A stretch of DNA of 64,000 bases from Deltaproteobacteria bacterium (GTDB lineage Bacteria > Desulfobacterota > DSM-4660 > Desulfatiglandales > HGW-15). The stretch is taken from positions 1 through 64,000 of the forward strand of contig JAFDEE010000031.1 in NCBI GenBank assembly GCA_019310525.1, given 5' to 3'. The position numbers were made by a program, and so were the translations under genes. Position 1 is the stretch's first letter. Each line of letters opens with the position of its first letter. The notes under the pieces were generated by a model. The model had not been told where the DNA came from and searched no databases. It saw nothing but the letters and a program-made list of their open reading frames with translations. Shown piece by piece: positions 1 through 64,000 of this stretch.

Positions 1-99
1 GGAGCACGTCATGGAATCGTCCGACCCAAATGATTACCTTTGGCTTTTCAAAGAGCTATGCGTGATTGTTTATTACCCGACTACGGTCCGGTAACCTCT

Positions 100-173
100 G
101 TGAACCGCCCCGTGCGGACCCGCATGCGGGGTGGTGTGGGGGCTGGGGGGTTAAGACCCCCGGCTACCCGATT
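100..173 (+). mobile_element. 3' end of a group II intron (domains V-VI)
   Basis: The segment folds as two successive hairpins. The first, about 100-138, has GAACCGCCCCG paired with the GCGGGGTGGT side and resembles a bacterial group II intron domain V. The second, about 138-170, has a GGGG-rich arm pairing with GACCCCCGGC and resembles domain VI. The run ends in CTACCCGATT, a form I recognise from bacterial intron 3' ends. No reverse transcriptase is visible; the intron body would lie left of the window. Bases 1-99 show no gene. The call rests on recalled sequence pattern only. Confidence 0.5.
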
Positions 174-218
174 GGACGGTATGATCGCGCCATTGCTGTA
201 GATCGTGATAGTGAGCTT

Positions 219-2132
219 CTACTCTTGGGCTAGTGTTTTGTTGACAGCCCTGAATAGCGATTCGAAGTTGTCGAACGTCTGCTTACTAAAGTTAGGCAGG
301 ATGCTGGTCCGGTCACGTAGCAGCACGTCAGCCGGCTTGCCGTGGTCGAACCGATCAATGCCGTCCAGCCGCGCAAGTTGGTGCACGATAGGGTCGGTGC
401 CTGTCAGGTCCGCTACCTTGTGACTTGTTCCAAACGCTTTGTTATAAAGACCCAAGTAGTCGCCGGGCGAAAAGAGGTCTTCAATGTCCGCAGAGCGCTT
501 CCCGAGTACCTGACCGATGGTGATGATGCGTTTCTCGGCCAGATATCCCTGCGCCGCCAATTGAGACAGTCGCTGGTGGCCCTTCCTGCGCGCATCTATG
601 ACCACGGTGATGTCGAGATGCTGCCCAAGCAATGCGACAAACGTGGGAACCAAGTCCACGCCACCGACAGGTACCATTGACCAACGCTCGTCAAGCGGTT
701 CGCGATCACCATGTTCCGCGAAAAAATCCGAGATCACTCGGAGGTACGTGTAGTCCGACGTACCCTCGACGACTAGATTGTGGGGCGCGATAAACAGGTG
801 CTGTGCGAGGTCGTATCCGAGAGCACCTTGGAGAGGGAACAGCGTGTCCCGGTCAGTGGACATGATGTCCGCCCATATCTTCGCACCATTTTCGCGGTCT
901 TTGTCTTCTACCATCCGCACACGCTCCAGCTTTCCCGGTTGAATCATGAACGACGAATGCGTTGTGTAGATAACCTGATGCCGTTTGGATAGGCGTTCGT
1001 CGATGAAGCGTAGGAAGTCCGCCTGGGCCCGCGCGTGCAGCCCCAAGGCAGGCTCGTCCAACAGAATAACCACGGGCGTTTCAGCGAACTCGTACTCGGA
1101 AAAGGCAGCGAGGAAGGAGAAGAACCATCGGAAACCGCTGGAGTGCTCCTCAAACGGCAGCGATAGTTGGTGACGGTTGTCCCATATCCGGATCTTTAAC
1201 TCGTCGGCGTCGGGGCCTGGCTGCCCTTGCGGAGTGGCTCTTTCAATGTCTGGCAGCACTCGCAACTCGGGATTTTGGCTCCAATACTTAAGTACGTCGT
1301 TGGTAAGCGCGTTTGCGACATTCTCTAACTCGCGCTTGCGCCGTTCGTAATCCGGATTCAGCAGGTACTCGTCGGCTGCGGCCGCCATCCGCAGCAGGGA
1401 GCGCGCGGTCAGCTCACCGTCCGTCAGCTCCTTGTCCGCCCCCTGCAGAACCCGCTGGATTCCCACGGTATACGGCAGGGTGCTGTACTCGTGGAAATAG
1501 AAAAACTTGGGCACCCGAGGCTTCAGAACGTCCCACACGGCCTTGCTTACACTTTCGGTGCCATACACTTCTTGGATCTTACTGGCCAAGACGGCGCCCG
1601 CATTGACCGCGTCTTCGTCGTCGGCCGTCCCCGACAGTTCGGTAGCAAGCTCACGCAGTCCAGCGAGGCTCCCGACCGAGCCTGCGCGCTCCGCCTGCGC
1701 ATCTGGAAGGTCGAGGCTATCGACCAAGTGACGAACTGCGGCGGATTCATCAATATCCACCTTGTGGTACAGGGTTCCGTCGTAGCTCCTTTCCAAGTGG
1801 AGTTTGTCACTGGAGAGAATTTCTTTACCAAGCGCGTCGGCGACTGCAGCCATGTCGGCCCCGTCTAACTGGAACGTCGCCTGAACTGGCCGGACATCGT
1901 CGAGGTTTATTCCGCGCAGCCGATCACGCTTTTCCAACCAGGCAGGATATTGGTCATGCACAGAGAAAGCGACATTGCCTCGCGCGGGCAGCAGACGATA
2001 GAGCGCGTGGAGGAACGCCGTCTTCCCTGACTCGTTCTTACCGACGAGGCACGTGACGTCGGACTGAATCTGTACCAATTCCGAGTCTAGGATGTTCCGA
2101 AACTTGGTAATCTGAACTTCAACTAATTTCAT
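219..2132 (-). CDS. OLD-family ATP-dependent nuclease (ABC-type ATPase plus TOPRIM domain)
   Basis: About 637 aa. The N-terminal half is an SMC/ABC-like ATPase: Walker A GKNESGKT near residues 31-38, a signature-like SSGFRW near 331, Walker B ILLDEP near 357 and an H-loop TTHS near 391. The C-terminal part has TOPRIM motifs, a glutamate in LVVEGTSD (about 456) and an aspartate in VVIDARRKG (about 513). This order is typical of OLD/AAA_15 nucleases, which act in phage exclusion and in Gabija (GajA); no GajB-like helicase is adjacent. I prefer the ATG at 2132 because GGAG sits 6 nt upstream; an ATG four codons earlier lacks such a site. It lies between an intron end and an AT-rich gene pair, which suggests an acquired defence region. 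DNA cleavage is inferred. Confidence 0.8.
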   Translation of the reverse strand: MKLVEVQITKFRNILDSELVQIQSDVTCLVGKNESGKTAFLHALYRLLPARGNVAFSVHDQYPAWLEKRDRLRGINLDDVRPVQATFQLDGADMAAVADALGKEILSSDKLHLERSYDGTLYHKVDIDESAAVRHLVDSLDLPDAQAERAGSVGSLAGLRELATELSGTADDEDAVNAGAVLASKIQEVYGTESVSKAVWDVLKPRVPKFFYFHEYSTLPYTVGIQRVLQGADKELTDGELTARSLLRMAAAADEYLLNPDYERRKRELENVANALTNDVLKYWSQNPELRVLPDIERATPQGQPGPDADELKIRIWDNRHQLSLPFEEHSSGFRWFFSFLAAFSEYEFAETPVVILLDEPALGLHARAQADFLRFIDERLSKRHQVIYTTHSSFMIQPGKLERVRMVEDKDRENGAKIWADIMSTDRDTLFPLQGALGYDLAQHLFIAPHNLVVEGTSDYTYLRVISDFFAEHGDREPLDERWSMVPVGGVDLVPTFVALLGQHLDITVVIDARRKGHQRLSQLAAQGYLAEKRIITIGQVLGKRSADIEDLFSPGDYLGLYNKAFGTSHKVADLTGTDPIVHQLARLDGIDRFDHGKPADVLLRDRTSILPNFSKQTFDNFESLFRAVNKTLAQE

Positions 2133-2204
2133 CGATTTCTCCATAGCTCAACGCTGAGACGGCGAGGTTTTCACCTCTCTCCGCCCAACGGCAGAGATGA
2201 CCTG

Positions 2205-2228
2205 TTGAAAATGCGCTAGCATTTTCAA
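2205..2228. repeat. Perfect hairpin at the 3' end of the membrane-protein gene
   Basis: TTGAAAATGC and GCATTTTCAA form a 10-bp stem with a GCTA loop, overlapping the stop codon of the gene at 2225. No U-tract follows on either strand, so it may be an mRNA-end structure or repeat relic rather than a classical terminator. Confidence 0.4.
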
Positions 2229-2824
2229 TCAGAGTCCATCTTTTTGTTCGACGATTCAGAGCTCTTTTGACTATCAAGTACCTTTTTTACAGCACTTCTC
2301 AATAATATCATGGATTGTGCCCCCATAACGACATGCCAACAGTCGCGTAAGGAGAGGCTAATCATAAAATATAGAAGTACTTCAATAGCATTATATGCAA
2401 AATCTAATGGCAGCTTGCCCCTAAGCGGTTCGAAAACATTTAGCCCTGCTAGTCCCCAAGCAATCATGGTAATCAACAAAACCAAAATTGCAGATTGAAA
2501 TTTGAAAACATATTCTTTAAGCCCCCCCGACCTGTAATTAGCAAGCATATCAATTTCTTCAGATTGCATTAATGAAACTGCATTACCGCCCCAAGCAAAT
2601 GTTAAACCAATAAATATTCCGGCTAGCGGTAACAGTATTGATTTGGCAGCTTCATTAATTCTTACTGGAACGATAAACATTAGGATTATCCCAACGGACA
2701 TATGAAAAACTAACCACCAGTCCAGGTATGCTAAAATTCCGGGCCTTTTAGTGGCAGACTGCTCAAAATATTTGGAATTAGGAGCTGTATCACCTTGGAA
2801 GAACCATTTCCAAAAATTCATCAT
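2225..2824 (-). CDS. Hypothetical four-helix membrane protein of a two-gene unit
   Basis: About 199 aa, no family recognised. Four hydrophobic stretches lie near residues 36-56, 60-82, 112-131 and 145-162. The short N-terminus is rich in Trp and Phe, and the C-terminal tail (about 170-199) is polar with Lys and Ser. The start overlaps the stop of the upstream gene (3657-2821) by 4 bp in an ATGA arrangement, so the two are probably translationally coupled. The DNA is clearly more AT-rich than the rest of the window, suggesting transfer. Small membrane proteins coupled to a soluble partner beside an OLD nuclease are often membrane effectors of phage defence; that role is only inferred here. Confidence 0.7.
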   Translation of the reverse strand: MMNFWKWFFQGDTAPNSKYFEQSATKRPGILAYLDWWLVFHMSVGIILMFIVPVRINEAAKSILLPLAGIFIGLTFAWGGNAVSLMQSEEIDMLANYRSGGLKEYVFKFQSAILVLLITMIAWGLAGLNVFEPLRGKLPLDFAYNAIEVLLYFMISLSLRDCWHVVMGAQSMILLRSAVKKVLDSQKSSESSNKKMDSD

Positions 2825-3657
2825 TCTTTCTGTTCCGTTCTTATTGCTCTATAGGTTTCACGAATTGCCTCAATAAAACTCTCAGGTGACTCATCTGGAT
2901 CTTCATCATCGTAATCAAGAGTTACCGCTCGTCCTTTGAGACGTCTTGTCCTAAATCGACTTCGTTCAGTGTCCTTCATACGCGCTGAAACATCGTTACC
3001 TGATACTGCACAGGAACGAGTAACTTCTTCAAGAACATCTCTATTAAGGTCTTGTCCCTTAACTGAAGCTTTGCCTTTGTTCCCTTCTGTAGCTCGAACA
3101 AAACGTTGGAAAGGTTTTTCAAAATCCTCATTTGAATCAAATGGATTGGGCAGTGTTATTTCTGCAGTAAAGCTTTGAACGATGGCCGCTTCTCTAATGT
3201 GAGTCAGAAAATCTCTCGGATCATTTAAAGGGGATATGTCTGCTGTAACATCGAATTTTCGCAAAGCATCCTGCAAATTTAGTAACTTTTCTAGCTGCTT
3301 GGCAATAGTCTTTGTATATTGGGATAGACGTGGTTTATATGCAATTGCTAATACCTGGAGGGAAAAATCAATATACGCATGTGTGTATGGGGACTCAGGA
3401 TGTTCATCTATAATAAAATCCCTAGTTTTTGTATCGTATAGTTCAACAATAGATTTTGTAGTTCTTCCCAGAGCAAAATATGCGCTGTTGTCATCCAAAT
3501 TTTTTACATTGCCAATATGCCACCAATAGCCGTGACGCACTTCTGCAGAAGGTTTCTCAAAAATCACATCACGCAGGAGCTGGATACGGTCCAAATTTTG
3601 ATTGAACAAAGTAGGATTTACGAAGAGCCGTAATCTGAAAAGCTGAAAGCGAATCAT
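2821..3657 (-). CDS. Hypothetical soluble protein, first gene of an AT-rich pair
   Basis: About 278 aa with no signal peptide or membrane segment. I do not recognise the family. The N-terminal 130 residues look like mixed alpha/beta sequence (RFQLFRLRLFVN, then HGYWWHIGNV). The middle holds a repeated Lys/Leu-rich helix. The C-terminal third is strongly basic (RSRFRTRRLKGR near 233-245) and then acidic (DYDDEDPDESPES), which could suit nucleic-acid contact. A GGAG-type site lies just upstream of the ATG. The membrane partner follows with a 4-bp overlap. About 230 bp upstream of it is AT-rich and without a gene. Codon and base use match the membrane partner but not the GC-rich chromosome around it. 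Confidence 0.7.
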   Translation of the reverse strand: MIRFQLFRLRLFVNPTLFNQNLDRIQLLRDVIFEKPSAEVRHGYWWHIGNVKNLDDNSAYFALGRTTKSIVELYDTKTRDFIIDEHPESPYTHAYIDFSLQVLAIAYKPRLSQYTKTIAKQLEKLLNLQDALRKFDVTADISPLNDPRDFLTHIREAAIVQSFTAEITLPNPFDSNEDFEKPFQRFVRATEGNKGKASVKGQDLNRDVLEEVTRSCAVSGNDVSARMKDTERSRFRTRRLKGRAVTLDYDDEDPDESPESFIEAIRETYRAIRTEQKE

Positions 3658-3886
3658 TATTGCTCCTCCATAATATTAATTTGTACCTCGAACTTGTTAT
3701 TCTACCCAATCTCCGTTTATCCGAAATGGCTCCTTGTCAATCCACGGAACCTAGTCCCATTATATTGACTGCTTCCCCCATAGTCAATTGAAAATAAAAG
3801 GAAAAATCACTTGGCCAGCATGAGGTTGCGAACTACCATAGCATTAGTATTTTGATGTTATGGAGATTGTGTATAATCAGGACGGA

Positions 3887-4520
3887 ATGATGAATCGAGC
3901 CGAGGGAGAACTTGAGCGGAAATTTCGTTGTTAAGCTGTGTTTCTGCGGAAACGGCAACTGGCACCGCCCAAGCACCAGCCACACTTGGTTCGCTGGGTG
4001 CGGGAGTTCCTGGTCTTTGCGACGTGAAAAAATGGGGACGTGGGCACGGCCATTAAATTATAATCTAAACTGAGCGTTTCAAAATTTTGATGAGACCTTT
4101 TATTTAGATATATCTAAAGAGTACATGGGCATTCCTGAATCCTCGCGCGCCTTGCATCTCCAGAAAACTCGAAAATCGCTCAATTTATGTCAATGGCAGT
4201 ATGTCTTTCCAGCCAAGAAATTGAGTGCCGATCCCCGCAGCGGGATATGGCGGCGGCACCACGTGCTGGAATCAGGATTGCAAAAAGCCGTAAAAACCGC
4301 TGTCAAGCGGGCCGGTATCACCAAGCGGGTCAGTTGCCATACATTCAGGCATTCATTTGCCACCCACATGCTGGAAAACGGCGTTAACATCCGTGTAGTG
4401 CAGGAACTGATGGGACATGCCGATGTAAAGACAACCGAAATTTACACCCATGTGATGGAAAAAGATTTGACCGCCGTGCAAAGCCCCCTGGACAAACTGG
4501 CAGGCAAATACCTAAATTGA
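3887..4520 (+). pseudogene. Integron-type tyrosine recombinase (IntI-like), broken
   Basis: The C-terminal fragment (about 4187-4510) reads WQYVFPAKK, then [23 protein letters not shown] and [15 protein letters not shown]. These are the HxxR, H and Tyr motifs of tyrosine recombinases with IntI-type spacing. Upstream, from the ATG at 3887, the same gene's N-terminus is recognisable after an in-frame TAA at 3932: FLRKRQLAPPKHQPH then LVRWVREFLVFA, a SAM-like N-terminal domain pattern. The middle of the gene is missing and a small inverted-repeat element (4064-4188) sits in the gap. The final stop (LN followed by TGA) comes from a second copy of that element's end motif at 4511. No attC sites were recognised. 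Confidence 0.75.
4064..4188. mobile_element. Inverted-repeat element, family 1 copy A (internally deleted)
   Basis: The left end TCTAAACTGAGCGTTTC and the right end GAAAATCGCTCAATTTATG are inverted relative to each other. Both match copy B (6242-6607), which lies in the opposite orientation. About 68 bp of the left arm and 45 bp of the right arm are shared with B, while roughly 240 bp of the internal part is absent. It splits an integrase relic. No clear target duplication is seen. A further single end, CCTAAATTGAGCTTTC, starts at 4511. Confidence 0.7.
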
Positions 4521-4569
4521 GCTTTCAGAATTTCGGTTAGACCCACCCGGGAAGAGAACGGGAAGGATC

Positions 4570-4837
4570 ATGAGATATGAAGGCCCTATCTACAGGCCCC
4601 CGAGCGAGGCCGACAGCCTGCTTTCGTCTCCTCTCTCCCCACCAGGTGCTGGAAGAGACCCGTGACCTCCTGGAGAGGCTCTCTTGCCGTTGCAGACTCA
4701 CAAGCGATCACTACACCAACTACATCAATCTCGATTGGGAGATCCCCCGGGAGAAGGAAAGGCTCCTCGCCGAGATCGACCGGTCCTTGACCTGGAGCGA
4801 AGACCAGTTCAGACCCTTCTTTATCGGTACCCAGTAG
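4570..4837 (+). pseudogene. Radical SAM protein remnant, N- and C-termini joined across a deletion
   Basis: From the ATG at 4570 the reading is MRYEGPIYRPPSEADSLL, the characteristic N-terminus of a radical SAM family where the CxxxCxxC motif should follow almost at once. That frame instead stops within 14 codons. In the next frame, about 4640-4837, the sequence VLEETRDLLERL through DHYTNYINLDW to EKERLLAEIDRSL and RPFFIGTQ looks like the C-terminus of the same family. The whole catalytic core is missing. A GGAAGG ribosome binding site still precedes the ATG. It lies just right of the integrase relic, so this stretch has suffered several deletions. Confidence 0.65.
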
Positions 4838-4873
4838 GCCCTCTCCCGCCTCCCTCCGGCCTCCCTACTTTTT

Positions 4874-6151
4874 TCATGCAAGAACGAGGGGAACCAGCAT
4901 TTCCTCGGGGGTGAGTCCTCCGTGAATGCCCTCGTTGTAATACCCGTTTTTCACCGGGGGCCAGGAGCAGAGGGCGGCGGGACCGAGGGCGATGCCGATG
5001 AAGGTCCCCAACCTTCGGTTCATGAGGGCCGAGATTCCTTCGGGCCCGAAGAGGCCCAGGGATTCCGTTTCTTCCGGGCTCAAAAGGGCGAAATGTTTCC
5101 CGAAGCGATTGCGAAAGGCCTTGCAGAACCTTTCCTCTTTTCCTCTCAGGACATGGAAGATCGGCACGTTGGATTCCCCCGTGGGATGGGTGTGAAGGAG
5201 GGTGAGGAGCGGGTCGAGCCTTTCAAGGAGAAATTTGCGTGTCCCGGGCACCAGGCACTGGCCGTGATCCGCGGTGATGATGATCCGCGCCTTGTTTCCG
5301 ATGGATTCTTGAAGGGAGCGGAGGCTCGTATCGATTTTTTGGAGGAGGTTCGGCACCTTGGGGTGATTCGGCCCTTTTTCGTGGGACAGTGCATCGAGTT
5401 GGGGGAGGTACAGGAAAAGGAGTCCGGGTTCCGGGCTCCCGGTGATTGCCCCTTTTACGATCTCCATGGCATGGTCGATGTCCCTGTACCCGGCGGTAGG
5501 GGCGCCTCCGCTCACGTAGCGGGAGAAAGGGGTATGGGCGATCTTTTCGGGCAACAGGCTCAGGGATCCCCCCTCCATGGAGGACCAGAAACTCCGGATG
5601 GGAAAGAGATCCTCCAGGGTGAGACCGAGGTCTTCAATGGGCTTGCCCGTGAAGCGGCCCTGGAGCCGGACCGTGACGATGCTGATCCTCTTCTCCTCGA
5701 GGTATGTCCACCAGCCGGGAACGGCATGGCGGCCGGGCCACCTGCCGGTGGCGAGGGTCGTCATGGCACAGGCCGTGGTGGAAGGGAAAACGGCCTGAAG
5801 GGTAAGGGGCTCCATGGACCTCAGGAAACTGTTCCCAGGGAGGCGTTCAAGCAATGGAAGGCCGAGTCCGTCGACCAGGATGAGCACATGGTGATCCGCC
5901 GCTCCTATCATCCGGCCGAGTCGCTCCACAGCGGCACCGCCCCCGAGGCCTTTGACTCCCCTTAGGAGCCCGATCGCCCTTACCAGGTCCACGAAATGGA
6001 ATCTACGGGTCGGGGAGGGTCTTAAAAGGATTCCGGATTCAAATGCCTCCTCGATTCTTTCAAGGTCATCCGATGCCATGATCGACCCCATACAGCACAC
6101 AGTAAAGGATCCACGGCCCTGCCGGTTCTGCTCGGGATTCTGATTCGCCAT
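4874..6151 (-). CDS. Alkaline phosphatase-superfamily phosphodiesterase/nucleotide pyrophosphatase-like
   Basis: About 425 aa. Metal and nucleophile motifs of the type I phosphodiesterase fold are in order: VLILVDGLG (metal Asp near 94), FPSTTACAMTTLATG (nucleophile Thr near 125), LPQLDALSHEKG (Asp/His near 253-257), ITADHGQ (Asp-His near 295) and a C-terminal HGGLTPEEM histidine. No signal peptide is seen, so a cytoplasmic enzyme acting on a phosphodiester or phosphonate is likely; the substrate is unknown. A GTG three codons upstream is possible, but the ATG at 6151 has AAAGGGTG correctly placed. An internal Met near 25 is another candidate. It is alone and convergent with the degraded genes. 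Confidence 0.8.
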   Translation of the reverse strand: MANQNPEQNRQGRGSFTVCCMGSIMASDDLERIEEAFESGILLRPSPTRRFHFVDLVRAIGLLRGVKGLGGGAAVERLGRMIGAADHHVLILVDGLGLPLLERLPGNSFLRSMEPLTLQAVFPSTTACAMTTLATGRWPGRHAVPGWWTYLEEKRISIVTVRLQGRFTGKPIEDLGLTLEDLFPIRSFWSSMEGGSLSLLPEKIAHTPFSRYVSGGAPTAGYRDIDHAMEIVKGAITGSPEPGLLFLYLPQLDALSHEKGPNHPKVPNLLQKIDTSLRSLQESIGNKARIIITADHGQCLVPGTRKFLLERLDPLLTLLHTHPTGESNVPIFHVLRGKEERFCKAFRNRFGKHFALLSPEETESLGLFGPEGISALMNRRLGTFIGIALGPAALCSWPPVKNGYYNEGIHGGLTPEEMLVPLVLA

Positions 6152-6241
6152 GGTCTTCACCCTTTGATGCCTGAAATGGGAGGGAATTGCAAACGGGAAT
6201 TTCCTGCAATCTTTAAGGAATTTTTTTCTTCTTCCCTTGAA

Positions 6242-6607
6242 CCTAAATTGAGCGATTTCCGAGTTTTCAGGAGATGCAAGGCGCGCAGGCCCGCCAGAAA
6301 GCTGGCGGGCAGGGATTCAGGAATGAGACGTACATATCAGTACGCCGCAATGACGGAATCCGAAGCGCCTGTCTGCGTGCCTGCCTGTCCCGTTGGGACG
6401 GCAGACAGGCAACGCACAGGCAGGCAACGCAGCAGATCCTGTAAAATCGGAAATCCCGAAGGGTTTCAAAATTTGGTGATTTGAAAAATATACATATGGT
6501 ATGTTCTTGACCTTACAGGTTATGATACCTTACCGGACACTACCATGTACTCTTTTGATATATTTAATAAAAGGTTTCATCAAAATTTTGAAACGCTCAG
6601 TTTAGGT
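6242..6607. mobile_element. Inverted-repeat element, family 1 copy B, with TTGAA target duplication
   Basis: The ends CCTAAATTGAGCGATTTC and, on the other strand, CCTAAACTGAGCGTTTC are imperfect inverted repeats. The pentamer TTGAA occurs directly before the left end and directly after the right end, consistent with a target-site duplication. The about 366-bp interior has no gene and contains GC-rich palindromic segments around 6364-6425. Copies A (4064-4188) and C (7881-7913) match its arms. It occupies most of the 600-bp gap before nagZ. Confidence 0.75.
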
Positions 6608-6752
6608 TGAAAATTCTGCGAGGTTTTCCTCCGTCAGGCCCGCTCCCGGCGGATAAGGCCGGGGGGTGTAGGGCATGGGACCTGGAGTGTCGCCGGTATC
6701 CCTGAACCGGATAGGGGTGGCTGGAAGATGTGCGGGAAAAGGAGAGAGCAAT

Positions 6753-7838
6753 ATGGGTACGACCCTGGACCTTTCGGAACTGAAACAAAAGATCGGTCAG
6801 CTTTTCATGATCGGGATTCCAGGACCCCGGCTTGACCGCGATACCGATGCACTTATACGAGAATACAACATCGGGGGCGTCATCCTTTTTTCACGGAATA
6901 TCCAGGAGCCCCTGCAGTTGACCGCCCTTTGCCGCGATTTGCAGGAAAGGGCCCTGAAATACCACGGAACTCCCCTGTTCCTGGCCGTCGACCAGGAAGG
7001 CGGCCCTGTGGCCCGCCTGAAGGAACCATTCACCGTCTTTCCGGGGAATCGGGCGATCGGCTCCGGGGATTATCCCGAGAGGAGGGCCGATGAATTCGGC
7101 CGGGTCACGGCCCGGGAGATGAGGCTGGTGGGCCTCAACATGGATCTTGCACCGGTGGTGGACGTGCCGGAAGGAGAGCCGGAAAGACATCTTCGTGGAA
7201 GGACCTTCGGGGAGGACCCTGAAAGGGTGGCCCGGCTCGGCCGGATCGTCATCCGGGCCTTACAGAAAAACGGGGTCATGGCTGTTGCCAAGCATTTCCC
7301 GGGCCTGGGGAGAGCGGAGAGAGACCCCCACGCCGAACTCCCGCGAATCTCTCAGGACTTGAGCGAAATCAGATCGGTCAACCTCCATCCCTTCCGGGCG
7401 GCCATCAAAGAAGGGGTGTGCGGTATCATGACCTCCCACGCCCTTTATCCGGCCCTGGATCCCGTGTGCCCGGCGACCCTTTCCCCGTCCGTATTAACAG
7501 GGCTTTTGAGGGAAGAGATGGAGTATGACGGCCTGGTCCTGACCGATGACCTGGAGATGGGCGCCGTTGCGCGCGGTTGGGGGGTCGCGGAAGGGGCTGC
7601 GGAGGCCCTGGAGGCCGGTGCGGATATCCTCCTGGTCTGCAAGGACCAGGAACGGGCAAGGGAAGGCCTGGAGCTTGTGTGTAATCGTGTGCTCCAGGGC
7701 CGCTTATCCAATGAGCGGCTCGAAATCTCCCGCCGGAGGATCATCCGGGCCAAGGAACGGTTTCTCTCCCGCTGGGAACCTCCGTCTTATTCCCGGGTGA
7801 AGCAGTATTTCAGGCTCCAGGGGGCTGGAGCCGGTTGA
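6753..7838 (+). CDS. nagZ: Beta-N-acetylhexosaminidase, glycoside hydrolase family 3 (NagZ-like)
   Basis: About 361 aa, the usual size for single-domain NagZ. It removes N-acetylglucosamine from muropeptides during cell-wall recycling in the cytoplasm. Visible motifs are LFMIGIPG at the N-terminus, VDQEGGPVARL, VAKHFPGLGRAERDPHAELP (the KHFPGxG substrate loop and the dyad His-Asp) and LVLTDDLEMGA with the nucleophile Asp. The ATG at 6753 follows GGAGAG by 6 nt; an upstream in-frame start would add a sequence unlike the family. No signal peptide is seen. It is convergent with the KamA-family gene, and the short gap holds one end of a family 1 element. Confidence 0.9.
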   Translation: MGTTLDLSELKQKIGQLFMIGIPGPRLDRDTDALIREYNIGGVILFSRNIQEPLQLTALCRDLQERALKYHGTPLFLAVDQEGGPVARLKEPFTVFPGNRAIGSGDYPERRADEFGRVTAREMRLVGLNMDLAPVVDVPEGEPERHLRGRTFGEDPERVARLGRIVIRALQKNGVMAVAKHFPGLGRAERDPHAELPRISQDLSEIRSVNLHPFRAAIKEGVCGIMTSHALYPALDPVCPATLSPSVLTGLLREEMEYDGLVLTDDLEMGAVARGWGVAEGAAEALEAGADILLVCKDQERAREGLELVCNRVLQGRLSNERLEISRRRIIRAKERFLSRWEPPSYSRVKQYFRLQGAGAG

Positions 7839-7880
7839 CCTTCGCCGCCCTGCCTGGAATCTCATCCTGCCTCAGGCAGG

Positions 7881-7913
7881 TCTCCTGAAAACTTGGAAAT
7901 CGCTCAATTTAGG
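7881..7913. repeat. Solo end of family 1 inverted-repeat element (copy C)
   Basis: This stretch matches the right arm of copy B (TCTCCTGAAAACT then GGAAATCGCTCAATTTAGG) with one mismatch. No matching second end was found nearby, so it is a partial copy lying between the convergent nagZ and KamA-family stops. Confidence 0.6.
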
Positions 7914-7915
7914 TC

Positions 7916-9862
7916 CTAGTAATAGTACCAAATCGAACGATAGTCGCGGACATCCTCTCCGGCGGCCTTCAGCTTCCTGAGGTAATCATAGATCGACACG
8001 TCGGTATAAACATAGGTGTCGACCAGAGCGAGTTTCTTTTCCCAGGGGTGGAACTCGTAGACACGCCGCCCGTCGGGCAGGATGGAGATCACGTTGTGAT
8101 GCTGGGAGGCGTCCAGGTAGTTTTTCCCAAGTCCCGGTACGTTGAAGACCACCTTGTCGGTTCGGACCGTTCCGGGGAGAATACGGGCCTCCTCCTTCTG
8201 CTCCTGGAGCAACCGCGCGATGGGAACCCGGAAGTCGTCGGTCTCCTCTTTACCCTTGGTGTTGAAGGTGTAATAGGGGGTGACCCCGATCAACCGTAAC
8301 ATCTGGCGTAAGGCCGCGGCCTCGAACTTGCGGGAGTTGAAGAAGGTATATACCAACTGGTTGTAAACATCGATGCCGTGGCGCCGGAATCTTTGAACCG
8401 CCTCCATGGCCTCGGGGGTGATCTCGTAAGGATGCTCGAAATGGGTGACGATGACCACCTCGCGCCGGCCGGGGATATGGTAACGGTCGATGGCCTTGAC
8501 CAACGCCTCGGTGATGCGCTGGGGAAGGGTTACCGGGGTGCGGGTGCCGATCCGGATGCGGATGATGTTAGGGTTGCGTGCGAGCCGACTCAGCAGGCTT
8601 TCTATTTTGCGGTTGGAAAGCAGCAGGGGATCGCCGCCTGTGATCAGAACCTCGTTGATCTCCCGGTTTTTTTCGATCCACCGAAGGGCCCGCTCCAGGA
8701 CCTTGGGCGGAGTGACGGCGCTTGGCGAATAGACGTCCTCGATCTGCCAGTTACGCTGGCAATAAACGCATATCTGAGGGCATGTGAGGACCGGCTTGAG
8801 GATCACGATGTTCGGATAACGCCGGGTGACGGCCTCGATGGGCGAGGTGTCCCGTTCGAGCATGAAATCCATGGAAGCATCGCCGGACCGGCGCTGTATC
8901 TTCATGGTTTCGACATAGTGACGGCTCGGGATGACCTGGGCCCGGACGGCGCGGTCGGTGTCGCCGCCAGGCCTTTGGTCGAACAGGGTCAGGTAATAGG
9001 GGGTGATTCCAAAAGGGATACCTTCCGCCTTGGCCATCCGTACCGCCTCGAACTGGTCGTTGCTCAGTCCCACCAGGGCGCTCAAGGTCTCGACGTTTCG
9101 AATGATGTGGCGGGTATGCCATTGCCAGTGATTCCACTCCAGGTCCGTTGCCCCAAAATATTTCATGATTCTTTGTTTGTTTCGGCTTCGCCTGCGGATC
9201 ACCTCGGGATCCAGCCCGCTCGGATAGCGTTCCATGAAAAGGCGGGCGCTCTTGGCCAGCCGTGAGAGGTCGGCCGAACGCAATTGGGCCGCCCGGGTGC
9301 CGTGGTACTTGAGAAAGGCAGGTACGGCCTGCGGATAGATTCCCGTGTTGCGGGCGATGCCGCGCACCAAGTGGTCCACCTCGGCGAAAAACCCGGGTTC
9401 GGGCCGGGGAAGGTCCTTCGGGGGCCGGTTTTTCAGCAGATCGTTCAGGTATCCAAGGAAGCTGAAACGGGCCAAGGACTCGTTTCGTTTGGAACACAGG
9501 TTACGCCATGCCTCTACCGCATCGTGGGTGAGGACCCACTCGAGGGATGGAAGGTTGGGATCTTGTTCGTAGCTGGTAACAAGGATATCGGTCAGGGCCC
9601 TTCGAATCTTGTCCCTCTTGGTCTCAAGGTCCTCTTCGGTGGTCAGGATCGCCTGAATGCTCGGCACGGGCGAAAGGAATTTCAAAAGTCGATTTCTATA
9701 GTTGGCAAAATTTTTCATGGCAAAGTCTCTTCGATCTTTTTGTGTTTTCCCCTCGCATTCATGTTGTTCGACCCCTGGCGGGTCGGATTCCCCCGTGAGA
9801 ATCTCTGCCTCTGATTTCCGCTGTTTGGGTTGAATATGAATCAAAAAGTGGCTGTTATGCAT
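7916..9862 (-). CDS. KamA-family radical SAM protein (lysine 2,3-aminomutase-like), long form
   Basis: About 648 aa. The C-terminal half is a KamA-type radical SAM/PLP enzyme: CPQICVYC (CxxxCxxC, cysteines near 361, 365, 368), VLITGGDPLLL and RIRIGTRTPVTLP. Lysine or glutamate 2,3-aminomutases interconvert alpha- and beta-amino acids, for example to make beta-lysine osmolytes. The about 300-residue N-terminal extension is longer than in KamA or EpmB and is mostly helical, of unknown role. I chose the ATG at 9862, preceded by AAGGGGGA; a downstream ATG at 9718 (MKNFANYRN) is an alternative start. The substrate is not predictable. The gene is monocistronic, with a palindrome about 100 bp upstream. 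Confidence 0.8.
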   Translation of the reverse strand: MHNSHFLIHIQPKQRKSEAEILTGESDPPGVEQHECEGKTQKDRRDFAMKNFANYRNRLLKFLSPVPSIQAILTTEEDLETKRDKIRRALTDILVTSYEQDPNLPSLEWVLTHDAVEAWRNLCSKRNESLARFSFLGYLNDLLKNRPPKDLPRPEPGFFAEVDHLVRGIARNTGIYPQAVPAFLKYHGTRAAQLRSADLSRLAKSARLFMERYPSGLDPEVIRRRSRNKQRIMKYFGATDLEWNHWQWHTRHIIRNVETLSALVGLSNDQFEAVRMAKAEGIPFGITPYYLTLFDQRPGGDTDRAVRAQVIPSRHYVETMKIQRRSGDASMDFMLERDTSPIEAVTRRYPNIVILKPVLTCPQICVYCQRNWQIEDVYSPSAVTPPKVLERALRWIEKNREINEVLITGGDPLLLSNRKIESLLSRLARNPNIIRIRIGTRTPVTLPQRITEALVKAIDRYHIPGRREVVIVTHFEHPYEITPEAMEAVQRFRRHGIDVYNQLVYTFFNSRKFEAAALRQMLRLIGVTPYYTFNTKGKEETDDFRVPIARLLQEQKEEARILPGTVRTDKVVFNVPGLGKNYLDASQHHNVISILPDGRRVYEFHPWEKKLALVDTYVYTDVSIYDYLRKLKAAGEDVRDYRSIWYYY

Positions 9863-10186
9863 AGGATCCCCCTTGTCCAAAATAGGATTTGCGGTTTCAG
9901 GCAGTGAGCGGCATGTTCTCTTGACCCCTGCTTTTCGCTGGCCTGCAAAGGAACCTGAACTTGATAACAGCCGTTATCTGCGGGTAATTGTCACGTTTTA
10001 TTAAATACGAAGCGGAAAATGATTCAATTCCGTATACCAGAGGCGGCCCCCTTTTACATTGAAATGGGCCTACAAGTCAAATCGGACAGCCTCCTTGCTG
10101 GCGGTGCTCCAGAAATCGTTTCTCATTTCCAGACTCCTTTCCTCGGCCCCTTGAATCCTCAGGCCATTCCGAACCGGAATGGACGT
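9863..10186. other. Intergenic region upstream of the KamA-family gene
   Basis: No convincing gene. The perfect inverted repeat GATAAC-AGCC-GTTATC at 9963-9978 lies about 100 bp upstream of the KamA-family start and could be an operator or part of a leader. The rest shows nothing I can name. It also forms the 3' flank of the lipoprotein gene ending at 10187. Confidence 0.3.
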
Positions 10187-11287
10187 TTACTTCAGGTTTA
10201 AGACATGTCTCGGGTTTTCAATCCCGATCTTCCGAGCCAGGCCGGGCGGCAGCAGGTTCATGAGCTGCCTCGTGGTACTCGTCTTCTGGGGGCCGATCCT
10301 TCTGGAGCCGGGCGGAACATAGAACTGGTCCGTACCGATCAAGAACCGGTCGGGATAGTCCTGAAACAGGGTAAGCCAAGCCGGTTTGATCGATTTTTGG
10401 TCTTTCGTAAGGATGCGGGTCGCTGGAACGCTTTCAGGACTGAGCTTGATAGTCATGAAGAGATTGGGATGTTTCTGGAGCAGCTTTCGGCACAAGGCCG
10501 GGGTCCGGTATCCCGTGTTGCACCAGCCGACGTGCGCCCAAATGATTTTGGCCTCCCGGTTGTGGTCAAGCAGCCTTTCAAAAGCGGACAGGTTTTCATG
10601 GAGCATTGCCGGATTTCGCCCCGAACGGAGCAATAGGTTTCTTTTTGGAAGCGGCATGTCTTGGGGGATCGCCTCCATGTGGATATCTAAGGGTACATGG
10701 TGCCTGGCCGCCAGATCGGCCAGCATCAGGAAGAGTGGATGATCGGCCGGTGCGGATTCGTAAGGATGGTCCCAGTTTAAGGAGAAGTGTTCCACGGAAA
10801 GTTCTCCGAATCCGATGGCGCCCCGGGAGAGGATGTTGAGGGCCATTTTCTCGAACTTCCTCTTCGTATCGGCGCCAATTGTTCTTCGAGTTTTGTTTTC
10901 GTGGATCATCACGTTCAGGGTCCCGCCGCCCCCCAGACAGGCAAACCGGTTCGGGTATCTCTTGACCACCGGGATCAGGTCAGATACATCGAATGATCCC
11001 GGCTGATCAGGAACCCGGGGCGGAGGCATGATGACCATTTTCAGGATTCCGAGTTGGTCCATCTTTTTCAAGGCGACGCGGGCTGCGGTAAGGTAGTCCT
11101 TCCCGGGACGGTTAAAGCCGACAAGATGATTGTGAGCGTCAATAAAGGAAGGCCCGCCTGTCTGGGCATCCTGGTTCGCCGTTTGGGTGAACCGGCCTTG
11201 ACCTGGAGGGGTACCGTCGCTGCGGCATCCCATCAGAGACATAAGAAGGACCAGGGCTATCACCCATCCGATTCGTCTCGCCTTCAT
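10187..11287 (-). CDS. Amidohydrolase-family (TIM-barrel) lipoprotein
   Basis: About 366 aa. The N-terminus MKARRIGWVIALVLLMSLMGC is a type II signal peptide with lipobox LMGC, so the mature protein should be membrane-anchored and outside the cytoplasm. The body resembles amidohydrolase family 2: FIDAHNHL (metal HxH), GFGELSVEH, DIHMEAIP, IIWAHVGWC and FLIGTDQF (metal Asp). The family contains hydrolases and decarboxylases, and the substrate here is unknown. The ATG at 11287 is preceded by GGAGG with 8 nt spacing. The gene stands alone, with about 350 bp upstream before a divergent PAS-domain gene. Confidence 0.8.
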   Translation of the reverse strand: MKARRIGWVIALVLLMSLMGCRSDGTPPGQGRFTQTANQDAQTGGPSFIDAHNHLVGFNRPGKDYLTAARVALKKMDQLGILKMVIMPPPRVPDQPGSFDVSDLIPVVKRYPNRFACLGGGGTLNVMIHENKTRRTIGADTKRKFEKMALNILSRGAIGFGELSVEHFSLNWDHPYESAPADHPLFLMLADLAARHHVPLDIHMEAIPQDMPLPKRNLLLRSGRNPAMLHENLSAFERLLDHNREAKIIWAHVGWCNTGYRTPALCRKLLQKHPNLFMTIKLSPESVPATRILTKDQKSIKPAWLTLFQDYPDRFLIGTDQFYVPPGSRRIGPQKTSTTRQLMNLLPPGLARKIGIENPRHVLNLK

Positions 11288-11639
11288 GGCCGAATCCTCC
11301 ATTTCGAAAAATGGGGGTCATTGAAAACATGTGTTTCAAAGACCTCAAACCACGAACAAAGACCCCTGCCAAATGTTTTAATCGGAAACCCGGCAACATA
11401 CCTTGAATTACCTGTCATAACCGTAATACACAGAGAATTTAAATGGCATTTTATGCCGACATACGCTATTTTTACATGGGATATTCCTCATCTTCCAGGT
11501 TTGTTTTTCCCGGGGAGAGAGGACATGCCACTACCCGGAGCGGCTTGTCTCCATATAATGTGGTTCGGGGGATGCTGCGAAACCCGCCGTGGGCAAGGTG
11601 TGGTCGGCTTTATCCGGGGAATGGAGGTGATATTCAAGC
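11288..11639. other. Divergent intergenic region
   Basis: Separates the amidohydrolase lipoprotein (leftward) and the PAS-domain gene (rightward). It should hold both promoters. The stretch around 11330-11460 is AT-rich, but I see no box pair good enough to call. GGAGGTGAT at about 11625 is the ribosome binding site of the PAS gene. Confidence 0.3.
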
Positions 11640-12193
11640 ATGAAAAGGGTATGCGCCTGGTGCCGGAAAAAGATGAAAGGGAAAGAGCCGGAGTCAGTGG
11701 ATACCGATATGCCCGTTACCCACGGTATCTGTCCTGATTGCTTAAGGGAAATGTTGTCTCATGAGGCGGTGACGTTACGGGAATACCTTGACCGGTTTCC
11801 AGGCCCAGTGTTTTTGGTGGACGCCGAAGGCAGGATTGTCACTGCGAACAAGGAGGGCCTGAAGGTTCTTAATAAAAGAGCGGAAGATATAGAGGGGAAG
11901 CTCGGGGGTGATGCTTTTGAATGCAAATATGCCCCAACCTGTCGGGTGGGTGCGGCAATACCATTCATTGCAAGACATGCACTATCCGAATAACCGTTAC
12001 CGATACTTTGGAAACCGGCCAAAGCCATACGAAAATTCCCGCCTATCCGGATCTCCATCACATGAGCGGAGAAAACAGAATACGGTTCCTCATTTCAACC
12101 GAGAAGGTGGGAAAGGCCGTTTTGCTCAGGATAGATGAAATCTCCATGGAAAAACGAGAGTTGCGGGATGCATGCCATGATCTCGTTTTTTAA
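11640..12193 (+). pseudogene. PAS-domain protein with Cys-rich insert, frameshifted
   Basis: From the ATG at 11640 (GGAGGTGAT upstream) the reading gives a short Cys-rich start (CAWCRKKMKG, CPDC) and then a PAS-like segment, FLVDAEGRIVTANKEGLKVLN. Near 11935 the frame must shift: frame one goes FECKYAPTCRV and ends at 11993, while the next frame continues as NLSGGCGNTIHCKTCTI through TDTLETGQSHTKIP to VLLRIDEIS, ending at 12193. Joined together they form one coherent PAS protein of about 180 aa with the family's Cys motif. The frame break is a one-base indel, either a real mutation or a sequencing error. It would be a soluble one-domain sensor, perhaps heme or metal binding. Confidence 0.7.
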
Positions 12194-12238
12194 TAGGTGA
12201 ATGCCTTGGGGCCCATCGCCGGATGAAAGGAGTGGAGG

Positions 12239-12757
12239 ATGGAAAAGGAGAAAGAGGAAAGGTCGGGTACCATCAACCTTGTCGTAAACGGAACCTCCTA
12301 CCGACTGGAAATCGGGGACCGGAAATACCAGGTAGCTCCTTCCCACACCCTGGCTGAAACCCTCAGGGAGACCCTCGGCCTTACGGGCACCAAGGTGGGT
12401 TGTGACCAGGGGGGCTGCGGTTCCTGCACGGTTCTCATGGACGGAGAACCCGTACTCTCCTGCATGATGCTTACCGTGGAATGCGACGGCAAGCGCATCA
12501 CGACGATCGAGGGCCTCGAGGACCGGCGTACGGGCGAGCTGGACCCGCTCCAACAGGCCTTCATCGATCATACAGCATTTCAGTGCGGATTCTGCACTCC
12601 GGGGATCATCATGGCCTCGAAGTCATTGCTGGAAAAGAACCCTTCTCCCCGGGTGGAGGAGATCAAGGAGGCCCTTTCGGGGCACTACTGCAGGTGTATC
12701 AGTCACTACCACGTGGTAGAGGCGGTGGTGGAGGCCTCCAGGAAGGGGAGGGACTAG
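12239..12757 (+). CDS. [2Fe-2S] subunit of a xanthine dehydrogenase/4-hydroxybenzoyl-CoA reductase-type enzyme
   Basis: About 172 aa, the standard size of the small (CoxS/HcrC-type) subunit. The plant-ferredoxin cluster is bound by CDQGGCGSC plus a later Cys (VLSCMM). The all-helical second cluster domain has CGFCTPG and CRCISHY. It carries electrons between the molybdenum centre and FAD. It is the first gene of the S-L-M cluster, and GAGTGGAGG lies just before the ATG. It stops 2 nt before the GTG of the large subunit, so they are coupled. Specificity cannot be read from this subunit. Confidence 0.9.
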   Translation: MEKEKEERSGTINLVVNGTSYRLEIGDRKYQVAPSHTLAETLRETLGLTGTKVGCDQGGCGSCTVLMDGEPVLSCMMLTVECDGKRITTIEGLEDRRTGELDPLQQAFIDHTAFQCGFCTPGIIMASKSLLEKNPSPRVEEIKEALSGHYCRCISHYHVVEAVVEASRKGRD

Positions 12758-12759
12758 GC

Positions 12760-15030
12760 GTGTCCGAGAAGAAATACCGGTTCATAGGGAAATCCATGCC
12801 GCGCAAAGACGCCCTTGAGATCGTTACGGGAAGGGCAAAGTACATCGATGACTTGAGAATGCCGGGCATGCTTCACGGGAGGGTGCTCAGAAGCCCTTAT
12901 CCCCACGCGGAGATCCGCAGGATCGAGACGGCCGAGGCGGAGAAGCTGCCGGGTGTCGAGGCGGTTTTGACCCACGAGAACGCGCCCGACTGGAAAGCGG
13001 GAATGCCGCGCCACATGCCTGTTCTCGATCGCAAGGTGCGATTCGTCGGAGACGCGGTAGCCTTAGTGGCCGCGGAGACCGGGGAGATCGCAAGGGAGGC
13101 CCTGGACTTGATCCGGGTGGAATACGCCTCGCTCGATCCGGTTTATGATGTGGAGGAGGCCGTCGGGGAGGAGGCACCGCTCGTCCATGAGGATTTTCCC
13201 CGAAATCTGGTCCCGCCCTTTCATGCATTTGGACCGAAGACCATCAGGGAAGTTGTGGCAGGGGATGTGGAAAAGGGATTCAAGGAGGCCGATTTCGTCG
13301 TCCAGGGGACGTATCGATATGAAAGTATACCCAATCCCTTGCCTATCGAACCGCCCGGCGTAATTGCCGAATGGGAGGACGATGATCGGCTCGTGGTCTG
13401 GTCGGGAACCCAGAGCGCCTCCTGGCACCGCTTTATCATGCAGTCCAAGATGGGTTTTCCCGACATACGCGCCATCAATACCCAGTGCGGAGGGAGTTTC
13501 GGTTCAAAGAATTACGCTCCGCTCCCTCTATTTTACGCGGCCGCCCTTGCCAAGGTTACGGGGCGGCCGGTAAAGGTGTGTTACGACAAGGAAGAACATT
13601 TCGGCGCCTTCGTCCTGAGGCTGGGATCCAGGTTCCGCGGAAAGATCGGGATCAAGAGAGACGGGACGGTAACGGCCGTATCGGGGGAATGGTTCGTGGA
13701 TACCGGAGCGTTTTCTGACATGGCCCAGGCGCAGGTAGCGGTGGGTTGCGGCGAGGCTCAACTGATGCTTAAGTGCCGAAATTGGGACCTGAAGACCAAG
13801 CTGGTCTGCACCAATCGAAGCGCCTCCGGGGTCGTCCGCGGATTCGGGGGCCAGGAGTTGGAATCCGCACTATATCCGCTCCTTTTAGAAGCCATGGAGA
13901 AGGCCGCCATCGATCCGGTCGAATTTTTCAAGAAGAACTTCGTGAAACCGGGCGAGGGATACGTCTGGCGGGAAGGCAATTACTGGATCTGCCGGGGAAA
14001 GGACTATTCTGAGGCCCTGGAGAAGGGTGCCGTGGCCTTTGGATGGCGGGAAAAGTGGAAGGGATGGCTTCAGCCGACCGAAGTGCGGGGGCCCCTGCGT
14101 AAGGGCGTGGGTGTGGGGGTCCATGGAAATGCCGACGTGGGGGAAGACGAGTCCGAGGCCTACGTGAGGCTGAACCCGGATGCCACGGCTACCATCCACG
14201 TAAACATTTCGGAATCGGGAATGGGCCAGAGAAGTAGTCTTTGCAAGATGGCCGCCGAGGTGCTTCAGCTTCCCCTTGAGAAGGTCTCCATCACCCCCGC
14301 CGATACCCTGGTCAATCCCTTCGATTTCGGGCTGGTGGGCTCGCGGGGGACCTATGCCGTGGGGTCTGCGGTGATCCAGGCCGCGGAGGAGGCGAGACGG
14401 AAACTGCTTGAACTGGCCGCTTCCCGGCTGGGGACGGCCCCTGAGGACCTGGACACCAAGGACGGCAGGATCTACCCCCTGGGGAGACCGAAGGAAGGTA
14501 TCTCCTGGAGCAGGGCCATGGGCCTCATGCAGACATGCGTGGGCTTCGGGCGATTCGAACCTGACTATTCCGTCCCCAATTTCCTGGCCCTGTTCGTGGA
14601 AGTGGAAGTAGACACCGAAACCGGAAAGGTGAACCTCCGGCGGGTCCTCGGGGCAACGGATGTGGGGCAGATCATCGATCCCCGCTCTCTGGAGGGACAA
14701 CTATACGGGTCCCTGGGCTCAGCGGGAATCGACACGGCCCTGTTCGAGGAATCGATCCTCGACAGGCGGAACGGCCGCATCCTGAACATCAACATGATGG
14801 ATTACAAGTGGCGCACCTTTCTCGAATTGCCGGAATTCCGGAACGTGATCCTGGAGACTCCTTTCCCGACACACCGGTTCAAGGCCGTCGGGGTCGGAGA
14901 GATAGCCACGTCCCCGGGACCCGGGGCCGTTCTCATGGCCCTTTCCAACGCCTTGGGTGTGAGGGTCACGGAGTACCCCATGACGCCCGACAGGATCCTT
15001 GAGGCCCTGGAAAAGAAAGGGGGGAGGTAA
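12760..15030 (+). CDS. Molybdopterin-binding large subunit, xanthine dehydrogenase/4-hydroxybenzoyl-CoA reductase family
   Basis: About 756 aa. It starts at a GTG preceded by GGGGAGGG and reads SEKKYRFIGKSMPRKDALEIVTGRAKYIDD, the typical opening of CoxL/XdhA/HcrA-like subunits. Cofactor-contact segments include TQCGGSFGSKNY, GMGQRSSLCKM and the C-terminal GVGEIATSPGPGAV, which supplies the active-site Glu. The enzyme would hydroxylate, or reductively dehydroxylate, an aromatic or N-heterocyclic substrate at the molybdenum centre. With an aryl-acid ligase three genes on, a 4-hydroxybenzoyl-CoA-reductase-like role is attractive but unproven. Xanthine, nicotinate or purine dehydrogenases remain alternatives. 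Confidence 0.88.
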   Translation: MSEKKYRFIGKSMPRKDALEIVTGRAKYIDDLRMPGMLHGRVLRSPYPHAEIRRIETAEAEKLPGVEAVLTHENAPDWKAGMPRHMPVLDRKVRFVGDAVALVAAETGEIAREALDLIRVEYASLDPVYDVEEAVGEEAPLVHEDFPRNLVPPFHAFGPKTIREVVAGDVEKGFKEADFVVQGTYRYESIPNPLPIEPPGVIAEWEDDDRLVVWSGTQSASWHRFIMQSKMGFPDIRAINTQCGGSFGSKNYAPLPLFYAAALAKVTGRPVKVCYDKEEHFGAFVLRLGSRFRGKIGIKRDGTVTAVSGEWFVDTGAFSDMAQAQVAVGCGEAQLMLKCRNWDLKTKLVCTNRSASGVVRGFGGQELESALYPLLLEAMEKAAIDPVEFFKKNFVKPGEGYVWREGNYWICRGKDYSEALEKGAVAFGWREKWKGWLQPTEVRGPLRKGVGVGVHGNADVGEDESEAYVRLNPDATATIHVNISESGMGQRSSLCKMAAEVLQLPLEKVSITPADTLVNPFDFGLVGSRGTYAVGSAVIQAAEEARRKLLELAASRLGTAPEDLDTKDGRIYPLGRPKEGISWSRAMGLMQTCVGFGRFEPDYSVPNFLALFVEVEVDTETGKVNLRRVLGATDVGQIIDPRSLEGQLYGSLGSAGIDTALFEESILDRRNGRILNINMMDYKWRTFLELPEFRNVILETPFPTHRFKAVGVGEIATSPGPGAVLMALSNALGVRVTEYPMTPDRILEALEKKGGR

Positions 15031-15036
15031 ACCGGA

Positions 15037-16014
15037 ATGAGACCCTTCAAGCATTACAATGCCCGATCCGTGGAAGAGGCACTCTCCCTGTTGAAGCGCT
15101 ATGAAGGAAGAGCCTGTCTGATAGCCGGAGGAACGGACCTTCTCGGGGTCCTCAAGGGCGAAATCCTGCCGGATTACCCCAAGGCCCTTGTCAACATCAA
15201 GACCATTCTCGGCCTGAACGAGATGGGGGAGGACGAGGAGGGATTGAAACTGGGCGCCCTAGTGAGGCTGGTGGAGATTGCCCGTTCCCCCATGATTAAG
15301 GGGCGATATGGAGCGCTGGTGAAGTCGGCCGAGTCCGTCGCAACACCCGAAATCCGCAATATGGGGACCGTGGGGGGAAATCTGTGCCAGGACAATCGCT
15401 GCTGGTACTACAGGTATCCCCACCATATGGGCGGGCGGATTCTTTGCTACCGGAAGGGAGAGGGACCATGTCACGCGATCAAGGGAGACAACCGCTACCA
15501 CGCTGTCATCGGAGGCAAGGGGTGCTTCGCCGTCTGCCCCTCGGACATGGCCGTGGCACTGGCAGCCCTGGACGGAAGGGTCAGGATTGCGCAACCCGAT
15601 GGCGGAAAGAAGGACCTTTCGATCCTGGAGTTCTACACGGCACGGGGGCACGTGCTGAGGTCGGATGAGATTCTGACAGAGATCCGGGTGCCCCGGCCAC
15701 CGGACAACGCCCGGCAGACATTCCTCAAGTTCCGTTTGCGGGAATCCGTGGACTTCGCCGTAGCCAGCGTGGCATCCCTCATCTCGGTTGAGGATGGGGT
15801 CTGCAAGGATGCGAGAATCGTCCTCGGCGCGGTGGCCCCGACACCTTACAGGGCGATGGCCGCTGAAGCCGTGCTCAAAGGGAGACACTTAGAGCAGAGG
15901 GTGGCTGAAGAGGCAGCCGAAGCGGCCCTTTCCGATGCCAAGCCCCTCGCGAAAAACGCTTACAAGGTTGAGGTAACCAAAACACTGGTGAAAAGGGCTA
16001 TCCTCTCATCCTGA
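15037..16014 (+). CDS. FAD-binding subunit with probable extra [4Fe-4S] site
   Basis: About 325 aa. FAD motifs AGGTDLLG (near 30) and TVGGNLCQ (near 111) are present. Between them and the C-terminal domain lies a Cys-rich loop absent from ordinary CoxM: cysteines near 117, 122, 137, 145, 163 and 167, embedded in RCWYYRYPHH, LCYRKGEGPC and GCFAVCPSD. A comparable loop in the beta subunit of 4-hydroxybenzoyl-CoA reductase carries a [4Fe-4S] cluster, so electron entry from ferredoxin is plausible. The gene follows the large subunit by 6 nt. The cluster is inferred from cysteine spacing only. Confidence 0.88.
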   Translation: MRPFKHYNARSVEEALSLLKRYEGRACLIAGGTDLLGVLKGEILPDYPKALVNIKTILGLNEMGEDEEGLKLGALVRLVEIARSPMIKGRYGALVKSAESVATPEIRNMGTVGGNLCQDNRCWYYRYPHHMGGRILCYRKGEGPCHAIKGDNRYHAVIGGKGCFAVCPSDMAVALAALDGRVRIAQPDGGKKDLSILEFYTARGHVLRSDEILTEIRVPRPPDNARQTFLKFRLRESVDFAVASVASLISVEDGVCKDARIVLGAVAPTPYRAMAAEAVLKGRHLEQRVAEEAAEAALSDAKPLAKNAYKVEVTKTLVKRAILSS

Positions 16015-16065
16015 ACCTACCGAAACGGCAGCCTTTTTCACCTCACCCGGTTGAAGGGGGACGAG

Positions 16066-17769
16066 ATGGAAAAGGAATTGAAACTGCTCGAGGGATTCAC
16101 TCCTTACAGGAAAGAAGATGCTGAGCGGTATGACCGGCTCAGGTGGTGGTCGGGGTTGACCTTCGGGGATATCCTGGACAGGGCCGCGGCGGTCTATCCC
16201 GACAAGGAGGCCTTCGTGGACGGGGAGACGCGTCTCACTTACGCCCGGGCAAAGGATGCCGCCGACAGGCTCGCGGTCAGCCTGATGGACCTGGGTATCG
16301 AGCCGCTGGATCGGGTACTCGTCCAACTTCCCAACTGGAACGAGTTTGTTTACACCTATTTCGCACTTCAAAAGATCGGCGCCATCACTGTCCTCCTGAT
16401 CGACCGTTATCGGCAGTACGAGGTCCATCACCTCCTCCGTTTGACGGACGCCGTTGCCTGGATTCTGCCCGAGAGATATCGCAAGACCGACTACCTCCCC
16501 GTGATCCGGGACGTCCTGAGAGAGAATCCCCGGGTCAAACAGGTCATCCTCGCACGAGGGGGGTTCCACGAGGCATACTTGAATCTGGAGGAACTGATTG
16601 AGAATGCCGAGCTGTCGCCCCAAAACAAGGTGAGGTTGGAGGCGAGACGGCCCGACCCAAGGCAGGTGGCCCACATGGGACCCACGGGAGGGACAACGGG
16701 CCGTCCCAAGATCGTCCCCCGCACCCACAACGACCTGATCTGTGGATCCGAGTACGCTGCCAGGGCGTGGGAGATGAACGTCCACGATACTTGCCTGCTT
16801 GCCGGCCCTATCGGCCATGACTTGACTTTTTCCAAAGGGCTTCTGGCCAGCATATTGACTTACGGGAAGACCGTCTTCCTGGATTCCACCGATCCTGAGG
16901 ATATTTGCCGGACGATCGAGAAGGAGAGGGTGACCGCGGTGGTATGGGTGCCCACTCTGGCCAGGAGGCTGGTGGATTTCGAGGACTTGAAAAAATACGA
17001 TCTCGGGTCCCTGCAGAAGATGCATTGCGGGGGCGGGGCCAGCCACCCCGACCTGATCACGGCGGTCAGGGAAAGGCTCAAGTGCGAGTACTTCAACGCA
17101 TACGGAGCCACAGAGGGACAGAGCACCATGACGCGACCCGGCGATGATCTCGATACCCGGTTCAAGACCGTGGGAAGGCCCACATGCCCTTACGATACTT
17201 ACAAGGTCGTGGATCCCAATGGAAAAGAACAGCCCCCCAACACCCCCGGAGAACTGCTGGTCAAGGGCCCCGGGGTGTTCACGGGTTATTTCCGGAACCC
17301 GGAGGAGAATGAGAAGGCGATCGACAAGGACGGTTTTTTCAAGACGGGGGACGTGGCCAAGATCGATGAGCGGGGATACATTACGCTTACGGGCAGGATC
17401 AAGGAGATGATCAACCGGGGAGGAGAGAGTATAAGTGCCGTGGAGATCGAAAAACTGATCAGCGGGCACCCCGGTGTGGCCCTGTGCGCCGTCGTTCCCA
17501 TGCCCGACCCCGAGATGCACGAGAAGGTCTGCGCCTATGTCCAGCCCGAGGCGGGGGCCGATCTGAGTTTCGAAGGGATCATCTCCTTCCTGAAGGGGAA
17601 GAAGGTCTCTGTGCTTCATCTTCCTGAAAGAATCGAGTTTGTCGATTCCATGCCCTTCACCAAGGCGGAAAAGATCGACAAGAGGGCACTGAGGGCGGAT
17701 ATCGAGAAGAAGCTGGAAGCGGCCCGCCGGCGCTCGCCCCGGGGGGGTGCAGAGGTGGGGCGCAAGTGA
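16066..17769 (+). CDS. AMP-forming aryl-acid ligase (EntE/DhbE-like adenylating enzyme)
   Basis: About 567 aa. The adenylation motifs are present: GPTGGTTGRPKIVPRTH (A3), NAYGATEGQ (A5), FKTGDVAKID (A7), GRIKEMINRGGESISAVEIE (A8) and a C-terminal Lys in KAEKIDKRAL (A10). The N-terminus (GFTPYRKEDAERYDRLRWW) resembles 2,3-dihydroxybenzoate-AMP ligases rather than fatty acyl-CoA synthetases, pointing to an aromatic or small acid. The ATG at 16066 follows GGGGGACGAG. It lies 51 nt after the FAD subunit, so ligase plus reductase form a plausible aromatic-acid module. An alternative is that it feeds a starter acid to the ketosynthase cluster starting about 7 kb away. Confidence 0.85.
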   Translation: MEKELKLLEGFTPYRKEDAERYDRLRWWSGLTFGDILDRAAAVYPDKEAFVDGETRLTYARAKDAADRLAVSLMDLGIEPLDRVLVQLPNWNEFVYTYFALQKIGAITVLLIDRYRQYEVHHLLRLTDAVAWILPERYRKTDYLPVIRDVLRENPRVKQVILARGGFHEAYLNLEELIENAELSPQNKVRLEARRPDPRQVAHMGPTGGTTGRPKIVPRTHNDLICGSEYAARAWEMNVHDTCLLAGPIGHDLTFSKGLLASILTYGKTVFLDSTDPEDICRTIEKERVTAVVWVPTLARRLVDFEDLKKYDLGSLQKMHCGGGASHPDLITAVRERLKCEYFNAYGATEGQSTMTRPGDDLDTRFKTVGRPTCPYDTYKVVDPNGKEQPPNTPGELLVKGPGVFTGYFRNPEENEKAIDKDGFFKTGDVAKIDERGYITLTGRIKEMINRGGESISAVEIEKLISGHPGVALCAVVPMPDPEMHEKVCAYVQPEAGADLSFEGIISFLKGKKVSVLHLPERIEFVDSMPFTKAEKIDKRALRADIEKKLEAARRRSPRGGAEVGRK

Positions 17770-17787
17770 GAACACCCGGGCCCGGGG

Positions 17788-20358
17788 TCAGGAATGGGGT
17801 CGTCCGGTCCCGCGATCGGTACCTTTTCTCCCGGCCGCACCGCCCAGGAGCAAGGGAGCCAGCAGGAAGATCGAGGTGAGGAAACAGAGGCCGATCCCTA
17901 GAACAGCCAGATATCCCATGCTCCTCAGGCCGGGGTAGTGGGACAGGGAGATGGAACCGAAACCCACCAGGGTCGTAAGGGAGGTGAGGAGCACGGCGCG
18001 GCCGGTGACGGCGAAGGCCCCGGGCAATTCCCCGGCAGGGTGCTGGAGGTAGGTGTTGGTGAGATGGACTCCGTCGTCGATTCCGATCCCCACCAGCATG
18101 GGGAGGACGATCAGGTTGAAGAAGTTGAAGTCCATCCCCAGCAGGGCCATGAGGCCGGTCAGGAGCAGGAGACCCGTCCCGAGGGGCAGGACCGAGAGAA
18201 AGACCCATTGCGGTCGGCGGTAGTAGAGGAGCAGAACGATCAGGATGACCCCTCCAGCCAGCCAAAGGGATGATTCCAGGTTCTTGAGGATCAGGACCTT
18301 AAGATCGCTGGCGAGGATGGCGGCTCCTGTGAAATGGTAACGGCCCTCGGGAATTCCGGCCTCCTTCAAACGGTTCCTCACCAGGATTTCGAAATCCCTC
18401 GTATCGGAGCGGGACCATAGGTCCTTCAAGGGCATGAGATAGGTGACGGTCTTGAAGGCGTTGTCCTTCTTGATCAGGAAGGGCCTCAGGAGGTCCCGGA
18501 GTCCGGTCTTATCAAGAGATGAGGGAAGCAGGATCTCCCTGGAGGAGAAGGCCTTCTCCATACGGTCCAGGTAGACATCGTAGGCGGGCATCCACCTGAA
18601 CCCGGATTCCTTGAGTGCCGATCGAAAATCCGAGCGGATCCGTTTCATGTCGAAGAGGTCCGGGTGGGCGTGGAGGTATTCCAGGATCCGTCTTTGCCGA
18701 TCCGGGGGAGGGAACCATCGGCAGAGGCTCCTGACCCCTCCGATCTTTCCGGATTCCCGGAGCTTTTTCATGGCCCGGTACAGGGCCGAGGTGGTTTCCA
18801 GGACCTCGGCTTCCGAAGGCCCCTCGGTGACCAGGAGCACTTCCGCCGCGGACCCCCCCAGCCACTCCGTGATGTGCTCCTGGAGCTTGAAGAGGCCCTG
18901 ATCCGGCGGGCGGAAGTTTCGGAGGTTGTCGTCGAAACGGACACGGGTCCCTGGAATGGCCAGGAGACAGGCCGCAAGGAGGACCGTGGCGATTACACTC
19001 TTCCTGTGCCTCTTCATGAAGAAAAACAATGGGTCGAGCCCGAAATCCCTGACCTGCTCGGGCAGGTGACCTCGCCCCTTGCGGGAGAAGGCCACAAGGA
19101 GGGCGGGCAGCACGAAGAGCATCGCGAGCAGGCAGAAGAGAATCCCCGTCCCGGTCAAGGTCCCCAATTGCCGAAATCCCCCGAAATCCGAAATGCCGAT
19201 GGAGAAGAAGGCGGCGGACGTGGTCAATCCCCCCATCAGGATCCCCTTGCCACTCTCCTGGAAGGTCCTTTTGAGTCGTTCCTCCACTCCGGCGGAATCA
19301 TCCGACGCCCCGCAAAAACGGTTCAGGATATGAATGGCGAAGTCCACCCCGAGGCCCACCAGAACGCAGGAGAAAACGCCGCTCAGGATATTGATGGAAT
19401 GGAAGGCGAAGCCGGCGAATCCCAGGGTCCACAGCAGGCTTAGGGCCAGGGGGAGGCCCATGTACCATAGCGACCAGAGACTCCTGAAGGCCAGGGCGAA
19501 CAGGACCATGATTCCCAGTAGAGAGGTTAGGAGGGTGTTCCGGATGTCCCTTTTGGTGGCGGCCTCGTCCCTTAGGGCGATGGGGTAACCCCCGGCGTAA
19601 GTCACCAGGGGAGAAGGGATTCCAAGGTCCCTGCCCTCCTTCTCAAACCGGTTCCGGACCCTTTGTTCGGCCTGCCGGATCTCGGTCATCAGGCGCCGGC
19701 TGTAGTCCACGTCCTGGGGTGGACCGGTCGGTTCCAGGAAGAGGAAGTAGATTCTTCCATCCCTGGTTCTGAAATACCCCCCGGGGGAAACAAAACCCTG
19801 CCCGGGCAAGGTGAGCGGGCCGTCGCCCTTCCAGAAATCCCGGAGACCCAAGGGGTCATGCAGGATCAGCTCTTTGCCCGCGAATCCGATGGGAGAGGCA
19901 AGAAGGGCGCGGTTTTTTTGTGTCTGCTCCCGGATCCCCTCACTTGAAAGTCTCCTGGTAAGGCGGGGGAGGTCCCCCGGCCGGAGAAAGACAGGGAAGT
20001 GTTCCATGAGGCGGGAGAGCAAGGACGAGAGCTTCTTTTGGTCTGCCTTGTACCGGACCGCCCGCACCTGGGGAAGGGACAGGTATTCACCGGCCAGCAT
20101 GTCCACGAAGTTCCGTATTTTTTCTGGATCCGCTCCTGCAGGGATCTCCACAAGGACCACCAGGAGGGACTGAACCCCGATCTCCTCTGTGACTTCGAGA
20201 AAGGACCGCGTGCCTGGATGATTCGATGGAAGGAGCGAAAAGAGATCGGTATTGAGCTTGAGCCGGGCAAGACCGAAGATCGCACCGAGGCTCAAGGCCA
20301 GGGCGAGGACCAGAACGGCCCTGTAATGACGGAACAGGATCCGGTGAAAAGGGTACAT
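17788..20358 (-). CDS. MMPL/RND-superfamily lipid exporter
   Basis: About 856 aa. The layout is an N-terminal helix (ILFRHYRAVLVLALALSLG), a large periplasmic loop, five to six helices around 270-420, then a second helix/loop/helix repeat. This is the internally duplicated RND/MMPL fold, with sterol-sensing-domain-like blocks (ILSGVFSCVLVGLGVDFAIH and MLVGIGIDDGVHL). Homologues export hopanoids, carotenoid glycolipids or polyketide lipids. I start at the ATG at 20358, which follows the upstream stop by 22 nt; an earlier in-frame start would overlap that gene. It is the last gene of a five-gene operon and the likely exporter of the product made by the divergent ketosynthase operon. Confidence 0.85.
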   Translation of the reverse strand: MYPFHRILFRHYRAVLVLALALSLGAIFGLARLKLNTDLFSLLPSNHPGTRSFLEVTEEIGVQSLLVVLVEIPAGADPEKIRNFVDMLAGEYLSLPQVRAVRYKADQKKLSSLLSRLMEHFPVFLRPGDLPRLTRRLSSEGIREQTQKNRALLASPIGFAGKELILHDPLGLRDFWKGDGPLTLPGQGFVSPGGYFRTRDGRIYFLFLEPTGPPQDVDYSRRLMTEIRQAEQRVRNRFEKEGRDLGIPSPLVTYAGGYPIALRDEAATKRDIRNTLLTSLLGIMVLFALAFRSLWSLWYMGLPLALSLLWTLGFAGFAFHSINILSGVFSCVLVGLGVDFAIHILNRFCGASDDSAGVEERLKRTFQESGKGILMGGLTTSAAFFSIGISDFGGFRQLGTLTGTGILFCLLAMLFVLPALLVAFSRKGRGHLPEQVRDFGLDPLFFFMKRHRKSVIATVLLAACLLAIPGTRVRFDDNLRNFRPPDQGLFKLQEHITEWLGGSAAEVLLVTEGPSEAEVLETTSALYRAMKKLRESGKIGGVRSLCRWFPPPDRQRRILEYLHAHPDLFDMKRIRSDFRSALKESGFRWMPAYDVYLDRMEKAFSSREILLPSSLDKTGLRDLLRPFLIKKDNAFKTVTYLMPLKDLWSRSDTRDFEILVRNRLKEAGIPEGRYHFTGAAILASDLKVLILKNLESSLWLAGGVILIVLLLYYRRPQWVFLSVLPLGTGLLLLTGLMALLGMDFNFFNLIVLPMLVGIGIDDGVHLTNTYLQHPAGELPGAFAVTGRAVLLTSLTTLVGFGSISLSHYPGLRSMGYLAVLGIGLCFLTSIFLLAPLLLGGAAGRKGTDRGTGRPHS

Positions 20359-20380
20359 GTCTTGAACCCTGGAGGGTTTG

Positions 20381-21760
20381 TCAACCCCGGTTGAGCATCT
20401 TGTTTGCAAAATACTTCCGCCACAGGGAGTCGGCTATCTCTGCGTATTGCTCCGCGTAAGCGTCCATGGCCGGGGCCAGGTGCTCGTAGACGATTTCGGC
20501 CCCCTCGTGGGTGAAGTAGGCATTGTGCTCGAAGATGGCGTTTCGGCCGATTTCGGGCCTGTCGATGATGGTGCATGGCCGCAGGAGATTGTCGTAAGCA
20601 GGAAGGCAGGATCGGATATGCCGGAAAAGCGGGGAGTCGATGGCTTCCTGCAGGGAGCTTGTGCGGATGTTGTGGGTGGCATAATGGCAGAACACACAGG
20701 GCTCCACGTCCCCGTTGGCGTTGACGTGAAAATACTTTCTTCCCCCGGCGATGCAGCCCCCCACTACCGGGCCGTCGTTCCAGAAATCCGCCAGGAGAAT
20801 GGGCTTGGCCGCCCTGAGGGCCGTCAGGCGCTCGAATTGACGGCCCCTTTGTTCCGGCGTGGGCATGAGATCCAGGTTGGGTTCCCGGCCGATGGGGACG
20901 TACATGAAATACCAGCCCAGGATGCAGCCCTTCTCGATCATGAAATCTACGAATTCGTCGCTGCTGAGAAGATCCGCATTTTCACGGGTCAGGGTGGCTG
21001 AAAAACCGAAAAGGACCCGGGCCTCCCGCAGGAGGTCCATGGCCTTCATGACCCGGGCGAACTGGCCCTTACCGCGCCGCCTGTCTGTCTCCTCCTCGTA
21101 TCCTTCCACGCTGATGGCAGGGATCACATTTCCCACCTCGGCCAGCCGCCTGCAAGCGGCCTCGTCGATCAGGCTCCCGTTGGTGTACATATGGAAGATC
21201 ACGTCATTGTGCTTCTCGAAGAGTTCAAAGATCCTCGGATAGAAAAGGGGTTCGCCCCCCGAAACAACGCAGAAATGGATCCCCATCTCCTTGGCCTGGC
21301 GGAAGACCCAGTCCACCTCTTCGAAGCGAAGCTCCGCTGACTTCTCATAGGAACCGGCATAGCACCCGTAGCAGTTGAGGTTGCATTTCATGCTGGGACT
21401 GATCACGAAAAATCCGGGGGGATAGAAACCGCCGTTGTTTTCCGCGAAGGCCTTCCTGCGGTTGGTGCCCACCAGCAACTGGTTGATGATGAAGGCCCGG
21501 ATGATGGTCCTGCGGTGATGAGGGTTGGTGCCCCTTAGAATTCGCCGCGTGACCGCCAGGCTGGGGTGGTTCCTGTCGAACAGGTCCCGGATCCACCGGA
21601 TCTTGGCCACATAGTAATCTTTCCTGACGAGCCTTTCGGCCAGCAGGGCGAGGAGGTGGTAAGCCCACCGGAAGAGTTGGTCGTTCCTGATATGGGCCAG
21701 GAGGGCGAAGAGCAGATCCAGGGCGTGAACCAGGATTCTCTGCTTTAAATTAAGAATCAT
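20381..21760 (-). CDS. Radical SAM enzyme with SPASM-like C-terminus
   Basis: About 459 aa. The radical SAM motif CNLNCYGC lies near residue 128, followed by VVSGGEPLFYP and a C-terminal Cys-rich segment (GGCIAGGRKYFHVNANGD then EPCVFCHY and RPC) typical of auxiliary-cluster (SPASM/twitch) binding. The first 110 residues are helical and hydrophobic in part (LDLLFALLAHI), perhaps membrane-associated. The ATG at 21760 has AAGGAGG nine bases upstream, better than an earlier ATG at 21787. It sits between a small membrane protein and the MMPL exporter. Its substrate is unknown; lipid or peptide modification is possible. Confidence 0.8.
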   Translation of the reverse strand: MILNLKQRILVHALDLLFALLAHIRNDQLFRWAYHLLALLAERLVRKDYYVAKIRWIRDLFDRNHPSLAVTRRILRGTNPHHRRTIIRAFIINQLLVGTNRRKAFAENNGGFYPPGFFVISPSMKCNLNCYGCYAGSYEKSAELRFEEVDWVFRQAKEMGIHFCVVSGGEPLFYPRIFELFEKHNDVIFHMYTNGSLIDEAACRRLAEVGNVIPAISVEGYEEETDRRRGKGQFARVMKAMDLLREARVLFGFSATLTRENADLLSSDEFVDFMIEKGCILGWYFMYVPIGREPNLDLMPTPEQRGRQFERLTALRAAKPILLADFWNDGPVVGGCIAGGRKYFHVNANGDVEPCVFCHYATHNIRTSSLQEAIDSPLFRHIRSCLPAYDNLLRPCTIIDRPEIGRNAIFEHNAYFTHEGAEIVYEHLAPAMDAYAEQYAEIADSLWRKYFANKMLNRG

Positions 21761-21855
21761 TGGGAGTGTCCTCCTTATAGGGTTCATGCACCTTCGTCGG
21801 GATACCCTGTAGCTTGGCTGCAGGGAGGAGTGGCGGGTGCTTCATTCTTTTCGCA

Positions 21856-22350
21856 TCAGAACAGTGCCCACAACTGCTTCATGGTTTCTCCTATTCCGTA
21901 AATAAAAATGCAGCCCAAGGCGCTTCCCAGGACCAGGAGAGGATAACTGGCCGTTTTGGGTAGTTTAAGGAGATGGGATAGGAGCACTCCGCTCCACATG
22001 CCGCATCCCTTCAAGGGAGTCATGGTTACGGCAACCACCCCCGGCATTCCCAGGAGGCGCATCCACCCGAAGATCTTGGAATCCAGAAGTTTCTGTTCTT
22101 TCTTCTCCGCCCTCCCCTTGAGTCTCTTGAAAAGTGCACTGTCCGAAACCGCTCCGTAGAGATGGTATAGGAACGGGACCTGGATGGTGTCGAGCAGCAC
22201 GACCACCGGGAGGAGAAAGGAGATCCGGTATCCGAGAAACTGGGCGCTCAGGACGGCGGCGGGCCTTCCCCCCAGGATATAGAGGGGTATGAAGTAGATC
22301 ACGAAGTGATCCGACAGGTTCTGCTTCAGGTAAGTGAGGGTGTCGAGCAT
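21856..22350 (-). CDS. Small integral membrane protein, possibly small multidrug export family
   Basis: About 164 aa with four likely membrane segments (near 15-40, 46-66, 95-120 and 133-158). The motif GCGMWSGVLLSHLLKL and the general pattern recall the putative small multidrug-export family (sm_multidrug_ex), but I am not certain. A charged loop, KRLKGRAEKKEQK, lies mid-protein. It occupies the third position of the leftward operon, with gaps of about 50-95 nt to its neighbours. Its role in this locus is unknown. Confidence 0.65.
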   Translation of the reverse strand: MLDTLTYLKQNLSDHFVIYFIPLYILGGRPAAVLSAQFLGYRISFLLPVVVLLDTIQVPFLYHLYGAVSDSALFKRLKGRAEKKEQKLLDSKIFGWMRLLGMPGVVAVTMTPLKGCGMWSGVLLSHLLKLPKTASYPLLVLGSALGCIFIYGIGETMKQLWALF

Positions 22351-22397
22351 GGTGATATCGATGGGTTGTCCGGGCCCAGTTTTTTTGAGACGAGACT

Positions 22398-23246
22398 TTA
22401 TCCGAGTCGGGGCTTCATTTCAAGGCCTTCCAGGTATCCCTCGACCGAGGTGAAGGAAAAGTCCTCAAGAAGGCGGCGCATCCTTTCCGGCGTGCTTTTC
22501 ACCCGGGCATTCAACACAAAGCGTCTTGAGAGGGGGAGGGGGATCCTCGGCGGACGGGGATCGAACTCACGAGGATGCAGGAAGATCACCGCCGGATAGC
22601 CGCGCCGGTTCAACCCGCGGATCGCGGCCCGGATGAGGGAATACGGAAAGACCCGTAACCCCCATCCCCCGCCGATGGGGAGGTTGAGAAATGGGGTTTC
22701 CCGGACTAGGGGGGGAAACTCCCACAGAGCTCCCACCCGGGTCATCCGCCGATGGGGTGAAGTGGGGTAGCTTGGATTCCCGATGACAGGCAGTGGAGCC
22801 ATGCTGGAATCGTACCGGATCCCTTCGCCGGCAAGGATCTCCAGGGCCCAGAGGGAATCATCCCTGATGGACCACTCCGGGGCCCGGAATCCCTCTGCGG
22901 GGGAACCGGTGATCTCCGAGAGGACCTCAAGCGCTCTCACCAGGTCTTCCCTGAATTGATCCGGGCTCTGGGTGTAGACCCGGCGGTGGTGGAACCCGTG
23001 GGTGGCGATCTCGTGTCCCCTAGCCTTGATCTCGCGGATGAGGTCGGGCTCTCTTTCGGCCACGTATCCCAGGACGAAGAAGGTGGCCCTTGCCCGGAAC
23101 TCGTGAAGGAGATCCAGGATCTTCCGGGTGTTCGGGAGAACCCTGGCCTCCAGCCGGTTCCAGGCGCTCTCGGGGAGCTGGTTTTCGATGCCGCAGATGT
23201 GAAACCAGTCTTCCACGTCGATGGTCAGGATATTTGGTATGCTCAT
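22398..23246 (-). CDS. Polysaccharide deacetylase (NodB domain, DUF3473-like tail)
   Basis: About 282 aa. It starts NILTIDVEDWFHI, the Asp-Asp metal/catalytic motif seen in exopolysaccharide-locus deacetylases. Further motifs are EIATHGFHHR (metal His pair) and GFRAPEWSI. The C-terminal AVIFLHPREFDPRPPR segment resembles the DUF3473 extension of that subgroup. It would remove N-acetyl or formyl groups from a sugar. No signal peptide is seen, so it probably acts in the cytoplasm on a lipid-linked or nucleotide-linked sugar. Its start overlaps the ATP-grasp stop by 4 bp, indicating translational coupling. Confidence 0.85.
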   Translation of the reverse strand: MSIPNILTIDVEDWFHICGIENQLPESAWNRLEARVLPNTRKILDLLHEFRARATFFVLGYVAEREPDLIREIKARGHEIATHGFHHRRVYTQSPDQFREDLVRALEVLSEITGSPAEGFRAPEWSIRDDSLWALEILAGEGIRYDSSMAPLPVIGNPSYPTSPHRRMTRVGALWEFPPLVRETPFLNLPIGGGWGLRVFPYSLIRAAIRGLNRRGYPAVIFLHPREFDPRPPRIPLPLSRRFVLNARVKSTPERMRRLLEDFSFTSVEGYLEGLEMKPRLG

Positions 23247-24433
23247 ATTCTTCTCTGTCTCAATCGGGCCTTCATGTCCCTGTCGTAGAGAAAAGTGAGG
23301 GGAGTCAGGAGTCGTCCCAGGGTCGGGAGGGGATCCTTCAGGGACAGGATGTCATAGGAAGTTTTTCGGTCGAAAAAACGAAAGAAGGAGGGATTCAATT
23401 TCATGCGCCGGGGATTGTGAAGAAAGTGAAGGATGTCACCGGGGAGGAGCCACCGGCACCGCACCCCGACCTTGTATCGATCCACGGGCGGAAAGTTCTC
23501 TCCCAGGGACATGCGGTAAAGAAGGTAGGGGAAATTGACGCCCGATGCGATAGCAAGGGCCAGGGAGCCCCAGAACCTCGGGTTGATTTCCATGAGCTTG
23601 CATATCCCGTCCCGTGGATCCAGTTTGAATTCCACCATGGCCACGCCGGTCCATTCAAGGGCCTCAAGCAGGGTTCGGGCCATTTCAAGAAGATCGTCCC
23701 TCCTGACACTTTCCCTGAGGGTGCTGGCGCCCCCCGAAACGGGGTACTCCCTCAGCCTCTTGTGGACGAAGGAGGCCCTGACCCGGTGGTTCTCGTCCAT
23801 CAGGATACTGGCCCCGAAACCCGCTCCTTCCCTCGGTATGTATTCCTGGATCAAGGGAAAAGGAAAGATCCTATGGATCGCCCGGTACTGCCCGGCCAGG
23901 GCCTCCGGGCCGTGCACGTAAGAGACCCCGAGGGCCCCTGAGGAGATCCTGGGCTTGATGACCAGAGGGTAGGGAAGTTTTCGGGCGACTCTCTCGACCT
24001 CTGCAGGGTCCCTGAACCGCCAGGTCTTTGGCGAGGGAATTCCAAGCCGACCGGCCAATCTAAGGACCGATCCCTTGTCCCGGGCGGCGGCAAGCTTCTC
24101 AGGGGGGACGATGGGGAGGTAGGTCCATTGAGAGAAATCCTTGAGGTGCCGGGAAACGAGTTCGAGAGTGGCATCCTCCATGGGCAGCAGCAATCGATAG
24201 CGGTTCCGGGAGAACAGGCTGAGCAGTCGATCCACGAACCCCTCAGGGTCCAGGAGAGGAGAGGGGTACCGGACCCTGCGGCAACAGTACCGTGAAAAGG
24301 CAGCCGTGGCCAACCACGTGGTCTCACCCACCGTGACCCCCACCCCCTTCTTTCCGAGGGCACGGACAGCGGCCAGGGTTTTTCTCCAGTGACCATCCGT
24401 GATGAAAACTTCGCCTTGTCTTTGCTCCATCAT
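23243..24433 (-). CDS. ATP-grasp carboxylate-amine ligase
   Basis: About 396 aa. An ATP-grasp domain spans roughly 110-310: LVIKPRISSGALGV (lysine contacting ATP), LIQEYIPREGAGFG and the metal-binding MEINPRFWGS near 280. The N-terminal 100 residues form a pre-ATP-grasp fold (VFITDGHWRKTLAAVRALG). Such enzymes form amide or peptide-like bonds between a carboxylate and an amine. It is the first gene of the leftward operon and is coupled to the deacetylase, so one possibility is attachment of an amino acid to a deacetylated amino sugar; this is inference. The start is ATGATG, with the second Met equally possible. Confidence 0.82.
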   Translation of the reverse strand: MMEQRQGEVFITDGHWRKTLAAVRALGKKGVGVTVGETTWLATAAFSRYCCRRVRYPSPLLDPEGFVDRLLSLFSRNRYRLLLPMEDATLELVSRHLKDFSQWTYLPIVPPEKLAAARDKGSVLRLAGRLGIPSPKTWRFRDPAEVERVARKLPYPLVIKPRISSGALGVSYVHGPEALAGQYRAIHRIFPFPLIQEYIPREGAGFGASILMDENHRVRASFVHKRLREYPVSGGASTLRESVRRDDLLEMARTLLEALEWTGVAMVEFKLDPRDGICKLMEINPRFWGSLALAIASGVNFPYLLYRMSLGENFPPVDRYKVGVRCRWLLPGDILHFLHNPRRMKLNPSFFRFFDRKTSYDILSLKDPLPTLGRLLTPLTFLYDRDMKARLRQRRI

Positions 24434-24545
24434 GTCCGCCGGGGGACTCTTCGTCCCTTCAAATGCTTTGTCACGACCCGGAAAAAATGCTATAGAATGC
24501 CCCTGAAATTGGCAACCGATTATTCCTGTCTTGGGGATTTAGTTA

Positions 24546-24715
24546 GTGTCCATCCATGAATGAGAAAATTTGGGCAAGGTCAAGGAAGGCGAAAATTTTA
24601 ACCGCCCCGCTTGGGACGACAAGCGGGACAAGCATCCATACATTGAAGTATTTCAAGGATTAAAATTTGAGCCTGACGCAGAGATTGCGGAAATTAGCCA
24701 TTTATGGATGGGCAC
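24546..24715. mobile_element. Inverted-repeat element, family 2 copy D1
   Basis: The ends GTGTCCATCCATGAATG and, on the other strand, GTGCCCATCCATAAATG are inverted repeats. TAGTTA precedes and TAGTCA follows, a 6-bp target duplication with one mismatch. The core (CAAGGTCAAGGAAGGC, GAAAATTTTAACCG, ATTGAAGTATTT, then GGATTAAAATTTGAGCC) is shared with D2 and D3. D1 also carries an extra hairpin (CCCGCTTGGG...AAGCGGG) in the middle. It separates the two divergent operons and lies just upstream of the ketoreductase. Confidence 0.8.
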
Positions 24716-24768
24716 TAGTCAAGGACGAATTCTCCGGGGAACCCCCGGGGTGAAGGAGAGGTTGGGAC

Positions 24769-25518
24769 CTGGGCGGCGGAGCATTCAAGGACAAGATTAT
24801 CATCGTAACGGGCGGAACCCGCGGCATCGGGAAGGCCATTGCTCTGGCTTTCGCCGGTGAGGGTGCCCGGGTGTGCGTGAACTATTTTTCCGACAAGGAC
24901 AGTGCGGGCCACATGGAAAGGGCGTTGTCCGAGAAGGGCAACCCATGGATGGTCCTGCAGGCGGACGTCTCTTCCCGGATCGAGGTGGAGGAGATGGTCC
25001 GCCAGGTCCTGACCCGCTGGGGACACGTGGACGTTCTGGTAAACAATGCGGGCATTATTCGGGACAAGATGCTTCTTTTTCTCAAGGAGGAGGACTGGGA
25101 CCACGTCATCGACACGAACTTGAAGGGCACTTACCTGGTTTCCAGGGCCGTGCTCAGGAGCATGGTGGCCCGCCGCTTCGGGCGGATCATCAACATCACC
25201 TCCCCAAGCGCCTTAACGGGACGGGCGGGACAGACCAATTACTCGGCCTCCAAAGGGGGAATCATTTCCTTCACCAAGTCCCTGGCAAGGGAGGTGGCCA
25301 GGCTGGGTATAACGGTCAATGCCGTGTGTCCGGGGCTGATATCCCGCTCCATGACGGACAGGCTGGACGCGAAGACCCGGGAAGAGTTCCTGGAAATCAT
25401 CCCCATGGGGCGATTCGGGGACCCGTGGGAGGTGGCAAGCGCAGCCCTCTATCTGGCCTCGGAACGGGCGGGGTATGTCACCGGGCAGGTCCTGAGCGTG
25501 GATGGAGGCCTGACCTAG
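24769..25518 (+). CDS. fabG: 3-oxoacyl-ACP reductase, FabG-like SDR
   Basis: About 249 aa, normal FabG length. It has the Rossmann motif VTGGTRGIGKAIA, VNNAGI, the catalytic Ser (INITSPSA), YSASKGG (Tyr/Lys), and a C-terminal VTGQVLSVDGG. It would reduce beta-ketoacyl-ACP with NADPH. The start is odd: the frame is closed by a TGA at 24751 and contains no ATG, GTG or TTG before the conserved glycine motif. The best candidate is a CTG at 24769, 7 nt after AAGGAGAGG; an ATT at 24796 would cut into the fold. Element D1 ends only about 50 bp upstream. The gene heads the rightward operon; element E separates it from the ACP gene. Confidence 0.85.
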   Translation: MGGGAFKDKIIIVTGGTRGIGKAIALAFAGEGARVCVNYFSDKDSAGHMERALSEKGNPWMVLQADVSSRIEVEEMVRQVLTRWGHVDVLVNNAGIIRDKMLLFLKEEDWDHVIDTNLKGTYLVSRAVLRSMVARRFGRIINITSPSALTGRAGQTNYSASKGGIISFTKSLAREVARLGITVNAVCPGLISRSMTDRLDAKTREEFLEIIPMGRFGDPWEVASAALYLASERAGYVTGQVLSVDGGLT

Positions 25519-25536
25519 CCTCCCCACCTTCCGGGG

Positions 25537-25676
25537 CAGGCTATTGAAAAACTACTGCGCTTGCTGATGCTCGGGTTAAAATGAGGCTCAAAATGCTCAT
25601 TTACTAAATGTGAATTCCGCTTTTTCGCTTACGTTTGCCTTGCCTCAGCAGCGCTCGCTACTGTTTCAACAGCCTG
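25537..25676. mobile_element. Inverted-repeat element, family 3 (copy E)
   Basis: CAGGCTATTGAAAA at the left and CAGGCTGTTGAAAC on the other strand at the right are near-identical inverted ends. The about 140-bp interior is non-coding and unrelated to families 1 and 2. No clean target duplication was seen. It lies in the gap between the ketoreductase and ACP genes, so the operon either reads through it or restarts after it. Confidence 0.65.
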
Positions 25677-25693
25677 TTAGAAAAAGGGTGAAA

Positions 25694-25996
25694 ATGACGG
25701 AGAGAACTGCTTTGGAAGATCTCATTCGCGACGAGAAGTCACTGGTTGAATACCTTAAGAAATGGATCATTGAAACCCTCAAACTGGAGGACGTGAAGGC
25801 CGATCAGATCGACGCCGGTGCGCCCCTTTTCCGCGAGGGACTGGGCCTTGATTCCATCGACGCCCTGGAGCTCGTTGTGGCCCTTGAAAGGGAATTCAAG
25901 GTCGTCATCGAGGACGAGGACGTGGGCAAGAAGGCCTTTGCTTCCATCGACGCCCTGGCGGCCTTCATCCGCGAAGAACGCGGACTTGGAGCCTGA
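25694..25996 (+). CDS. Acyl carrier protein
   Basis: About 100 aa. The phosphopantetheine site is LGLDSIDALEL, with the attachment Ser near residue 54. The surrounding acidic helices (EREFKVVIEDEDV) are typical of fatty-acid/polyketide ACPs. An N-terminal 20-residue charged extension is somewhat longer than in AcpP. The ATG at 25694 follows AAGGGTG. It is separated by only 3 nt from the thioesterase gene. It would carry the growing chain for the ketosynthase pair; being encoded away from any primary fab operon points to a dedicated carrier. Confidence 0.9.
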   Translation: MTERTALEDLIRDEKSLVEYLKKWIIETLKLEDVKADQIDAGAPLFREGLGLDSIDALELVVALEREFKVVIEDEDVGKKAFASIDALAAFIREERGLGA

Positions 25997-25999
25997 TCC

Positions 26000-26440
26000 A
26001 TGAGGTGGATGGAAACGGAGGAAACGGTCCGTTTCAACGAGGTGGATGAATGGGGAATGGCCTGGTATGGTCATTATCTGGCCTGGTTTGAGGTCGGACG
26101 AATGTTTTTGCTGAGACGGTTCGACCTGCTTCCCCGACAAATGGTGGAGCTTGGGTATATCGCCCCCGTCGTTCGCCTGGAATGCCATTACAAGCACCCT
26201 GCCGCCTCCGGGGATCGGATCATCATTCGCACCACCGTGGAAAGACCCGAGATCGCTGCCTTGAACTTTCGCTTCCAGGTTCTTCGCAAGAAGGACAGGA
26301 GACTCCTGGCCCGAGGGGCCACGACCCAGGTACTCCTGACCACCGAGAGGAAGATGATCTACTGGTTGAGGGGCGAATTAAAAGAACGGGTCCTCCGGAT
26401 GGTGGATTTCTGCAACCGGGACCAGGGCGCCGCCCGGTGA
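26000..26440 (+). CDS. Hot-dog-fold acyl thioesterase (4HBT-like)
   Basis: About 146 aa. The N-terminal VRFNEVDEWGMAWYGHYLAWFEVGR matches the 4-hydroxybenzoyl-CoA thioesterase/YbgC pattern, with the conserved Asp and the HxxYLxWFE helix. Further on are the beta-strand blocks typical of the hot-dog fold (RLECHYKHPAASGD). It would hydrolyse an acyl-ACP or acyl-CoA, releasing or editing the product. Similar thioesterases accompany ketosynthases in aryl polyene clusters. It lies between ACP and glycosyltransferase with gaps of 3 and 26 nt. Confidence 0.85.
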   Translation: MRWMETEETVRFNEVDEWGMAWYGHYLAWFEVGRMFLLRRFDLLPRQMVELGYIAPVVRLECHYKHPAASGDRIIIRTTVERPEIAALNFRFQVLRKKDRRLLARGATTQVLLTTERKMIYWLRGELKERVLRMVDFCNRDQGAAR

Positions 26441-26466
26441 TTTCCGTCTTTTTTCCATCGTAACCC

Positions 26467-27147
26467 ATGCGAATCTGTGCTGTCATCCCGGCTTACAACA
26501 ATGAGAAGACTATCTCCAGTGTCGTGGAGGGAACCCGGGCCCATATCCGAAATGTCATCGTAGTGGATGACGGTTCAACGGACGGGACCGGGGAACTCGC
26601 CATGAGGGCCGGTGCCCGGGTCATCGCTGTCGGCAGGAACCGGGGAAAGGGACACGCTCTCAAAATTTCCTTCCGCAGGGCCTTGGTCAGGGGATTCGAC
26701 GGGGTCCTCACCCTGGACGCGGATCTGCAGCACGACCCCGGGGAGATTCCAAAGTTTGTCGAGTACTACTCGGCCCACAGACCGGGGATCGTGGTGGGGG
26801 ACAGGATGCACGGCCGGGAGCGCATTCCCCGGGGACGGTACGTCCCCAACCGGGTGGGGACCTATGCCTTCTCCTGGCTCACGGGACAACCCATCCCGGA
26901 TTCCCAGTGCGGCTTCAGGCTTTACGACCGGCGGGTCCTGGAAGAAGTTCCCATCCTGCACGACGGTTTCGAGGCGGAGACCGACCTGCTCCTCAGGGCC
27001 GCAAAACGAGGGTACCATATCGGTTTTGTTCCCATTCGAACGATTTATTTTGAAAAATCCGGGGGCCGCTCCGCCTATCGGCCCGTCAGGGATACGTTTC
27101 GGATCAGCATCGTCTTTTTGATGAACCTCTTCTGGAAGGACCGATGA
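26467..27147 (+). CDS. Family 2 glycosyltransferase, dolichyl-phosphate-mannose-synthase-like
   Basis: About 226 aa. The GT-A motifs are clear: CAVIPAYNNEKTI, VVDDGSTDGT, NRGKGHALK and the metal-binding LDADLQHDP. There are no C-terminal membrane helices, so it is a single-domain soluble or peripheral GT2. Such enzymes move a sugar from a nucleotide donor to a polyprenyl or lipid acceptor. Its position suggests the cluster's acyl product, or its carrier, is glycosylated. Its stop overlaps the ketosynthase start by 4 bp. Confidence 0.88.
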   Translation: MRICAVIPAYNNEKTISSVVEGTRAHIRNVIVVDDGSTDGTGELAMRAGARVIAVGRNRGKGHALKISFRRALVRGFDGVLTLDADLQHDPGEIPKFVEYYSAHRPGIVVGDRMHGRERIPRGRYVPNRVGTYAFSWLTGQPIPDSQCGFRLYDRRVLEEVPILHDGFEAETDLLLRAAKRGYHIGFVPIRTIYFEKSGGRSAYRPVRDTFRISIVFLMNLFWKDR

Positions 27148-28415
27148 AAGAAAGGATTCCCAGGCGAGTGGTTGTTACGGGGATGGGGGTGGTCTGCTCC
27201 ATCGGGTGTTCCCTCGCAGCCTTCGAGGAGGGGCTGTTCCGGGGCCGTTGCGGGATCGGACACCTGTCCCTTTTCGACACGCGGGACTATCCCTGCCGGG
27301 CGGCCGCCGAGGTAAGGGGGGGAGATTTCGCCCTTCGAATGGGGAGGCGTCTCCCGAAGCGGGTTTCCCGCTGCGATCTCCTGGGGCTGGCCGCCGCCGA
27401 GGAGGCCTTCTCGAATTCAGGGCTGGACCTGGCCGCACAGGACCGGGAGCGCATCGGCGTTGTCCTGGGAGGAGGCGCAGGAGGTATGCTTTCCTGGGAA
27501 GGGTACCGGCGGGCCCGCTGGGCGGGCCGAAAGGCCATCAGGGCCTCCAGGCTCCTGGCTTCTTCCCCTTGCACCTTGGCGGACCTCCTGGGTTCCCGGT
27601 GGGATCTGGGAGGGTTCAGGACCACGATCACCACGGCCTGCTCTTCGAGCGCCACCGCCATCGGTCATGGGTTCGACCTGATCCGGCAAGGGATTCAGGA
27701 CGTGGTCCTGACAGGGGGAAGCGAATCCCTGTCGGAGCTGACCTTTGCGGGGTTCAATGCATTGAGGCTCATGGATCCGCTACATTGCAGACCCTTTGAC
27801 CGGAACCGGCAAGGTCTCTCACTAGGGGAGGGGGCGGCGATTCTCGTCCTGGAGGAGCGGGAGCAGGCGCTTTCCAGGGGGGCGAGGATTTACGGTGAGG
27901 TCCTGGGATATGCTATTAACTCGGATGCCTATCACATGACCTCACCAGATCCCGGGGCACGGGGAATGCGTCGAGTCATGGAGGCTGCCCTTGCCACGGC
28001 CGGGCTCCTACCGGACCAGGTGGACTACATCAACGCCCACGGAACCGGCACCAAGATTAACGACGCGGCCGAGACCCGGGCAGTCAAGGCCGTTTTCGGC
28101 GTGAAGAGGCGACAATCTCCCGCCGTCAGCTCCACCAAGTCCATGGTGGGACATTGCCTCGGGGCGGCGGGGGCCCTGGAGGCGGCAGCGACCCTTCTTG
28201 CCCTTTACAGGCAGCTCCTGCCGCCGACCGTACACCTCGAGTCACCGGACGAGGAGTGTGACCTGGACCATGTCCCCAACCAGGCGAGACCGACGGATGT
28301 CCGTTTCGCCCTGAGCAACTCCTTCGCCTTCGGGGGGAACAATACCTGCCTGGTTTTCGGCAGGGAAGGGGCCGGGGCCCCGAGTCATCTAAGGGAGCGC
28401 AACGTTGTGCGGTAA
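27144..28415 (+). CDS. Beta-ketoacyl-ACP synthase, catalytically complete (FabF/KS-alpha type)
   Basis: About 423 aa. The thiolase-fold catalytic triad is intact: Cys166 in TITTACSSSA, His299 in NAHGTGTKIND and His337 in SSTKSMVGHCLGAAG with Lys332. The C-terminal FALSNSFAFGGNN motif is also complete. It would condense malonyl-ACP with an acyl primer. It is followed by a second ketosynthase-like gene whose triad is destroyed, so the two probably form a KS/chain-length-factor heterodimer as in type II polyketide synthases. The start overlaps the glycosyltransferase by 4 bp. Confidence 0.9.
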   Translation: MKERIPRRVVVTGMGVVCSIGCSLAAFEEGLFRGRCGIGHLSLFDTRDYPCRAAAEVRGGDFALRMGRRLPKRVSRCDLLGLAAAEEAFSNSGLDLAAQDRERIGVVLGGGAGGMLSWEGYRRARWAGRKAIRASRLLASSPCTLADLLGSRWDLGGFRTTITTACSSSATAIGHGFDLIRQGIQDVVLTGGSESLSELTFAGFNALRLMDPLHCRPFDRNRQGLSLGEGAAILVLEEREQALSRGARIYGEVLGYAINSDAYHMTSPDPGARGMRRVMEAALATAGLLPDQVDYINAHGTGTKINDAAETRAVKAVFGVKRRQSPAVSSTKSMVGHCLGAAGALEAAATLLALYRQLLPPTVHLESPDEECDLDHVPNQARPTDVRFALSNSFAFGGNNTCLVFGREGAGAPSHLRERNVVR

Positions 28416-29649
28416 AATGAGTGAAATCGTCATTACAGGTATAGGGGTGATCAGTTCCCTGGGCGTGGGGCGGGAGGCCTTCTGGAGCGGATGCCGGGAA
28501 GCCCGATCGGGGATCAAGAGGGTATCGATCCCGGAGGCGGATTCCATGGGATGCAATGTCGCTGGCTGGATCGACGATTTCGATCCGCGGCGCTTCCTGT
28601 CCCCGAGGGTCTATCGCCGAATGAGCCGGGTCTCCCGGATGGCGGTGGCCGCCAGTTGCGAGGCCCTGGAGGACAGCGGGGTACCCCTGGATTCAGGCAG
28701 GGACCGCATAGCGGTGATCCTGGGAACGGCTTACGGGAGCAGTTCCCACGTAGAGGATTTTTATATGAGTCTCCTCGAGGGAGGTCCCCGCGGGGCACAG
28801 CCCTTTTTATTCCCAGAGACCGTTCCGAATGCCCCGGCGAGCCACGTAGCCATCGTCAACGGGATCACGGGACCCAACACCACCTTTTCCCAGAACGAGA
28901 TCTCCGCCGAATGCGCCATTCTTTTTGGGGCGGATCTGCTGCGCCATCACCGGGCGGATGTGGTCCTTGCGGGAGGTGCGGAAGAACTCTCAGAAATGCT
29001 GTTTTTCTGCTATCAAGCCGTGGGCGCCTTGTGGAAGTTCAAGACGGAAAAGGAGGGCCCAGTGCCTTTTGAGCCCGGAGGAGGCATTGTCCTGGGGGAG
29101 GGGGCGGCAGTCCTGGTGATGGAGCGGGGAGAAGATGCCCTGGCCCGCGGCGCCAGGATTTACGGCCGCCTCCGTTCCTGCGTGATCCGGGGAGGTGAGG
29201 CGGACCTCGGGCACTATGAAACGAAAGGAACCCGGATGGCAAGGGCCATGGAAGAGGCGCTGGATGCAGCCGCCATGGGGACGGGAGATATCGACCGGAT
29301 CCATGTCTCGGCCAATGGTACGGGGGAACTCGACCGGATGGAGCATGACCGGATCAAAGAAATGTTTGATAGAGGCGGGGAAGACTTGGAAGTCACGCCC
29401 CTGAAGTATCTCCTGGGAGATTTCGGCGCTGCAGGGGCCCTCCGTGCGGCCGCTGCGCTCTTGAGCCTGTATCACCGTCAGCCTCTACCCACGGTTCGGA
29501 TCGGCACTCTCCTGGGCGACCCTCACGTTCCGGTATGGACGTTTCACCCGCCCGGCAGGTCCACGGGAATCCTCATGACCACTTCCACCTTCGGGGGTGG
29601 CTCCGCAACCCTGGTTTTCACCGAGGCCTCGGGTGCAGGCAGCCCATGA
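28405..29649 (+). CDS. Ketosynthase-like chain-length-factor homologue, catalytic residues lost
   Basis: About 414 aa with the full thiolase fold (IVITGIGVISSLG at the start, a degenerate GGGSATLVF end). The active-site Cys is Glu165 (NTTFSQNEIS), the first His is Asn304 (SANGTG) and the second His is Asp339 (LKYLLGDFGAAG); the Lys is retained at 334. Actinobacterial chain length factors also lack the Cys, usually as Gln. It would pair with the preceding ketosynthase. A TTG at 28405 follows AAGGGAG by 7 nt and overlaps the KS stop; an ATG at 28417 has no clear site but starts closer to the conserved motif. The function is inferred from residue loss and adjacency. Confidence 0.85.
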   Translation: MCGKMSEIVITGIGVISSLGVGREAFWSGCREARSGIKRVSIPEADSMGCNVAGWIDDFDPRRFLSPRVYRRMSRVSRMAVAASCEALEDSGVPLDSGRDRIAVILGTAYGSSSHVEDFYMSLLEGGPRGAQPFLFPETVPNAPASHVAIVNGITGPNTTFSQNEISAECAILFGADLLRHHRADVVLAGGAEELSEMLFFCYQAVGALWKFKTEKEGPVPFEPGGGIVLGEGAAVLVMERGEDALARGARIYGRLRSCVIRGGEADLGHYETKGTRMARAMEEALDAAAMGTGDIDRIHVSANGTGELDRMEHDRIKEMFDRGGEDLEVTPLKYLLGDFGAAGALRAAAALLSLYHRQPLPTVRIGTLLGDPHVPVWTFHPPGRSTGILMTTSTFGGGSATLVFTEASGAGSP

Positions 29650-31034
29650 AGGTCCTCCTCATCTCCCCGAACATCGAATCCCTCCCGGACCCGGTCTTCC
29701 CCATCGGCGTGGCTTGCATCGCCGGGGCCTTGAAGGAGCGGGGAATCACCTTCAGAATCCTGGACCTTTGTTTTGTTCAAGATTTCGAGAAGGCCCTCGA
29801 GGATGAGTTGACATCCTACCCGCCTGATCTCATCGGCCTGTCCATCAGGAATCTGGACAACGTCAGTTGGCCCCACTACGTCTCCTACGTGCCTTTTTAC
29901 CGCCGGGTGGTCGAGAGTGTGAGGCGTTATACCCGTGCACCGATATTCCTCGGAGGTAGCGGCTTTTCCCTGATGCCTGGGAAAGTGCTCGAGGTCCTCG
30001 GAGCGGATGGAGGCATCATCGGCGAGGGCGAGCGGGCCTTCACCCGGTTGGTTCAAGGCATTCAGGAGGCAGGGAAATGGCCCCTTGAGCCTGAAAAGAG
30101 AATCCTGTCTCCTGGCCCGATCCAAGACCTCGACGCCCTTCCCCTGCCCGACCGCTCCGGGTTCGACAATGAAGCCTACCTCATGAAGGGAGGCATGGGG
30201 AATATTCAGACGAAGAGGGGGTGTCCCTTCCGCTGCATCTACTGCACCTACCCCCTGATCGAGGGGACCCGTATGAGGTTGCGCAGCCCTTCACGGGTTT
30301 GCGACGAGATAGCCGATCTCCTGGATCAAGGAATCGACAATCTCTTTGTGGTGGACAGTGCCTTCAACTATCCTCCGGAACACGCCGAGGCCGTCTGCCG
30401 GGAAATGGTTCGTCGAAAGTTGCCGGTTCGGTGGAGCTGCTACCTCAATCCGGCCTTTGTCACGCCGCGTCTGATGGAGCTCATGGGGGAGGCGGGTTGC
30501 AGCGGGGTGGAATTCGGGACCGACGCAGCCCATCCCGAAATGCTCCGGAACCTGGGAAAGGGGTTCGGGATGGAAGATGTCCGGCGGGCGTCTGAAATCT
30601 GCCGACACTCCGGGATGCCTTTTTGCCATTCCCTCTTGCTGGGAGGTCCGGGAGAGAACCTGGATACGGCCCGGCGATCCCTGGAAACCGTAAGGACCAT
30701 GGAACCTACGGCGGTTATCTGCATGGTGGGTATCCGGGTCTTTCCCGGAACCCGGCTCGCCCGTCTGGGTGAAAGGGAGGGAATTCCGGACCCCGCTTCA
30801 GATCTCCTCAATCCGGTATTCTACCTTGCTCCAGGTCTTGAGGAAGAAATCCTCTCCCTGGTGGAGGAGTTTTCCCGGGATAATCCCACCTGGATTTTCC
30901 CTGGCCTGAACATCAACATGAACCACGACTTGCAACGGAAATTGCGCCGCTTTGGGCTCAAGGGCCCCCTTTGGGAGTACATGGCAAGGGGGCGGCGGCG
31001 CCTTCCCACTGGTTCCCCCCGAAACGAGGGCTGA
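29646..31034 (+). CDS. B12-binding-domain radical SAM enzyme
   Basis: About 462 aa. The N-terminal 140 residues form a cobalamin-binding-like Rossmann domain (VLLISPN, GVACIAGALKERG, FLGGSGFSLMP, GEGERAF). The radical SAM core begins at GCPFRCIYC near residue 197, followed by VVDSAFNYPP and LLGGPGENLDTA. Class B enzymes methylate or cyclise unreactive carbons, and relatives are found in hopanoid, ladderane and bacteriochlorophyll pathways. The ATG overlaps the preceding ketosynthase stop by 4 bp, making it part of the same operon. It is the last gene there and its exact reaction is unknown. Confidence 0.85.
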   Translation: MKVLLISPNIESLPDPVFPIGVACIAGALKERGITFRILDLCFVQDFEKALEDELTSYPPDLIGLSIRNLDNVSWPHYVSYVPFYRRVVESVRRYTRAPIFLGGSGFSLMPGKVLEVLGADGGIIGEGERAFTRLVQGIQEAGKWPLEPEKRILSPGPIQDLDALPLPDRSGFDNEAYLMKGGMGNIQTKRGCPFRCIYCTYPLIEGTRMRLRSPSRVCDEIADLLDQGIDNLFVVDSAFNYPPEHAEAVCREMVRRKLPVRWSCYLNPAFVTPRLMELMGEAGCSGVEFGTDAAHPEMLRNLGKGFGMEDVRRASEICRHSGMPFCHSLLLGGPGENLDTARRSLETVRTMEPTAVICMVGIRVFPGTRLARLGEREGIPDPASDLLNPVFYLAPGLEEEILSLVEEFSRDNPTWIFPGLNINMNHDLQRKLRRFGLKGPLWEYMARGRRRLPTGSPRNEG

Positions 31035-31148
31035 TTCGCACCGGGAACCGGGCGGGAATACAAAGCAATGATTGAAGAAGATTTTTTAAACTCCCTCTAT
31101 GGCATTTTTTGCCTTTCTTCACGCGTCCCGTCCGGTTGATAAAGATTC

Positions 31149-31291
31149 GAGACCTTTGAAAAACGCTCCCTTTTGCCCAATCCCGGCGTCAGGCTCAAAT
31201 TTTAATCCTCGAAATACTTCAATGTATTCCTGTGGTTAAAATTTTCACCTTCCTTGACCTTGAACAAAATTGAACGTTTTTCAAAGGTCTC
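31149..31291. mobile_element. Inverted-repeat element, chimeric copy D3 (family 2 core, different ends)
   Basis: The ends GAGACCTTTGAAAAACG are perfect inverted repeats and unrelated to the GTGTCCATCC ends of D1 and D2. Flanking GATTC direct repeats (31144-31148 and 31292-31296) look like a 5-bp target duplication. The interior, read on the minus strand, is the same core as D2 (AAGGTCAAGGAAGG, GAAAATTTTAACC, AGGAATACATTGAAG, GGATTAAAATTTGAGCC). It lies in the roughly 490-bp non-coding gap after the ketosynthase operon; the remainder of that gap shows no gene. Confidence 0.8.
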
Positions 31292-31522
31292 GATTCGTTG
31301 TTTCGTGTGGCCACATTTCTGGAAAAAGACTACATTTTATTATTATAATTTTCTGCTCGGTGCCGAATAGATAAAAAGAAGGAGAAGGCAAATACAGGAC
31401 TGCCTGATCCTGCTTCCCGGGAATGGTAAAGCGGACACCCGCACTCCAGATGGGAAAGACTGTAAAGTGTTTCTTCCCGTTTGCTAGAAATTTCCTGAGA
31501 AGCGGTGATGAGGGAGGAGTAT

Positions 31523-34500
31523 ATGGGCCTTTCATGCCAATCACCGATTGCGTCTTCAAACAATGCCTCTCGCAGCCTCTCCTGGCTGGATGCCATACAA
31601 AAACCCGAATGGAAAAATGTCACTTTTGACAAGGGGGTAAGTGTCTCCTGGAGTCTCCTGGGCGAGAGAATTCTCTTGGCGCGGACCAAAGGGTACTCGA
31701 CCCTGGTCCACGTAAGCCATGCCCTTGAAATGATGGAGGAGATTATTACAAGGGAGATACCGGGAGGTCCCTTTGTCTTCATTGAGGATTATTCCGATCT
31801 TCAGGGCTCTTCCAACGATTCAAGGCGTTATTACATAGATTTCATGAAAAGACAAAGGCGGCTTGCCGGACTGGTTTTTTTCGGCCTCTCATCTTCCATG
31901 AGCATCAGCATCAGGCTTGCACGTAGACTTCATATAGTCCCCTTTGATGTGCTTATCGCCAGAGATTACTCGGATGCTGTCGGCCTTGCCCTGGAAATCC
32001 TGCAACGGGCCGGAATCAGAACAGGACTCAGATACGAGGACGGCTGGGAGCTGGAAGTTGAAGGTTTCAGGGCAAGATTTGAGATGCTCGACAAGAACGT
32101 CCTGCATGTGGTTGCAAAAGGGTTCATGGGGGATAGGGCGGTGGAGCCTTTTTTCAGGGCATGTGAGAAGGCGGTTGAATCGATAGGATTTTTTGGAAAC
32201 GAGTATCATCTTGTGATCTGTCTCTCGGAATTCAGCGGGATAAGTTATCACGGTAAAAAGAGGTTCATGCAAGGTCTTCTGAAATACCATGAAAAACATC
32301 CATTTGTTGAAAACATTTACTATGGGATGAATAGACGGCTGCGGACGACCATAAACCTTTATAAATCGATTGCCCCTTTCAAGGTAAGGACATGCCAGGA
32401 CCTGGAAAGAGCTTTGGGCTCCCTAAAAGAAAATAGAGGCAGGACACGGCCTATAGTTCGAAAGGGTGTTGACCGTTGCTTGCAGAGGTACGTGGATGAA
32501 CTGCTTGCATTCATCGGGAGCATAGATTGGGAGGCGGATGGGATCGAAGATACCGTGTCAATAGACCCTTCTGACCCCTTCAGGCCTGTAGTAGACGCAA
32601 TTATGCTTGTAAAGACCGACCTGGATTATCTTTTCAAGGAACAAAAGAAGGCAAGGGAAGCCCTGGAGGAAAGCGAAAAGAAATATCGTGATATTTATAA
32701 CAATATTTCTGATTTTCTCTATTTTCATGATCTGGAAGGAAACTTTACGGACACGAACGATGCATGGAAAAGAGAATACGGATTTTCTGACGAAGACCTG
32801 GCGGGATTACACCTCAGGGATATCCTTCCCAAACGGTATCATGCCCGGATCGGGAAGTATCTCGAACGAATAAAGAAGACCGGCAGGGATGAAGGCCTGA
32901 TGACGGTGGTAAGCAAGGATGGCCGTGAACATGTAGTTGAGTATAGAAACTCCCTGGTTTACGGTCCGCATGGGCCTATCGGGGTCAGAGGATCAGCCAG
33001 GGACATTACAAAACGCATCGAGACGGAGAAGGCCCTCCGGGAAAGCGAGGAGAAATACCGTACCATCCTTCAGAATACACAGGAAGGTTATTATGAAACC
33101 GATCTTGCCGGGAACCTGGTCTTTTTCAATAATTCCATGTGTAGGATCCTCGGGTATGAAAGGGATGAATTGCTCAAAATGAATTTTCGGGATTACATGG
33201 ATGGTGCCAATGCAAAAAAGGTATATCAGGTCTTCAACCAGGTTTTTCGGTCAGGGCAACCGGATAAGGGGTTCGGCTGGGAACTTGTCAGAAAAGATGG
33301 AAAGACGGTGTACGTTGAGTCATCCGTCACTCCCATTACGGACAAGAACGGAAAGGTGACGGGATTCAGGGGTGTCCTTCGTGATATCACGGAAAGAAAA
33401 AGGGCCGAGGAGGAGATCAAACGATACAGCGAACACCTCGAAGAGATGGTGCAGCAGAGGACCGCTGATCTTCAGGCCTCAGAGGAGAAATACCGAACCA
33501 TCCTGGCAAGTATTGAGGATGGTTACTATGAGGTCGACCTTGCCGGAAACCTCGTGTTCTGCAATGACGCGCTCTGTAAGATTACGGGATATTCCAGAGA
33601 TGAGATGATAGGGCTGAACAACCGGGACTATATGGAACCCCGGAACGCCCATAAACTTTACCTGAGTTACCATCAGGTCTATGAAACCGGGGTGCCGGTC
33701 CGAAGCGTGGAATGGGAGATGATCTCGAAGGACGGTACAAGAAAACACATGGAAAATTCCATTTCTCTCATCCGTGATGCTGAGGGCAGGCCGATCGGGT
33801 TCCGTGGTATTGTGAGGGATGTTACGGAAAGAAAAAGGCTGGAAAATGAGCTTGTAAAGAAGACAGAACTTGCAAATGCGGCAAGCAAGGCGAAAAGTGA
33901 TTTCTTGGCCAATATGAGCCATGAAATCAGGACACCCCTTAACGGGATACTTGGCATGATTGAATTGCTCAAGGAAACCCGGCTTGAAGATCAGCAGAAG
34001 AAGATCGTTGATTCCATCAATTCCGAGGCCAGTTCCCTTTATGGCCTGATAAACAATATCCTGGACTTTTCAAAGATAGAAGCACGAAAACTGGAACTCG
34101 AGGAAGTGCTGTTCGATCTCAGCCTGATGATAGATGATATCGCTGCGGTCATGAGCATCAGGGCTTCACAGAAAAACCTCAGTTTTAAGATCACCATGGA
34201 TCCGGCTATCCCGTCATGGGTGATTGGAGATCCAGGGAGGCTCCGTCAAATCCTTAATAATCTACTCAGCAACGCCCTGAAATTCACCCAAAAGGGTGAA
34301 ATTGCGCTTAGTGGAGAAGTTGTCGAGGAGTTCGGGAAAAAGGTGAAGGTCCGTTTTTCCGTGAGGGATACCGGCATTGGTATTGCTGAACACAAGCAAA
34401 AGATCATTTTTGAGAGTTTCACTCAGGCTGATACGTCTACCACAAGGCGGTTTGGGGGGACCGGACTGGGCATTTCCATTGCAAAGCAGTTAGCCGAATT

Positions 34501-35887
34501 GATGGGGGGTGAAATAGGGGTTGAAAGCCGGGAGGGCAAGGGCAGCACATTTTGGTTCACTGCGGTTTTTAAAAGAGAAAAAGTCCGACCTGCCCTTTCT
34601 TCACAACAGGTGCCAAATCTCAAAAATCTGCGGGTGATGGTGGTGGACCCAAATCAATCCGGGTTGGTCCGGACATCTACGTGCCTTCGTTCTTGGGGCT
34701 GCAATCCCCTTGGCGTCTCCAGGGGGGCTGATGCGCTTAGAATGCTTGAGGAGGCAAGAAAAAAGGGAGAGCCTTTTGATCTGATCCTTACTGAGGTCCA
34801 CATGCCGCAAATGAATGGGTTTGCCCTGGCCGAAGAGATCAGGGCCATGGGTCCGTTCGCCAAAATACCCATCATCGCCTTGACATCTGCAGGGGCTGTC
34901 GGGGAAGGAGACAAGTGCAGGGAGATAGGGATCCAGGGCTACCTGACAAGACCCATAAATGATGATGATCTACGCAGGGCCATAGAGCTTGTCCTTGCCT
35001 TGCCCATGAAGGGCGGAAAAAAAGGTTACAAGCTGATCACCAGGTATACCGTCTCCGAGATGAAAAAGAGGGCATTCCGAATTCTGCTGGTGGAGGACTA
35101 TCCCACCAACCAGGAAGTTGCCATGAGACACCTGGAGGCGGCAGGGTACCAGGTGGAACTGGCGGAAAACGGCCGGGAGGCCGTCGAAATGTTTAAAAAG
35201 GGTAATTTCGATCTCATCCTTATGGATATTCAGATGCCTGTCATGGACGGCTGGCAGGCAACCGCCGCCATAAGGGAGCATGAAAAAAACAGTGTGAAAA
35301 AACCTATGGGCCATGTTCCGATTATCGCCATGACGGCCCATGCCCTTAAGGACGACAGGGACAAATGCCTTGAAGTGGGGATGGATGATTACATTACAAA
35401 ACCGGTCAGGAGAAAGGAATTGCTGAGTGTTGTAGCCGCATGGCTTAACTCAGGACATAACCCGACAACTTCGGCCATGGGTCCGGACATTATTCGCCCG
35501 GAGGCATCCCATGAGGGACTCAGTCCGACGCATAGGCCGAGGTCGACTGAGGCGATGGACTTTCAAAAGGCACTTGCGGAATTTGAAGGAGACCGCGAAT
35601 TCCTGATGGAGGTGGTGGAGGGTTTTTTACGAAACGCCGATACCCAGATCGAGACTATGCGACGTGCAATCGCCGATGGGGATGCCGAAACGCTCAGGAA
35701 AGAGGCCCATGCAATGAAGGGCGGGGCGGCCAACCTGACTGCCGAAAAAGTGGCACGGTATGCGTTGCGCCTCGAAAACTTGGGTAAGTCCGGGAAATTG
35801 GAAGAAAGCACTCCTGTGCTGAAAATGCTCTGTGAGGAACTGGATTGCCTTAAAAAATATATTAAGGAGAACATTATTGTTCCATGA
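31523..35887 (+). CDS. Hybrid sensor histidine kinase: N-terminal sensory region, three PAS, HisKA-HATPase, two REC, HPt
   Basis: About 1454 aa without membrane helices. Approximate layout: uncharacterised alpha/beta N-terminal region 1-380 (possibly tandem STAS-like), PAS 385-505, PAS 510-640, PAS 655-770, HisKA with SHEIRTP near 800, HATPase 905-1020 ([26 protein letters not shown]), REC1 1035-1155, REC2 1185-1310, HPt 1345-1450 (His in EAHAMKGGA). PAS2 and PAS3 are close copies. REC1 is degenerate: the phospho-acceptor Asp is Glu in LILTEVHMP and the acidic pair is altered (MVVDPNQ). REC2 is complete (LILMDIQMP). I favour the ATG at 31523, after AGGGAGGAG; GTG 31505 or ATG 31508 are possible. 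A partner regulator follows at 36083. Confidence 0.85.
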
Positions 35888-36082
35888 AGAGAAACACCGT
35901 ATCCGTCCTGAGCCCTCGTATGAGAAGTAGTTTGTCTTTAAAAGGGCCGTATGTGATGGCAAAAGAAACAAGGGTTGGGAGAGTGTGTCCCCTCCTGGGC
36001 TGGCTGTTGAATGCGATGAACCTTCCCCGGGATTTGAGCTGATACGGGGACATGCCCTGAACCAAAATCCGCGGGAGATGAG

Positions 36083-37363
36083 ATGATGAGGATCCTTGTT
36101 GTCGACGATGAGCTTGTCAGCAGGAAAAAGATGCAGAAGATCCTGAGTAATTTCGGTGAATGTAGGTCGGTGCAGAGTGGAAGGCTTGCGATTGAGGAGG
36201 TAGAAGAGGCGTGGAGAAGTCACAGGCCGTTCGATCTTATCACCATGGATATCTCGATGCCTGATATGGATGGGATAGAGGCCGTGTATGAGATCAGGGA
36301 AAGAGAAAAGGACCTGATAAGACCTAATGGGGTAAGAACGAAGATCATTATGGTGACATCCCACGCTGACAAGGACAACCTGATTACCGCTATCCAGGCC
36401 GGGTGTGACGATTATGTGGTGAAACCTTTTGACCGCAAAATACTGGATGCCAAGATAGCGAAGCTCTTTCCCCATTCCATGACGTCCCCGTACATTTCCG
36501 CTCCTCGACCTCAACGAAGCAGGGAGGAGATCATCGCGGAGATCAGCGAGGAGTTCAGGCGGGGAGAGATTGATTTGCCATCGTTTCCGCGTATCGGGAT
36601 GCGATTCAAGGAATTGGTAGAAAAAGGGGCGGGTTTTCAGGAGATGGCCGACCTTTTGAAACAGGACGTGGCTATCTCCGCCAAGCTTATCAGTATGTCA
36701 AACTCCCCGTTTTACCGTGGGGTAAAAAAGAATATTTCCTTGGAACAGGCGATAAACCGTTTGGGGGTTTCCATTACGAAGCAATATGTATATGCGATCT
36801 GCAGCAAGGAGTTCTTTGAAACGGGAAACCGGCTCTTCTCGCCCTTTGTGGAAAAATTGTGGCGGCACAGTCTCGCCTGTGCCTATGCCTCGGAAGTGTT
36901 GTCCGGTGTCCTTGGGGTATGGGTACCAGAGGATGCTTTCACGGCCGGCCTTTTGCACGACATCGGAAAACTGATCCTGCTGGATGTCATCAGCAAACTG
37001 GAGGAACATGGGCAGGCAGGAATAATGCTCGAAGACAATACGATATCAGTACTTCTCGAGAAATTCCATGGTGAATTCGGTGCAGGCCTGCTCAAAAAGT
37101 GGGCCTTTTCGCCATTGCTTGTTGAAATTGCGCGGTACCATAATGATCTTTCCGGGTTAGGCAATTCCTCCGGGGAGTTGCTCGTTGTTCATCTCGCCAA
37201 CATGCTGGTAAAGAGCATGGGATATGATGTTTCGGGGGCAAACGTGGAAAACGTGCTGGAAACGGATTCCGCCCGCCTTCTGAATATAGGACATGAAGGG
37301 ATCTTAGAGGTGAAGAGGCTCGTGCAGGAACGTATGGAAGAACTGGGTGATATCCTCAAATGA
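36083..37363 (+). CDS. Response regulator with REC and HDOD output domains
   Basis: About 426 aa. REC occupies 1-130 (VVDDE, phospho-acceptor Asp56 in ITMDISMPDMDG, Thr in MVTSHAD, Lys in VVKPFD). An HDOD domain follows at about 155-360 with LPSFPRIGMRFKELV and GLLHDIGKLILLDV. HDOD proteins lack full HD phosphodiesterase metal sites and act in signalling, often with c-di-GMP or cell-cycle control. The gene is 195 nt downstream of the hybrid kinase in the same direction, so the kinase HPt is a likely phosphate donor. GGGAGATGAG precedes tandem ATGs; either could start. Confidence 0.88.
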   Translation: MMRILVVDDELVSRKKMQKILSNFGECRSVQSGRLAIEEVEEAWRSHRPFDLITMDISMPDMDGIEAVYEIREREKDLIRPNGVRTKIIMVTSHADKDNLITAIQAGCDDYVVKPFDRKILDAKIAKLFPHSMTSPYISAPRPQRSREEIIAEISEEFRRGEIDLPSFPRIGMRFKELVEKGAGFQEMADLLKQDVAISAKLISMSNSPFYRGVKKNISLEQAINRLGVSITKQYVYAICSKEFFETGNRLFSPFVEKLWRHSLACAYASEVLSGVLGVWVPEDAFTAGLLHDIGKLILLDVISKLEEHGQAGIMLEDNTISVLLEKFHGEFGAGLLKKWAFSPLLVEIARYHNDLSGLGNSSGELLVVHLANMLVKSMGYDVSGANVENVLETDSARLLNIGHEGILEVKRLVQERMEELGDILK

Positions 37364-37431
37364 ACATGCATGACAGTGATAGGGGGAACGTTCCTGCTTG
37401 CTCATAACTTTTTTGGGAGGAGGGGGTTATC

Positions 37432-38016
37432 ATGAAAAAGTGGGGGAAGGTTGTCTTATTCGTGGCCTTTATCCTTCTTGCGGTCGGGTGCGCCGGATCG
37501 AGCCCTTACATGCGGCAGTCTTCTCCACCGGGCGACAATCCACCCGCGGACAAGGCACGGGTCTATTTCATGAGACCTTCGGGTTTCGGGTTCGCGGTCC
37601 ATTTCCAGATATGGGATCGGGAGAACCTCATCGGGTTGGCCCAGGCGAAATCCTACTTCGTTTATGAATGTGATCCCGGGAAGCACCTTTTCATCGGCAT
37701 CGCCGAGAATAAGCGTGCCGTCGAGGCCGATCTGAAGGCAGGAAAGAGTTATTATATCCTGACCCAGGTAAAGATGGGTGGATGGAAGGCCCGAATGGGC
37801 TTCATCCCGGTCAGGAGGAATTCGGAATACTGGGACCAGGTGGAGCGATACAGGCGGGATCTTCTCTTCACCTCTCCGGACAGGGCTCAGTTAGAAAGGT
37901 GGCTGGCCGCCAATGGATCTAAGGCCACGGCCGTAATCCGCCACACCATCCAATTCCTGGAGACCCCCGAGGGGCGGAAATATGTTGAGTACCTTGGAGA
38001 AGGGGACGGCAGATGA
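37432..38016 (+). CDS. DUF2846-like lipoprotein
   Basis: About 194 aa. The signal peptide MKKWGKVVLFVAFILLAVGC ends in lipobox AVGC. The mature part starts with a Ser/Pro-rich linker (SSPYMRQSSPPGDNPP) and then ARVYFMRPSGFGFAVHFQIW, GKHLFIGIAENKRAVEADL and GKSYYILTQV. This pattern resembles DUF2846, small beta-rich lipoproteins of unknown function. A strong GGAGGAGG site precedes the ATG. It follows the HDOD regulator by about 70 nt and is convergent with the radical SAM gene ending at 38033. Confidence 0.75.
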   Translation: MKKWGKVVLFVAFILLAVGCAGSSPYMRQSSPPGDNPPADKARVYFMRPSGFGFAVHFQIWDRENLIGLAQAKSYFVYECDPGKHLFIGIAENKRAVEADLKAGKSYYILTQVKMGGWKARMGFIPVRRNSEYWDQVERYRRDLLFTSPDRAQLERWLAANGSKATAVIRHTIQFLETPEGRKYVEYLGEGDGR

Positions 38017-38032
38017 CAGGACCTGGGGCACC

Positions 38033-39397
38033 TCAACCGTTGAGAGATCCTGGGGAGGGTTGATTACACGAGCTTTCCCTTTTTATTCTCTTTAAGCGGT
38101 GGTGGAAATAGCGGATGAGGCCGCGGATGGATTTCCAGCTTCGAAGGTAAAAGGAGAGGTTTGCCCAGATTAGCCAAAACTGCAATTCAAGGCGCGGGAT
38201 CCTGGGATGATCGAAAACCGCGTGAACGGCATCGAACTTGCTCCAGTCTCTCTCCGTGATCCTTTCCTTCAATTGCTCATAGAGCGCCGTTCCCGGGTAG
38301 GGTGTAAGGAGAGTGAACTGAGCCGTCTGCGTGTTCAGTTTCCTGGCGAAGCGGATAGTGGCCAGAAGATCCCTTCTACTCTCTTCCGGCGCCCCCAGGA
38401 TATATGCCGCGAGGACTTCGATACGGTTTTTGCGGAAGATTTCTACCGCCTCCCGGACCTGCTCCGGGCCGATTCCCTTGTGGAAACGCTTTAGCTGGGC
38501 CGGGCTGGGGGACTCGACCCCCACGAAGACGTTCCTCGCTCCGGCCTCGGCCATGTGCTGTATCAAGTGGGGATTTCGAACGGCGGTGTCCGCCCTGCAG
38601 AAGCACCACCAGTGAACATCCAGGTCTTTTTGAAGGATTCCCTCGCACAATTGGTGGATCCTTTCCGGTGAGCCAAGGAAGTTGTCGTCCAGGAAGGCAA
38701 CGGCCCTGTATCCCAGGTCCTTAACGAGGTATTCCAACTCCGAGAGGATGTTTTCGGAACTCCTGGCCCGCCACTTAGGGCCGTCGAAGCTGGTGGAGGA
38801 GCAGAAGCGGCACCCGTAAGGACACCCACGGCTGGTGTGAAGGGACATCAGGGGACGGGTTCCCAGGCGGGAAGGGGCATAGAGGGATAGGTCCACCAGA
38901 TCCCTGGCCGGAAAGGGAAGGGAATCCAGGTCATGGATGCGTTCGGGGGGGGCGGTATCCTGGGGCCCGCCTGGAGCAGGAAAGATCAGGCCGGGGATGG
39001 AGCCGGGGTCTCCACCATTTTCCCAGCAATCGAGGAGATCAGGGAAAACCTTTTCCCCTTCCCCCTTGACGACGGCATCAACATGGCCCGATGAGAGGAT
39101 TTCTTCCGCACAGAACCATGGATGGGGTCCTCCCATGACCACCCTGGCACCGGCCCCTTTGGCCAGCCGGGCCAGTTCGCGGGCCCAGGGGTAGCGGCTG
39201 GTATCGCAATATATGCCGACGACATCTGAGGAAGAAAAGTCGGGCCGTCGGCGTTCGACCGCCAGATCCGCGACCCGAACGAGGTGCCTTCTGGCTCGAG
39301 CCGCGGCGGCCACGTAAAGGAGGCCCAAAGGTGGGAGAAGGATCCCGGCACGACGAAAGGTGTCCCGGGACGGAGGGTTCAGGAGAAGGACTCGCAT
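38033..39397 (-). CDS. B12-binding-domain radical SAM protein
   Basis: About 454 aa. The N-terminal cobalamin-binding-like domain has VLLLNPPSRDTFR, LPPLGLLYVAAAAR, VMGGPHPWFCAEE and VKGEGEKVFPDLLD. The radical SAM motif GCPYGCRFC lies near 198, followed by VAFLDDNFLGS and FVGVESPSPAQLKRF. The last 80 residues are rich in Trp and basic residues (WLIWANLSFYLRSWK), perhaps membrane-associating. It is a paralogue of the enzyme at 29646 with a different C-terminus. It follows the aminotransferase gene by 39 nt in the same direction. Substrate unknown; relatives act on hopanoids, porphyrins or phosphonates. Confidence 0.83.
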   Translation of the reverse strand: MRVLLLNPPSRDTFRRAGILLPPLGLLYVAAAARARRHLVRVADLAVERRRPDFSSSDVVGIYCDTSRYPWARELARLAKGAGARVVMGGPHPWFCAEEILSSGHVDAVVKGEGEKVFPDLLDCWENGGDPGSIPGLIFPAPGGPQDTAPPERIHDLDSLPFPARDLVDLSLYAPSRLGTRPLMSLHTSRGCPYGCRFCSSTSFDGPKWRARSSENILSELEYLVKDLGYRAVAFLDDNFLGSPERIHQLCEGILQKDLDVHWWCFCRADTAVRNPHLIQHMAEAGARNVFVGVESPSPAQLKRFHKGIGPEQVREAVEIFRKNRIEVLAAYILGAPEESRRDLLATIRFARKLNTQTAQFTLLTPYPGTALYEQLKERITERDWSKFDAVHAVFDHPRIPRLELQFWLIWANLSFYLRSWKSIRGLIRYFHHRLKRIKRESSCNQPSPGSLNG

Positions 39398-39436
39398 GTC
39401 AGGTCGGGATTAGATGAAGCAAGGGTTTAAGGGTTT

Positions 39437-40354
39437 TCAGCCTACCGGAAAGAGCCAGTGTGCAAACCTTTCGTCCTTCCCGGCCACGATGTCGTTCAAC
39501 AAGGCCGAGATCCTGCCGGTGACGGCACCTGGGATGGGGGAGAGAATTCTCTCCTCGCATCTCTTTACAGGTAGGACTTTCATGGGGGTGCAGGAGAAAA
39601 AGATTTCTTCTGCGTTTTGGAGGAGTTCCGGCGGAAACCTCCCTTCCCTCACTTCAATTCCAAGGGTCTTTCCCGCCTCTATGATGGACTTGCGGGTGAT
39701 ACTCTTCAGGACAGTGCCTTCGGACGGGGTCAGCAGGACACCATCCTTGACCAGGAAGATGGATTCGGTGCCCCCCTCTGCCAGGAATCCTTGGGTATCC
39801 AGCATGACGGTAAAGTCAAAGCCCTTTTCCAGGGCCTCTTTTCGGGCCATCATTCCGTTGAGATAATTTGCGGCTGCTTTGGCCTCGATGGGAACGGTTT
39901 GGGGATCCAGCTTGCGCCACTTTGAAACACAAAGGGTGGAGCCCTCTGAGTGCGGGGCCTTGAAGCCTCCCAGATCCTCCGAGGGAACAACGACAAATAC
40001 TGCAATGTCCAGTTCCTGGGGGGGCGGCAGTATCTCGAAAGCCACCTGGGAATAATATCCAAGGACCTTGATGGTCCCTTCCCGCACCCCGTTCTTCCTG
40101 ACCGTTTCGGAGATGGCTTCACCGAGGACACCCTTGGAGTACGGAATAGTCATGCCCAGCAGTTCTGCGCTTCGAAAGAAACGGTCAAGGTGTTCATCGA
40201 GCCGGAAGACGGCAGGTCCGGAGGGGGTTTCATGCAAACTCAGCACCTCAAAAATGGCGGAGCCACGGGAGAAGCTGTGGCTCATCATGTGGACGGTTGC
40301 CTGGCCCCAAGGCAGGAATTCTCCGTTCAGGTAAACGATACGGTCTTCCAGCAT
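39437..40354 (-). CDS. Class IV PLP-dependent aminotransferase (IlvE/Dat/PabC-like)
   Basis: About 305 aa. It has the fold type IV pattern: YLNGEFLPWGQATV at the start, the PLP Lys region IEAKAAANYLNGMMARKEA, then GFLAEGGTESIFLVKDG. Members are branched-chain aminotransferases, D-amino acid aminotransferases or aminodeoxychorismate lyases; the sequence alone does not separate them. I start at the ATG at 40354, which has GGGGAGG 8 nt upstream; a longer frame to 40537 would add an unrelated tail. About 190 bp without a gene separates it from the DUF2007-like gene upstream. It is co-directional with the radical SAM gene 39 nt downstream. Confidence 0.85.
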   Translation of the reverse strand: MLEDRIVYLNGEFLPWGQATVHMMSHSFSRGSAIFEVLSLHETPSGPAVFRLDEHLDRFFRSAELLGMTIPYSKGVLGEAISETVRKNGVREGTIKVLGYYSQVAFEILPPPQELDIAVFVVVPSEDLGGFKAPHSEGSTLCVSKWRKLDPQTVPIEAKAAANYLNGMMARKEALEKGFDFTVMLDTQGFLAEGGTESIFLVKDGVLLTPSEGTVLKSITRKSIIEAGKTLGIEVREGRFPPELLQNAEEIFFSCTPMKVLPVKRCEERILSPIPGAVTGRISALLNDIVAGKDERFAHWLFPVG

Positions 40355-40542
40355 TTCAAGAACCTCCCCTTTTGTTCGTGTCGTTACAAATAACAGGGCC
40401 CCGGAAGACCCTGTGTGGTGTCCTTGGTAAACGGCAGGCAGTATAGGGAAAAGTGGAAAGCGGGTCAAGGGCGTCCCGATCTGTATGACGGCGGCGGATC
40501 GGTTCCGGGAGGTCACCTGAGGAATGGAAACGCCCAAAAACT

Positions 40543-40782
40543 TTATTCCTCATGGGCCCCGGCTTGCCGTCTCAATGTGTGGAGGATTTCCAAGATTTCG
40601 GATCTGTGGGATTCCTGGCCCAGCACGGCGCCCCAGCCCATTTGGGTCTGGAAGAGGCCGTCATAGGCCGTGTCGTGATAGGATCGAATGAGGTGGGGAA
40701 CGCCGCGTTCCTGGAGGACGGATCGGAGGAGCATCGCTTCGATCTGGTTTTCAAGGATGGCGATTTCAACGTATCCGTCCAT
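40543..40782 (-). CDS. DUF2007-like small protein
   Basis: About 79 aa. The pattern EIAILENQIEAMLLRSVLQERGVPHLIRSYHD followed by a Gly-rich strand and a final helix (SEILEILHTLRR) resembles the DUF2007 'putative signal transducing protein' family, a small ferredoxin-like fold seen alone or fused to other domains. No signal peptide is seen. No strong ribosome binding site is visible before the ATG, so the exact start is uncertain. It lies 189 nt upstream of the aminotransferase and may share its transcript. Confidence 0.7.
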   Translation of the reverse strand: MDGYVEIAILENQIEAMLLRSVLQERGVPHLIRSYHDTAYDGLFQTQMGWGAVLGQESHRSEILEILHTLRRQAGAHEE

Positions 40783-41209
40783 GGGGAAATAGGGGCCGGG
40801 TGATTGGTTTTAGAATCCATCCGCCCGAAAGGGGCGGGAAGGACATCCTGACTTTACTTTTTTACAGGAAATTCGAAAGATTGGCAATGGCTTAAAGTCC
40901 CGGGGCCGGGAATATAGTGAAATATTTTTACCTGCATGATTCCCGCAAAAGAGTGCTGCCTGTTCATTGTTTTTTCGCTCTTGCCATCGCTGATTCCTTT
41001 GGATATGTTGATCCGGTGAAATAGGCTGCAAAGCCTCGGGCGGAAGGATTCCTATCCCACAACCGGTGTGTCCGGAAGGGATTGGTTTGTCTTTCTATCG
41101 CCTCATTCGGGCAGTGAGAGAAACCTGTGCCTTCCTATCCGGGGCAATAGCCTTGATCTCGAATAAATTTGCTTGCTTTTAAGGGGGAGGGAGGCGACCC
41201 TAACTGACA
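40783..41209. other. Intergenic region between divergent DUF2007-like and mfd genes
   Basis: No gene is supported here. The hairpin CCGCCC-GAAA-GGGGCGG lies at about 40820-40836, with no U-run. The middle (40900-40990) is AT-rich and could hold promoters, but I cannot fix a -35/-10 pair. A purine-rich AAGGGGGAGGGAGG at 41181-41194 looks like a ribosome binding site but is 16 nt from the mfd GTG. Confidence 0.3.
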
Positions 41210-44200
41210 GTGCACATGAATGCCAAGAATCCTTATCTTGACGAACTCCTAAAACGTATGGATGGAGGTGAGCGCAGCCTTCATATTTCCGGTCTTCGAG
41301 GCGCTTCCAGGGAATTTTTCATCTCCCACCTCCTCCAGAGGGTGACTAGACCCTGCCTTATCGTCCTTCCCCGGGGGAGAGATGCAAAACGATTCTATGG
41401 AGAGATGGAGTTTTTTCTTCCCCCTTCCTTTACCCGGGAAGAGGTCAACGCAAGGCGACTTTACGATTTCCCTGTCTACGACATTTCTCCCCTCTCCGGA
41501 TTGAGTCCCCACCGTGAGATCATCACCCGGCGACTCCAGTCCCTTTACGCCCTGACGGCCCGGGAGGATTCCATTGTTGTCACTTCGGCCGATGCGCTCC
41601 TTTTGAAGATCCTTCCCAGGGAGGCCCTTGTCGATGCCCTGGAATTTTTCGAGGTCGGAAAAGAGTTCGAGAGGGAGGCCCTGATCTCGAAGTTCCATGC
41701 CCTGGGTTATTTTCGGACATCCTTGGTGGAGGAGCGGGGTGACTTTTCTATCCGGGGCAGCGTAGTAGACATCTATCCCCCCCTCTACCCGGAGCCCGTA
41801 AGGCTGGAGTTCTGGGGGGATCGTCTCGAGTCCATCCGTCACTTTGATCCCCTTACTCAGCGCTCCACGACCCAACTGAAAGATCTGGTCCTTTTGCCCG
41901 CGAATGAAATCATCATGGACGAGAAGGGGATCAAGAGGGCCCGGTCCATGGGCAGGCTCCCGAAGGCCTTCCAGGAAACGGGAAGTTTTCCGGGACAGGA
42001 AGGGTGGATGAACCATTTCTATTCCCGCCTGGATACCTTTTTCGATTACTTCCCGGAAGAGGGGCTGCTCCTTCTCATCGAACCCCGCCGCATCGAGATT
42101 GAAATGGAGCGGTTTGTTGAACGGTTTAGCCGGGACGAGGAACGGTTCAGGCGGGAGGCTGAGAAACGCCAGGCCCCGTTCCCGGACGTGGATGGAATCT
42201 TGGTGCCGGTAGAGGAGGCTGGAAGGTTTTTCCAGGGCAGAAGGAACGTCCGTTTCAGCGAGTTGCCTGTCGAACGTAAGGAAGAAAGGGCGCACTCCCT
42301 TGCCGTCCCAGGCGTTCGGGACGAGGTTGCGGCTTCCGGTTTCAAGTTGTCGAGACGGGACCGGGTGACCATGGCCCCCCTGGCCGAACAGATCAGCGCA
42401 TGGTTGAAACAGGGCTTCAAGGTGGTCCTGGTGTCAAGGACCAAGCAGCAAGCGGGCCGGCTTAGGGAGATCCTGGGCCATTATGACGTTGTGGTGGAGT
42501 GTACGGCGGAGTCCTGGAGCGAGATTCCCCGGGAAAACCGGCTCATCATCTGCCTAGGGCGTCTTTCCCGGGGATTCGCCTGGCCGGAGATCAGTCTCTG
42601 TGTCATCAGCGAAGACGAGATCTTTGGGACCAAGAAATCCCTGGCCAGGCCCGGGAAGGAAATAACGAAGGGGGGATTGAACTGGACCGCCTTCAGTCAG
42701 CTCAGGGTGGGGGATCCGGTGGTCCACCAGGATCACGGGATCGGGCGGTACGGAGGCCTTCAGAAGATGGAGGTCCAGGGTCAGGTCAATGATTTTGTGA
42801 TCGTCGAATACGCCAACAACGACAAGCTCTATATCCCGGCGGACCGGATCAGCATCCTTCAGAAATACGTGGGTGCGGATGATTCAGAGCCGAAATTGGA
42901 CCGTCTGGGAGGACATGCCTGGGAGAAGGCCAAAAGTCGGGCCAAGCGCTCCATCCAGGAGATCGCCAAGCAACTGGTTGAGATCTATGCCCTTCGAAAA
43001 TATCGTAAGGGCTTCGCCTTTTCCAGGCCGGACCATACTTACAGGGAATTTGAAGCGACCTTTGAACACGAGGAGACACCCGACCAGATAAAGGCCATCG
43101 ATGCCGTGCTTACCGACATGGAATCGGACCGGCCCATGGACAGGCTGATATGCGGGGACGTTGGTTTCGGGAAGACAGAGGTGGCCATTCGGGCGGCCTT
43201 CAAGGCCGTGATGGACGGGAAACAGGTGGCCATGCTGGTTCCAACCACCGTCCTGGCCGAGCAGCACTACGAGACCTTCCGGAGGCGGATGGCCCCTTAC
43301 AACATCAGGGTGGGTGTGCTCAGCCGTTTCAAATCCCGTGCCCAGCAAAAGGAAATCATTGCCGAGCTTCGTTCCGGGCGGTTGGACATCGTGATCGGGA
43401 CCCACCGGATCCTGCAGAAGGATATGGGCTTTAAGGACCTGGGGCTTCTCATAGTGGACGAAGAACAGCGCTTCGGTGTCAAACAGAAGGAGGCCCTGAA
43501 GAGGTTCAGGGCCCTGGTGGATGTGCTGGCCCTGACCGCGACTCCCATTCCCAGGACCCTCCATCTTTCCCTCATGGGAATTCGGGACCTTAGCATCATC
43601 GAGACGCCGCCGGAGGACCGCTTGGCCATTCAGACCTATCTTTCCCCTTATGATGAACCCACCATCGTTCATGCCATCGAATTCGAGTTGGAGCGGGGCG
43701 GGCAGGTCTTCTTCGTGCACAACCGGGTCCAGACCATTGATCACATGGCGCAGCGGCTCAAGGAACTGGTGCCGGGGGCAAGATTCGCAGTGGCCCACGG
43801 GCAGATGAAGGGGAAGGACCTGGAAGAGACCATGATCCGGTTCCTTCGGAGGGAAACGGACGTATTGGTCTGCACGGCCATCATCGAGTCGGGGCTCGAC
43901 ATCCCGTCGGTAAATACCATTATTATTAATGAAATCGATCGCTTCGGCCTCTCCCAGATCTATCAGCTAAGGGGCAGGGTGGGCCGTGGAAAAGAGAATG
44001 CCTATGCCTACCTCCTGATCTCAAAGGATGGGAGAATGACCCGGGAAGCGGAGAAGAGGATCCGGGCCCTCATGGATTTTTCCCAGTTGGGGGCCGGGAT
44101 CCATCTCGCCCTGCATGATCTCAAGATCCGGGGCGGCGGGAACATCCTGGGCTTTTCCCAGTCCGGCCACATCTCGGCAATCGGATATGAGCTGTACCTC

Positions 44201-44758
44201 AAGCTGGTGGAGCAAAGCATCGCGGAACTCAAGGGTGAAGAGTGGCACGAAGAGGTGAACCCCGAGATCCACGTGGGCATTCCCGCCTACTTGCCAGGCA
44301 CCTACGTGGCGGACACGGACGTGAGGTTGAATCTGTACCGCCGGCTTTCGAGTCTCAGGGAAGAAGCGGATCTTGAAGTGATGGCAGGTGAGATGAGGGA
44401 TAGATTCGGCCCCTTCCCGGAGGAGGTACGCAATCTGCTGAAAGTGATGTCTGTTCGGTTGCTTATGAAGAGGGCAGGAATCACCCGTCTCGATGTAAAA
44501 GGCGGAGCCCTGGTCCTCACCTTTTCCGAGGCCTCAAAGGTGGATCCTGCCAGGGTGATCGGGACTGTGCGGGGAAGGCCTTTCACCTTCCTGTCGGACA
44601 GGAAACTCCGGATCAGCGGCATCAATCTCTCTCCCCTGGAGTGTCTGGAGGAGGCCGGGGAGTTTATACGGGCCGTTTTACCGGACAAAGGAAAAGAAAG
44701 AGGTGGGGATCCAGAGGCCTTTACCGGGGATGAAAGGGGGACCGCCATCTTGGGATAG
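41210..44758 (+). CDS. mfd: Transcription-repair coupling factor Mfd
   Basis: About 1182 aa, full length. Mfd displaces RNA polymerase stalled at lesions and recruits UvrA. In order: a UvrB-like N-terminal region (FFISHLL, VDIYPPLYPEPVRLEFWGD), the CarD-like RNA polymerase interaction domain (GDPVVHQDHGIGRYGG near 500), the RecG-like motor (Walker A GDVGFGKTEVAIRAA, DEEQRFG, ALTATPIPRTL, AHGQMKGKDLE, RGRVGRGKENAYAY) and the C-terminal TRCF domain. The GTG at 41210 or the ATG two codons later could start; the purine-rich site is unusually far upstream. It is followed by a 73-bp tandem repeat and then PpiC/SurA-type genes. Confidence 0.95.
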   Translation: MHMNAKNPYLDELLKRMDGGERSLHISGLRGASREFFISHLLQRVTRPCLIVLPRGRDAKRFYGEMEFFLPPSFTREEVNARRLYDFPVYDISPLSGLSPHREIITRRLQSLYALTAREDSIVVTSADALLLKILPREALVDALEFFEVGKEFEREALISKFHALGYFRTSLVEERGDFSIRGSVVDIYPPLYPEPVRLEFWGDRLESIRHFDPLTQRSTTQLKDLVLLPANEIIMDEKGIKRARSMGRLPKAFQETGSFPGQEGWMNHFYSRLDTFFDYFPEEGLLLLIEPRRIEIEMERFVERFSRDEERFRREAEKRQAPFPDVDGILVPVEEAGRFFQGRRNVRFSELPVERKEERAHSLAVPGVRDEVAASGFKLSRRDRVTMAPLAEQISAWLKQGFKVVLVSRTKQQAGRLREILGHYDVVVECTAESWSEIPRENRLIICLGRLSRGFAWPEISLCVISEDEIFGTKKSLARPGKEITKGGLNWTAFSQLRVGDPVVHQDHGIGRYGGLQKMEVQGQVNDFVIVEYANNDKLYIPADRISILQKYVGADDSEPKLDRLGGHAWEKAKSRAKRSIQEIAKQLVEIYALRKYRKGFAFSRPDHTYREFEATFEHEETPDQIKAIDAVLTDMESDRPMDRLICGDVGFGKTEVAIRAAFKAVMDGKQVAMLVPTTVLAEQHYETFRRRMAPYNIRVGVLSRFKSRAQQKEIIAELRSGRLDIVIGTHRILQKDMGFKDLGLLIVDEEQRFGVKQKEALKRFRALVDVLALTATPIPRTLHLSLMGIRDLSIIETPPEDRLAIQTYLSPYDEPTIVHAIEFELERGGQVFFVHNRVQTIDHMAQRLKELVPGARFAVAHGQMKGKDLEETMIRFLRRETDVLVCTAIIESGLDIPSVNTIIINEIDRFGLSQIYQLRGRVGRGKENAYAYLLISKDGRMTREAEKRIRALMDFSQLGAGIHLALHDLKIRGGGNILGFSQSGHISAIGYELYLKLVEQSIAELKGEEWHEEVNPEIHVGIPAYLPGTYVADTDVRLNLYRRLSSLREEADLEVMAGEMRDRFGPFPEEVRNLLKVMSVRLLMKRAGITRLDVKGGALVLTFSEASKVDPARVIGTVRGRPFTFLSDRKLRISGINLSPLECLEEAGEFIRAVLPDKGKERGGDPEAFTGDERGTAILG

Positions 44759-44766
44759 GGATGGAT

Positions 44767-44912
44767 AAAAGGAGAACGCTCATGTTTCCGGGTCGTTGCA
44801 AAAGGCCTGAGTTTGCCCAATCTCATATGTTTGCAAGAGAAAAGGAGAACGCTCATGTTTCCGGGTCGTTGCAAAAGGCCTGAGTTTGCCCAATCTCATA
44901 TGTTTGCAAGAG
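44767..44912 (+). repeat. Perfect tandem duplication of a 73-bp unit carrying SD-ATG
   Basis: Two identical 73-bp copies (44767-44839 and 44840-44912) lie between mfd and the PpiC gene. Each contains AAAAGGAG followed 6-7 nt later by ATG (44782 and 44855). Both open short frames sharing MFPGRCKRPEFAQSHMFAR; copy 1 runs to a stop at 44883 (33 aa) and copy 2 to 44944 (29 aa). Whether the peptides are made is unknown. No inverted ends typical of the elements elsewhere are present. Confidence 0.7.
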
Positions 44913-45059
44913 ACTTCAGGTTCAAGGACCTCGTGTCTGGATGAGGGCAAGAGGCTGAATTGTTCTTGCTTTTTCATTATTTAGTGTTATTCTAAAAATT
45001 TCAATGGCTTCTTCAGTTTGTACCATTCTTTGAAGTGTGCAGATTTCCCGGGGGAATTC

Positions 45060-46031
45060 ATGCGGTATAGTCGAATCTTTGGGCTCCTCCTAGTAATTGC
45101 AGCCTTACTATCGGGATGTGACCTAGTAATTGCAGCCTTACTATCGGGATGTGACTTTTTCGGGCCCTCGGGTGGCGGGGTCGTTATCAGGGTGGGGAAA
45201 AGCAGCATTTCCCCTGAGGCCTTCAAGGAGGAGATGCAGCGGTTCGCTTTGGATCTGGACCTTGATTCCGCTGGATTGAAGCAGGTCATGGACTCCCTTG
45301 TGGACTCCCTCGTTGAGCGGCTTACCATCCAGGAATATGCACGCAAAAACGGCATCGAGGTTTCGGAAGCGGAGCTGGAGACGGCCATCGGGGAGATCAA
45401 GAAGGGGCAGGGAGAAAAGGATTTCCAGGAGTCCCTGCTTCGGGCCTGTGTGGATTTCGATGAATGGAAAGAGGGCCTCAGACGCCGCCTTCTCTTCGAG
45501 AAGATCATGGAGAGGATCGGTGAGCAGATCTCTCCTGTGGGTTTCCAGGAGATCAAGGAATATTACGATTCCCACCAGGATGAATTCAAACGGCCCGCCA
45601 TGCTCAAATTCCGGCAGATCGTGACCCGGACTGGAAAAGAGGCCAAGGAAGTCCTCAAAAGGCTGAAGGCGGGAGAAAAGATGTCGGACTTGGCCGCCGA
45701 GTATTCCATCCTGCCTTACATTGAGGATGAAACCCAGGTGAGTTGGGTGACGCAGGAAGACCTGGAGGATCCCATGGGAAAGGTCCTTTTTTCGCTTCCC
45801 CTCGGGAAGCCGAGTGCCGTCACAAAGACTTCCTATGGTTACCATATCTTTGTGGTGTTCAGGAAAAGGGGCCCTGGTATAGTCGGTCTTCCTGATGCAA
45901 CGGCTGAAATAGAAGCGAAACTCTTAAGGGCGAAGAGGGAGACCTTCTACCGCAACTGGATGGAGGGTTTGAAGAAAAAATATTCGGTTTACGTGAACCG
46001 GGAATTGATCACCAAATTGGAGCGCGGATAG
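45060..46031 (+). CDS. Periplasmic PpiC-type peptidyl-prolyl isomerase lipoprotein
   Basis: About 323 aa. It starts at the ATG at 45060, with GGGGG a few bases upstream. A basic start (MRYSRIFG) leads into a hydrophobic stretch with lipobox LLSGC at Cys20. This stretch is duplicated, giving a second LLSGC at Cys31. Each Cys is followed by Asp. The body is a SurA_N-like helical domain (about 45-180) and a parvulin domain (about 190-290: LKFRQIVTRTG, LGKPSAVTKTSYGYHIF). It would assist outer-membrane protein folding from the periplasmic face. It ends 2 nt before surA. Confidence 0.85.
   Translation: MRYSRIFGLLLVIAALLSGCDLVIAALLSGCDFFGPSGGGVVIRVGKSSISPEAFKEEMQRFALDLDLDSAGLKQVMDSLVDSLVERLTIQEYARKNGIEVSEAELETAIGEIKKGQGEKDFQESLLRACVDFDEWKEGLRRRLLFEKIMERIGEQISPVGFQEIKEYYDSHQDEFKRPAMLKFRQIVTRTGKEAKEVLKRLKAGEKMSDLAAEYSILPYIEDETQVSWVTQEDLEDPMGKVLFSLPLGKPSAVTKTSYGYHIFVVFRKRGPGIVGLPDATAEIEAKLLRAKRETFYRNWMEGLKKKYSVYVNRELITKLERG
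45090..45155 (+). repeat. In-frame 33-bp tandem duplication in a lipoprotein signal peptide
   Basis: The 33-bp unit encoding LVIAALLSGCD occurs twice with no mismatch (45090-45122 and 45123-45155). It preserves the reading frame and duplicates the lipobox of the PpiC-type protein. Confidence 0.9.
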
Positions 46032-46033
46032 AG

Positions 46034-47008
46034 ATGAGATACAAAAAGCTGGTCTGGGCAGGGGTAGTGCTGGCGGTCGTGACCGCTGGATTTTTTCGCC
46101 CGGCTGGGGCTGAAACCTGTAACCGGGTGGTGGCTATTGTGAACGATGATGTTATCACCCTCTATGAACTTAACAAAAAGATCAAGCAGGTTACCGGGTT
46201 TTCACCCGCCGATCTTCGCAGCCGTGATGAGGAAGGATTTCTCGAAGCTCGCCGCAGGGTGTTGGACCTTCTTATCAACGAGAAGATTTCCCAGAAAAAG
46301 ATCGCCGAACTTGGAATCCGCGTGACACAAAAACAGGTGGACCGCGCGATCGAAAGGGTAAAGGAACTGAACCATTGGACCCAGGAAGACTTGATGCGTC
46401 AACTGGAGAAGGACGGCCTCACATACGAGCAGTATGCGGCCAGGATGAAAACCAACCTCGAGAGGATGAAACTCATTGATTACGAGGTCAAGTCCAAGAT
46501 CATCATCAGGGAGGAAATGGTCCGGGACTTTTACAAGAAACACCTTGAAGATTTCATGTCGGATCAGGAGGTACATCTTGCGGGCATCTTTCTCGCACGG
46601 AAGAATCCCGGAGACCAGGAAGAGATGAAGGCGCTGATCCGAAAGGGCAGGGAGATCCTGGATGAATTGAGAAGGGGAAAAGATTTCCAGGCCCTGGCCA
46701 GGGAGATTTCCGAGGGACCCACGGCGGGGGACGGTGGAGACTTGGGTACCTTCAAGATGTCCCATTTGGGTCCGGAGATTCGCAAGGCCCTGCGATCCGT
46801 GCCGGTTGGGGGTGTTTCGGATATCATCGTCCAGCCCGGCGGGATTCAGATCATAAAGGTGCTTTCGAGAAAGGGTGGGAAACAGAAATCCTTCGAGGAG
46901 GTCAGGGACGCGATCTATGAGACCCTTTATCAAATGGAGGTCAACAGACGGTATATTTCCTGGATCAAGAAACTCCGTGAAAAATCTTACACCAAGATCA
47001 TCTTCTAG
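46034..47008 (+). CDS. surA: SurA-like periplasmic chaperone/peptidyl-prolyl isomerase
   Basis: About 324 aa. The signal peptide is MRYKKLVWAGVVLAVVTAGF with an AGA-type cleavage site, then CNRVVAIVNDDVITLYEL, the standard SurA opening. A SurA N-terminal helical domain runs to about 165 and one parvulin domain follows (about 172-275, with VHLAGIFLARK, GDGGDLGTFKMSHL and PGGIQIIKVLSR). It has one PPIase domain where E. coli SurA has two. It chaperones outer-membrane proteins through the periplasm. It lies 2 nt after the PpiC lipoprotein gene and 20 nt before the RodZ-like gene, so they probably form one operon. Confidence 0.88.
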   Translation: MRYKKLVWAGVVLAVVTAGFFRPAGAETCNRVVAIVNDDVITLYELNKKIKQVTGFSPADLRSRDEEGFLEARRRVLDLLINEKISQKKIAELGIRVTQKQVDRAIERVKELNHWTQEDLMRQLEKDGLTYEQYAARMKTNLERMKLIDYEVKSKIIIREEMVRDFYKKHLEDFMSDQEVHLAGIFLARKNPGDQEEMKALIRKGREILDELRRGKDFQALAREISEGPTAGDGGDLGTFKMSHLGPEIRKALRSVPVGGVSDIIVQPGGIQIIKVLSRKGGKQKSFEEVRDAIYETLYQMEVNRRYISWIKKLREKSYTKIIF

Positions 47009-47028
47009 GTCTTCCGAAATGGGCGGCC

Positions 47029-47934
47029 ATGGCCGATAGGGAAACGAGAGAAAATTCCGGGAGGGAAGGAGAAGAGGCGCGGACGGAAAAGCCGGGCCTG
47101 GGAGCCCTTTTAAGGGACGCAAGAGAGAAGAAAGGGCTTACCATCGAACAGGTGGCGGAGATCACCCGGGTCCGACGGCGGAACATCGAGGCGATTGAAC
47201 GAGAGGACTGGGAGGCCTTACCTCCACCGGTTTTCGTCAAAGGGTTTCTCCGGGCCTATGCCAGGGCCCTGGGCGTGGAAGCGGAAGAGTTGCTGGATAC
47301 GAGCGGTGAGGCCGAAGCCCTCAGGATGGAACCCCTAAGGCCACTTATCGAAGTGCCGAAGGGGAGGAGATGGCGGAACGTCCTGATCGTCTTGATTCTT
47401 TGTGCAGTTGCAGGGGGGCTCTATTTCTGGAAGGAGGGGTATTGGTCCGTTCAATGGCCCGGGGTTTTGGGGCGCGTAAATCGGCTGGAAAAACAACTCC
47501 CGAAGGAAACTCCTTCCCAGGAGGCGGAAACCTTTGCCCCTGCTCCCGGGGGCGCCCCGAAGAAAGCCTCAGCCGGAAAGCCCGAAGTCCCCACCGCCGG
47601 GATCCCCGAGGGCCGGCAGGAGGGGGAATCCATCGACGCAACTTCGCTTGAGGAGGAGGAGATTGCCCTTAAGGAGCACGTGCTCGAAGCCATTGTCACC
47701 CAGAAGACCTGGATGAAGATCTACATCGACGATAAAGATCCCAGGGTGTACATTTTGCAATCCGGAACCCGGCCACAGTGGAAGGCCGAGAAGGGATTCA
47801 ACTTGGTCATCGGGAATGCGGCCGGAATCGAACTTGAGTTTGACGGGATAAAGCTTGAAAATCTAGGAAAAACGGGGCAGGTGGTGAAACTTTCTCTTCC
47901 CGAGGGGTTTCACTCCAAGAAATACGAGGAATGA
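47029..47934 (+). CDS. RodZ-like helix-turn-helix membrane protein
   Basis: About 301 aa. The N-terminal HTH (LGALLRDAREKKGLTIEQVAEITRVRRRNIEAIE) has a conserved PPPVFVKGFLRAYAR tail. One membrane helix (NVLIVLILCAVAGGLYFW) sits near 113-130. A Pro/Ala-rich linker follows, then a C-terminal domain resembling DUF4115 (ATSLEEEEIALKEHVLEAIVTQKTWMKIYID through FNLVIGNAAGIELEFDG). RodZ anchors MreB and helps maintain cell shape. It stands between surA and tyrS; the tyrS GTG follows its stop by one base. Confidence 0.85.
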   Translation: MADRETRENSGREGEEARTEKPGLGALLRDAREKKGLTIEQVAEITRVRRRNIEAIEREDWEALPPPVFVKGFLRAYARALGVEAEELLDTSGEAEALRMEPLRPLIEVPKGRRWRNVLIVLILCAVAGGLYFWKEGYWSVQWPGVLGRVNRLEKQLPKETPSQEAETFAPAPGGAPKKASAGKPEVPTAGIPEGRQEGESIDATSLEEEEIALKEHVLEAIVTQKTWMKIYIDDKDPRVYILQSGTRPQWKAEKGFNLVIGNAAGIELEFDGIKLENLGKTGQVVKLSLPEGFHSKKYEE

Positions 47935-47935
47935 A

Positions 47936-49168
47936 GTGGACAGTACTTTCGATATCTTCAAGGAACGCGGATTCGTTGAACAAGTGACCGATGAAAACCA
48001 GGTCCGGGAACTTCTGGCGACTCCTCCCGTCACCTGCTATATCGGTTTCGACCCCACGGCGAGCAGCCTTCACGTGGGGAGTTTGGTCCCCATCATGGCC
48101 CTGGCCCATATGCAACGGGAAGGCCATCGGCCCATTGCGGTGGTGGGAGGTGGAACGACCCTGGTCGGGGACCCCAGCGGGAAAACGGAAATGCGCCGGA
48201 TCATGAGCCGGGAGAAAATCGAGGAGAACGCCGTGGGGATCAAAAAACAGCTTTCCCGGTTCCTCGATTTCAGCGGGGGCAAGGCCCTTATGGTGAACAA
48301 TGCGGATTGGCTCGTGGACTTGAACTACATAGAGTTCCTGCGGGACATCGGGCGGCATTTCAGTGTCAACCGGATGCTCGCAGCTGAGAGTTACAGGGCC
48401 AGGTTGAAGACGGGCCTGAGTTTTATCGAATTCAACTACATGCTCCTCCAGGCCTATGATTTTTGGCACCTTTTCAAGCACTATGACTGCCGGCTCCAGA
48501 TGGGTGGGAACGACCAGTGGGGGAATATCCTGGCGGGTGTGGATCTGACGAGACGGCTTGAAGGGGAGGTGATTCACGGCCTTACCTTTCCATTGATCAC
48601 GACCTCCTCCGGCACCAAGATGGGAAAAACCCACAAGGGAGCCGTATGGTTGGACCCGGAACGCACGTCTCCTTATGAGTATTACCAGTACTGGATCAAC
48701 CAAAGCGACCAGGACGTTGAACGATTCCTGCGGCTTTTCACCTTTCTCCCGATAGACGAGATCCGCCGGTTGGCGGCCCTCGAGGGGGATGAGATACGGT
48801 ACGCCAAGGAGATACTGGCATACGAGGCGACCAAACTGTGCCACGGGGAAGAAGAGGCGGAGAAATGCAGGACAGCGGCCAGGCAACTTTTCGGGGGAGA
48901 GAGGGCCAGCCTTTCGGATTCGGTCCCTAGCCTTGAACTGGGCGAGCCGGAACTCGAGCAAGGGATCCCCGCCTATATCCTTTTCGAGAAGGCGGGGCTC
49001 TGTAAAACGAGGGGTGAGGCCCGGCGTTTGATCGCCCAGGGTGGAGGTTATGTCAACGGTAAACGAATCGATTCCTTTGATCGTATCATCGACGTCCGGG
49101 ATTTTGATCAGGACGTCCTATTGCTGAGAGCGGGGAAAAAACGCTATGTCCGGATCATCGCCCGCTGA
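47936..49168 (+). CDS. tyrS: Tyrosyl-tRNA synthetase
   Basis: About 410 aa. Class I motifs: a HIGH variant in SSLHVGSLVP with CYIGFDPTA upstream, GGNDQWGNI for tyrosine/adenylate contacts, and a KMSKS-like TKMGKTHKG. The C-terminal S4 domain reads FEKAGLCKTRGEARRLIAQGGGYVNGKRI. The KMGKT variant and spacing fit the TyrRS type common in Proteobacteria. It charges tRNA-Tyr. It starts at a GTG one base after the RodZ-like stop. Its 3' end overlaps the sigma factor gene by 23 bp, so the two are transcribed together. No T-box or leader is seen. Confidence 0.95.
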   Translation: MDSTFDIFKERGFVEQVTDENQVRELLATPPVTCYIGFDPTASSLHVGSLVPIMALAHMQREGHRPIAVVGGGTTLVGDPSGKTEMRRIMSREKIEENAVGIKKQLSRFLDFSGGKALMVNNADWLVDLNYIEFLRDIGRHFSVNRMLAAESYRARLKTGLSFIEFNYMLLQAYDFWHLFKHYDCRLQMGGNDQWGNILAGVDLTRRLEGEVIHGLTFPLITTSSGTKMGKTHKGAVWLDPERTSPYEYYQYWINQSDQDVERFLRLFTFLPIDEIRRLAALEGDEIRYAKEILAYEATKLCHGEEEAEKCRTAARQLFGGERASLSDSVPSLELGEPELEQGIPAYILFEKAGLCKTRGEARRLIAQGGGYVNGKRIDSFDRIIDVRDFDQDVLLLRAGKKRYVRIIAR

Positions 49169-50186
49169 TCCCACCAAGGGGCCCGGAGTTACGGACACCG
49201 AGGGGGACAAGAAAGAAAAAAAAGGCATCCTCGAGGAGGGTAACCTGGTGGAGGGTGACCTGGATTTCGAACAGGTCTTCCAGGGTGATCTGCGGCCCGT
49301 CCTCCAGGATGACCAGAGGGCGCTTGTACCCTATGATCCTCTCCAGCTCTACCTGCTGGAGATCAAGAACTACCGGTTGCTCACGCGGGAAGAAGAACGT
49401 GAGCTGGCGATACGGTTCCGGGAAAAGAACGATCAAAGGGCGGCTTACATACTTGTCACCTCCAACTTGCGCCTGGTGGTGAAGATCGCCATGGATTTTC
49501 ATCGTTACTGGACCCGGAGCCTGATGGACCTGATTCAGGAGGGGAACGTCGGGCTCTTGCAGGCCGTGCGAAAGTTTGATCCCTATCGCGGGATCAAATT
49601 CTCCTATTACGCCTCCTTCTGGATCAAGGCCTATATGCTGAAATTCATCATGGAAAACTGGAAACTGGTGAAGATCGGCACGACCCAGACCCAGAGAAAA
49701 CTGTTCTTCAACCTGGCCAAGGAAAGGGACAAGCTGATTTCTCAAGGGTTCAATCCCGAACCCCGGCTGCTTGCCGAACGCCTTGATGTAAAAGAAAAAG
49801 AAGTAGAAGAGATGAGCCAGCGCCTGGGGTCGGGGGATGTATCCCTGAGCGCGCCGGTGGGTGAAAACGGACGGGAGGTTTACGGCTCCTTTCTACCCGA
49901 CCCGGGGGAGGCCGTGGATGAAAAGATAGCCGAGGAAGAGAGCCGCCGATTGCTCCTGGAGAAGCTGGAGGAATACCGCAAGAGGCTCTCAGGAAAGGAA
50001 CTGGATATCTTCGATAACCGTATCATGGCCGAAAATCCCATGACCCTCCAGGAACTGGGGGACAAGTACCACATCTCCCGGGAACGTGTCCGGCAGATCC
50101 AGGAAAAGATCGTAAAGGACATCAAGAAATGGCTGACGGATGAAATCCCTGATTTCGAGGAAAATTATGCAAACTTTATCAAGTGA
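49146..50186 (+). CDS. rpoH: RpoH-like (sigma-32) RNA polymerase sigma factor
   Basis: About 346 aa. Region 1.2/2 reads DPLQLYLLEIKNYRLLTREEERELA then LVVKIAMDFHR, LMDLIQEGNVGLLQAVRKFDP and KFSYYASFWIKAYM. The sequence TQTQRKLFFNLAKERD corresponds to the RpoH box (QRKLFFNL) that distinguishes heat-shock sigma factors. Region 4 ends with LQELGDKYHISRERVRQIQEKI. The N-terminus has about 60 extra acidic and Lys-rich residues. It should direct heat-shock or envelope-stress transcription. It overlaps tyrS by 23 bp and is next to periplasmic chaperone genes, a fitting context for stress control. An ATG further downstream is possible. Confidence 0.88.
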   Translation: MSGSSPADPTKGPGVTDTEGDKKEKKGILEEGNLVEGDLDFEQVFQGDLRPVLQDDQRALVPYDPLQLYLLEIKNYRLLTREEERELAIRFREKNDQRAAYILVTSNLRLVVKIAMDFHRYWTRSLMDLIQEGNVGLLQAVRKFDPYRGIKFSYYASFWIKAYMLKFIMENWKLVKIGTTQTQRKLFFNLAKERDKLISQGFNPEPRLLAERLDVKEKEVEEMSQRLGSGDVSLSAPVGENGREVYGSFLPDPGEAVDEKIAEEESRRLLLEKLEEYRKRLSGKELDIFDNRIMAENPMTLQELGDKYHISRERVRQIQEKIVKDIKKWLTDEIPDFEENYANFIK

Positions 50187-50222
50187 CGGGGGGCGCCCCG
50201 AACACTGGAAAGCGGCGGCAAA

Positions 50223-51983
50223 GTGAGAACTCCGGTCAAATACCTGCTGGTCCTTTTTTCCCTTTTATTTGCGGTCCTGGCCCTTTCCTGCGCCGGGCTC
50301 CGATCTCCCCTTGATGGAGAGCAGGCAAAGGGGCCTGGTCCAGGAAAAACAGCCCCTTCCTTGCCGGAGGACAAACTCCAGCGGGCTTACGGCAACTACC
50401 TCATGGCTTCTCTTTGTCTGGCCTCCGGGCAGTTGAAGGAGGCGAAACCCTATCTCGCCGAGGCCGTTCGGAATGATCCCGACTCCCTTTTTCTAAACAG
50501 GAAGATGGCCATCCTGCTCAAGGAGCTTGAGGAATTCGACGAGGCGGTTGCCTATGCCCAAAAGGCCCTCTCCCTAGATCCGGACGGCCTCTCCAACCGG
50601 ATCCTGCTTGCGGAAATTTACTCCCTCGGCGAGGAGGATGACAAGGCCCTCGAACAATTCAGGAAAATCCTGGAGATCGATCCTGATCAGAGGAAGATCC
50701 GGCTCCACTTGATCACGATTTTGATCAAGAAGGGGGAATTCAAGGAGGCGAAGACGCAACTGACGTTGCTTCTCAGAGAAGACCCCTCCCAGATCATCGC
50801 CCACTATTACCTGGGTCGGATCAACCTCGAGATGCGCGAGTACAAAGCGGCGGAGAAGGCCTACCTGGATGCCCTCAGCCTGAACCCCCGGATGGAGCCG
50901 GCCCTTTTCGACTTGGGAAGCCTCTACCAGATGACGGACCGTCCGGAGAAGGCGGCAAAGATCTATGAAAAGTTCCTCTCCTATTATCCGACAAACGCCG
51001 TGATCAGGGAGAGGTTGATCAATATTTACTTCCAGACGGGCCGCGAAGCAGAGGCCGAGAAGCACGTGGCGGTGCTTCGAAAGCTGTCAAAGCCCGGGGA
51101 CCCGGGCCGTCGAGCCCTCGGTCTGATTTATCTTCGGCACGGCCGGCTGGAAAAGTCTATCGAAGAACTGAGTATGATCGTCTCCGCCTGGCCCAAGGAC
51201 GACAAGGCCAGGTACTACCTTGCAGCGGCTTATGAGGAGAAGGGAGACCTGAATAAGGCGCTGTTTCATTTTAAGCAGATTCCGGATGATTCCGGATACT
51301 TCGTAAAGGCCAGAATGCACATGGCCTATATTTTCGAGGACCAAGGGAAGCAGGAGGAGGCCATTCATCTCCTGGAAAAGACCATCGAAATCAAAAAGGA
51401 TCAGGCTGAAATCTACCTGGTGCTTTCCTCCTTCTGGGAGTCCAATAAGGAATACGACAAGGCCTTGGATGTCCTTAGAAAGGGAATCGCCGTAAAACCC
51501 GGGAACGTGGAATTGATCTTTCGGTTAGGTGTCATATTGGACAAGGCGGGCAAGAATGAAGAATGCATCCGGGAGATGCGCAGGGTCCTGGAGATCGACC
51601 CGGATAATGCCGATGCACTCAACTACATAGGTTATACCTATGCGGAGAAAGGGATCCGACTGGATGAGGCCAGGAGGTTGATTGAACGGGCCCTGAAGAT
51701 CAAACCCAACAGCGGGTACATCGTGGACAGCCTGGGCTGGGTTTTCTACCAGGAAGGACGATATAATGAGGCCCTGAAATATCTGGAGCGGGCTGCTTCC
51801 CTGGTACCCAACGACCCGACCATCGCTGAGCACCTGGGAGACGTGTTCTCCAAAAAAGGGAGGTATCGGGAATCCATCGAGATGTACGAAAAGGCCCTCT
51901 CCTTGGAGCATCCCCAAAGGGAGAAATTGAAGGTCAAGATCGAAGAGGTCAGAAAACGTCTGGAAGAAGACAAAGAAAAGTGA
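50223..51983 (+). CDS. TPR-repeat lipoprotein
   Basis: About 586 aa. A signal peptide with lipobox LSCA (KYLLVLFSLLFAVLALSC) starts from a GTG at 50223. The mature protein is an almost continuous array of 34-residue TPR units from about 60 to 580 (for example ALDVLRKGIAVKPGNVELIFRLGVI and ALNYIGYTYAEKGIRLDEARRLI). Such proteins scaffold envelope assembly, cell-wall or polysaccharide machinery. It follows the sigma factor by about 36 nt, and the next lipoprotein overlaps its stop by 4 bp. Confidence 0.88.
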   Translation: MRTPVKYLLVLFSLLFAVLALSCAGLRSPLDGEQAKGPGPGKTAPSLPEDKLQRAYGNYLMASLCLASGQLKEAKPYLAEAVRNDPDSLFLNRKMAILLKELEEFDEAVAYAQKALSLDPDGLSNRILLAEIYSLGEEDDKALEQFRKILEIDPDQRKIRLHLITILIKKGEFKEAKTQLTLLLREDPSQIIAHYYLGRINLEMREYKAAEKAYLDALSLNPRMEPALFDLGSLYQMTDRPEKAAKIYEKFLSYYPTNAVIRERLINIYFQTGREAEAEKHVAVLRKLSKPGDPGRRALGLIYLRHGRLEKSIEELSMIVSAWPKDDKARYYLAAAYEEKGDLNKALFHFKQIPDDSGYFVKARMHMAYIFEDQGKQEEAIHLLEKTIEIKKDQAEIYLVLSSFWESNKEYDKALDVLRKGIAVKPGNVELIFRLGVILDKAGKNEECIREMRRVLEIDPDNADALNYIGYTYAEKGIRLDEARRLIERALKIKPNSGYIVDSLGWVFYQEGRYNEALKYLERAASLVPNDPTIAEHLGDVFSKKGRYRESIEMYEKALSLEHPQREKLKVKIEEVRKRLEEDKEK

Positions 51984-52825
51984 ACCGGACGGATCTCAGG
52001 TCGCCCGGCCCTCCCGCCGCTCGGAAAGTATCCGCCTGGATAAAGGGCGGAATCCTTCTCCTATCCCTCTTTGCCCTTCAAGTCTTTCTCTTCGGTTGCG
52101 CCGCCCTCCACCCCTATCCTTCCGGCAAACCGTTCAGCCGCGAGCTGATTCAGTCCGTCATCACAAGGAGCCGGGTCCAGCAAGACCTTGTTTCTTCCTT
52201 CTATTGCGCCGGGAAGGTGTTCTTCAAGGACGGCCTTTTGAAGGGCGAATCAGAGGCCCTGGTGGTCGGTACGCGCGATCCCTTTCGGATTAAGATCGAA
52301 CTCACCCATTCCTGGGGGAAACCCCTGCTGCATATCCTCCTGGACGAGGATCACTTGGCGATCCTCTCCTTCAGGGATCGGAAGTTTTACGAGGGGCCGT
52401 TCAGCCCCACCGCCTTCTCCAGGTTCCTCCCAGGCGGGAAGATTGACCAAAATACGATCTGGGGCGTCATGAGGGGGTATCCGATCTTGCCGGTCCCGGG
52501 TAAGGCGGTTTCTTCGCGGGGCGGCCGTATTCTTTTCCTCGATGAAAAGGGAGAGGTGACGCAGATCGCGGAGCAAATAGGGGATGGGCTTGCTCCCGGG
52601 CGAATTCGCCTGCCCCGGCAGGGAATCAATGTCACCTTCAAGGACTACCAATCAAAGGGGGAGGTTCGGTTTGCCCGGGTGGTGCGCATCGACTGCCCTG
52701 GAGATGACAGGGCCTTGATCTTCCGGAGGGAGAAGGGCGTATTCAATAAGACCATCCCGGAAGGGATTTTCCGGCTGGAACCTCCTCCCTTTTTTCAGCA
52801 TGAACCGCTCGAGGAGGCCCGGTAG
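51980..52825 (+). CDS. LolB/DUF4292-like outer-membrane lipoprotein
   Basis: About 281 aa. A long signal peptide starts MNRTDLRSPGPPAARK and continues to ILLLSLFALQVFLFGC, giving lipobox LFGC. The mature part is beta-rich: SSFYCAGKVFFKDGLLKGESEALVV, PFRIKIELTHSWGKPLLHILLD, then KFYEGPFSPTAFSRFLPG. This matches the general layout of LolB/DUF4292 proteins, which accept lipoproteins at the outer membrane; assignment is by pattern. It begins at a GTG overlapping the TPR lipoprotein stop by 4 bp and closes the operon. About 130 nt without an evident terminator separate it from the convergent moaA. Confidence 0.75.
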   Translation: MNRTDLRSPGPPAARKVSAWIKGGILLLSLFALQVFLFGCAALHPYPSGKPFSRELIQSVITRSRVQQDLVSSFYCAGKVFFKDGLLKGESEALVVGTRDPFRIKIELTHSWGKPLLHILLDEDHLAILSFRDRKFYEGPFSPTAFSRFLPGGKIDQNTIWGVMRGYPILPVPGKAVSSRGGRILFLDEKGEVTQIAEQIGDGLAPGRIRLPRQGINVTFKDYQSKGEVRFARVVRIDCPGDDRALIFRREKGVFNKTIPEGIFRLEPPPFFQHEPLEEAR

Positions 52826-52955
52826 GAGGGCGGGGTCCGATGGGTTGTGGACGGATCCTCGGTTTGAGTCTGACTCAGCTTGTCACGCCGTAGCCGTGTC
52901 GAAGGCGGAAGATTGGGTGGAAGAGGACGTTTTGCAAAGGTCTTGAAAAAACGGC

Positions 52956-53936
52956 CTAGCCCCCGATGCTGGACATATGGCGGACGCATTTTCGGGGTTC
53001 AGGGAATGCGATGCCGTGTCCGGCCGGCTTTCTCCGGATCGTTTCCAAAATCAACTTCAGGATTTCACCCTCTCTTTTACCTTGCCTGAGGGGGGTCTTT
53101 AGATCACACTCCTGGTCCGAGAAAAGGCAGCCGCGCAGATGCCCCTCGGCGGTCAGGCGAAGGCGGTTGCACCTGTCGCAGAAATGGTTGCTGAGGGCCC
53201 CGATGAATCCCACCTCGCCCTTTGCGCCCCGCAGGATATACCTCTGGGCGGGTCCGTCCAGGGTTTCGTGCGGGACGGGGTCAAGGGGTCCAAGGGCGCG
53301 GATCCTGTCCCGGATATCGTCCACGGAGATGAAACGCTCGTTGCACCAGCCGTTTCGGTCCCCGACCGGCATGAACTCGATGAACCGGACATGGTAGGGG
53401 TTTTTCAGGGTCAATCGGGCAAAATCCGTAATCTCATCGTCATTGATCCCCTTGAGGGCGACAACGTTGATCTTGATCGGATCGAAACCTACGCGCTCGG
53501 CCTCGTGAATCCCCTCCCAGACTCGATCGAAATAATCACGCCCCGTGATGCGGCGGAACCGGTCAGGCCGTAAGGTGTCCATGCTGATGTTTATCCTGCA
53601 GATCCCGCATTCTTTGAGACCCTGAGCGAATTCCTTAAGCAGGACCCCGTTGGTAGTCAGCGTGATCTCCTCCAGTCCCGGAACCTCACTCAGTTTTTTG
53701 ATAAACGGGAGGACATCCTTTCTAACTAAGGGTTCTCCGCCCGTAAGCCTCACCTTTCGAATGCCGGCCAGGACAGCAATACTTACTAGCCGGAGCATTT
53801 CCTCGTAAGAGAGGATTTCCTCATGAGGAATGAATCGCACCCCTTCTTCCGGCATGCAATATATGCATCTGAGGTTGCAGCGGTCTGTCAGAGAAAGACG
53901 AAGGTAGTTGATGATGCGGTGGTTTTCCTTTTCCAA
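52956..53936 (-). CDS. moaA: GTP 3',8-cyclase MoaA
   Basis: About 326 aa. The N-terminal radical SAM motif is CNLRCIYCMPEEG, followed by VRLTGGEPLVR. The C-terminal second [4Fe-4S] site is FCDRCNRLRLTAEGHLRGC. The protein ends in Gly-Gly, as MoaA requires. It turns GTP into 3',8-cyclo-GTP, the first step of molybdopterin synthesis, and so can supply the molybdo-enzyme encoded at 12.2-16.0 kb. The start is a TTG at 53936 with AAGGGAG upstream; no ATG is better placed. It stands alone on the minus strand. Confidence 0.95.
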   Translation of the reverse strand: MEKENHRIINYLRLSLTDRCNLRCIYCMPEEGVRFIPHEEILSYEEMLRLVSIAVLAGIRKVRLTGGEPLVRKDVLPFIKKLSEVPGLEEITLTTNGVLLKEFAQGLKECGICRINISMDTLRPDRFRRITGRDYFDRVWEGIHEAERVGFDPIKINVVALKGINDDEITDFARLTLKNPYHVRFIEFMPVGDRNGWCNERFISVDDIRDRIRALGPLDPVPHETLDGPAQRYILRGAKGEVGFIGALSNHFCDRCNRLRLTAEGHLRGCLFSDQECDLKTPLRQGKREGEILKLILETIRRKPAGHGIAFPEPRKCVRHMSSIGG

Positions 53937-54187
53937 CAGTGGCTTCTCCCTTTTTAGGTAAACAAGGAAAGATCGGATAATGGAATAGGTGTTACCTTAT
54001 GTGAAAATAGACATAATATAATCGCCCCTAACGGAAAAGGCAAACATAATTTTCCGGTCCTTAAGTGATAAAATCCCTCCTCGCCCTTCGTCCGTTTTTT
54101 TCGGTTTGGGGATCCCGGGAGGAAGCTCCTTTGCATGGGGTGTTGTCCCGGTAAGGAGAAGGCCTGTCCCGAACACCGGCTCATGGT

Positions 54188-54844
54188 TCAGGAGGGGCGG
54201 GGGGGTGGGGAATGGGAAGCTTTTTCTTTCCGCTTTCGCATCACCCGACGGACCAGTAGGAATAAAACCACCAGGGTGAGGGCCAGAAGTATGCCCAGGT
54301 TGTAACGGGTTGTGAAATGCAAAATTCGCTCCTTGGCGACCTCCCATTCCGATCCCAGGGAGAAACCCGCCAGAATCCAGATGAAATTCCAGACGCCGCA
54401 ACTGATGGCAGCCAGCAGGATCACCGGCATGGTCTTGAGCCGGGTGATCCCGCCTGCGACGGCAATGGCCGAGCGGATGCCGGGGAGGAAGCGGTTTGCG
54501 GCCACGAGCAAGTAGCCGTATCGGTTGAACCAACTCTCCGCCTTGAGGATGTCACGGGATCTCAGGAACCGGAAGTCTTTCCGGGTGAAGAAGGTCCGCC
54601 CCAGGATTTTTCCAAGCTGAAATAGGGTCATGAATCCTGTAAGGCTCCCCACAGTGGTCGAAAGGAAGACACCAAAGAACTGCAACCTTCCCAGTCCAAC
54701 CAGGAAGGCCCCGAAGGCCGTGATGGTGTCACCGGGGATAGGGGGAAAGATGTTTTCCACGAAAGCGCTCAATCCAAGGAGAAAATAGACCAGCAGATCG
54801 GGAAGGGTCTCCAGATATTGAAGAAAGGTATCGACGAAGGTCAT
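54188..54844 (-). CDS. DedA/SNARE-associated family membrane protein
   Basis: About 218 aa. The DedA signature is present: SAFVENIFPPIPGDTI near the start, FQLGKILGRTFF, then NRFLPGIRSAIAVAGGITRL and a C-terminal helix LGILLALTLVVLFLLVRRV followed by a basic tail. DedA proteins are lipid scramblases or undecaprenyl-phosphate flippases in the inner membrane. I start at the ATG at 54844, where GGAG lies 6 nt upstream; ATG 54850 or TTG 54856 are alternatives. About 250 bp of AT-rich DNA separates it from moaA, and no gene is seen there. Confidence 0.9.
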   Translation of the reverse strand: MTFVDTFLQYLETLPDLLVYFLLGLSAFVENIFPPIPGDTITAFGAFLVGLGRLQFFGVFLSTTVGSLTGFMTLFQLGKILGRTFFTRKDFRFLRSRDILKAESWFNRYGYLLVAANRFLPGIRSAIAVAGGITRLKTMPVILLAAISCGVWNFIWILAGFSLGSEWEVAKERILHFTTRYNLGILLALTLVVLFLLVRRVMRKRKEKASHSPPPRPS

Positions 54845-55060
54845 GGTCATCTCCAAAAAGATACACCGGGAAAGGACTGATCCTAATGGCCCCCGGCGGC
54901 GTCTTTAGGGTCTTTATTGAGGCACCCGGGCCCTCACGCCTCTTATAGCCGGACCGGGGTGTTTTCACAAAGGGAAAAACGGCGGGTTTTTACCTTGACT
55001 GTACCCCTTGGTTTTGCTACAGGAATGAGCCACTTCCCAGCAATTCCAAAGGCATTGCCA

Positions 55061-55747
55061 ATGGCCAAGAAAAAAATATCCAGGAAAGACCTTCTGAAAA
55101 AACCGGATGAATTCCTGACTTTCAGTGAAAGGGCGGTTATTTTCGCCAGGGACCATGCCAAGACCCTGAAGGCGGTCGGGGTGGTGCTCGCGGCCGCTGT
55201 CCTGATCTACCTGGCCCTTTGGGGGTATTTCAGGTACACTAACAAGAAGGGGTTGGAGACATACAATCTTGCCTATTATGCCCTTTTAAAGGGCAAAGGC
55301 GCCGAACCTGGCAAGGAGGAAAGGAAGCAGGCGGAGGAATACTTCCGTAAGGTCATGGAAGACTACGGGCTTTCAAAGGCCCGAAGGCTTGCCACAGCGG
55401 AGCTTGCCTCTATCAGGTTTCAGGAAGGGAAATACAAAGAGGCAGCCGCCCTCTACTGGGAATTCCTGGAAAGGGTTCCGGAAGGAAGCCCTTATCAAGC
55501 CATGGCGCGTTTGGCCCTGGCGGCCTGCCAGGAGGCCGAGGGAGATGTTCAGGGGGCCGTTGAGACCTTGAAAATGATCCTTTCCGGCCCGGATGATTTC
55601 TTCAAAGAACAAGCCTACCTGGGCTTGGCCCGGGCCTACCGGCTCTCCAAGCAGGAAGACAAGGCCAGGGAAATCCTTAAAAAATACGTGGAGACCTTCA
55701 CAGACTCCCCCTTCCTTCCCATGGCCAAGGCCTACCTGGAAAAATAG
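55061..55747 (+). CDS. YfgM-like membrane-anchored TPR protein
   Basis: About 228 aa. It opens MAKKKISRKDLLKKPDEFL, a basic cytoplasmic tail, then one membrane helix near 42-60 (GVVLAAAVLIYLALWGYF). Two to three TPR-like repeats follow (SPYQAMARLALAACQEAEGD, EQAYLGLARAYRLSKQEDKAREILKKY). This is the layout of YfgM/BamD-like ancillary translocon proteins; an interaction with SecYEG is inferred only from that. The ATG at 55061 gives the family's typical start; ATG 55025 is another choice. A TTGACT box lies near 54995. It is followed by about 250 bp of promoter-bearing DNA. Confidence 0.8.
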   Translation: MAKKKISRKDLLKKPDEFLTFSERAVIFARDHAKTLKAVGVVLAAAVLIYLALWGYFRYTNKKGLETYNLAYYALLKGKGAEPGKEERKQAEEYFRKVMEDYGLSKARRLATAELASIRFQEGKYKEAAALYWEFLERVPEGSPYQAMARLALAACQEAEGDVQGAVETLKMILSGPDDFFKEQAYLGLARAYRLSKQEDKAREILKKYVETFTDSPFLPMAKAYLEK

Positions 55748-55927
55748 CATTGTCGGGAAATGTATTCCGGCCCGGAACCGAAAAGAGCGATTACCCGGAA
55801 CCATGAAAAAGGGATTTCGCCCTGACTCGACCCCCATGAAATCCTGCCTCCCGGCCGCCTTTCTTTCGAACCTGTAACTGATTGGAAACAAGACCTTTTC
55901 TCGTATACCATGTGTATGGGTTTTTGC

Positions 55928-55955
55928 TTGACAATCCCTTCGGGCCTCATATATG
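55928..55955 (+). promoter_or_regulatory. Sigma-70-type promoter for the ligase-iorAB operon
   Basis: TTGACA (55928-55933) and TATATG (55950-55955) are separated by 16 bp, about 43 bp before the ligase ATG at 55998. The -35 box is perfect and the -10 matches four of six. The preceding gap (55748-55927) shows no gene. Confidence 0.5.
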
Positions 55956-55997
55956 GTGACGACGTAGCTAAAATATAGCTTGAGAGGAGGGGGGAAG

Positions 55998-57569
55998 ATG
56001 ATTATTACCGAAATTTTGGCGAGGAATGCCAGAATGTACGGTGATGAAGTCGCCCTTGTCGAAAGGGATGCGGCGAGCGGGCAAAGGAGAGAGATCACCT
56101 GGAAAGAGTTTGACCAACAGGCCAACAGGGTCGCCAACGCCCTTATTTCAAAGGGGGTTGGTAAGGGGGACAAGGTGATCCACCTGATGATGAATTGTCT
56201 GGAATGGCTTCCCGCCTATTTCGGTATCCTCAGGACAGGGGCCTGGGCGGTTCCCCTCAACTTCCGATTTTCCGCGGAAGATATTAAATACTGCGCGGAC
56301 ATCGCCGAGGGGAAGGCCATGATATTCGGTGAGGAATTTATCGACCGAATTGAGGAGATCCGGGGCGACCTCAATACGATCGATGACTTTATCTTTGTTG
56401 GCCCGGCCGACAGGAAACCGGATTTCGCCGAACAGTACGAGACGTTCCTGGACGGCCACTCATCCGAAGATCCCAGGGTGGAGATCGGCCTCCTGGACGA
56501 TGCTGCCCTCTATTTCACCTCAGGCACCACGGGTCAACCCAAGCCCATCCTTCTTACTCACCGCAACCTGGAACATGCCTGTATAGTCGAGAACCGACAT
56601 CACAACCAAACCCACAAGGACAATTTCCTGCTCATTCCTCCCCTCTACCATACTGGAGCCAAGATGCACTGGTTCGGGAATTTCATCGTCGGGGCCAAGG
56701 CGGTGATCCTGAAGGGAGTAAAACCCGAGTGGATCATTGAGGCCGTATCCGAGGAGCAGTGCACCATTGTATGGATGCTGGTCCCCTGGGCACAGGACAT
56801 CCTGATCGCCATCGAGAGCGGTAAGATCAAGTTGGAAGATTACAAGCTGGACCAATGGCGCTTGATGCACATCGGGGCCCAGCCGGTTCCGCCCAGCCTG
56901 GTCAAGAACTGGAAAAAGGTGTTCCCCAACCACGACTATGACACCAACTTCGGGCTGAGCGAATCCACCGGACCCGGATGCATTCATCTTGGGATCGAGA
57001 ACGATCATAAGGTGGGGGCCATCGGGGTCCCCGGCTTTGATTGGGAATACCGGATCGTGGACGAACAGTTCCGGGATGTCCCCAAAGGACAACCAGGAGA
57101 ATTGGCCGTCCGGGGACCGGGCGTCATGAAGGAGTACTACAAGAACCCGGAGGCCACGAAGCGGACGCTGGTAGACGGCTGGCTCATGACCGGGGATATC
57201 GCCCGGGTGGATGAAGACGGGTTCATCTGGCTCGTGGACAGGAAAAAGGATGTCATCATTACGGGAGGGGAGAATATCTTCCCTGTTGAAATCGAAGATT
57301 TTCTCATGGCCAATCCCAATATCCAAGATGCAGGGGTCATCGGGATCCCGGACGAGCGCCTGGGGGAGATCGTGGCAGCCATCATCCAGCTCAAGCCGGG
57401 GAAGAGCATGAGCGAGGAAGATGTAGCCGCTTATTGTGAGGCGCTTCCCCGTTACAAGAGACCAAGAAAGATTTTTTTCGGGGATGTGCCCAGGAATCCC
57501 ACGGGAAAGATCGAGAAGCCGAAGTTGAGAAAACAGTACGGGGGCATTGCCGAAAGTTTCAAGGCTTAG
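55998..57569 (+). CDS. AMP-forming acyl-CoA ligase next to iorA
   Basis: About 523 aa. Adenylation motifs: YFTSGTTGQPKPILLTHRN (A3), TNFGLSEST (A5), WLMTGDIARVDEDGF (A7), DRKKDVIITGGENIFPVEIE (A8) and C-terminal NPTGKIEKPKLRK (A10 Lys). It resembles fatty/aryl acyl-CoA synthetases. The ATG at 55998 follows GAGGAGGGGGGA. It heads an operon with iorA about 105 nt on. Indolepyruvate:ferredoxin oxidoreductase releases arylacetyl-CoA, so the ligase may interconvert an arylacetate (phenylacetate, indoleacetate) and its CoA ester; substrate unproven. Confidence 0.88.
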   Translation: MIITEILARNARMYGDEVALVERDAASGQRREITWKEFDQQANRVANALISKGVGKGDKVIHLMMNCLEWLPAYFGILRTGAWAVPLNFRFSAEDIKYCADIAEGKAMIFGEEFIDRIEEIRGDLNTIDDFIFVGPADRKPDFAEQYETFLDGHSSEDPRVEIGLLDDAALYFTSGTTGQPKPILLTHRNLEHACIVENRHHNQTHKDNFLLIPPLYHTGAKMHWFGNFIVGAKAVILKGVKPEWIIEAVSEEQCTIVWMLVPWAQDILIAIESGKIKLEDYKLDQWRLMHIGAQPVPPSLVKNWKKVFPNHDYDTNFGLSESTGPGCIHLGIENDHKVGAIGVPGFDWEYRIVDEQFRDVPKGQPGELAVRGPGVMKEYYKNPEATKRTLVDGWLMTGDIARVDEDGFIWLVDRKKDVIITGGENIFPVEIEDFLMANPNIQDAGVIGIPDERLGEIVAAIIQLKPGKSMSEEDVAAYCEALPRYKRPRKIFFGDVPRNPTGKIEKPKLRKQYGGIAESFKA

Positions 57570-57675
57570 GGTGACGGAGATCCGGGGCCGCCGCTTTTCG
57601 CGGCATTGAGAAGTCTCGGGCCGGTCACGGATGGTCCCGATCGAGAGCAAACCGAAAATTATCGAGGGGGAAAAC

Positions 57676-59526
57676 ATGCATAAACTACTCACTGATTCTC
57701 CTGGAACCAAGATGCTGTTGCTGGGCAACGAGGCCATCGCCCGGGGCGCCATGGAGGCGGGAGTCGCGTTTGCGACCTGTTACCCGGGAACACCCTCATC
57801 TGAAATCCCGGAACAGTTTTTCAACATCAGCAAGGAGACCGATCTCTACTTCGAGTATTCAACCAATGAAAAGGTGGCGATGGAAGTCGCTGCAGGTGCG
57901 GCCGTCAGCGGACTTCGCACCATAGTAACCATGAAACACGTAGGTTTGAATGTGGCGGCGGACCCCTTGATGACCCTTGCCTATACGGGGGTAAATGCAG
58001 GCATGGTCATCATAAATGCCGACGATCCATCCCTGTTTTCCAGCCAGAATGAGCAGGACAACCGCTTTTACGCCCGTCTCTCGGGCCTGCCCATGCTGGA
58101 ACCCACCAATGTGCAGGAAATGAAGGATGTCACCGTCCATGCATTCGAGCTCTCCGAGGCGTTGAAACTCCCCGTAATCATCCGGACCACGACCCGGCTG
58201 GCACACATCAGGGGGCCCGTGGTACTGGACGAGATGAAACCACGAAAGAGGGCCGGCTATTTTGAAAAGAATCCCTTCCATTTTGTCACCGTGCCGGCCG
58301 TATCCAGAAAACTCCACGGATTGCTGCTGGAAAGGGATGAAAAGGCGAAAGAAATGGCCAAGGATTTCCCTTACAACGAAGTCATCGGAGACGGCAAGTG
58401 GGGGGTGGTGGCCAATGGCGTCAGCGTCAATTACGTAAAGGACGCTGTTTCGGACCTGGGTATCGCGGACCGGGTGCGGATCCTGAAATTGGGAATGACA
58501 TGGCCCCTGAACAAGACCTACATTGCGGATTTCCTGAGATCCGTAGAGAAGGTGCTGGTGGTGGAAGAGCTCGAGCCCGTGCTGGAGAATGACCTCAAGG
58601 TCATCGCCCAGGAAAACGGGATCACCGTCCCTATCGAGGGGAAGGGCGTGGGTAGGCTCTCCAGGCTTTACGAGTACGACCCCCGAATGGTGAGAGAAGC
58701 GGTGGCGGCCTATTTCGGTATCGACTATACATCCACCCCCCCGGTGGATGTCTCCGACCTTCCGGAGCTTCCCGCCAGGCCGCCCAACCTCTGCCCCGGG
58801 TGTCCCCACCGGGCGACCTATTACGCCGTGAAACAGGTTTACGGGAATGTGGATTCCATCCGCCCCACAGACATTGGATGCTATACCCTGGGGCTGTTGC
58901 CGCCCATCTCCATGGCCGACTTCGTGATCTGCATGGGATCCTCGGTGAGTTCGGGTTGCGGATTTGCAACGGCTACCGACCAGAAGGTCGTTTCCTTTAT
59001 CGGGGATTCGACCTTCTTCCACTCGGGGATCACGGGCCTGATCAATGCGGTCCATAACAACCACAAGTTCACCCTTGTCATCCTGGACAACGGCACCACG
59101 GCCATGACAGGACACCAGCCCCATCCAGGAATGGACGCCTCGCCCATGGGTTTCGACTGGCCCCAGATTTCCGTGGAAGACGTGGTGCGGGGATGCGGGG
59201 TGAAGGATGTCCATGTGGTCAAACCCTTCAACCTGAAGAAGACCATCGAGGCGGTCAGGGCAGCCTATGAATATGACGGGATTTCGGTGATCATTTCCAA
59301 GGAGATCTGCCCCCTGTTCGCGAAGTCCATCGGTAAGGCCAGGAAGGGCAGGCCCTTCACCGTGGACCAGGAGAAATGCAAGAATCACCGCGATTGCCTG
59401 AACCTGCTGGCTTGCCCCGCCATGTTCCTGGACGGGGAACAGGTGCAAATCGACAAGAATCTGTGTATCGGGTGCTCGGTGTGTGCACAGGTCTGTCCTG
59501 AAAACGCCATCAAGCCATTGAAATAG
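57676..59526 (+). CDS. iorA: Indolepyruvate:ferredoxin oxidoreductase, alpha subunit
   Basis: About 616 aa. The pyrimidine-binding half (about 20-330) opens LLLGNEAIARGAMEAGVAFATCYPGTPSSEI. The TPP/Mg site is GDSTFFHSGITGLINAVHNN to LDNGTTAMTGHQPHPG near 440-485. The C-terminus is a ferredoxin-like domain with CIGCSVCAQVCPENAI and a less regular first Cys group (CKNHRDCLNLLACP). It oxidatively decarboxylates aryl pyruvates to aryl-acetyl-CoA with ferredoxin, in anaerobic amino acid use or synthesis. The ATG at 57676 follows GAGGGGGA. Its TAG stop abuts, and is partly shared with, the left end of element D2. Confidence 0.95.
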   Translation: MHKLLTDSPGTKMLLLGNEAIARGAMEAGVAFATCYPGTPSSEIPEQFFNISKETDLYFEYSTNEKVAMEVAAGAAVSGLRTIVTMKHVGLNVAADPLMTLAYTGVNAGMVIINADDPSLFSSQNEQDNRFYARLSGLPMLEPTNVQEMKDVTVHAFELSEALKLPVIIRTTTRLAHIRGPVVLDEMKPRKRAGYFEKNPFHFVTVPAVSRKLHGLLLERDEKAKEMAKDFPYNEVIGDGKWGVVANGVSVNYVKDAVSDLGIADRVRILKLGMTWPLNKTYIADFLRSVEKVLVVEELEPVLENDLKVIAQENGITVPIEGKGVGRLSRLYEYDPRMVREAVAAYFGIDYTSTPPVDVSDLPELPARPPNLCPGCPHRATYYAVKQVYGNVDSIRPTDIGCYTLGLLPPISMADFVICMGSSVSSGCGFATATDQKVVSFIGDSTFFHSGITGLINAVHNNHKFTLVILDNGTTAMTGHQPHPGMDASPMGFDWPQISVEDVVRGCGVKDVHVVKPFNLKKTIEAVRAAYEYDGISVIISKEICPLFAKSIGKARKGRPFTVDQEKCKNHRDCLNLLACPAMFLDGEQVQIDKNLCIGCSVCAQVCPENAIKPLK

Positions 59527-59667
59527 TGTTCGTCCATAAATGAGAAAATTTGTGCAAGGTCAAGGAAGGCGAAAATTTTAACCGCAGGAATACATTGAAG
59601 TATTTTGAGGATTAAAATTTAAGCCTGACGCAGAGATTGCGAAAATTAGCCATTTATGGATGGACAC
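59526..59667. mobile_element. Inverted-repeat element, family 2 copy D2, inserted at the iorA stop
   Basis: The ends GTGTTCGTCCATAAATG and, on the other strand, GTGTCCATCCATAAATG are inverted repeats. GAAATA lies directly before (59520-59525) and after (59668-59673), a 6-bp target duplication. The core matches D1 and D3. Its first G completes the TAG stop of iorA. Removing the element and one duplicate leaves iorA and iorB about 15 bp apart, so it is a later insertion into a tight operon. Confidence 0.85.
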
Positions 59668-59689
59668 GAAATAGAAAAGGGAGGTGCCC

Positions 59690-60289
59690 ATGGATACTAC
59701 TAGAATCATATGCGTCGGCGTCGGCGGACAGGGGAACCTGCTCGCCTCCAACCTGCTGGGGCAGACCGCCCTTCGCCTTGGAATCCCCGTGGTGGTGAGC
59801 GAGATTCACGGAATGGCCCAAAGGGGCGGTGTGGTGGAATCAGCCGTACTGATGGGGGATGTAACGAGTCCCATTGTATCGGACGGTGAGTGCGATATTC
59901 TTTTGAGCTTCGAACCCGTTGAAACGGCCAGGCTCCTGGCCCGGTGCAACAAGGACTCCCTGGTCATCACCAATGTTCAGCCTCTGCCTCCCTTCACCGT
60001 GTCGGTCGGGCAGGGGACATATCCGTCCGTTGACGAACTGCTGGAGAAATTCCGGACCAAGGTCCGCAAGATGATCACCCTGAGGGGCAATCAGATCGCA
60101 GAGGATGTGGGAAATCCCCTGTCTCTCAATATGGTCATGCTCGGAGCCCTGATTGGATCCGGGGCCACTCCCATAGGGGAGGAAGCCATGAAGGAGACGA
60201 TTTCCACCATGACCAAAAAGGCATTCCTGGAATCCAATCTCAAGGCCTTTGAGATGGGTGTCGGGGAGGCGAAGAAGCAGGCGGATTGA
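59690..60289 (+). CDS. iorB: Indolepyruvate:ferredoxin oxidoreductase, beta subunit
   Basis: About 199 aa. It is the gamma-type domain of 2-oxoacid:ferredoxin oxidoreductases: IICVGVGGQGNLLASNLLGQ, VVVSEIHGMAQRGGVVESAV, and a later LNMVMLGALIGSGATPI. It pairs with IorA. The ATG at 59690 is preceded by GGGAGG, 6 nt upstream; the same site would have lain just after the iorA stop before the D2 insertion. A GC-rich terminator follows about 50 nt after the stop. Confidence 0.93.
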   Translation: MDTTRIICVGVGGQGNLLASNLLGQTALRLGIPVVVSEIHGMAQRGGVVESAVLMGDVTSPIVSDGECDILLSFEPVETARLLARCNKDSLVITNVQPLPPFTVSVGQGTYPSVDELLEKFRTKVRKMITLRGNQIAEDVGNPLSLNMVMLGALIGSGATPIGEEAMKETISTMTKKAFLESNLKAFEMGVGEAKKQAD

Positions 60290-60341
60290 TCCTCCTCTTT
60301 TAAAAATGGGGGACCATAGAAGGATGCAAAGGTCTCGTCAG

Positions 60342-60371
60342 GGGCCGGGTCCGGAGGAACCCGGCCCTTTT
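60342..60371 (+). terminator. Rho-independent terminator after iorB
   Basis: GGGCCGGGT (60342-60350) pairs perfectly with ACCCGGCCC (60359-60367) around an 8-nt loop and is followed by TTTT. It ends the ligase-iorA-iorB operon; the convergent methyltransferase gene begins at 60400. Confidence 0.8.
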
Positions 60372-60399
60372 GCCAGGATGTCGGGCGCCGCCCTTTCCG

Positions 60400-61020
60400 T
60401 TAGAGGGGTTTGCGGTAGAGGCCGAGAATGCCCTGGAGGGGTTCTTCCGGAGTGAGGAGTTCAAGCCCGGGGAGACGGGGAATGACCTTTTCGAGCCCGT
60501 AGGCCATGAAAACGGCGCCGGGCTTGGCCTTTCGGGCTATCAGATCAGCGAATTCCTCGATCATGGTAAGGTAGGTGTAAAAAAGATCGAAGTCCTTGAA
60601 TGCGAAACCCGTTTTTGCCTGAAGTGCCTTGTGGAGGGATTCATCCGTGGAATCCCCATTGAGGAGGAACAGGTTTTCAGGTGGAGGAGAAAGCCCGGCC
60701 TCTGCCAGTTCTGATTCCAGGTCCCCCTTGAGGGGGCAGTACTCATCCAGGGTCCATTCGTCCAACTCGATGCCTGCGGAAAGGCGGACCAGATAGCTGA
60801 AAAGGACATTCACTCTCCCATCCCCCGCCCCCAGATCCAGAAAGAGACTCCTTCCAGGGACTAGGAGGCCATTGTCCACCATGGGTTCCAGACAGGAAAG
60901 GAGCCTGCCCAGATCCGTGGAACGGCGGAAACCTAAGGGCCCGACGTCTCCAACCTTCCGGCGGTCGTAAAATTCGGCCACATGCCGAAGCGTCCTTCGC
61001 AGCCCGTCCTCCAGGATCAT
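60400..61020 (-). CDS. SAM-dependent methyltransferase-like protein
   Basis: About 206 aa. The SAM-binding motif I is LFLDLGAGDGRVNVLFS near residue 60, with SAGIELDEWTLDEY as motif II. The later DLFYTYLTMIEEFADLIARKAKPGAVFMAYG fits the remaining Rossmann strands. The N-terminal 50 residues are helical. The ending LLTPEEPLQGILGLYRKPL resembles class I enzymes of unknown substrate. It overlaps the Cys-rich gene upstream by 4 bp (ATGA), so they are coupled. The target is unknown; loss of the methyltransfer reaction cannot be ruled out. Confidence 0.75.
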   Translation of the reverse strand: MILEDGLRRTLRHVAEFYDRRKVGDVGPLGFRRSTDLGRLLSCLEPMVDNGLLVPGRSLFLDLGAGDGRVNVLFSYLVRLSAGIELDEWTLDEYCPLKGDLESELAEAGLSPPPENLFLLNGDSTDESLHKALQAKTGFAFKDFDLFYTYLTMIEEFADLIARKAKPGAVFMAYGLEKVIPRLPGLELLTPEEPLQGILGLYRKPL

Positions 61021-61568
61021 GCCTCATACCCCGATTCATCCCGCCACCCTGAGGCGCCTTTTTCCCGCAACCGCCTGATGATCTCCTCGTTGAGGCGGAA
61101 CAGGAGTTCCAGCGCCCTTCCCTCCTTTTCCCGGAGTCCGGCCAGGGCGGTGGAGTCGATTTGGCTGGTGATCTTTTTGCAGATATAGTTGACGCAGATG
61201 ACGTGACGGGCCTGAAGCAGACAGCCTCTTTTCCCCAGGAAGTAACAGGAAGAGGCGTTCATCCGCCCGGAAGGAAGAGTGACCCCGAGGAGCAGGTTTA
61301 TAAGAAGGAGAGAAACCCCGTAATAGTCCTCAAGCCCTGCGCCGCAACAGGAGCCGCCTTCCTGGAGGTCGCATTCCCTGCATATCTCCGTAATCCCCGT
61401 TCGGACCATGCAATCTGAGGCCTCCCTGAGGGCACTCCGGAGCCTTTCAAGGAGTCTTCTGACCACCGGTTCCCCGAAGAAGTAGTCTTTCATCGCATGG
61501 TGACAATGCTCGGCCCGGGCGATCCTCTCCTCTATGGGATTTTCCAGGGTAACGGGTTCATCAGCCAT
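61017..61568 (-). CDS. Cysteine-rich hypothetical protein coupled to a methyltransferase gene
   Basis: About 183 aa, no family recognised. It has a dense Cys group at about 53-76 (CMVRTGITEICRECDLQEGGSC, CC in GGSCCGAG) and another near 107-130 (SSCYFLGKRGCLL, CVNYICKK), which could bind zinc or an Fe-S cluster. The rest is helical and charged. No membrane segment is obvious, although LLLINLLLGVTL is hydrophobic. The ATGA overlap with the methyltransferase suggests a joint function. It lies just downstream of the Lon-family gene on the same strand, with a 6-nt gap. Confidence 0.6.
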   Translation of the reverse strand: MADEPVTLENPIEERIARAEHCHHAMKDYFFGEPVVRRLLERLRSALREASDCMVRTGITEICRECDLQEGGSCCGAGLEDYYGVSLLLINLLLGVTLPSGRMNASSCYFLGKRGCLLQARHVICVNYICKKITSQIDSTALAGLREKEGRALELLFRLNEEIIRRLREKGASGWRDESGYEA

Positions 61569-61574
61569 CGGGCG

Positions 61575-64000
61575 CTACTTCTTTGTCTTCCTGCTTGATT
61601 TCTTTCCTTTTGCCGTCTTTTTCTCCTCTTCCCCGAATTTCTTCAGCCCCTCGGCTAAAGACCTCAACTTCTCGTCCACGAGGGCGTTGATGGTCCCCTT
61701 GGGATAGGTCCCGTCCGCCCTTTTTTCCCCGGCCTTCACACCGGTCAGGACCTCGATCCCTTCGTCAATGGTGCGGACGGCATAAATATGAAATTGCCCT
61801 TTTTTTACGGCCTCCACCACGTCTTTACGAAGCATCAGGTCCTTCAGGTTGCTTTGGGGAATCATGACGCCTTGCTTGCCGGTAAGTCCCACGTGACGGC
61901 AGCAGTCGAAGAAGCCTTCGATCTTGGGGTTCACACCCCCGATGGCCTGGATTTCTCCCTTCTGGTTCACCGAACCGGTGACGGCGATGTACTGGCGGAT
62001 GGGAACCTCGGAGAGGCTGGATAGGAGGGCATAGATTTCCGTGGATGAGGCGCTGTCCCCGTCCACCCCGCTGTAGGACTGCTCGAACGCGATGCTGGCG
62101 CTCATGGTCAAGGGTTTGTCTTGAGCGTATTTCTTTCGGAGATATCCCCCCAGGATCAGGATGCCCTTATTGTGGGTGTTTCCTGACAGGTCGGCCTCCC
62201 GCTCGATATTGATGATGCCCGCGCGGCCCATGGAGGTGGAGGCTGTGATGCGGGAAGGTTTCCCGAACATGTAGTCCCCCAGGTTGTATACGGCAAGGCC
62301 GTTCACCTGGCCCACAGCTTCGCCGTCTACATCGATCATCAGGGTGCCCCGGTCGATCATTTCCTGAATATGTTCTTCGATCATGTTGGAGCGGTATATT
62401 CTGGCCCTTATCGCCTGGTCCACATGTTTTTCCAGGACGATCTTATGGCCCTCTTCTCCCGCGAAGTAATCGGCCTCCCTTATGAGGTCCGTAATGGTCG
62501 GGAAACTGGTGGAAATCTTCTCCTGTCTCCCCGCCATTCGCACCGCCTCTTCCACAAGGGCGGCGACGGCCGAGCGGTCAAAGGGTCTCAACTTGTCCTC
62601 ATCGGTTTTCCTCTTTACGAACTCGGCGAACTGACGGATGGACTGGTCGTTCTTATCCATGGAGATGTCAAAGTCGGCCCTGACCTTGAAGATCTTCTTG
62701 ACGTCTTCGTCATATGCGAGAAGAAGATGATAGAGGTATAGGTCGGAGATGACGACGACCTTGACGTTCAACTCTATGGGTTCCGGTTTCAGGCCCGTTG
62801 TGGTGAAGAAGTAGAAGGGGTCATAGGTCTGGATTTCCATCTTCTTGCTTTTAAGGGAACGTTTGAGCGCCTGCCAGACTCCGGGTTCCACGATGGCATC
62901 CATGAGATTGAGGACCAGGTATCCGCCGTTGGCCTTGACAAGAGACCCGGCCTTGATTTTGCTGAAATCCGTCCGCCACACACCGCTGCGGTCCACGACC
63001 CGTTCAATGCTTCCGAATAGGTTCCGGTATGTGGGGAAGGATTCCACGATTACCGGAGGCCCCTCGCTCTCTGCGTTGTCCACGAGAAGGTTGACCCGGT
63101 AAGGCTGAAACCGGTCGCCCTCGGGCAAGAGAAAGGGAACGCCTGTTACGGCCTGAACTCCTTGGGCCGAGAAGATCTCCAGGTGCTCGGTCATGTCCTC
63201 GATCATGTCGTCGAAATATCGGTCGATGACTTTGTTCCGGTATCGTTTTTTCAGGGGGGTGACGTATTCCGTGGCGAACTTGGAGAACATCAGGCGGTCC
63301 ATTTTCTCGATGTTCTCCTGGACTCCCTTTTGCAAATCCCTTAATTCCAGGAAGATCTGATCGATTTCTTCTCTGAGTTTTTGTTGTTTTTCTTTCAGGT
63401 CTTCGAATTCATCCTTGGGAAAACGGCCCTTTTCCACCATGGCTTCGATCTGGTCGATCGGAACGGGATTCCCGTCAACTAAGGGCATCACCTCAGGACG
63501 CTTGATCTGGCCCATCTGGATGTCCACCAGGGCGAAACCCTGCTCCCTCACTTTTTTGTCCAGATCTTTGAAGAAACTCTTCCCCTTCCTTTCGTACTCG
63601 GCCATGATTTCTTTCTTGCGGTTTAGGTATTCCTGGCTTTCGAAGAGTTGGGGAATCTCCCTTTTGAGGGTCTCGATGAAGTCGTGCACATCCTTTTTGA
63701 ATCTACGCCCTTGGCCTGCCTTAAGGTGAACAAGGACGGGGGCCTCCGGGTTCTTGAAATTGTTGACGTAGCAGAGGTCTTCCGGCGTCCTTCCATCTTT
63801 CTTGGAGATTTCCTGAAGAAGTCTCCGAACGGTGGACATCCTTCCGGTGCCGGGAATCCCGGTGACGAAAACATTGTACCCGGGCTTTTTGATCCCCATT
63901 CCAAACCGGAAGGCCTCTACTCCCCGGTTTTGACCGATGATTTCCTTGAGGGGCTCCAGATCGTCGGTAGTCTCAAAGGGCAACGTGGCGGGGTCGAGCC
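61575..64000 (-). CDS. Lon-related ATP-dependent protease (LonB-like), 5' end outside the window
   Basis: More than 800 aa are visible. At the right edge the frame is open and reads LDPATLPFETTDDLEPL before GQNRGVEAFRFGMGI, the usual opening of AAA_32 Lon-type proteins, so the true start lies beyond 64000. The ATPase P-loop is VTGIPGTGRMSTV. The long middle region is helical (about 180-300). The C-terminal protease domain has the catalytic Ser in GVDGDSASSTEIYALLS and the Lys in GGVNPKIEGFFDC. It degrades damaged or regulatory proteins. The C-terminus is Lys-rich (EKKTAKGKKSSRKTKK). It precedes the Cys-rich gene by 6 nt. Confidence 0.9.
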   Translation of the reverse strand, partial: LDPATLPFETTDDLEPLKEIIGQNRGVEAFRFGMGIKKPGYNVFVTGIPGTGRMSTVRRLLQEISKKDGRTPEDLCYVNNFKNPEAPVLVHLKAGQGRRFKKDVHDFIETLKREIPQLFESQEYLNRKKEIMAEYERKGKSFFKDLDKKVREQGFALVDIQMGQIKRPEVMPLVDGNPVPIDQIEAMVEKGRFPKDEFEDLKEKQQKLREEIDQIFLELRDLQKGVQENIEKMDRLMFSKFATEYVTPLKKRYRNKVIDRYFDDMIEDMTEHLEIFSAQGVQAVTGVPFLLPEGDRFQPYRVNLLVDNAESEGPPVIVESFPTYRNLFGSIERVVDRSGVWRTDFSKIKAGSLVKANGGYLVLNLMDAIVEPGVWQALKRSLKSKKMEIQTYDPFYFFTTTGLKPEPIELNVKVVVISDLYLYHLLLAYDEDVKKIFKVRADFDISMDKNDQSIRQFAEFVKRKTDEDKLRPFDRSAVAALVEEAVRMAGRQEKISTSFPTITDLIREADYFAGEEGHKIVLEKHVDQAIRARIYRSNMIEEHIQEMIDRGTLMIDVDGEAVGQVNGLAVYNLGDYMFGKPSRITASTSMGRAGIINIEREADLSGNTHNKGILILGGYLRKKYAQDKPLTMSASIAFEQSYSGVDGDSASSTEIYALLSSLSEVPIRQYIAVTGSVNQKGEIQAIGGVNPKIEGFFDCCRHVGLTGKQGVMIPQSNLKDLMLRKDVVEAVKKGQFHIYAVRTIDEGIEVLTGVKAGEKRADGTYPKGTINALVDEKLRSLAEGLKKFGEEEKKTAKGKKSSRKTKK

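Follow-up and report, generated by a model that had tools for sequence, protein, structure and literature searches.

A phylum-wide family of short mobile elements whose tips vary around a conserved folded core

Three short elements in a 64,000-nucleotide stretch of a Deltaproteobacteria draft genome (Desulfobacterota; contig JAFDEE010000031.1, positions 1 to 64,000; hereafter the window) raise the question of how one structured core came to be enclosed by two different kinds of terminal inverted repeat. An earlier note, made from the letters of the window, had proposed either recombination between non-autonomous elements or the capture of a functional core by different transposition systems. 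Its description of the core shared by these elements (D1, D2 and D3) was confirmed in both coordinates and features, and a core covariance model used to scan the window matched exactly these three. D3 is a complete type A element of 143 bp with an IS5-type tip (31149–31291, core on the minus strand). Its ends, claimed to be distinct from those of D1 and D2, proved to be perfect 17-bp inverted repeats (GAGACCTTTGAAAAACG, 31149–31165, plus strand; second end 31275–31291, minus strand) flanked by an exact GATTC duplication (31144–31148 and 31292–31296), and its core, a covarying three-helix fold, occupies 31178–31262 on the minus strand (covariance model 102.9 bits, E = 1.8e-24).

D1 and D2 are both complete type G elements on the plus strand. 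D1 (24546–24715; 170 bp) has a core at 24575–24687 (plus strand; 65.9 bits, E = 9e-15) that includes an extra hairpin module of ~33 bp (CCCGCTTGG..CAAGCGGGACAAGCATCC, 24605–24637, plus strand) at a site likewise occupied in other A and G copies, while D2 (59526–59667; 142 bp) has its core at 59555–59639 (plus strand; 104.6 bits, E = 6e-25). The common end and 6-bp duplications attributed to this pair were borne out for D2, with exact copies of GAAATA at 59520–59525 and 59668–59673, but only in part for D1, where TAGTTA (24540–24545) and TAGTCA (24716–24721) agree at five of six bases; moreover, the G-type ends are not identical, varying among copies (D1 left GTGTCCATCCATGAATG, D1 right GTGCCCATCCATAAATG, D2 left GTGTTCGTCCATAAATG). 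D2 sits exactly between the alpha and beta subunit genes of indolepyruvate ferredoxin oxidoreductase, both of which are unbroken. The insertion point is the alpha-gene stop codon (59520–59530), and TAG can still be read across the duplicated target and the initial G of D2, such that the alpha stop is retained and the operon order is intact. A truncated type A element at 52860–52944 (plus strand), of which the right half survives with a decayed tip and two of the hairpin modules, is a relic and the fourth member of the family in the window; it was absent from the earlier list.

Comparison of 136 complete elements drawn from 48 genomes or records, with a standard length of 141–143 bp, distinguished six tip types. 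Tip G (GTGTCCATCC) was associated with a 6-bp duplication in 33 of 58 cases, tip A (GAGACCTTTG) with a 5-bp duplication in 47 of 84, and tip C (GTGYCYGAACGAAAACT) with a 6-bp TA..TA duplication; the remainder were tip D (GAAGTCATCTCAAAAAT), tip E (GAGSCAGTTTCAAAACG, duplication mostly 4 bp) and, in relatives, tip F (GAGGCTGTCC), which has CTAG-like flanks that were exact on both sides in one of eight. Distant genomes contained further types: G170, for example, has GGGTACCTTGAAAAAT, and in G275 the ends are CCTCTAAAAAT. The proposal that unrelated elements had captured the core did not survive this comparison: all six tip types lie in the same register, equidistant from the core in bodies of 141–143 bp, and their consensus tips share 6–12 of 17 bases against a random expectation of 4.5, with G and A agreeing at 10 of 17. 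The common length and register, together with the shared tip bases, therefore indicate that the elements are homologous over their full length and vary chiefly in the tip. The tips thus represent old homologous variants of one element, not independent captures.

A search for transposases with matching ends located an ISNCY-family source for the G ends and an IS5-family source for the A ends, both in relatives. The ISNCY-family IS (NF033593; L133 and L151) have ends GTGCCCATCCRGAAATGGG or GTTTCCATCCGGAAA and 6-bp TA-rich duplications (exact in L151; TAGATA/TAGCTA in L133), so that the tips of D1 and D2 agree with them in both ends and duplication length; G tips were also present on both sides at loci L377 and L406. 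The IS5-family IS (NF033581; L352, L353 and L354) have ends GAGACCTTTGMATAA or similar, of which the first 12 bp are identical to the A tip of D3, and exact 5-bp duplications at L352 and L354, again in agreement with D3 in both respects; GAGACCTTTGCAAAA is the published end of the IS5-family ISNme1 (PMC4596501). From these matches we infer that the tips of D1 and D2 belong to an ISNCY transposase and that of D3 to an IS5 transposase, each of which would mobilise the elements in trans. An IS1182-family IS (L382; NF033551) has one exact GAGGCTGTCCGAGAATAG end, corresponding to the F tip, beside CTAG, and an imperfect other end at a contig edge; F tips are probably served by an IS1182-type transposase. 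Against this, the IS1182-like ends in L141 show similarity but no identity.

Likeness between these IS and the elements was limited to the tips: the strongest matches to seven IS extended over 12–19 bp, with short chance matches elsewhere. The elements, which are short and non-coding with near-perfect inverted ends and target duplications, are therefore type II MITEs. The ISNCY, IS5 and IS1182 IS would be the source of the MITE tips and of the duplication length; unlike the MITEs they encode a transposase, and the interior of the MITEs does not stem from any of the IS copies that were examined. The idea of a structured core served by different transposition systems holds in so far as ISNCY and IS5, with their differing duplication lengths, are concerned, and fails as regards capture by unrelated elements.

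The own genome of the window (G000, a 3.78 Mb draft in 158 contigs) yielded no complete IS whose ends match, the matching transposases coming from relatives; a DDE_Tnp_1 search of G000 yielded three transposases, none of them an IS bounded by either tip type. Around the transposases read in relatives, none was found for tips C, D or E, and pairs of C, E or F tips lying 1–3.5 kb apart were rejected as IS, as they flank ordinary genes. Derivation from IS200/IS605 or REP/RAYT elements was likewise rejected, inverted ends and target duplications being present. At L130 (G000:C62), two G-type tip fragments flank a DDE transposase element whose ends are CAATGTCATTAACTTAA and which was possibly inserted into such a MITE.

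The core was found far beyond the three elements of the window. In G000, where 40 of 301 first-look candidates were scored, at least 40 strong, near-identical matches and one marginal match were recorded, and the true copy number is probably above this scored count. Exact A tips numbered 162 and G tips of the form GTGYCCATCCATAAATR 152, with none for the reversed control; chance is excluded because of these many core matches and tip counts when set against the control. Within an 864-kb sample of G000 both the A and G types were common, core orientation relative to the left arm was constant, and many copies contained additional hairpin modules, placed at a small number of fixed positions in the core, with identical modules in A and G copies. 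Five kinds of small GC-rich hairpin module were distinguished at such sites in both tip types (e.g. 24605–24637 in the window; L093, L106, L119, L120). Truncated and decayed copies were common, and a group with GTTTCCATCCATAAATGGCC ends consists of deletion derivatives that have lost the core and kept the subterminal arms (L094:1128, L106:8398, L105:11329).

Elsewhere, the core was present in 17 of 41 relatives and, by covariance model, in 39 of 198 genomes sampled over the phylum, whose members mostly reduce sulfate. The named public-scan records containing copies were all sulfate-reducer-type MAGs, labelled Desulfobacterales, Desulfobacteraceae, Syntrophobacterales, Deltaproteobacteria or similar, and in some cases merely Proteobacteria or Pseudomonadota. 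No viral, phage or plasmid copies were found in IMG/VR or in phage and plasmid collections, and literature searches covering comparable elements of sulfate reducers, as well as the letters of tips and core, returned nothing about this family. The original finding holds, and its extent exceeds the first description: the tips of the family vary, and its folded core is conserved.

Whether the two end types have exchanged interiors was considered from the relatedness of their cores. In most genomes a core was closer to same-type cores elsewhere than to other-type cores at home, which indicates that the tip types are old. In G000 the relationship was reversed: A and G cores differed by 0.02–0.03, the nearest same-type core elsewhere lying at 0.05. 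Eight sampled G-tipped elements of G000 carry an A-type core together with A-type subterminal arms (GGCAATTTTGTT, GGGCAAAAGGG-like), and all eight are flanked by an exact 6-bp duplication. Either these elements moved with G tips after gaining an A-type interior, or A-type bodies gained G tips; as read from the sequences, conversion of the homologous interior would be the simplest route. Recombination between the two end types, the first of the proposals made earlier, has accordingly occurred in this genome. Mixed-end elements were rejected as proof of exchange, and the argument is based on the G-tip/A-interior elements instead: L009, the sole element with a G left and an A right end, has no duplication and is situated close to the end of a contig, and in L275 an A element adjoins the end of another element.

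Two rival accounts bear directly on this evidence. The ends of D3 might be mere decayed versions of those of D1 and D2, in which case there would be one element type, one transposase and no exchange. The shared register and the agreement of G and A tips at 10 of 17 bases accord with such an account, which the earlier note had listed among its refuting conditions and which is true at great depth; it fails for the exchange that took place recently in G000, attested by the eight recombined elements with their exact duplications, and it is at odds with tip types that are sharply defined and abundant, each with separate IS relatives and a distinct duplication length (6 versus 5 bp). As an explanation of the whole it is very improbable and largely refuted. 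It is scarcely credible that misassembly of a draft genome containing hundreds of repeats produced the mixtures: the division of G000 into 158 contigs and the position of L009 lend themselves to that account, but the exact duplications of the G-tip/A-interior elements occur at eight separate loci within contigs, and several tip types occur together in low-contig genomes such as G025.

The consensus fold of the 136 elements comprises a subterminal stem, an internal loop in which UCAAGG faces ACGCAGA, and three helices: helix 1 (AGGC/GCCU), helix 2 (AAAUUUUAACC/GGAUUAAAAUUU) and, after a second internal loop (RCA/GA), helix 3 (GGAAUAC/GUAUUUC). Folding back extends over the full element, tips included. 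Covariance analysis revealed the strong covariation characteristic of structured RNAs, with compensatory changes at 12 of 21 pairs and scores that were reached by none of 500 shuffles, slid controls all being far lower. In the phylum-wide set, 195 double-changed cells were recorded versus 60 when shuffled, in an alignment fitted to the model and tilted in its favour. No Rfam family matched the element at gathering score in either the window or diverse relatives, and the core appears to be a structured-nucleic-acid family absent from Rfam 15.

Compensatory changes of this kind would also be yielded if the element had no function, its inverted repeats being matched by foldback-templated repair that copies arm to arm (quasipalindrome correction) and its core being shared by common descent alone, an account with which the many truncated and decayed copies agree. 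Such repair, however, predicts zero strand polarity, whereas the elements are markedly polar. Among group consensuses, where the consensus is a Watson–Crick pair, G.U exceeded A.C by 61 to 14, and a mutational contribution to this bias is possible because variants within genomes show a comparable excess (33:12). With the tips removed, the sense strand was the better folder in 135 of 136 bodies, and for D3 the predicted sense fold has −66 kcal/mol (z = −10.8) versus −44.5 for the antisense. An origin by repair would, in addition, leave unexplained the unpaired blocks UCAAGG, RCA/GA and ACGCAGA, which are conserved across the phylum, and is considered decidedly improbable. The centre of the element seems to be retained for something besides transposition.

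The transposon anatomy is well supported. Mobility signatures, matches of G and A tips to transposases, the shared body, covariation, fold polarity and recent exchange in G000 are all demonstrated. The reading that we prefer, with slightly better than even confidence, is of a MITE that is a transposase generalist, with selection acting on its interior as a single-strand fold, probably as RNA in read-through transcripts. D1, D2 and D3 would on this reading be members of one old non-autonomous DNA family of ~142 bp that encodes nothing and is built as tip, subterminal arm, core fold, arm and tip. The outer 10–17 bases would choose which cellular IS5-superfamily transposase cuts and pastes the element: GTGTCCATCC (6-bp duplication) would go with an ISNCY-type enzyme, GAGACCTTTG (5-bp) with an IS5-type enzyme, and GAGGCTGTCC probably with one of IS1182 type. 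Tips would diverge with time, and recombination or conversion between the homologous interiors of co-resident families would generate new combinations of tip and body. Selection would hold the interior to a single-strand fold that is read on the sense strand and has conserved internal loops; copies among co-transcribed genes would be read through, and a host factor may bind or process the folded RNA, by which means the insertion would be tolerated.

Genomic orientation bears on whether the fold acts as RNA or as DNA. Between tandem genes the sense strand agreed with the genes in 54 cases and opposed them in 30 (p = 0.012), a weak bias derived from crude gene calls and one that was reversed in the distant genome G275; copies of the own lineage exhibited no replichore bias (29 versus 27). 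In G275, a single contig, the sense strand was opposite to the leading strand in 28 of 31 copies, and in 19 of 19 in an even sample; the replichore bias there has a p of about 5e-6 (binomial, by hand), and copies track the replichore better than local gene direction. These G275 values would suit a fold maintained as DNA, in which the sense strand, when single-stranded during replication or excision, forms a hairpin that aids end pairing or recognition by host or transposition factors, with no part for RNA; the folding back of the entire element, tips included, and the tolerance of G.T in single-stranded DNA as well would be consistent with such a role. Nevertheless, DDE transposases work on double-stranded ends, the duplications here are clean, unlike those of IS200/IS605, and the own lineage combines a nil replichore bias with a weak gene-orientation bias instead. 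A purely DNA-level explanation is hence regarded as unlikely, and an RNA-level role, which we infer to be the most likely, is favoured over it. A bolder proposal is advanced only tentatively, at well below even confidence: that a functional RNA (or single-strand) motif, hitherto undescribed and spread through the phylum, makes up the core and rides in interchangeable vehicles, of which there would be at least six, and probably at least nine, tip types with different transposases, its fold being conserved by a host effect such as the processing or binding of read-through transcripts.

Bacterial MITEs are usually seen as IS debris with an irrelevant interior. Here the interior is conserved and the transposase-binding tips are variable, which raises the testable questions of why the folded core of a parasite should be under selection and how a non-autonomous element switches transposase. 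Among known systems, ATR of Neisseria (with ISNme1 ends) and BrickBuilt of Porphyromonas are type II MITEs (PMC4596501; review PMC10969869). The present family resembles them in being short, non-coding and multicopy with inverted ends, target duplications and IS5-family-like ends (GAGACCTTTGCA), and differs in having at least six tip types on one body, some of them matching different families of transposase, a phylum-wide distribution and a covarying core. Correia/NEMIS and ERIC are MITEs with structured transcripts, NEMIS RNA having been proposed as an RNase III substrate (PMC2229807). Like them, the present elements are about 100–150 bp long and intergenic with a transcript predicted to form a long hairpin; unlike them, which are known from particular genera and have a single end type, the present family has covariation and loop conservation that span a phylum. 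The hundreds of copies per genome, the tip-swapped elements and the large covarying alignment together constitute a ready experimental and comparative system.

Pneumococcal BOX elements and BIMEs are modular repeats, and share with the present elements the occurrence of modular hairpins at fixed places; in contrast to both, the modules described here lie inside an element bounded by terminal inverted repeats and target duplications. Finally, a divergent branch of the core with a GC-rich apical stem (GCGCGGAGGCGTA..TACGCCGCACAAG) was recorded at L468, L448 and L444 in G146 and at L244, and represents a candidate subfamily.
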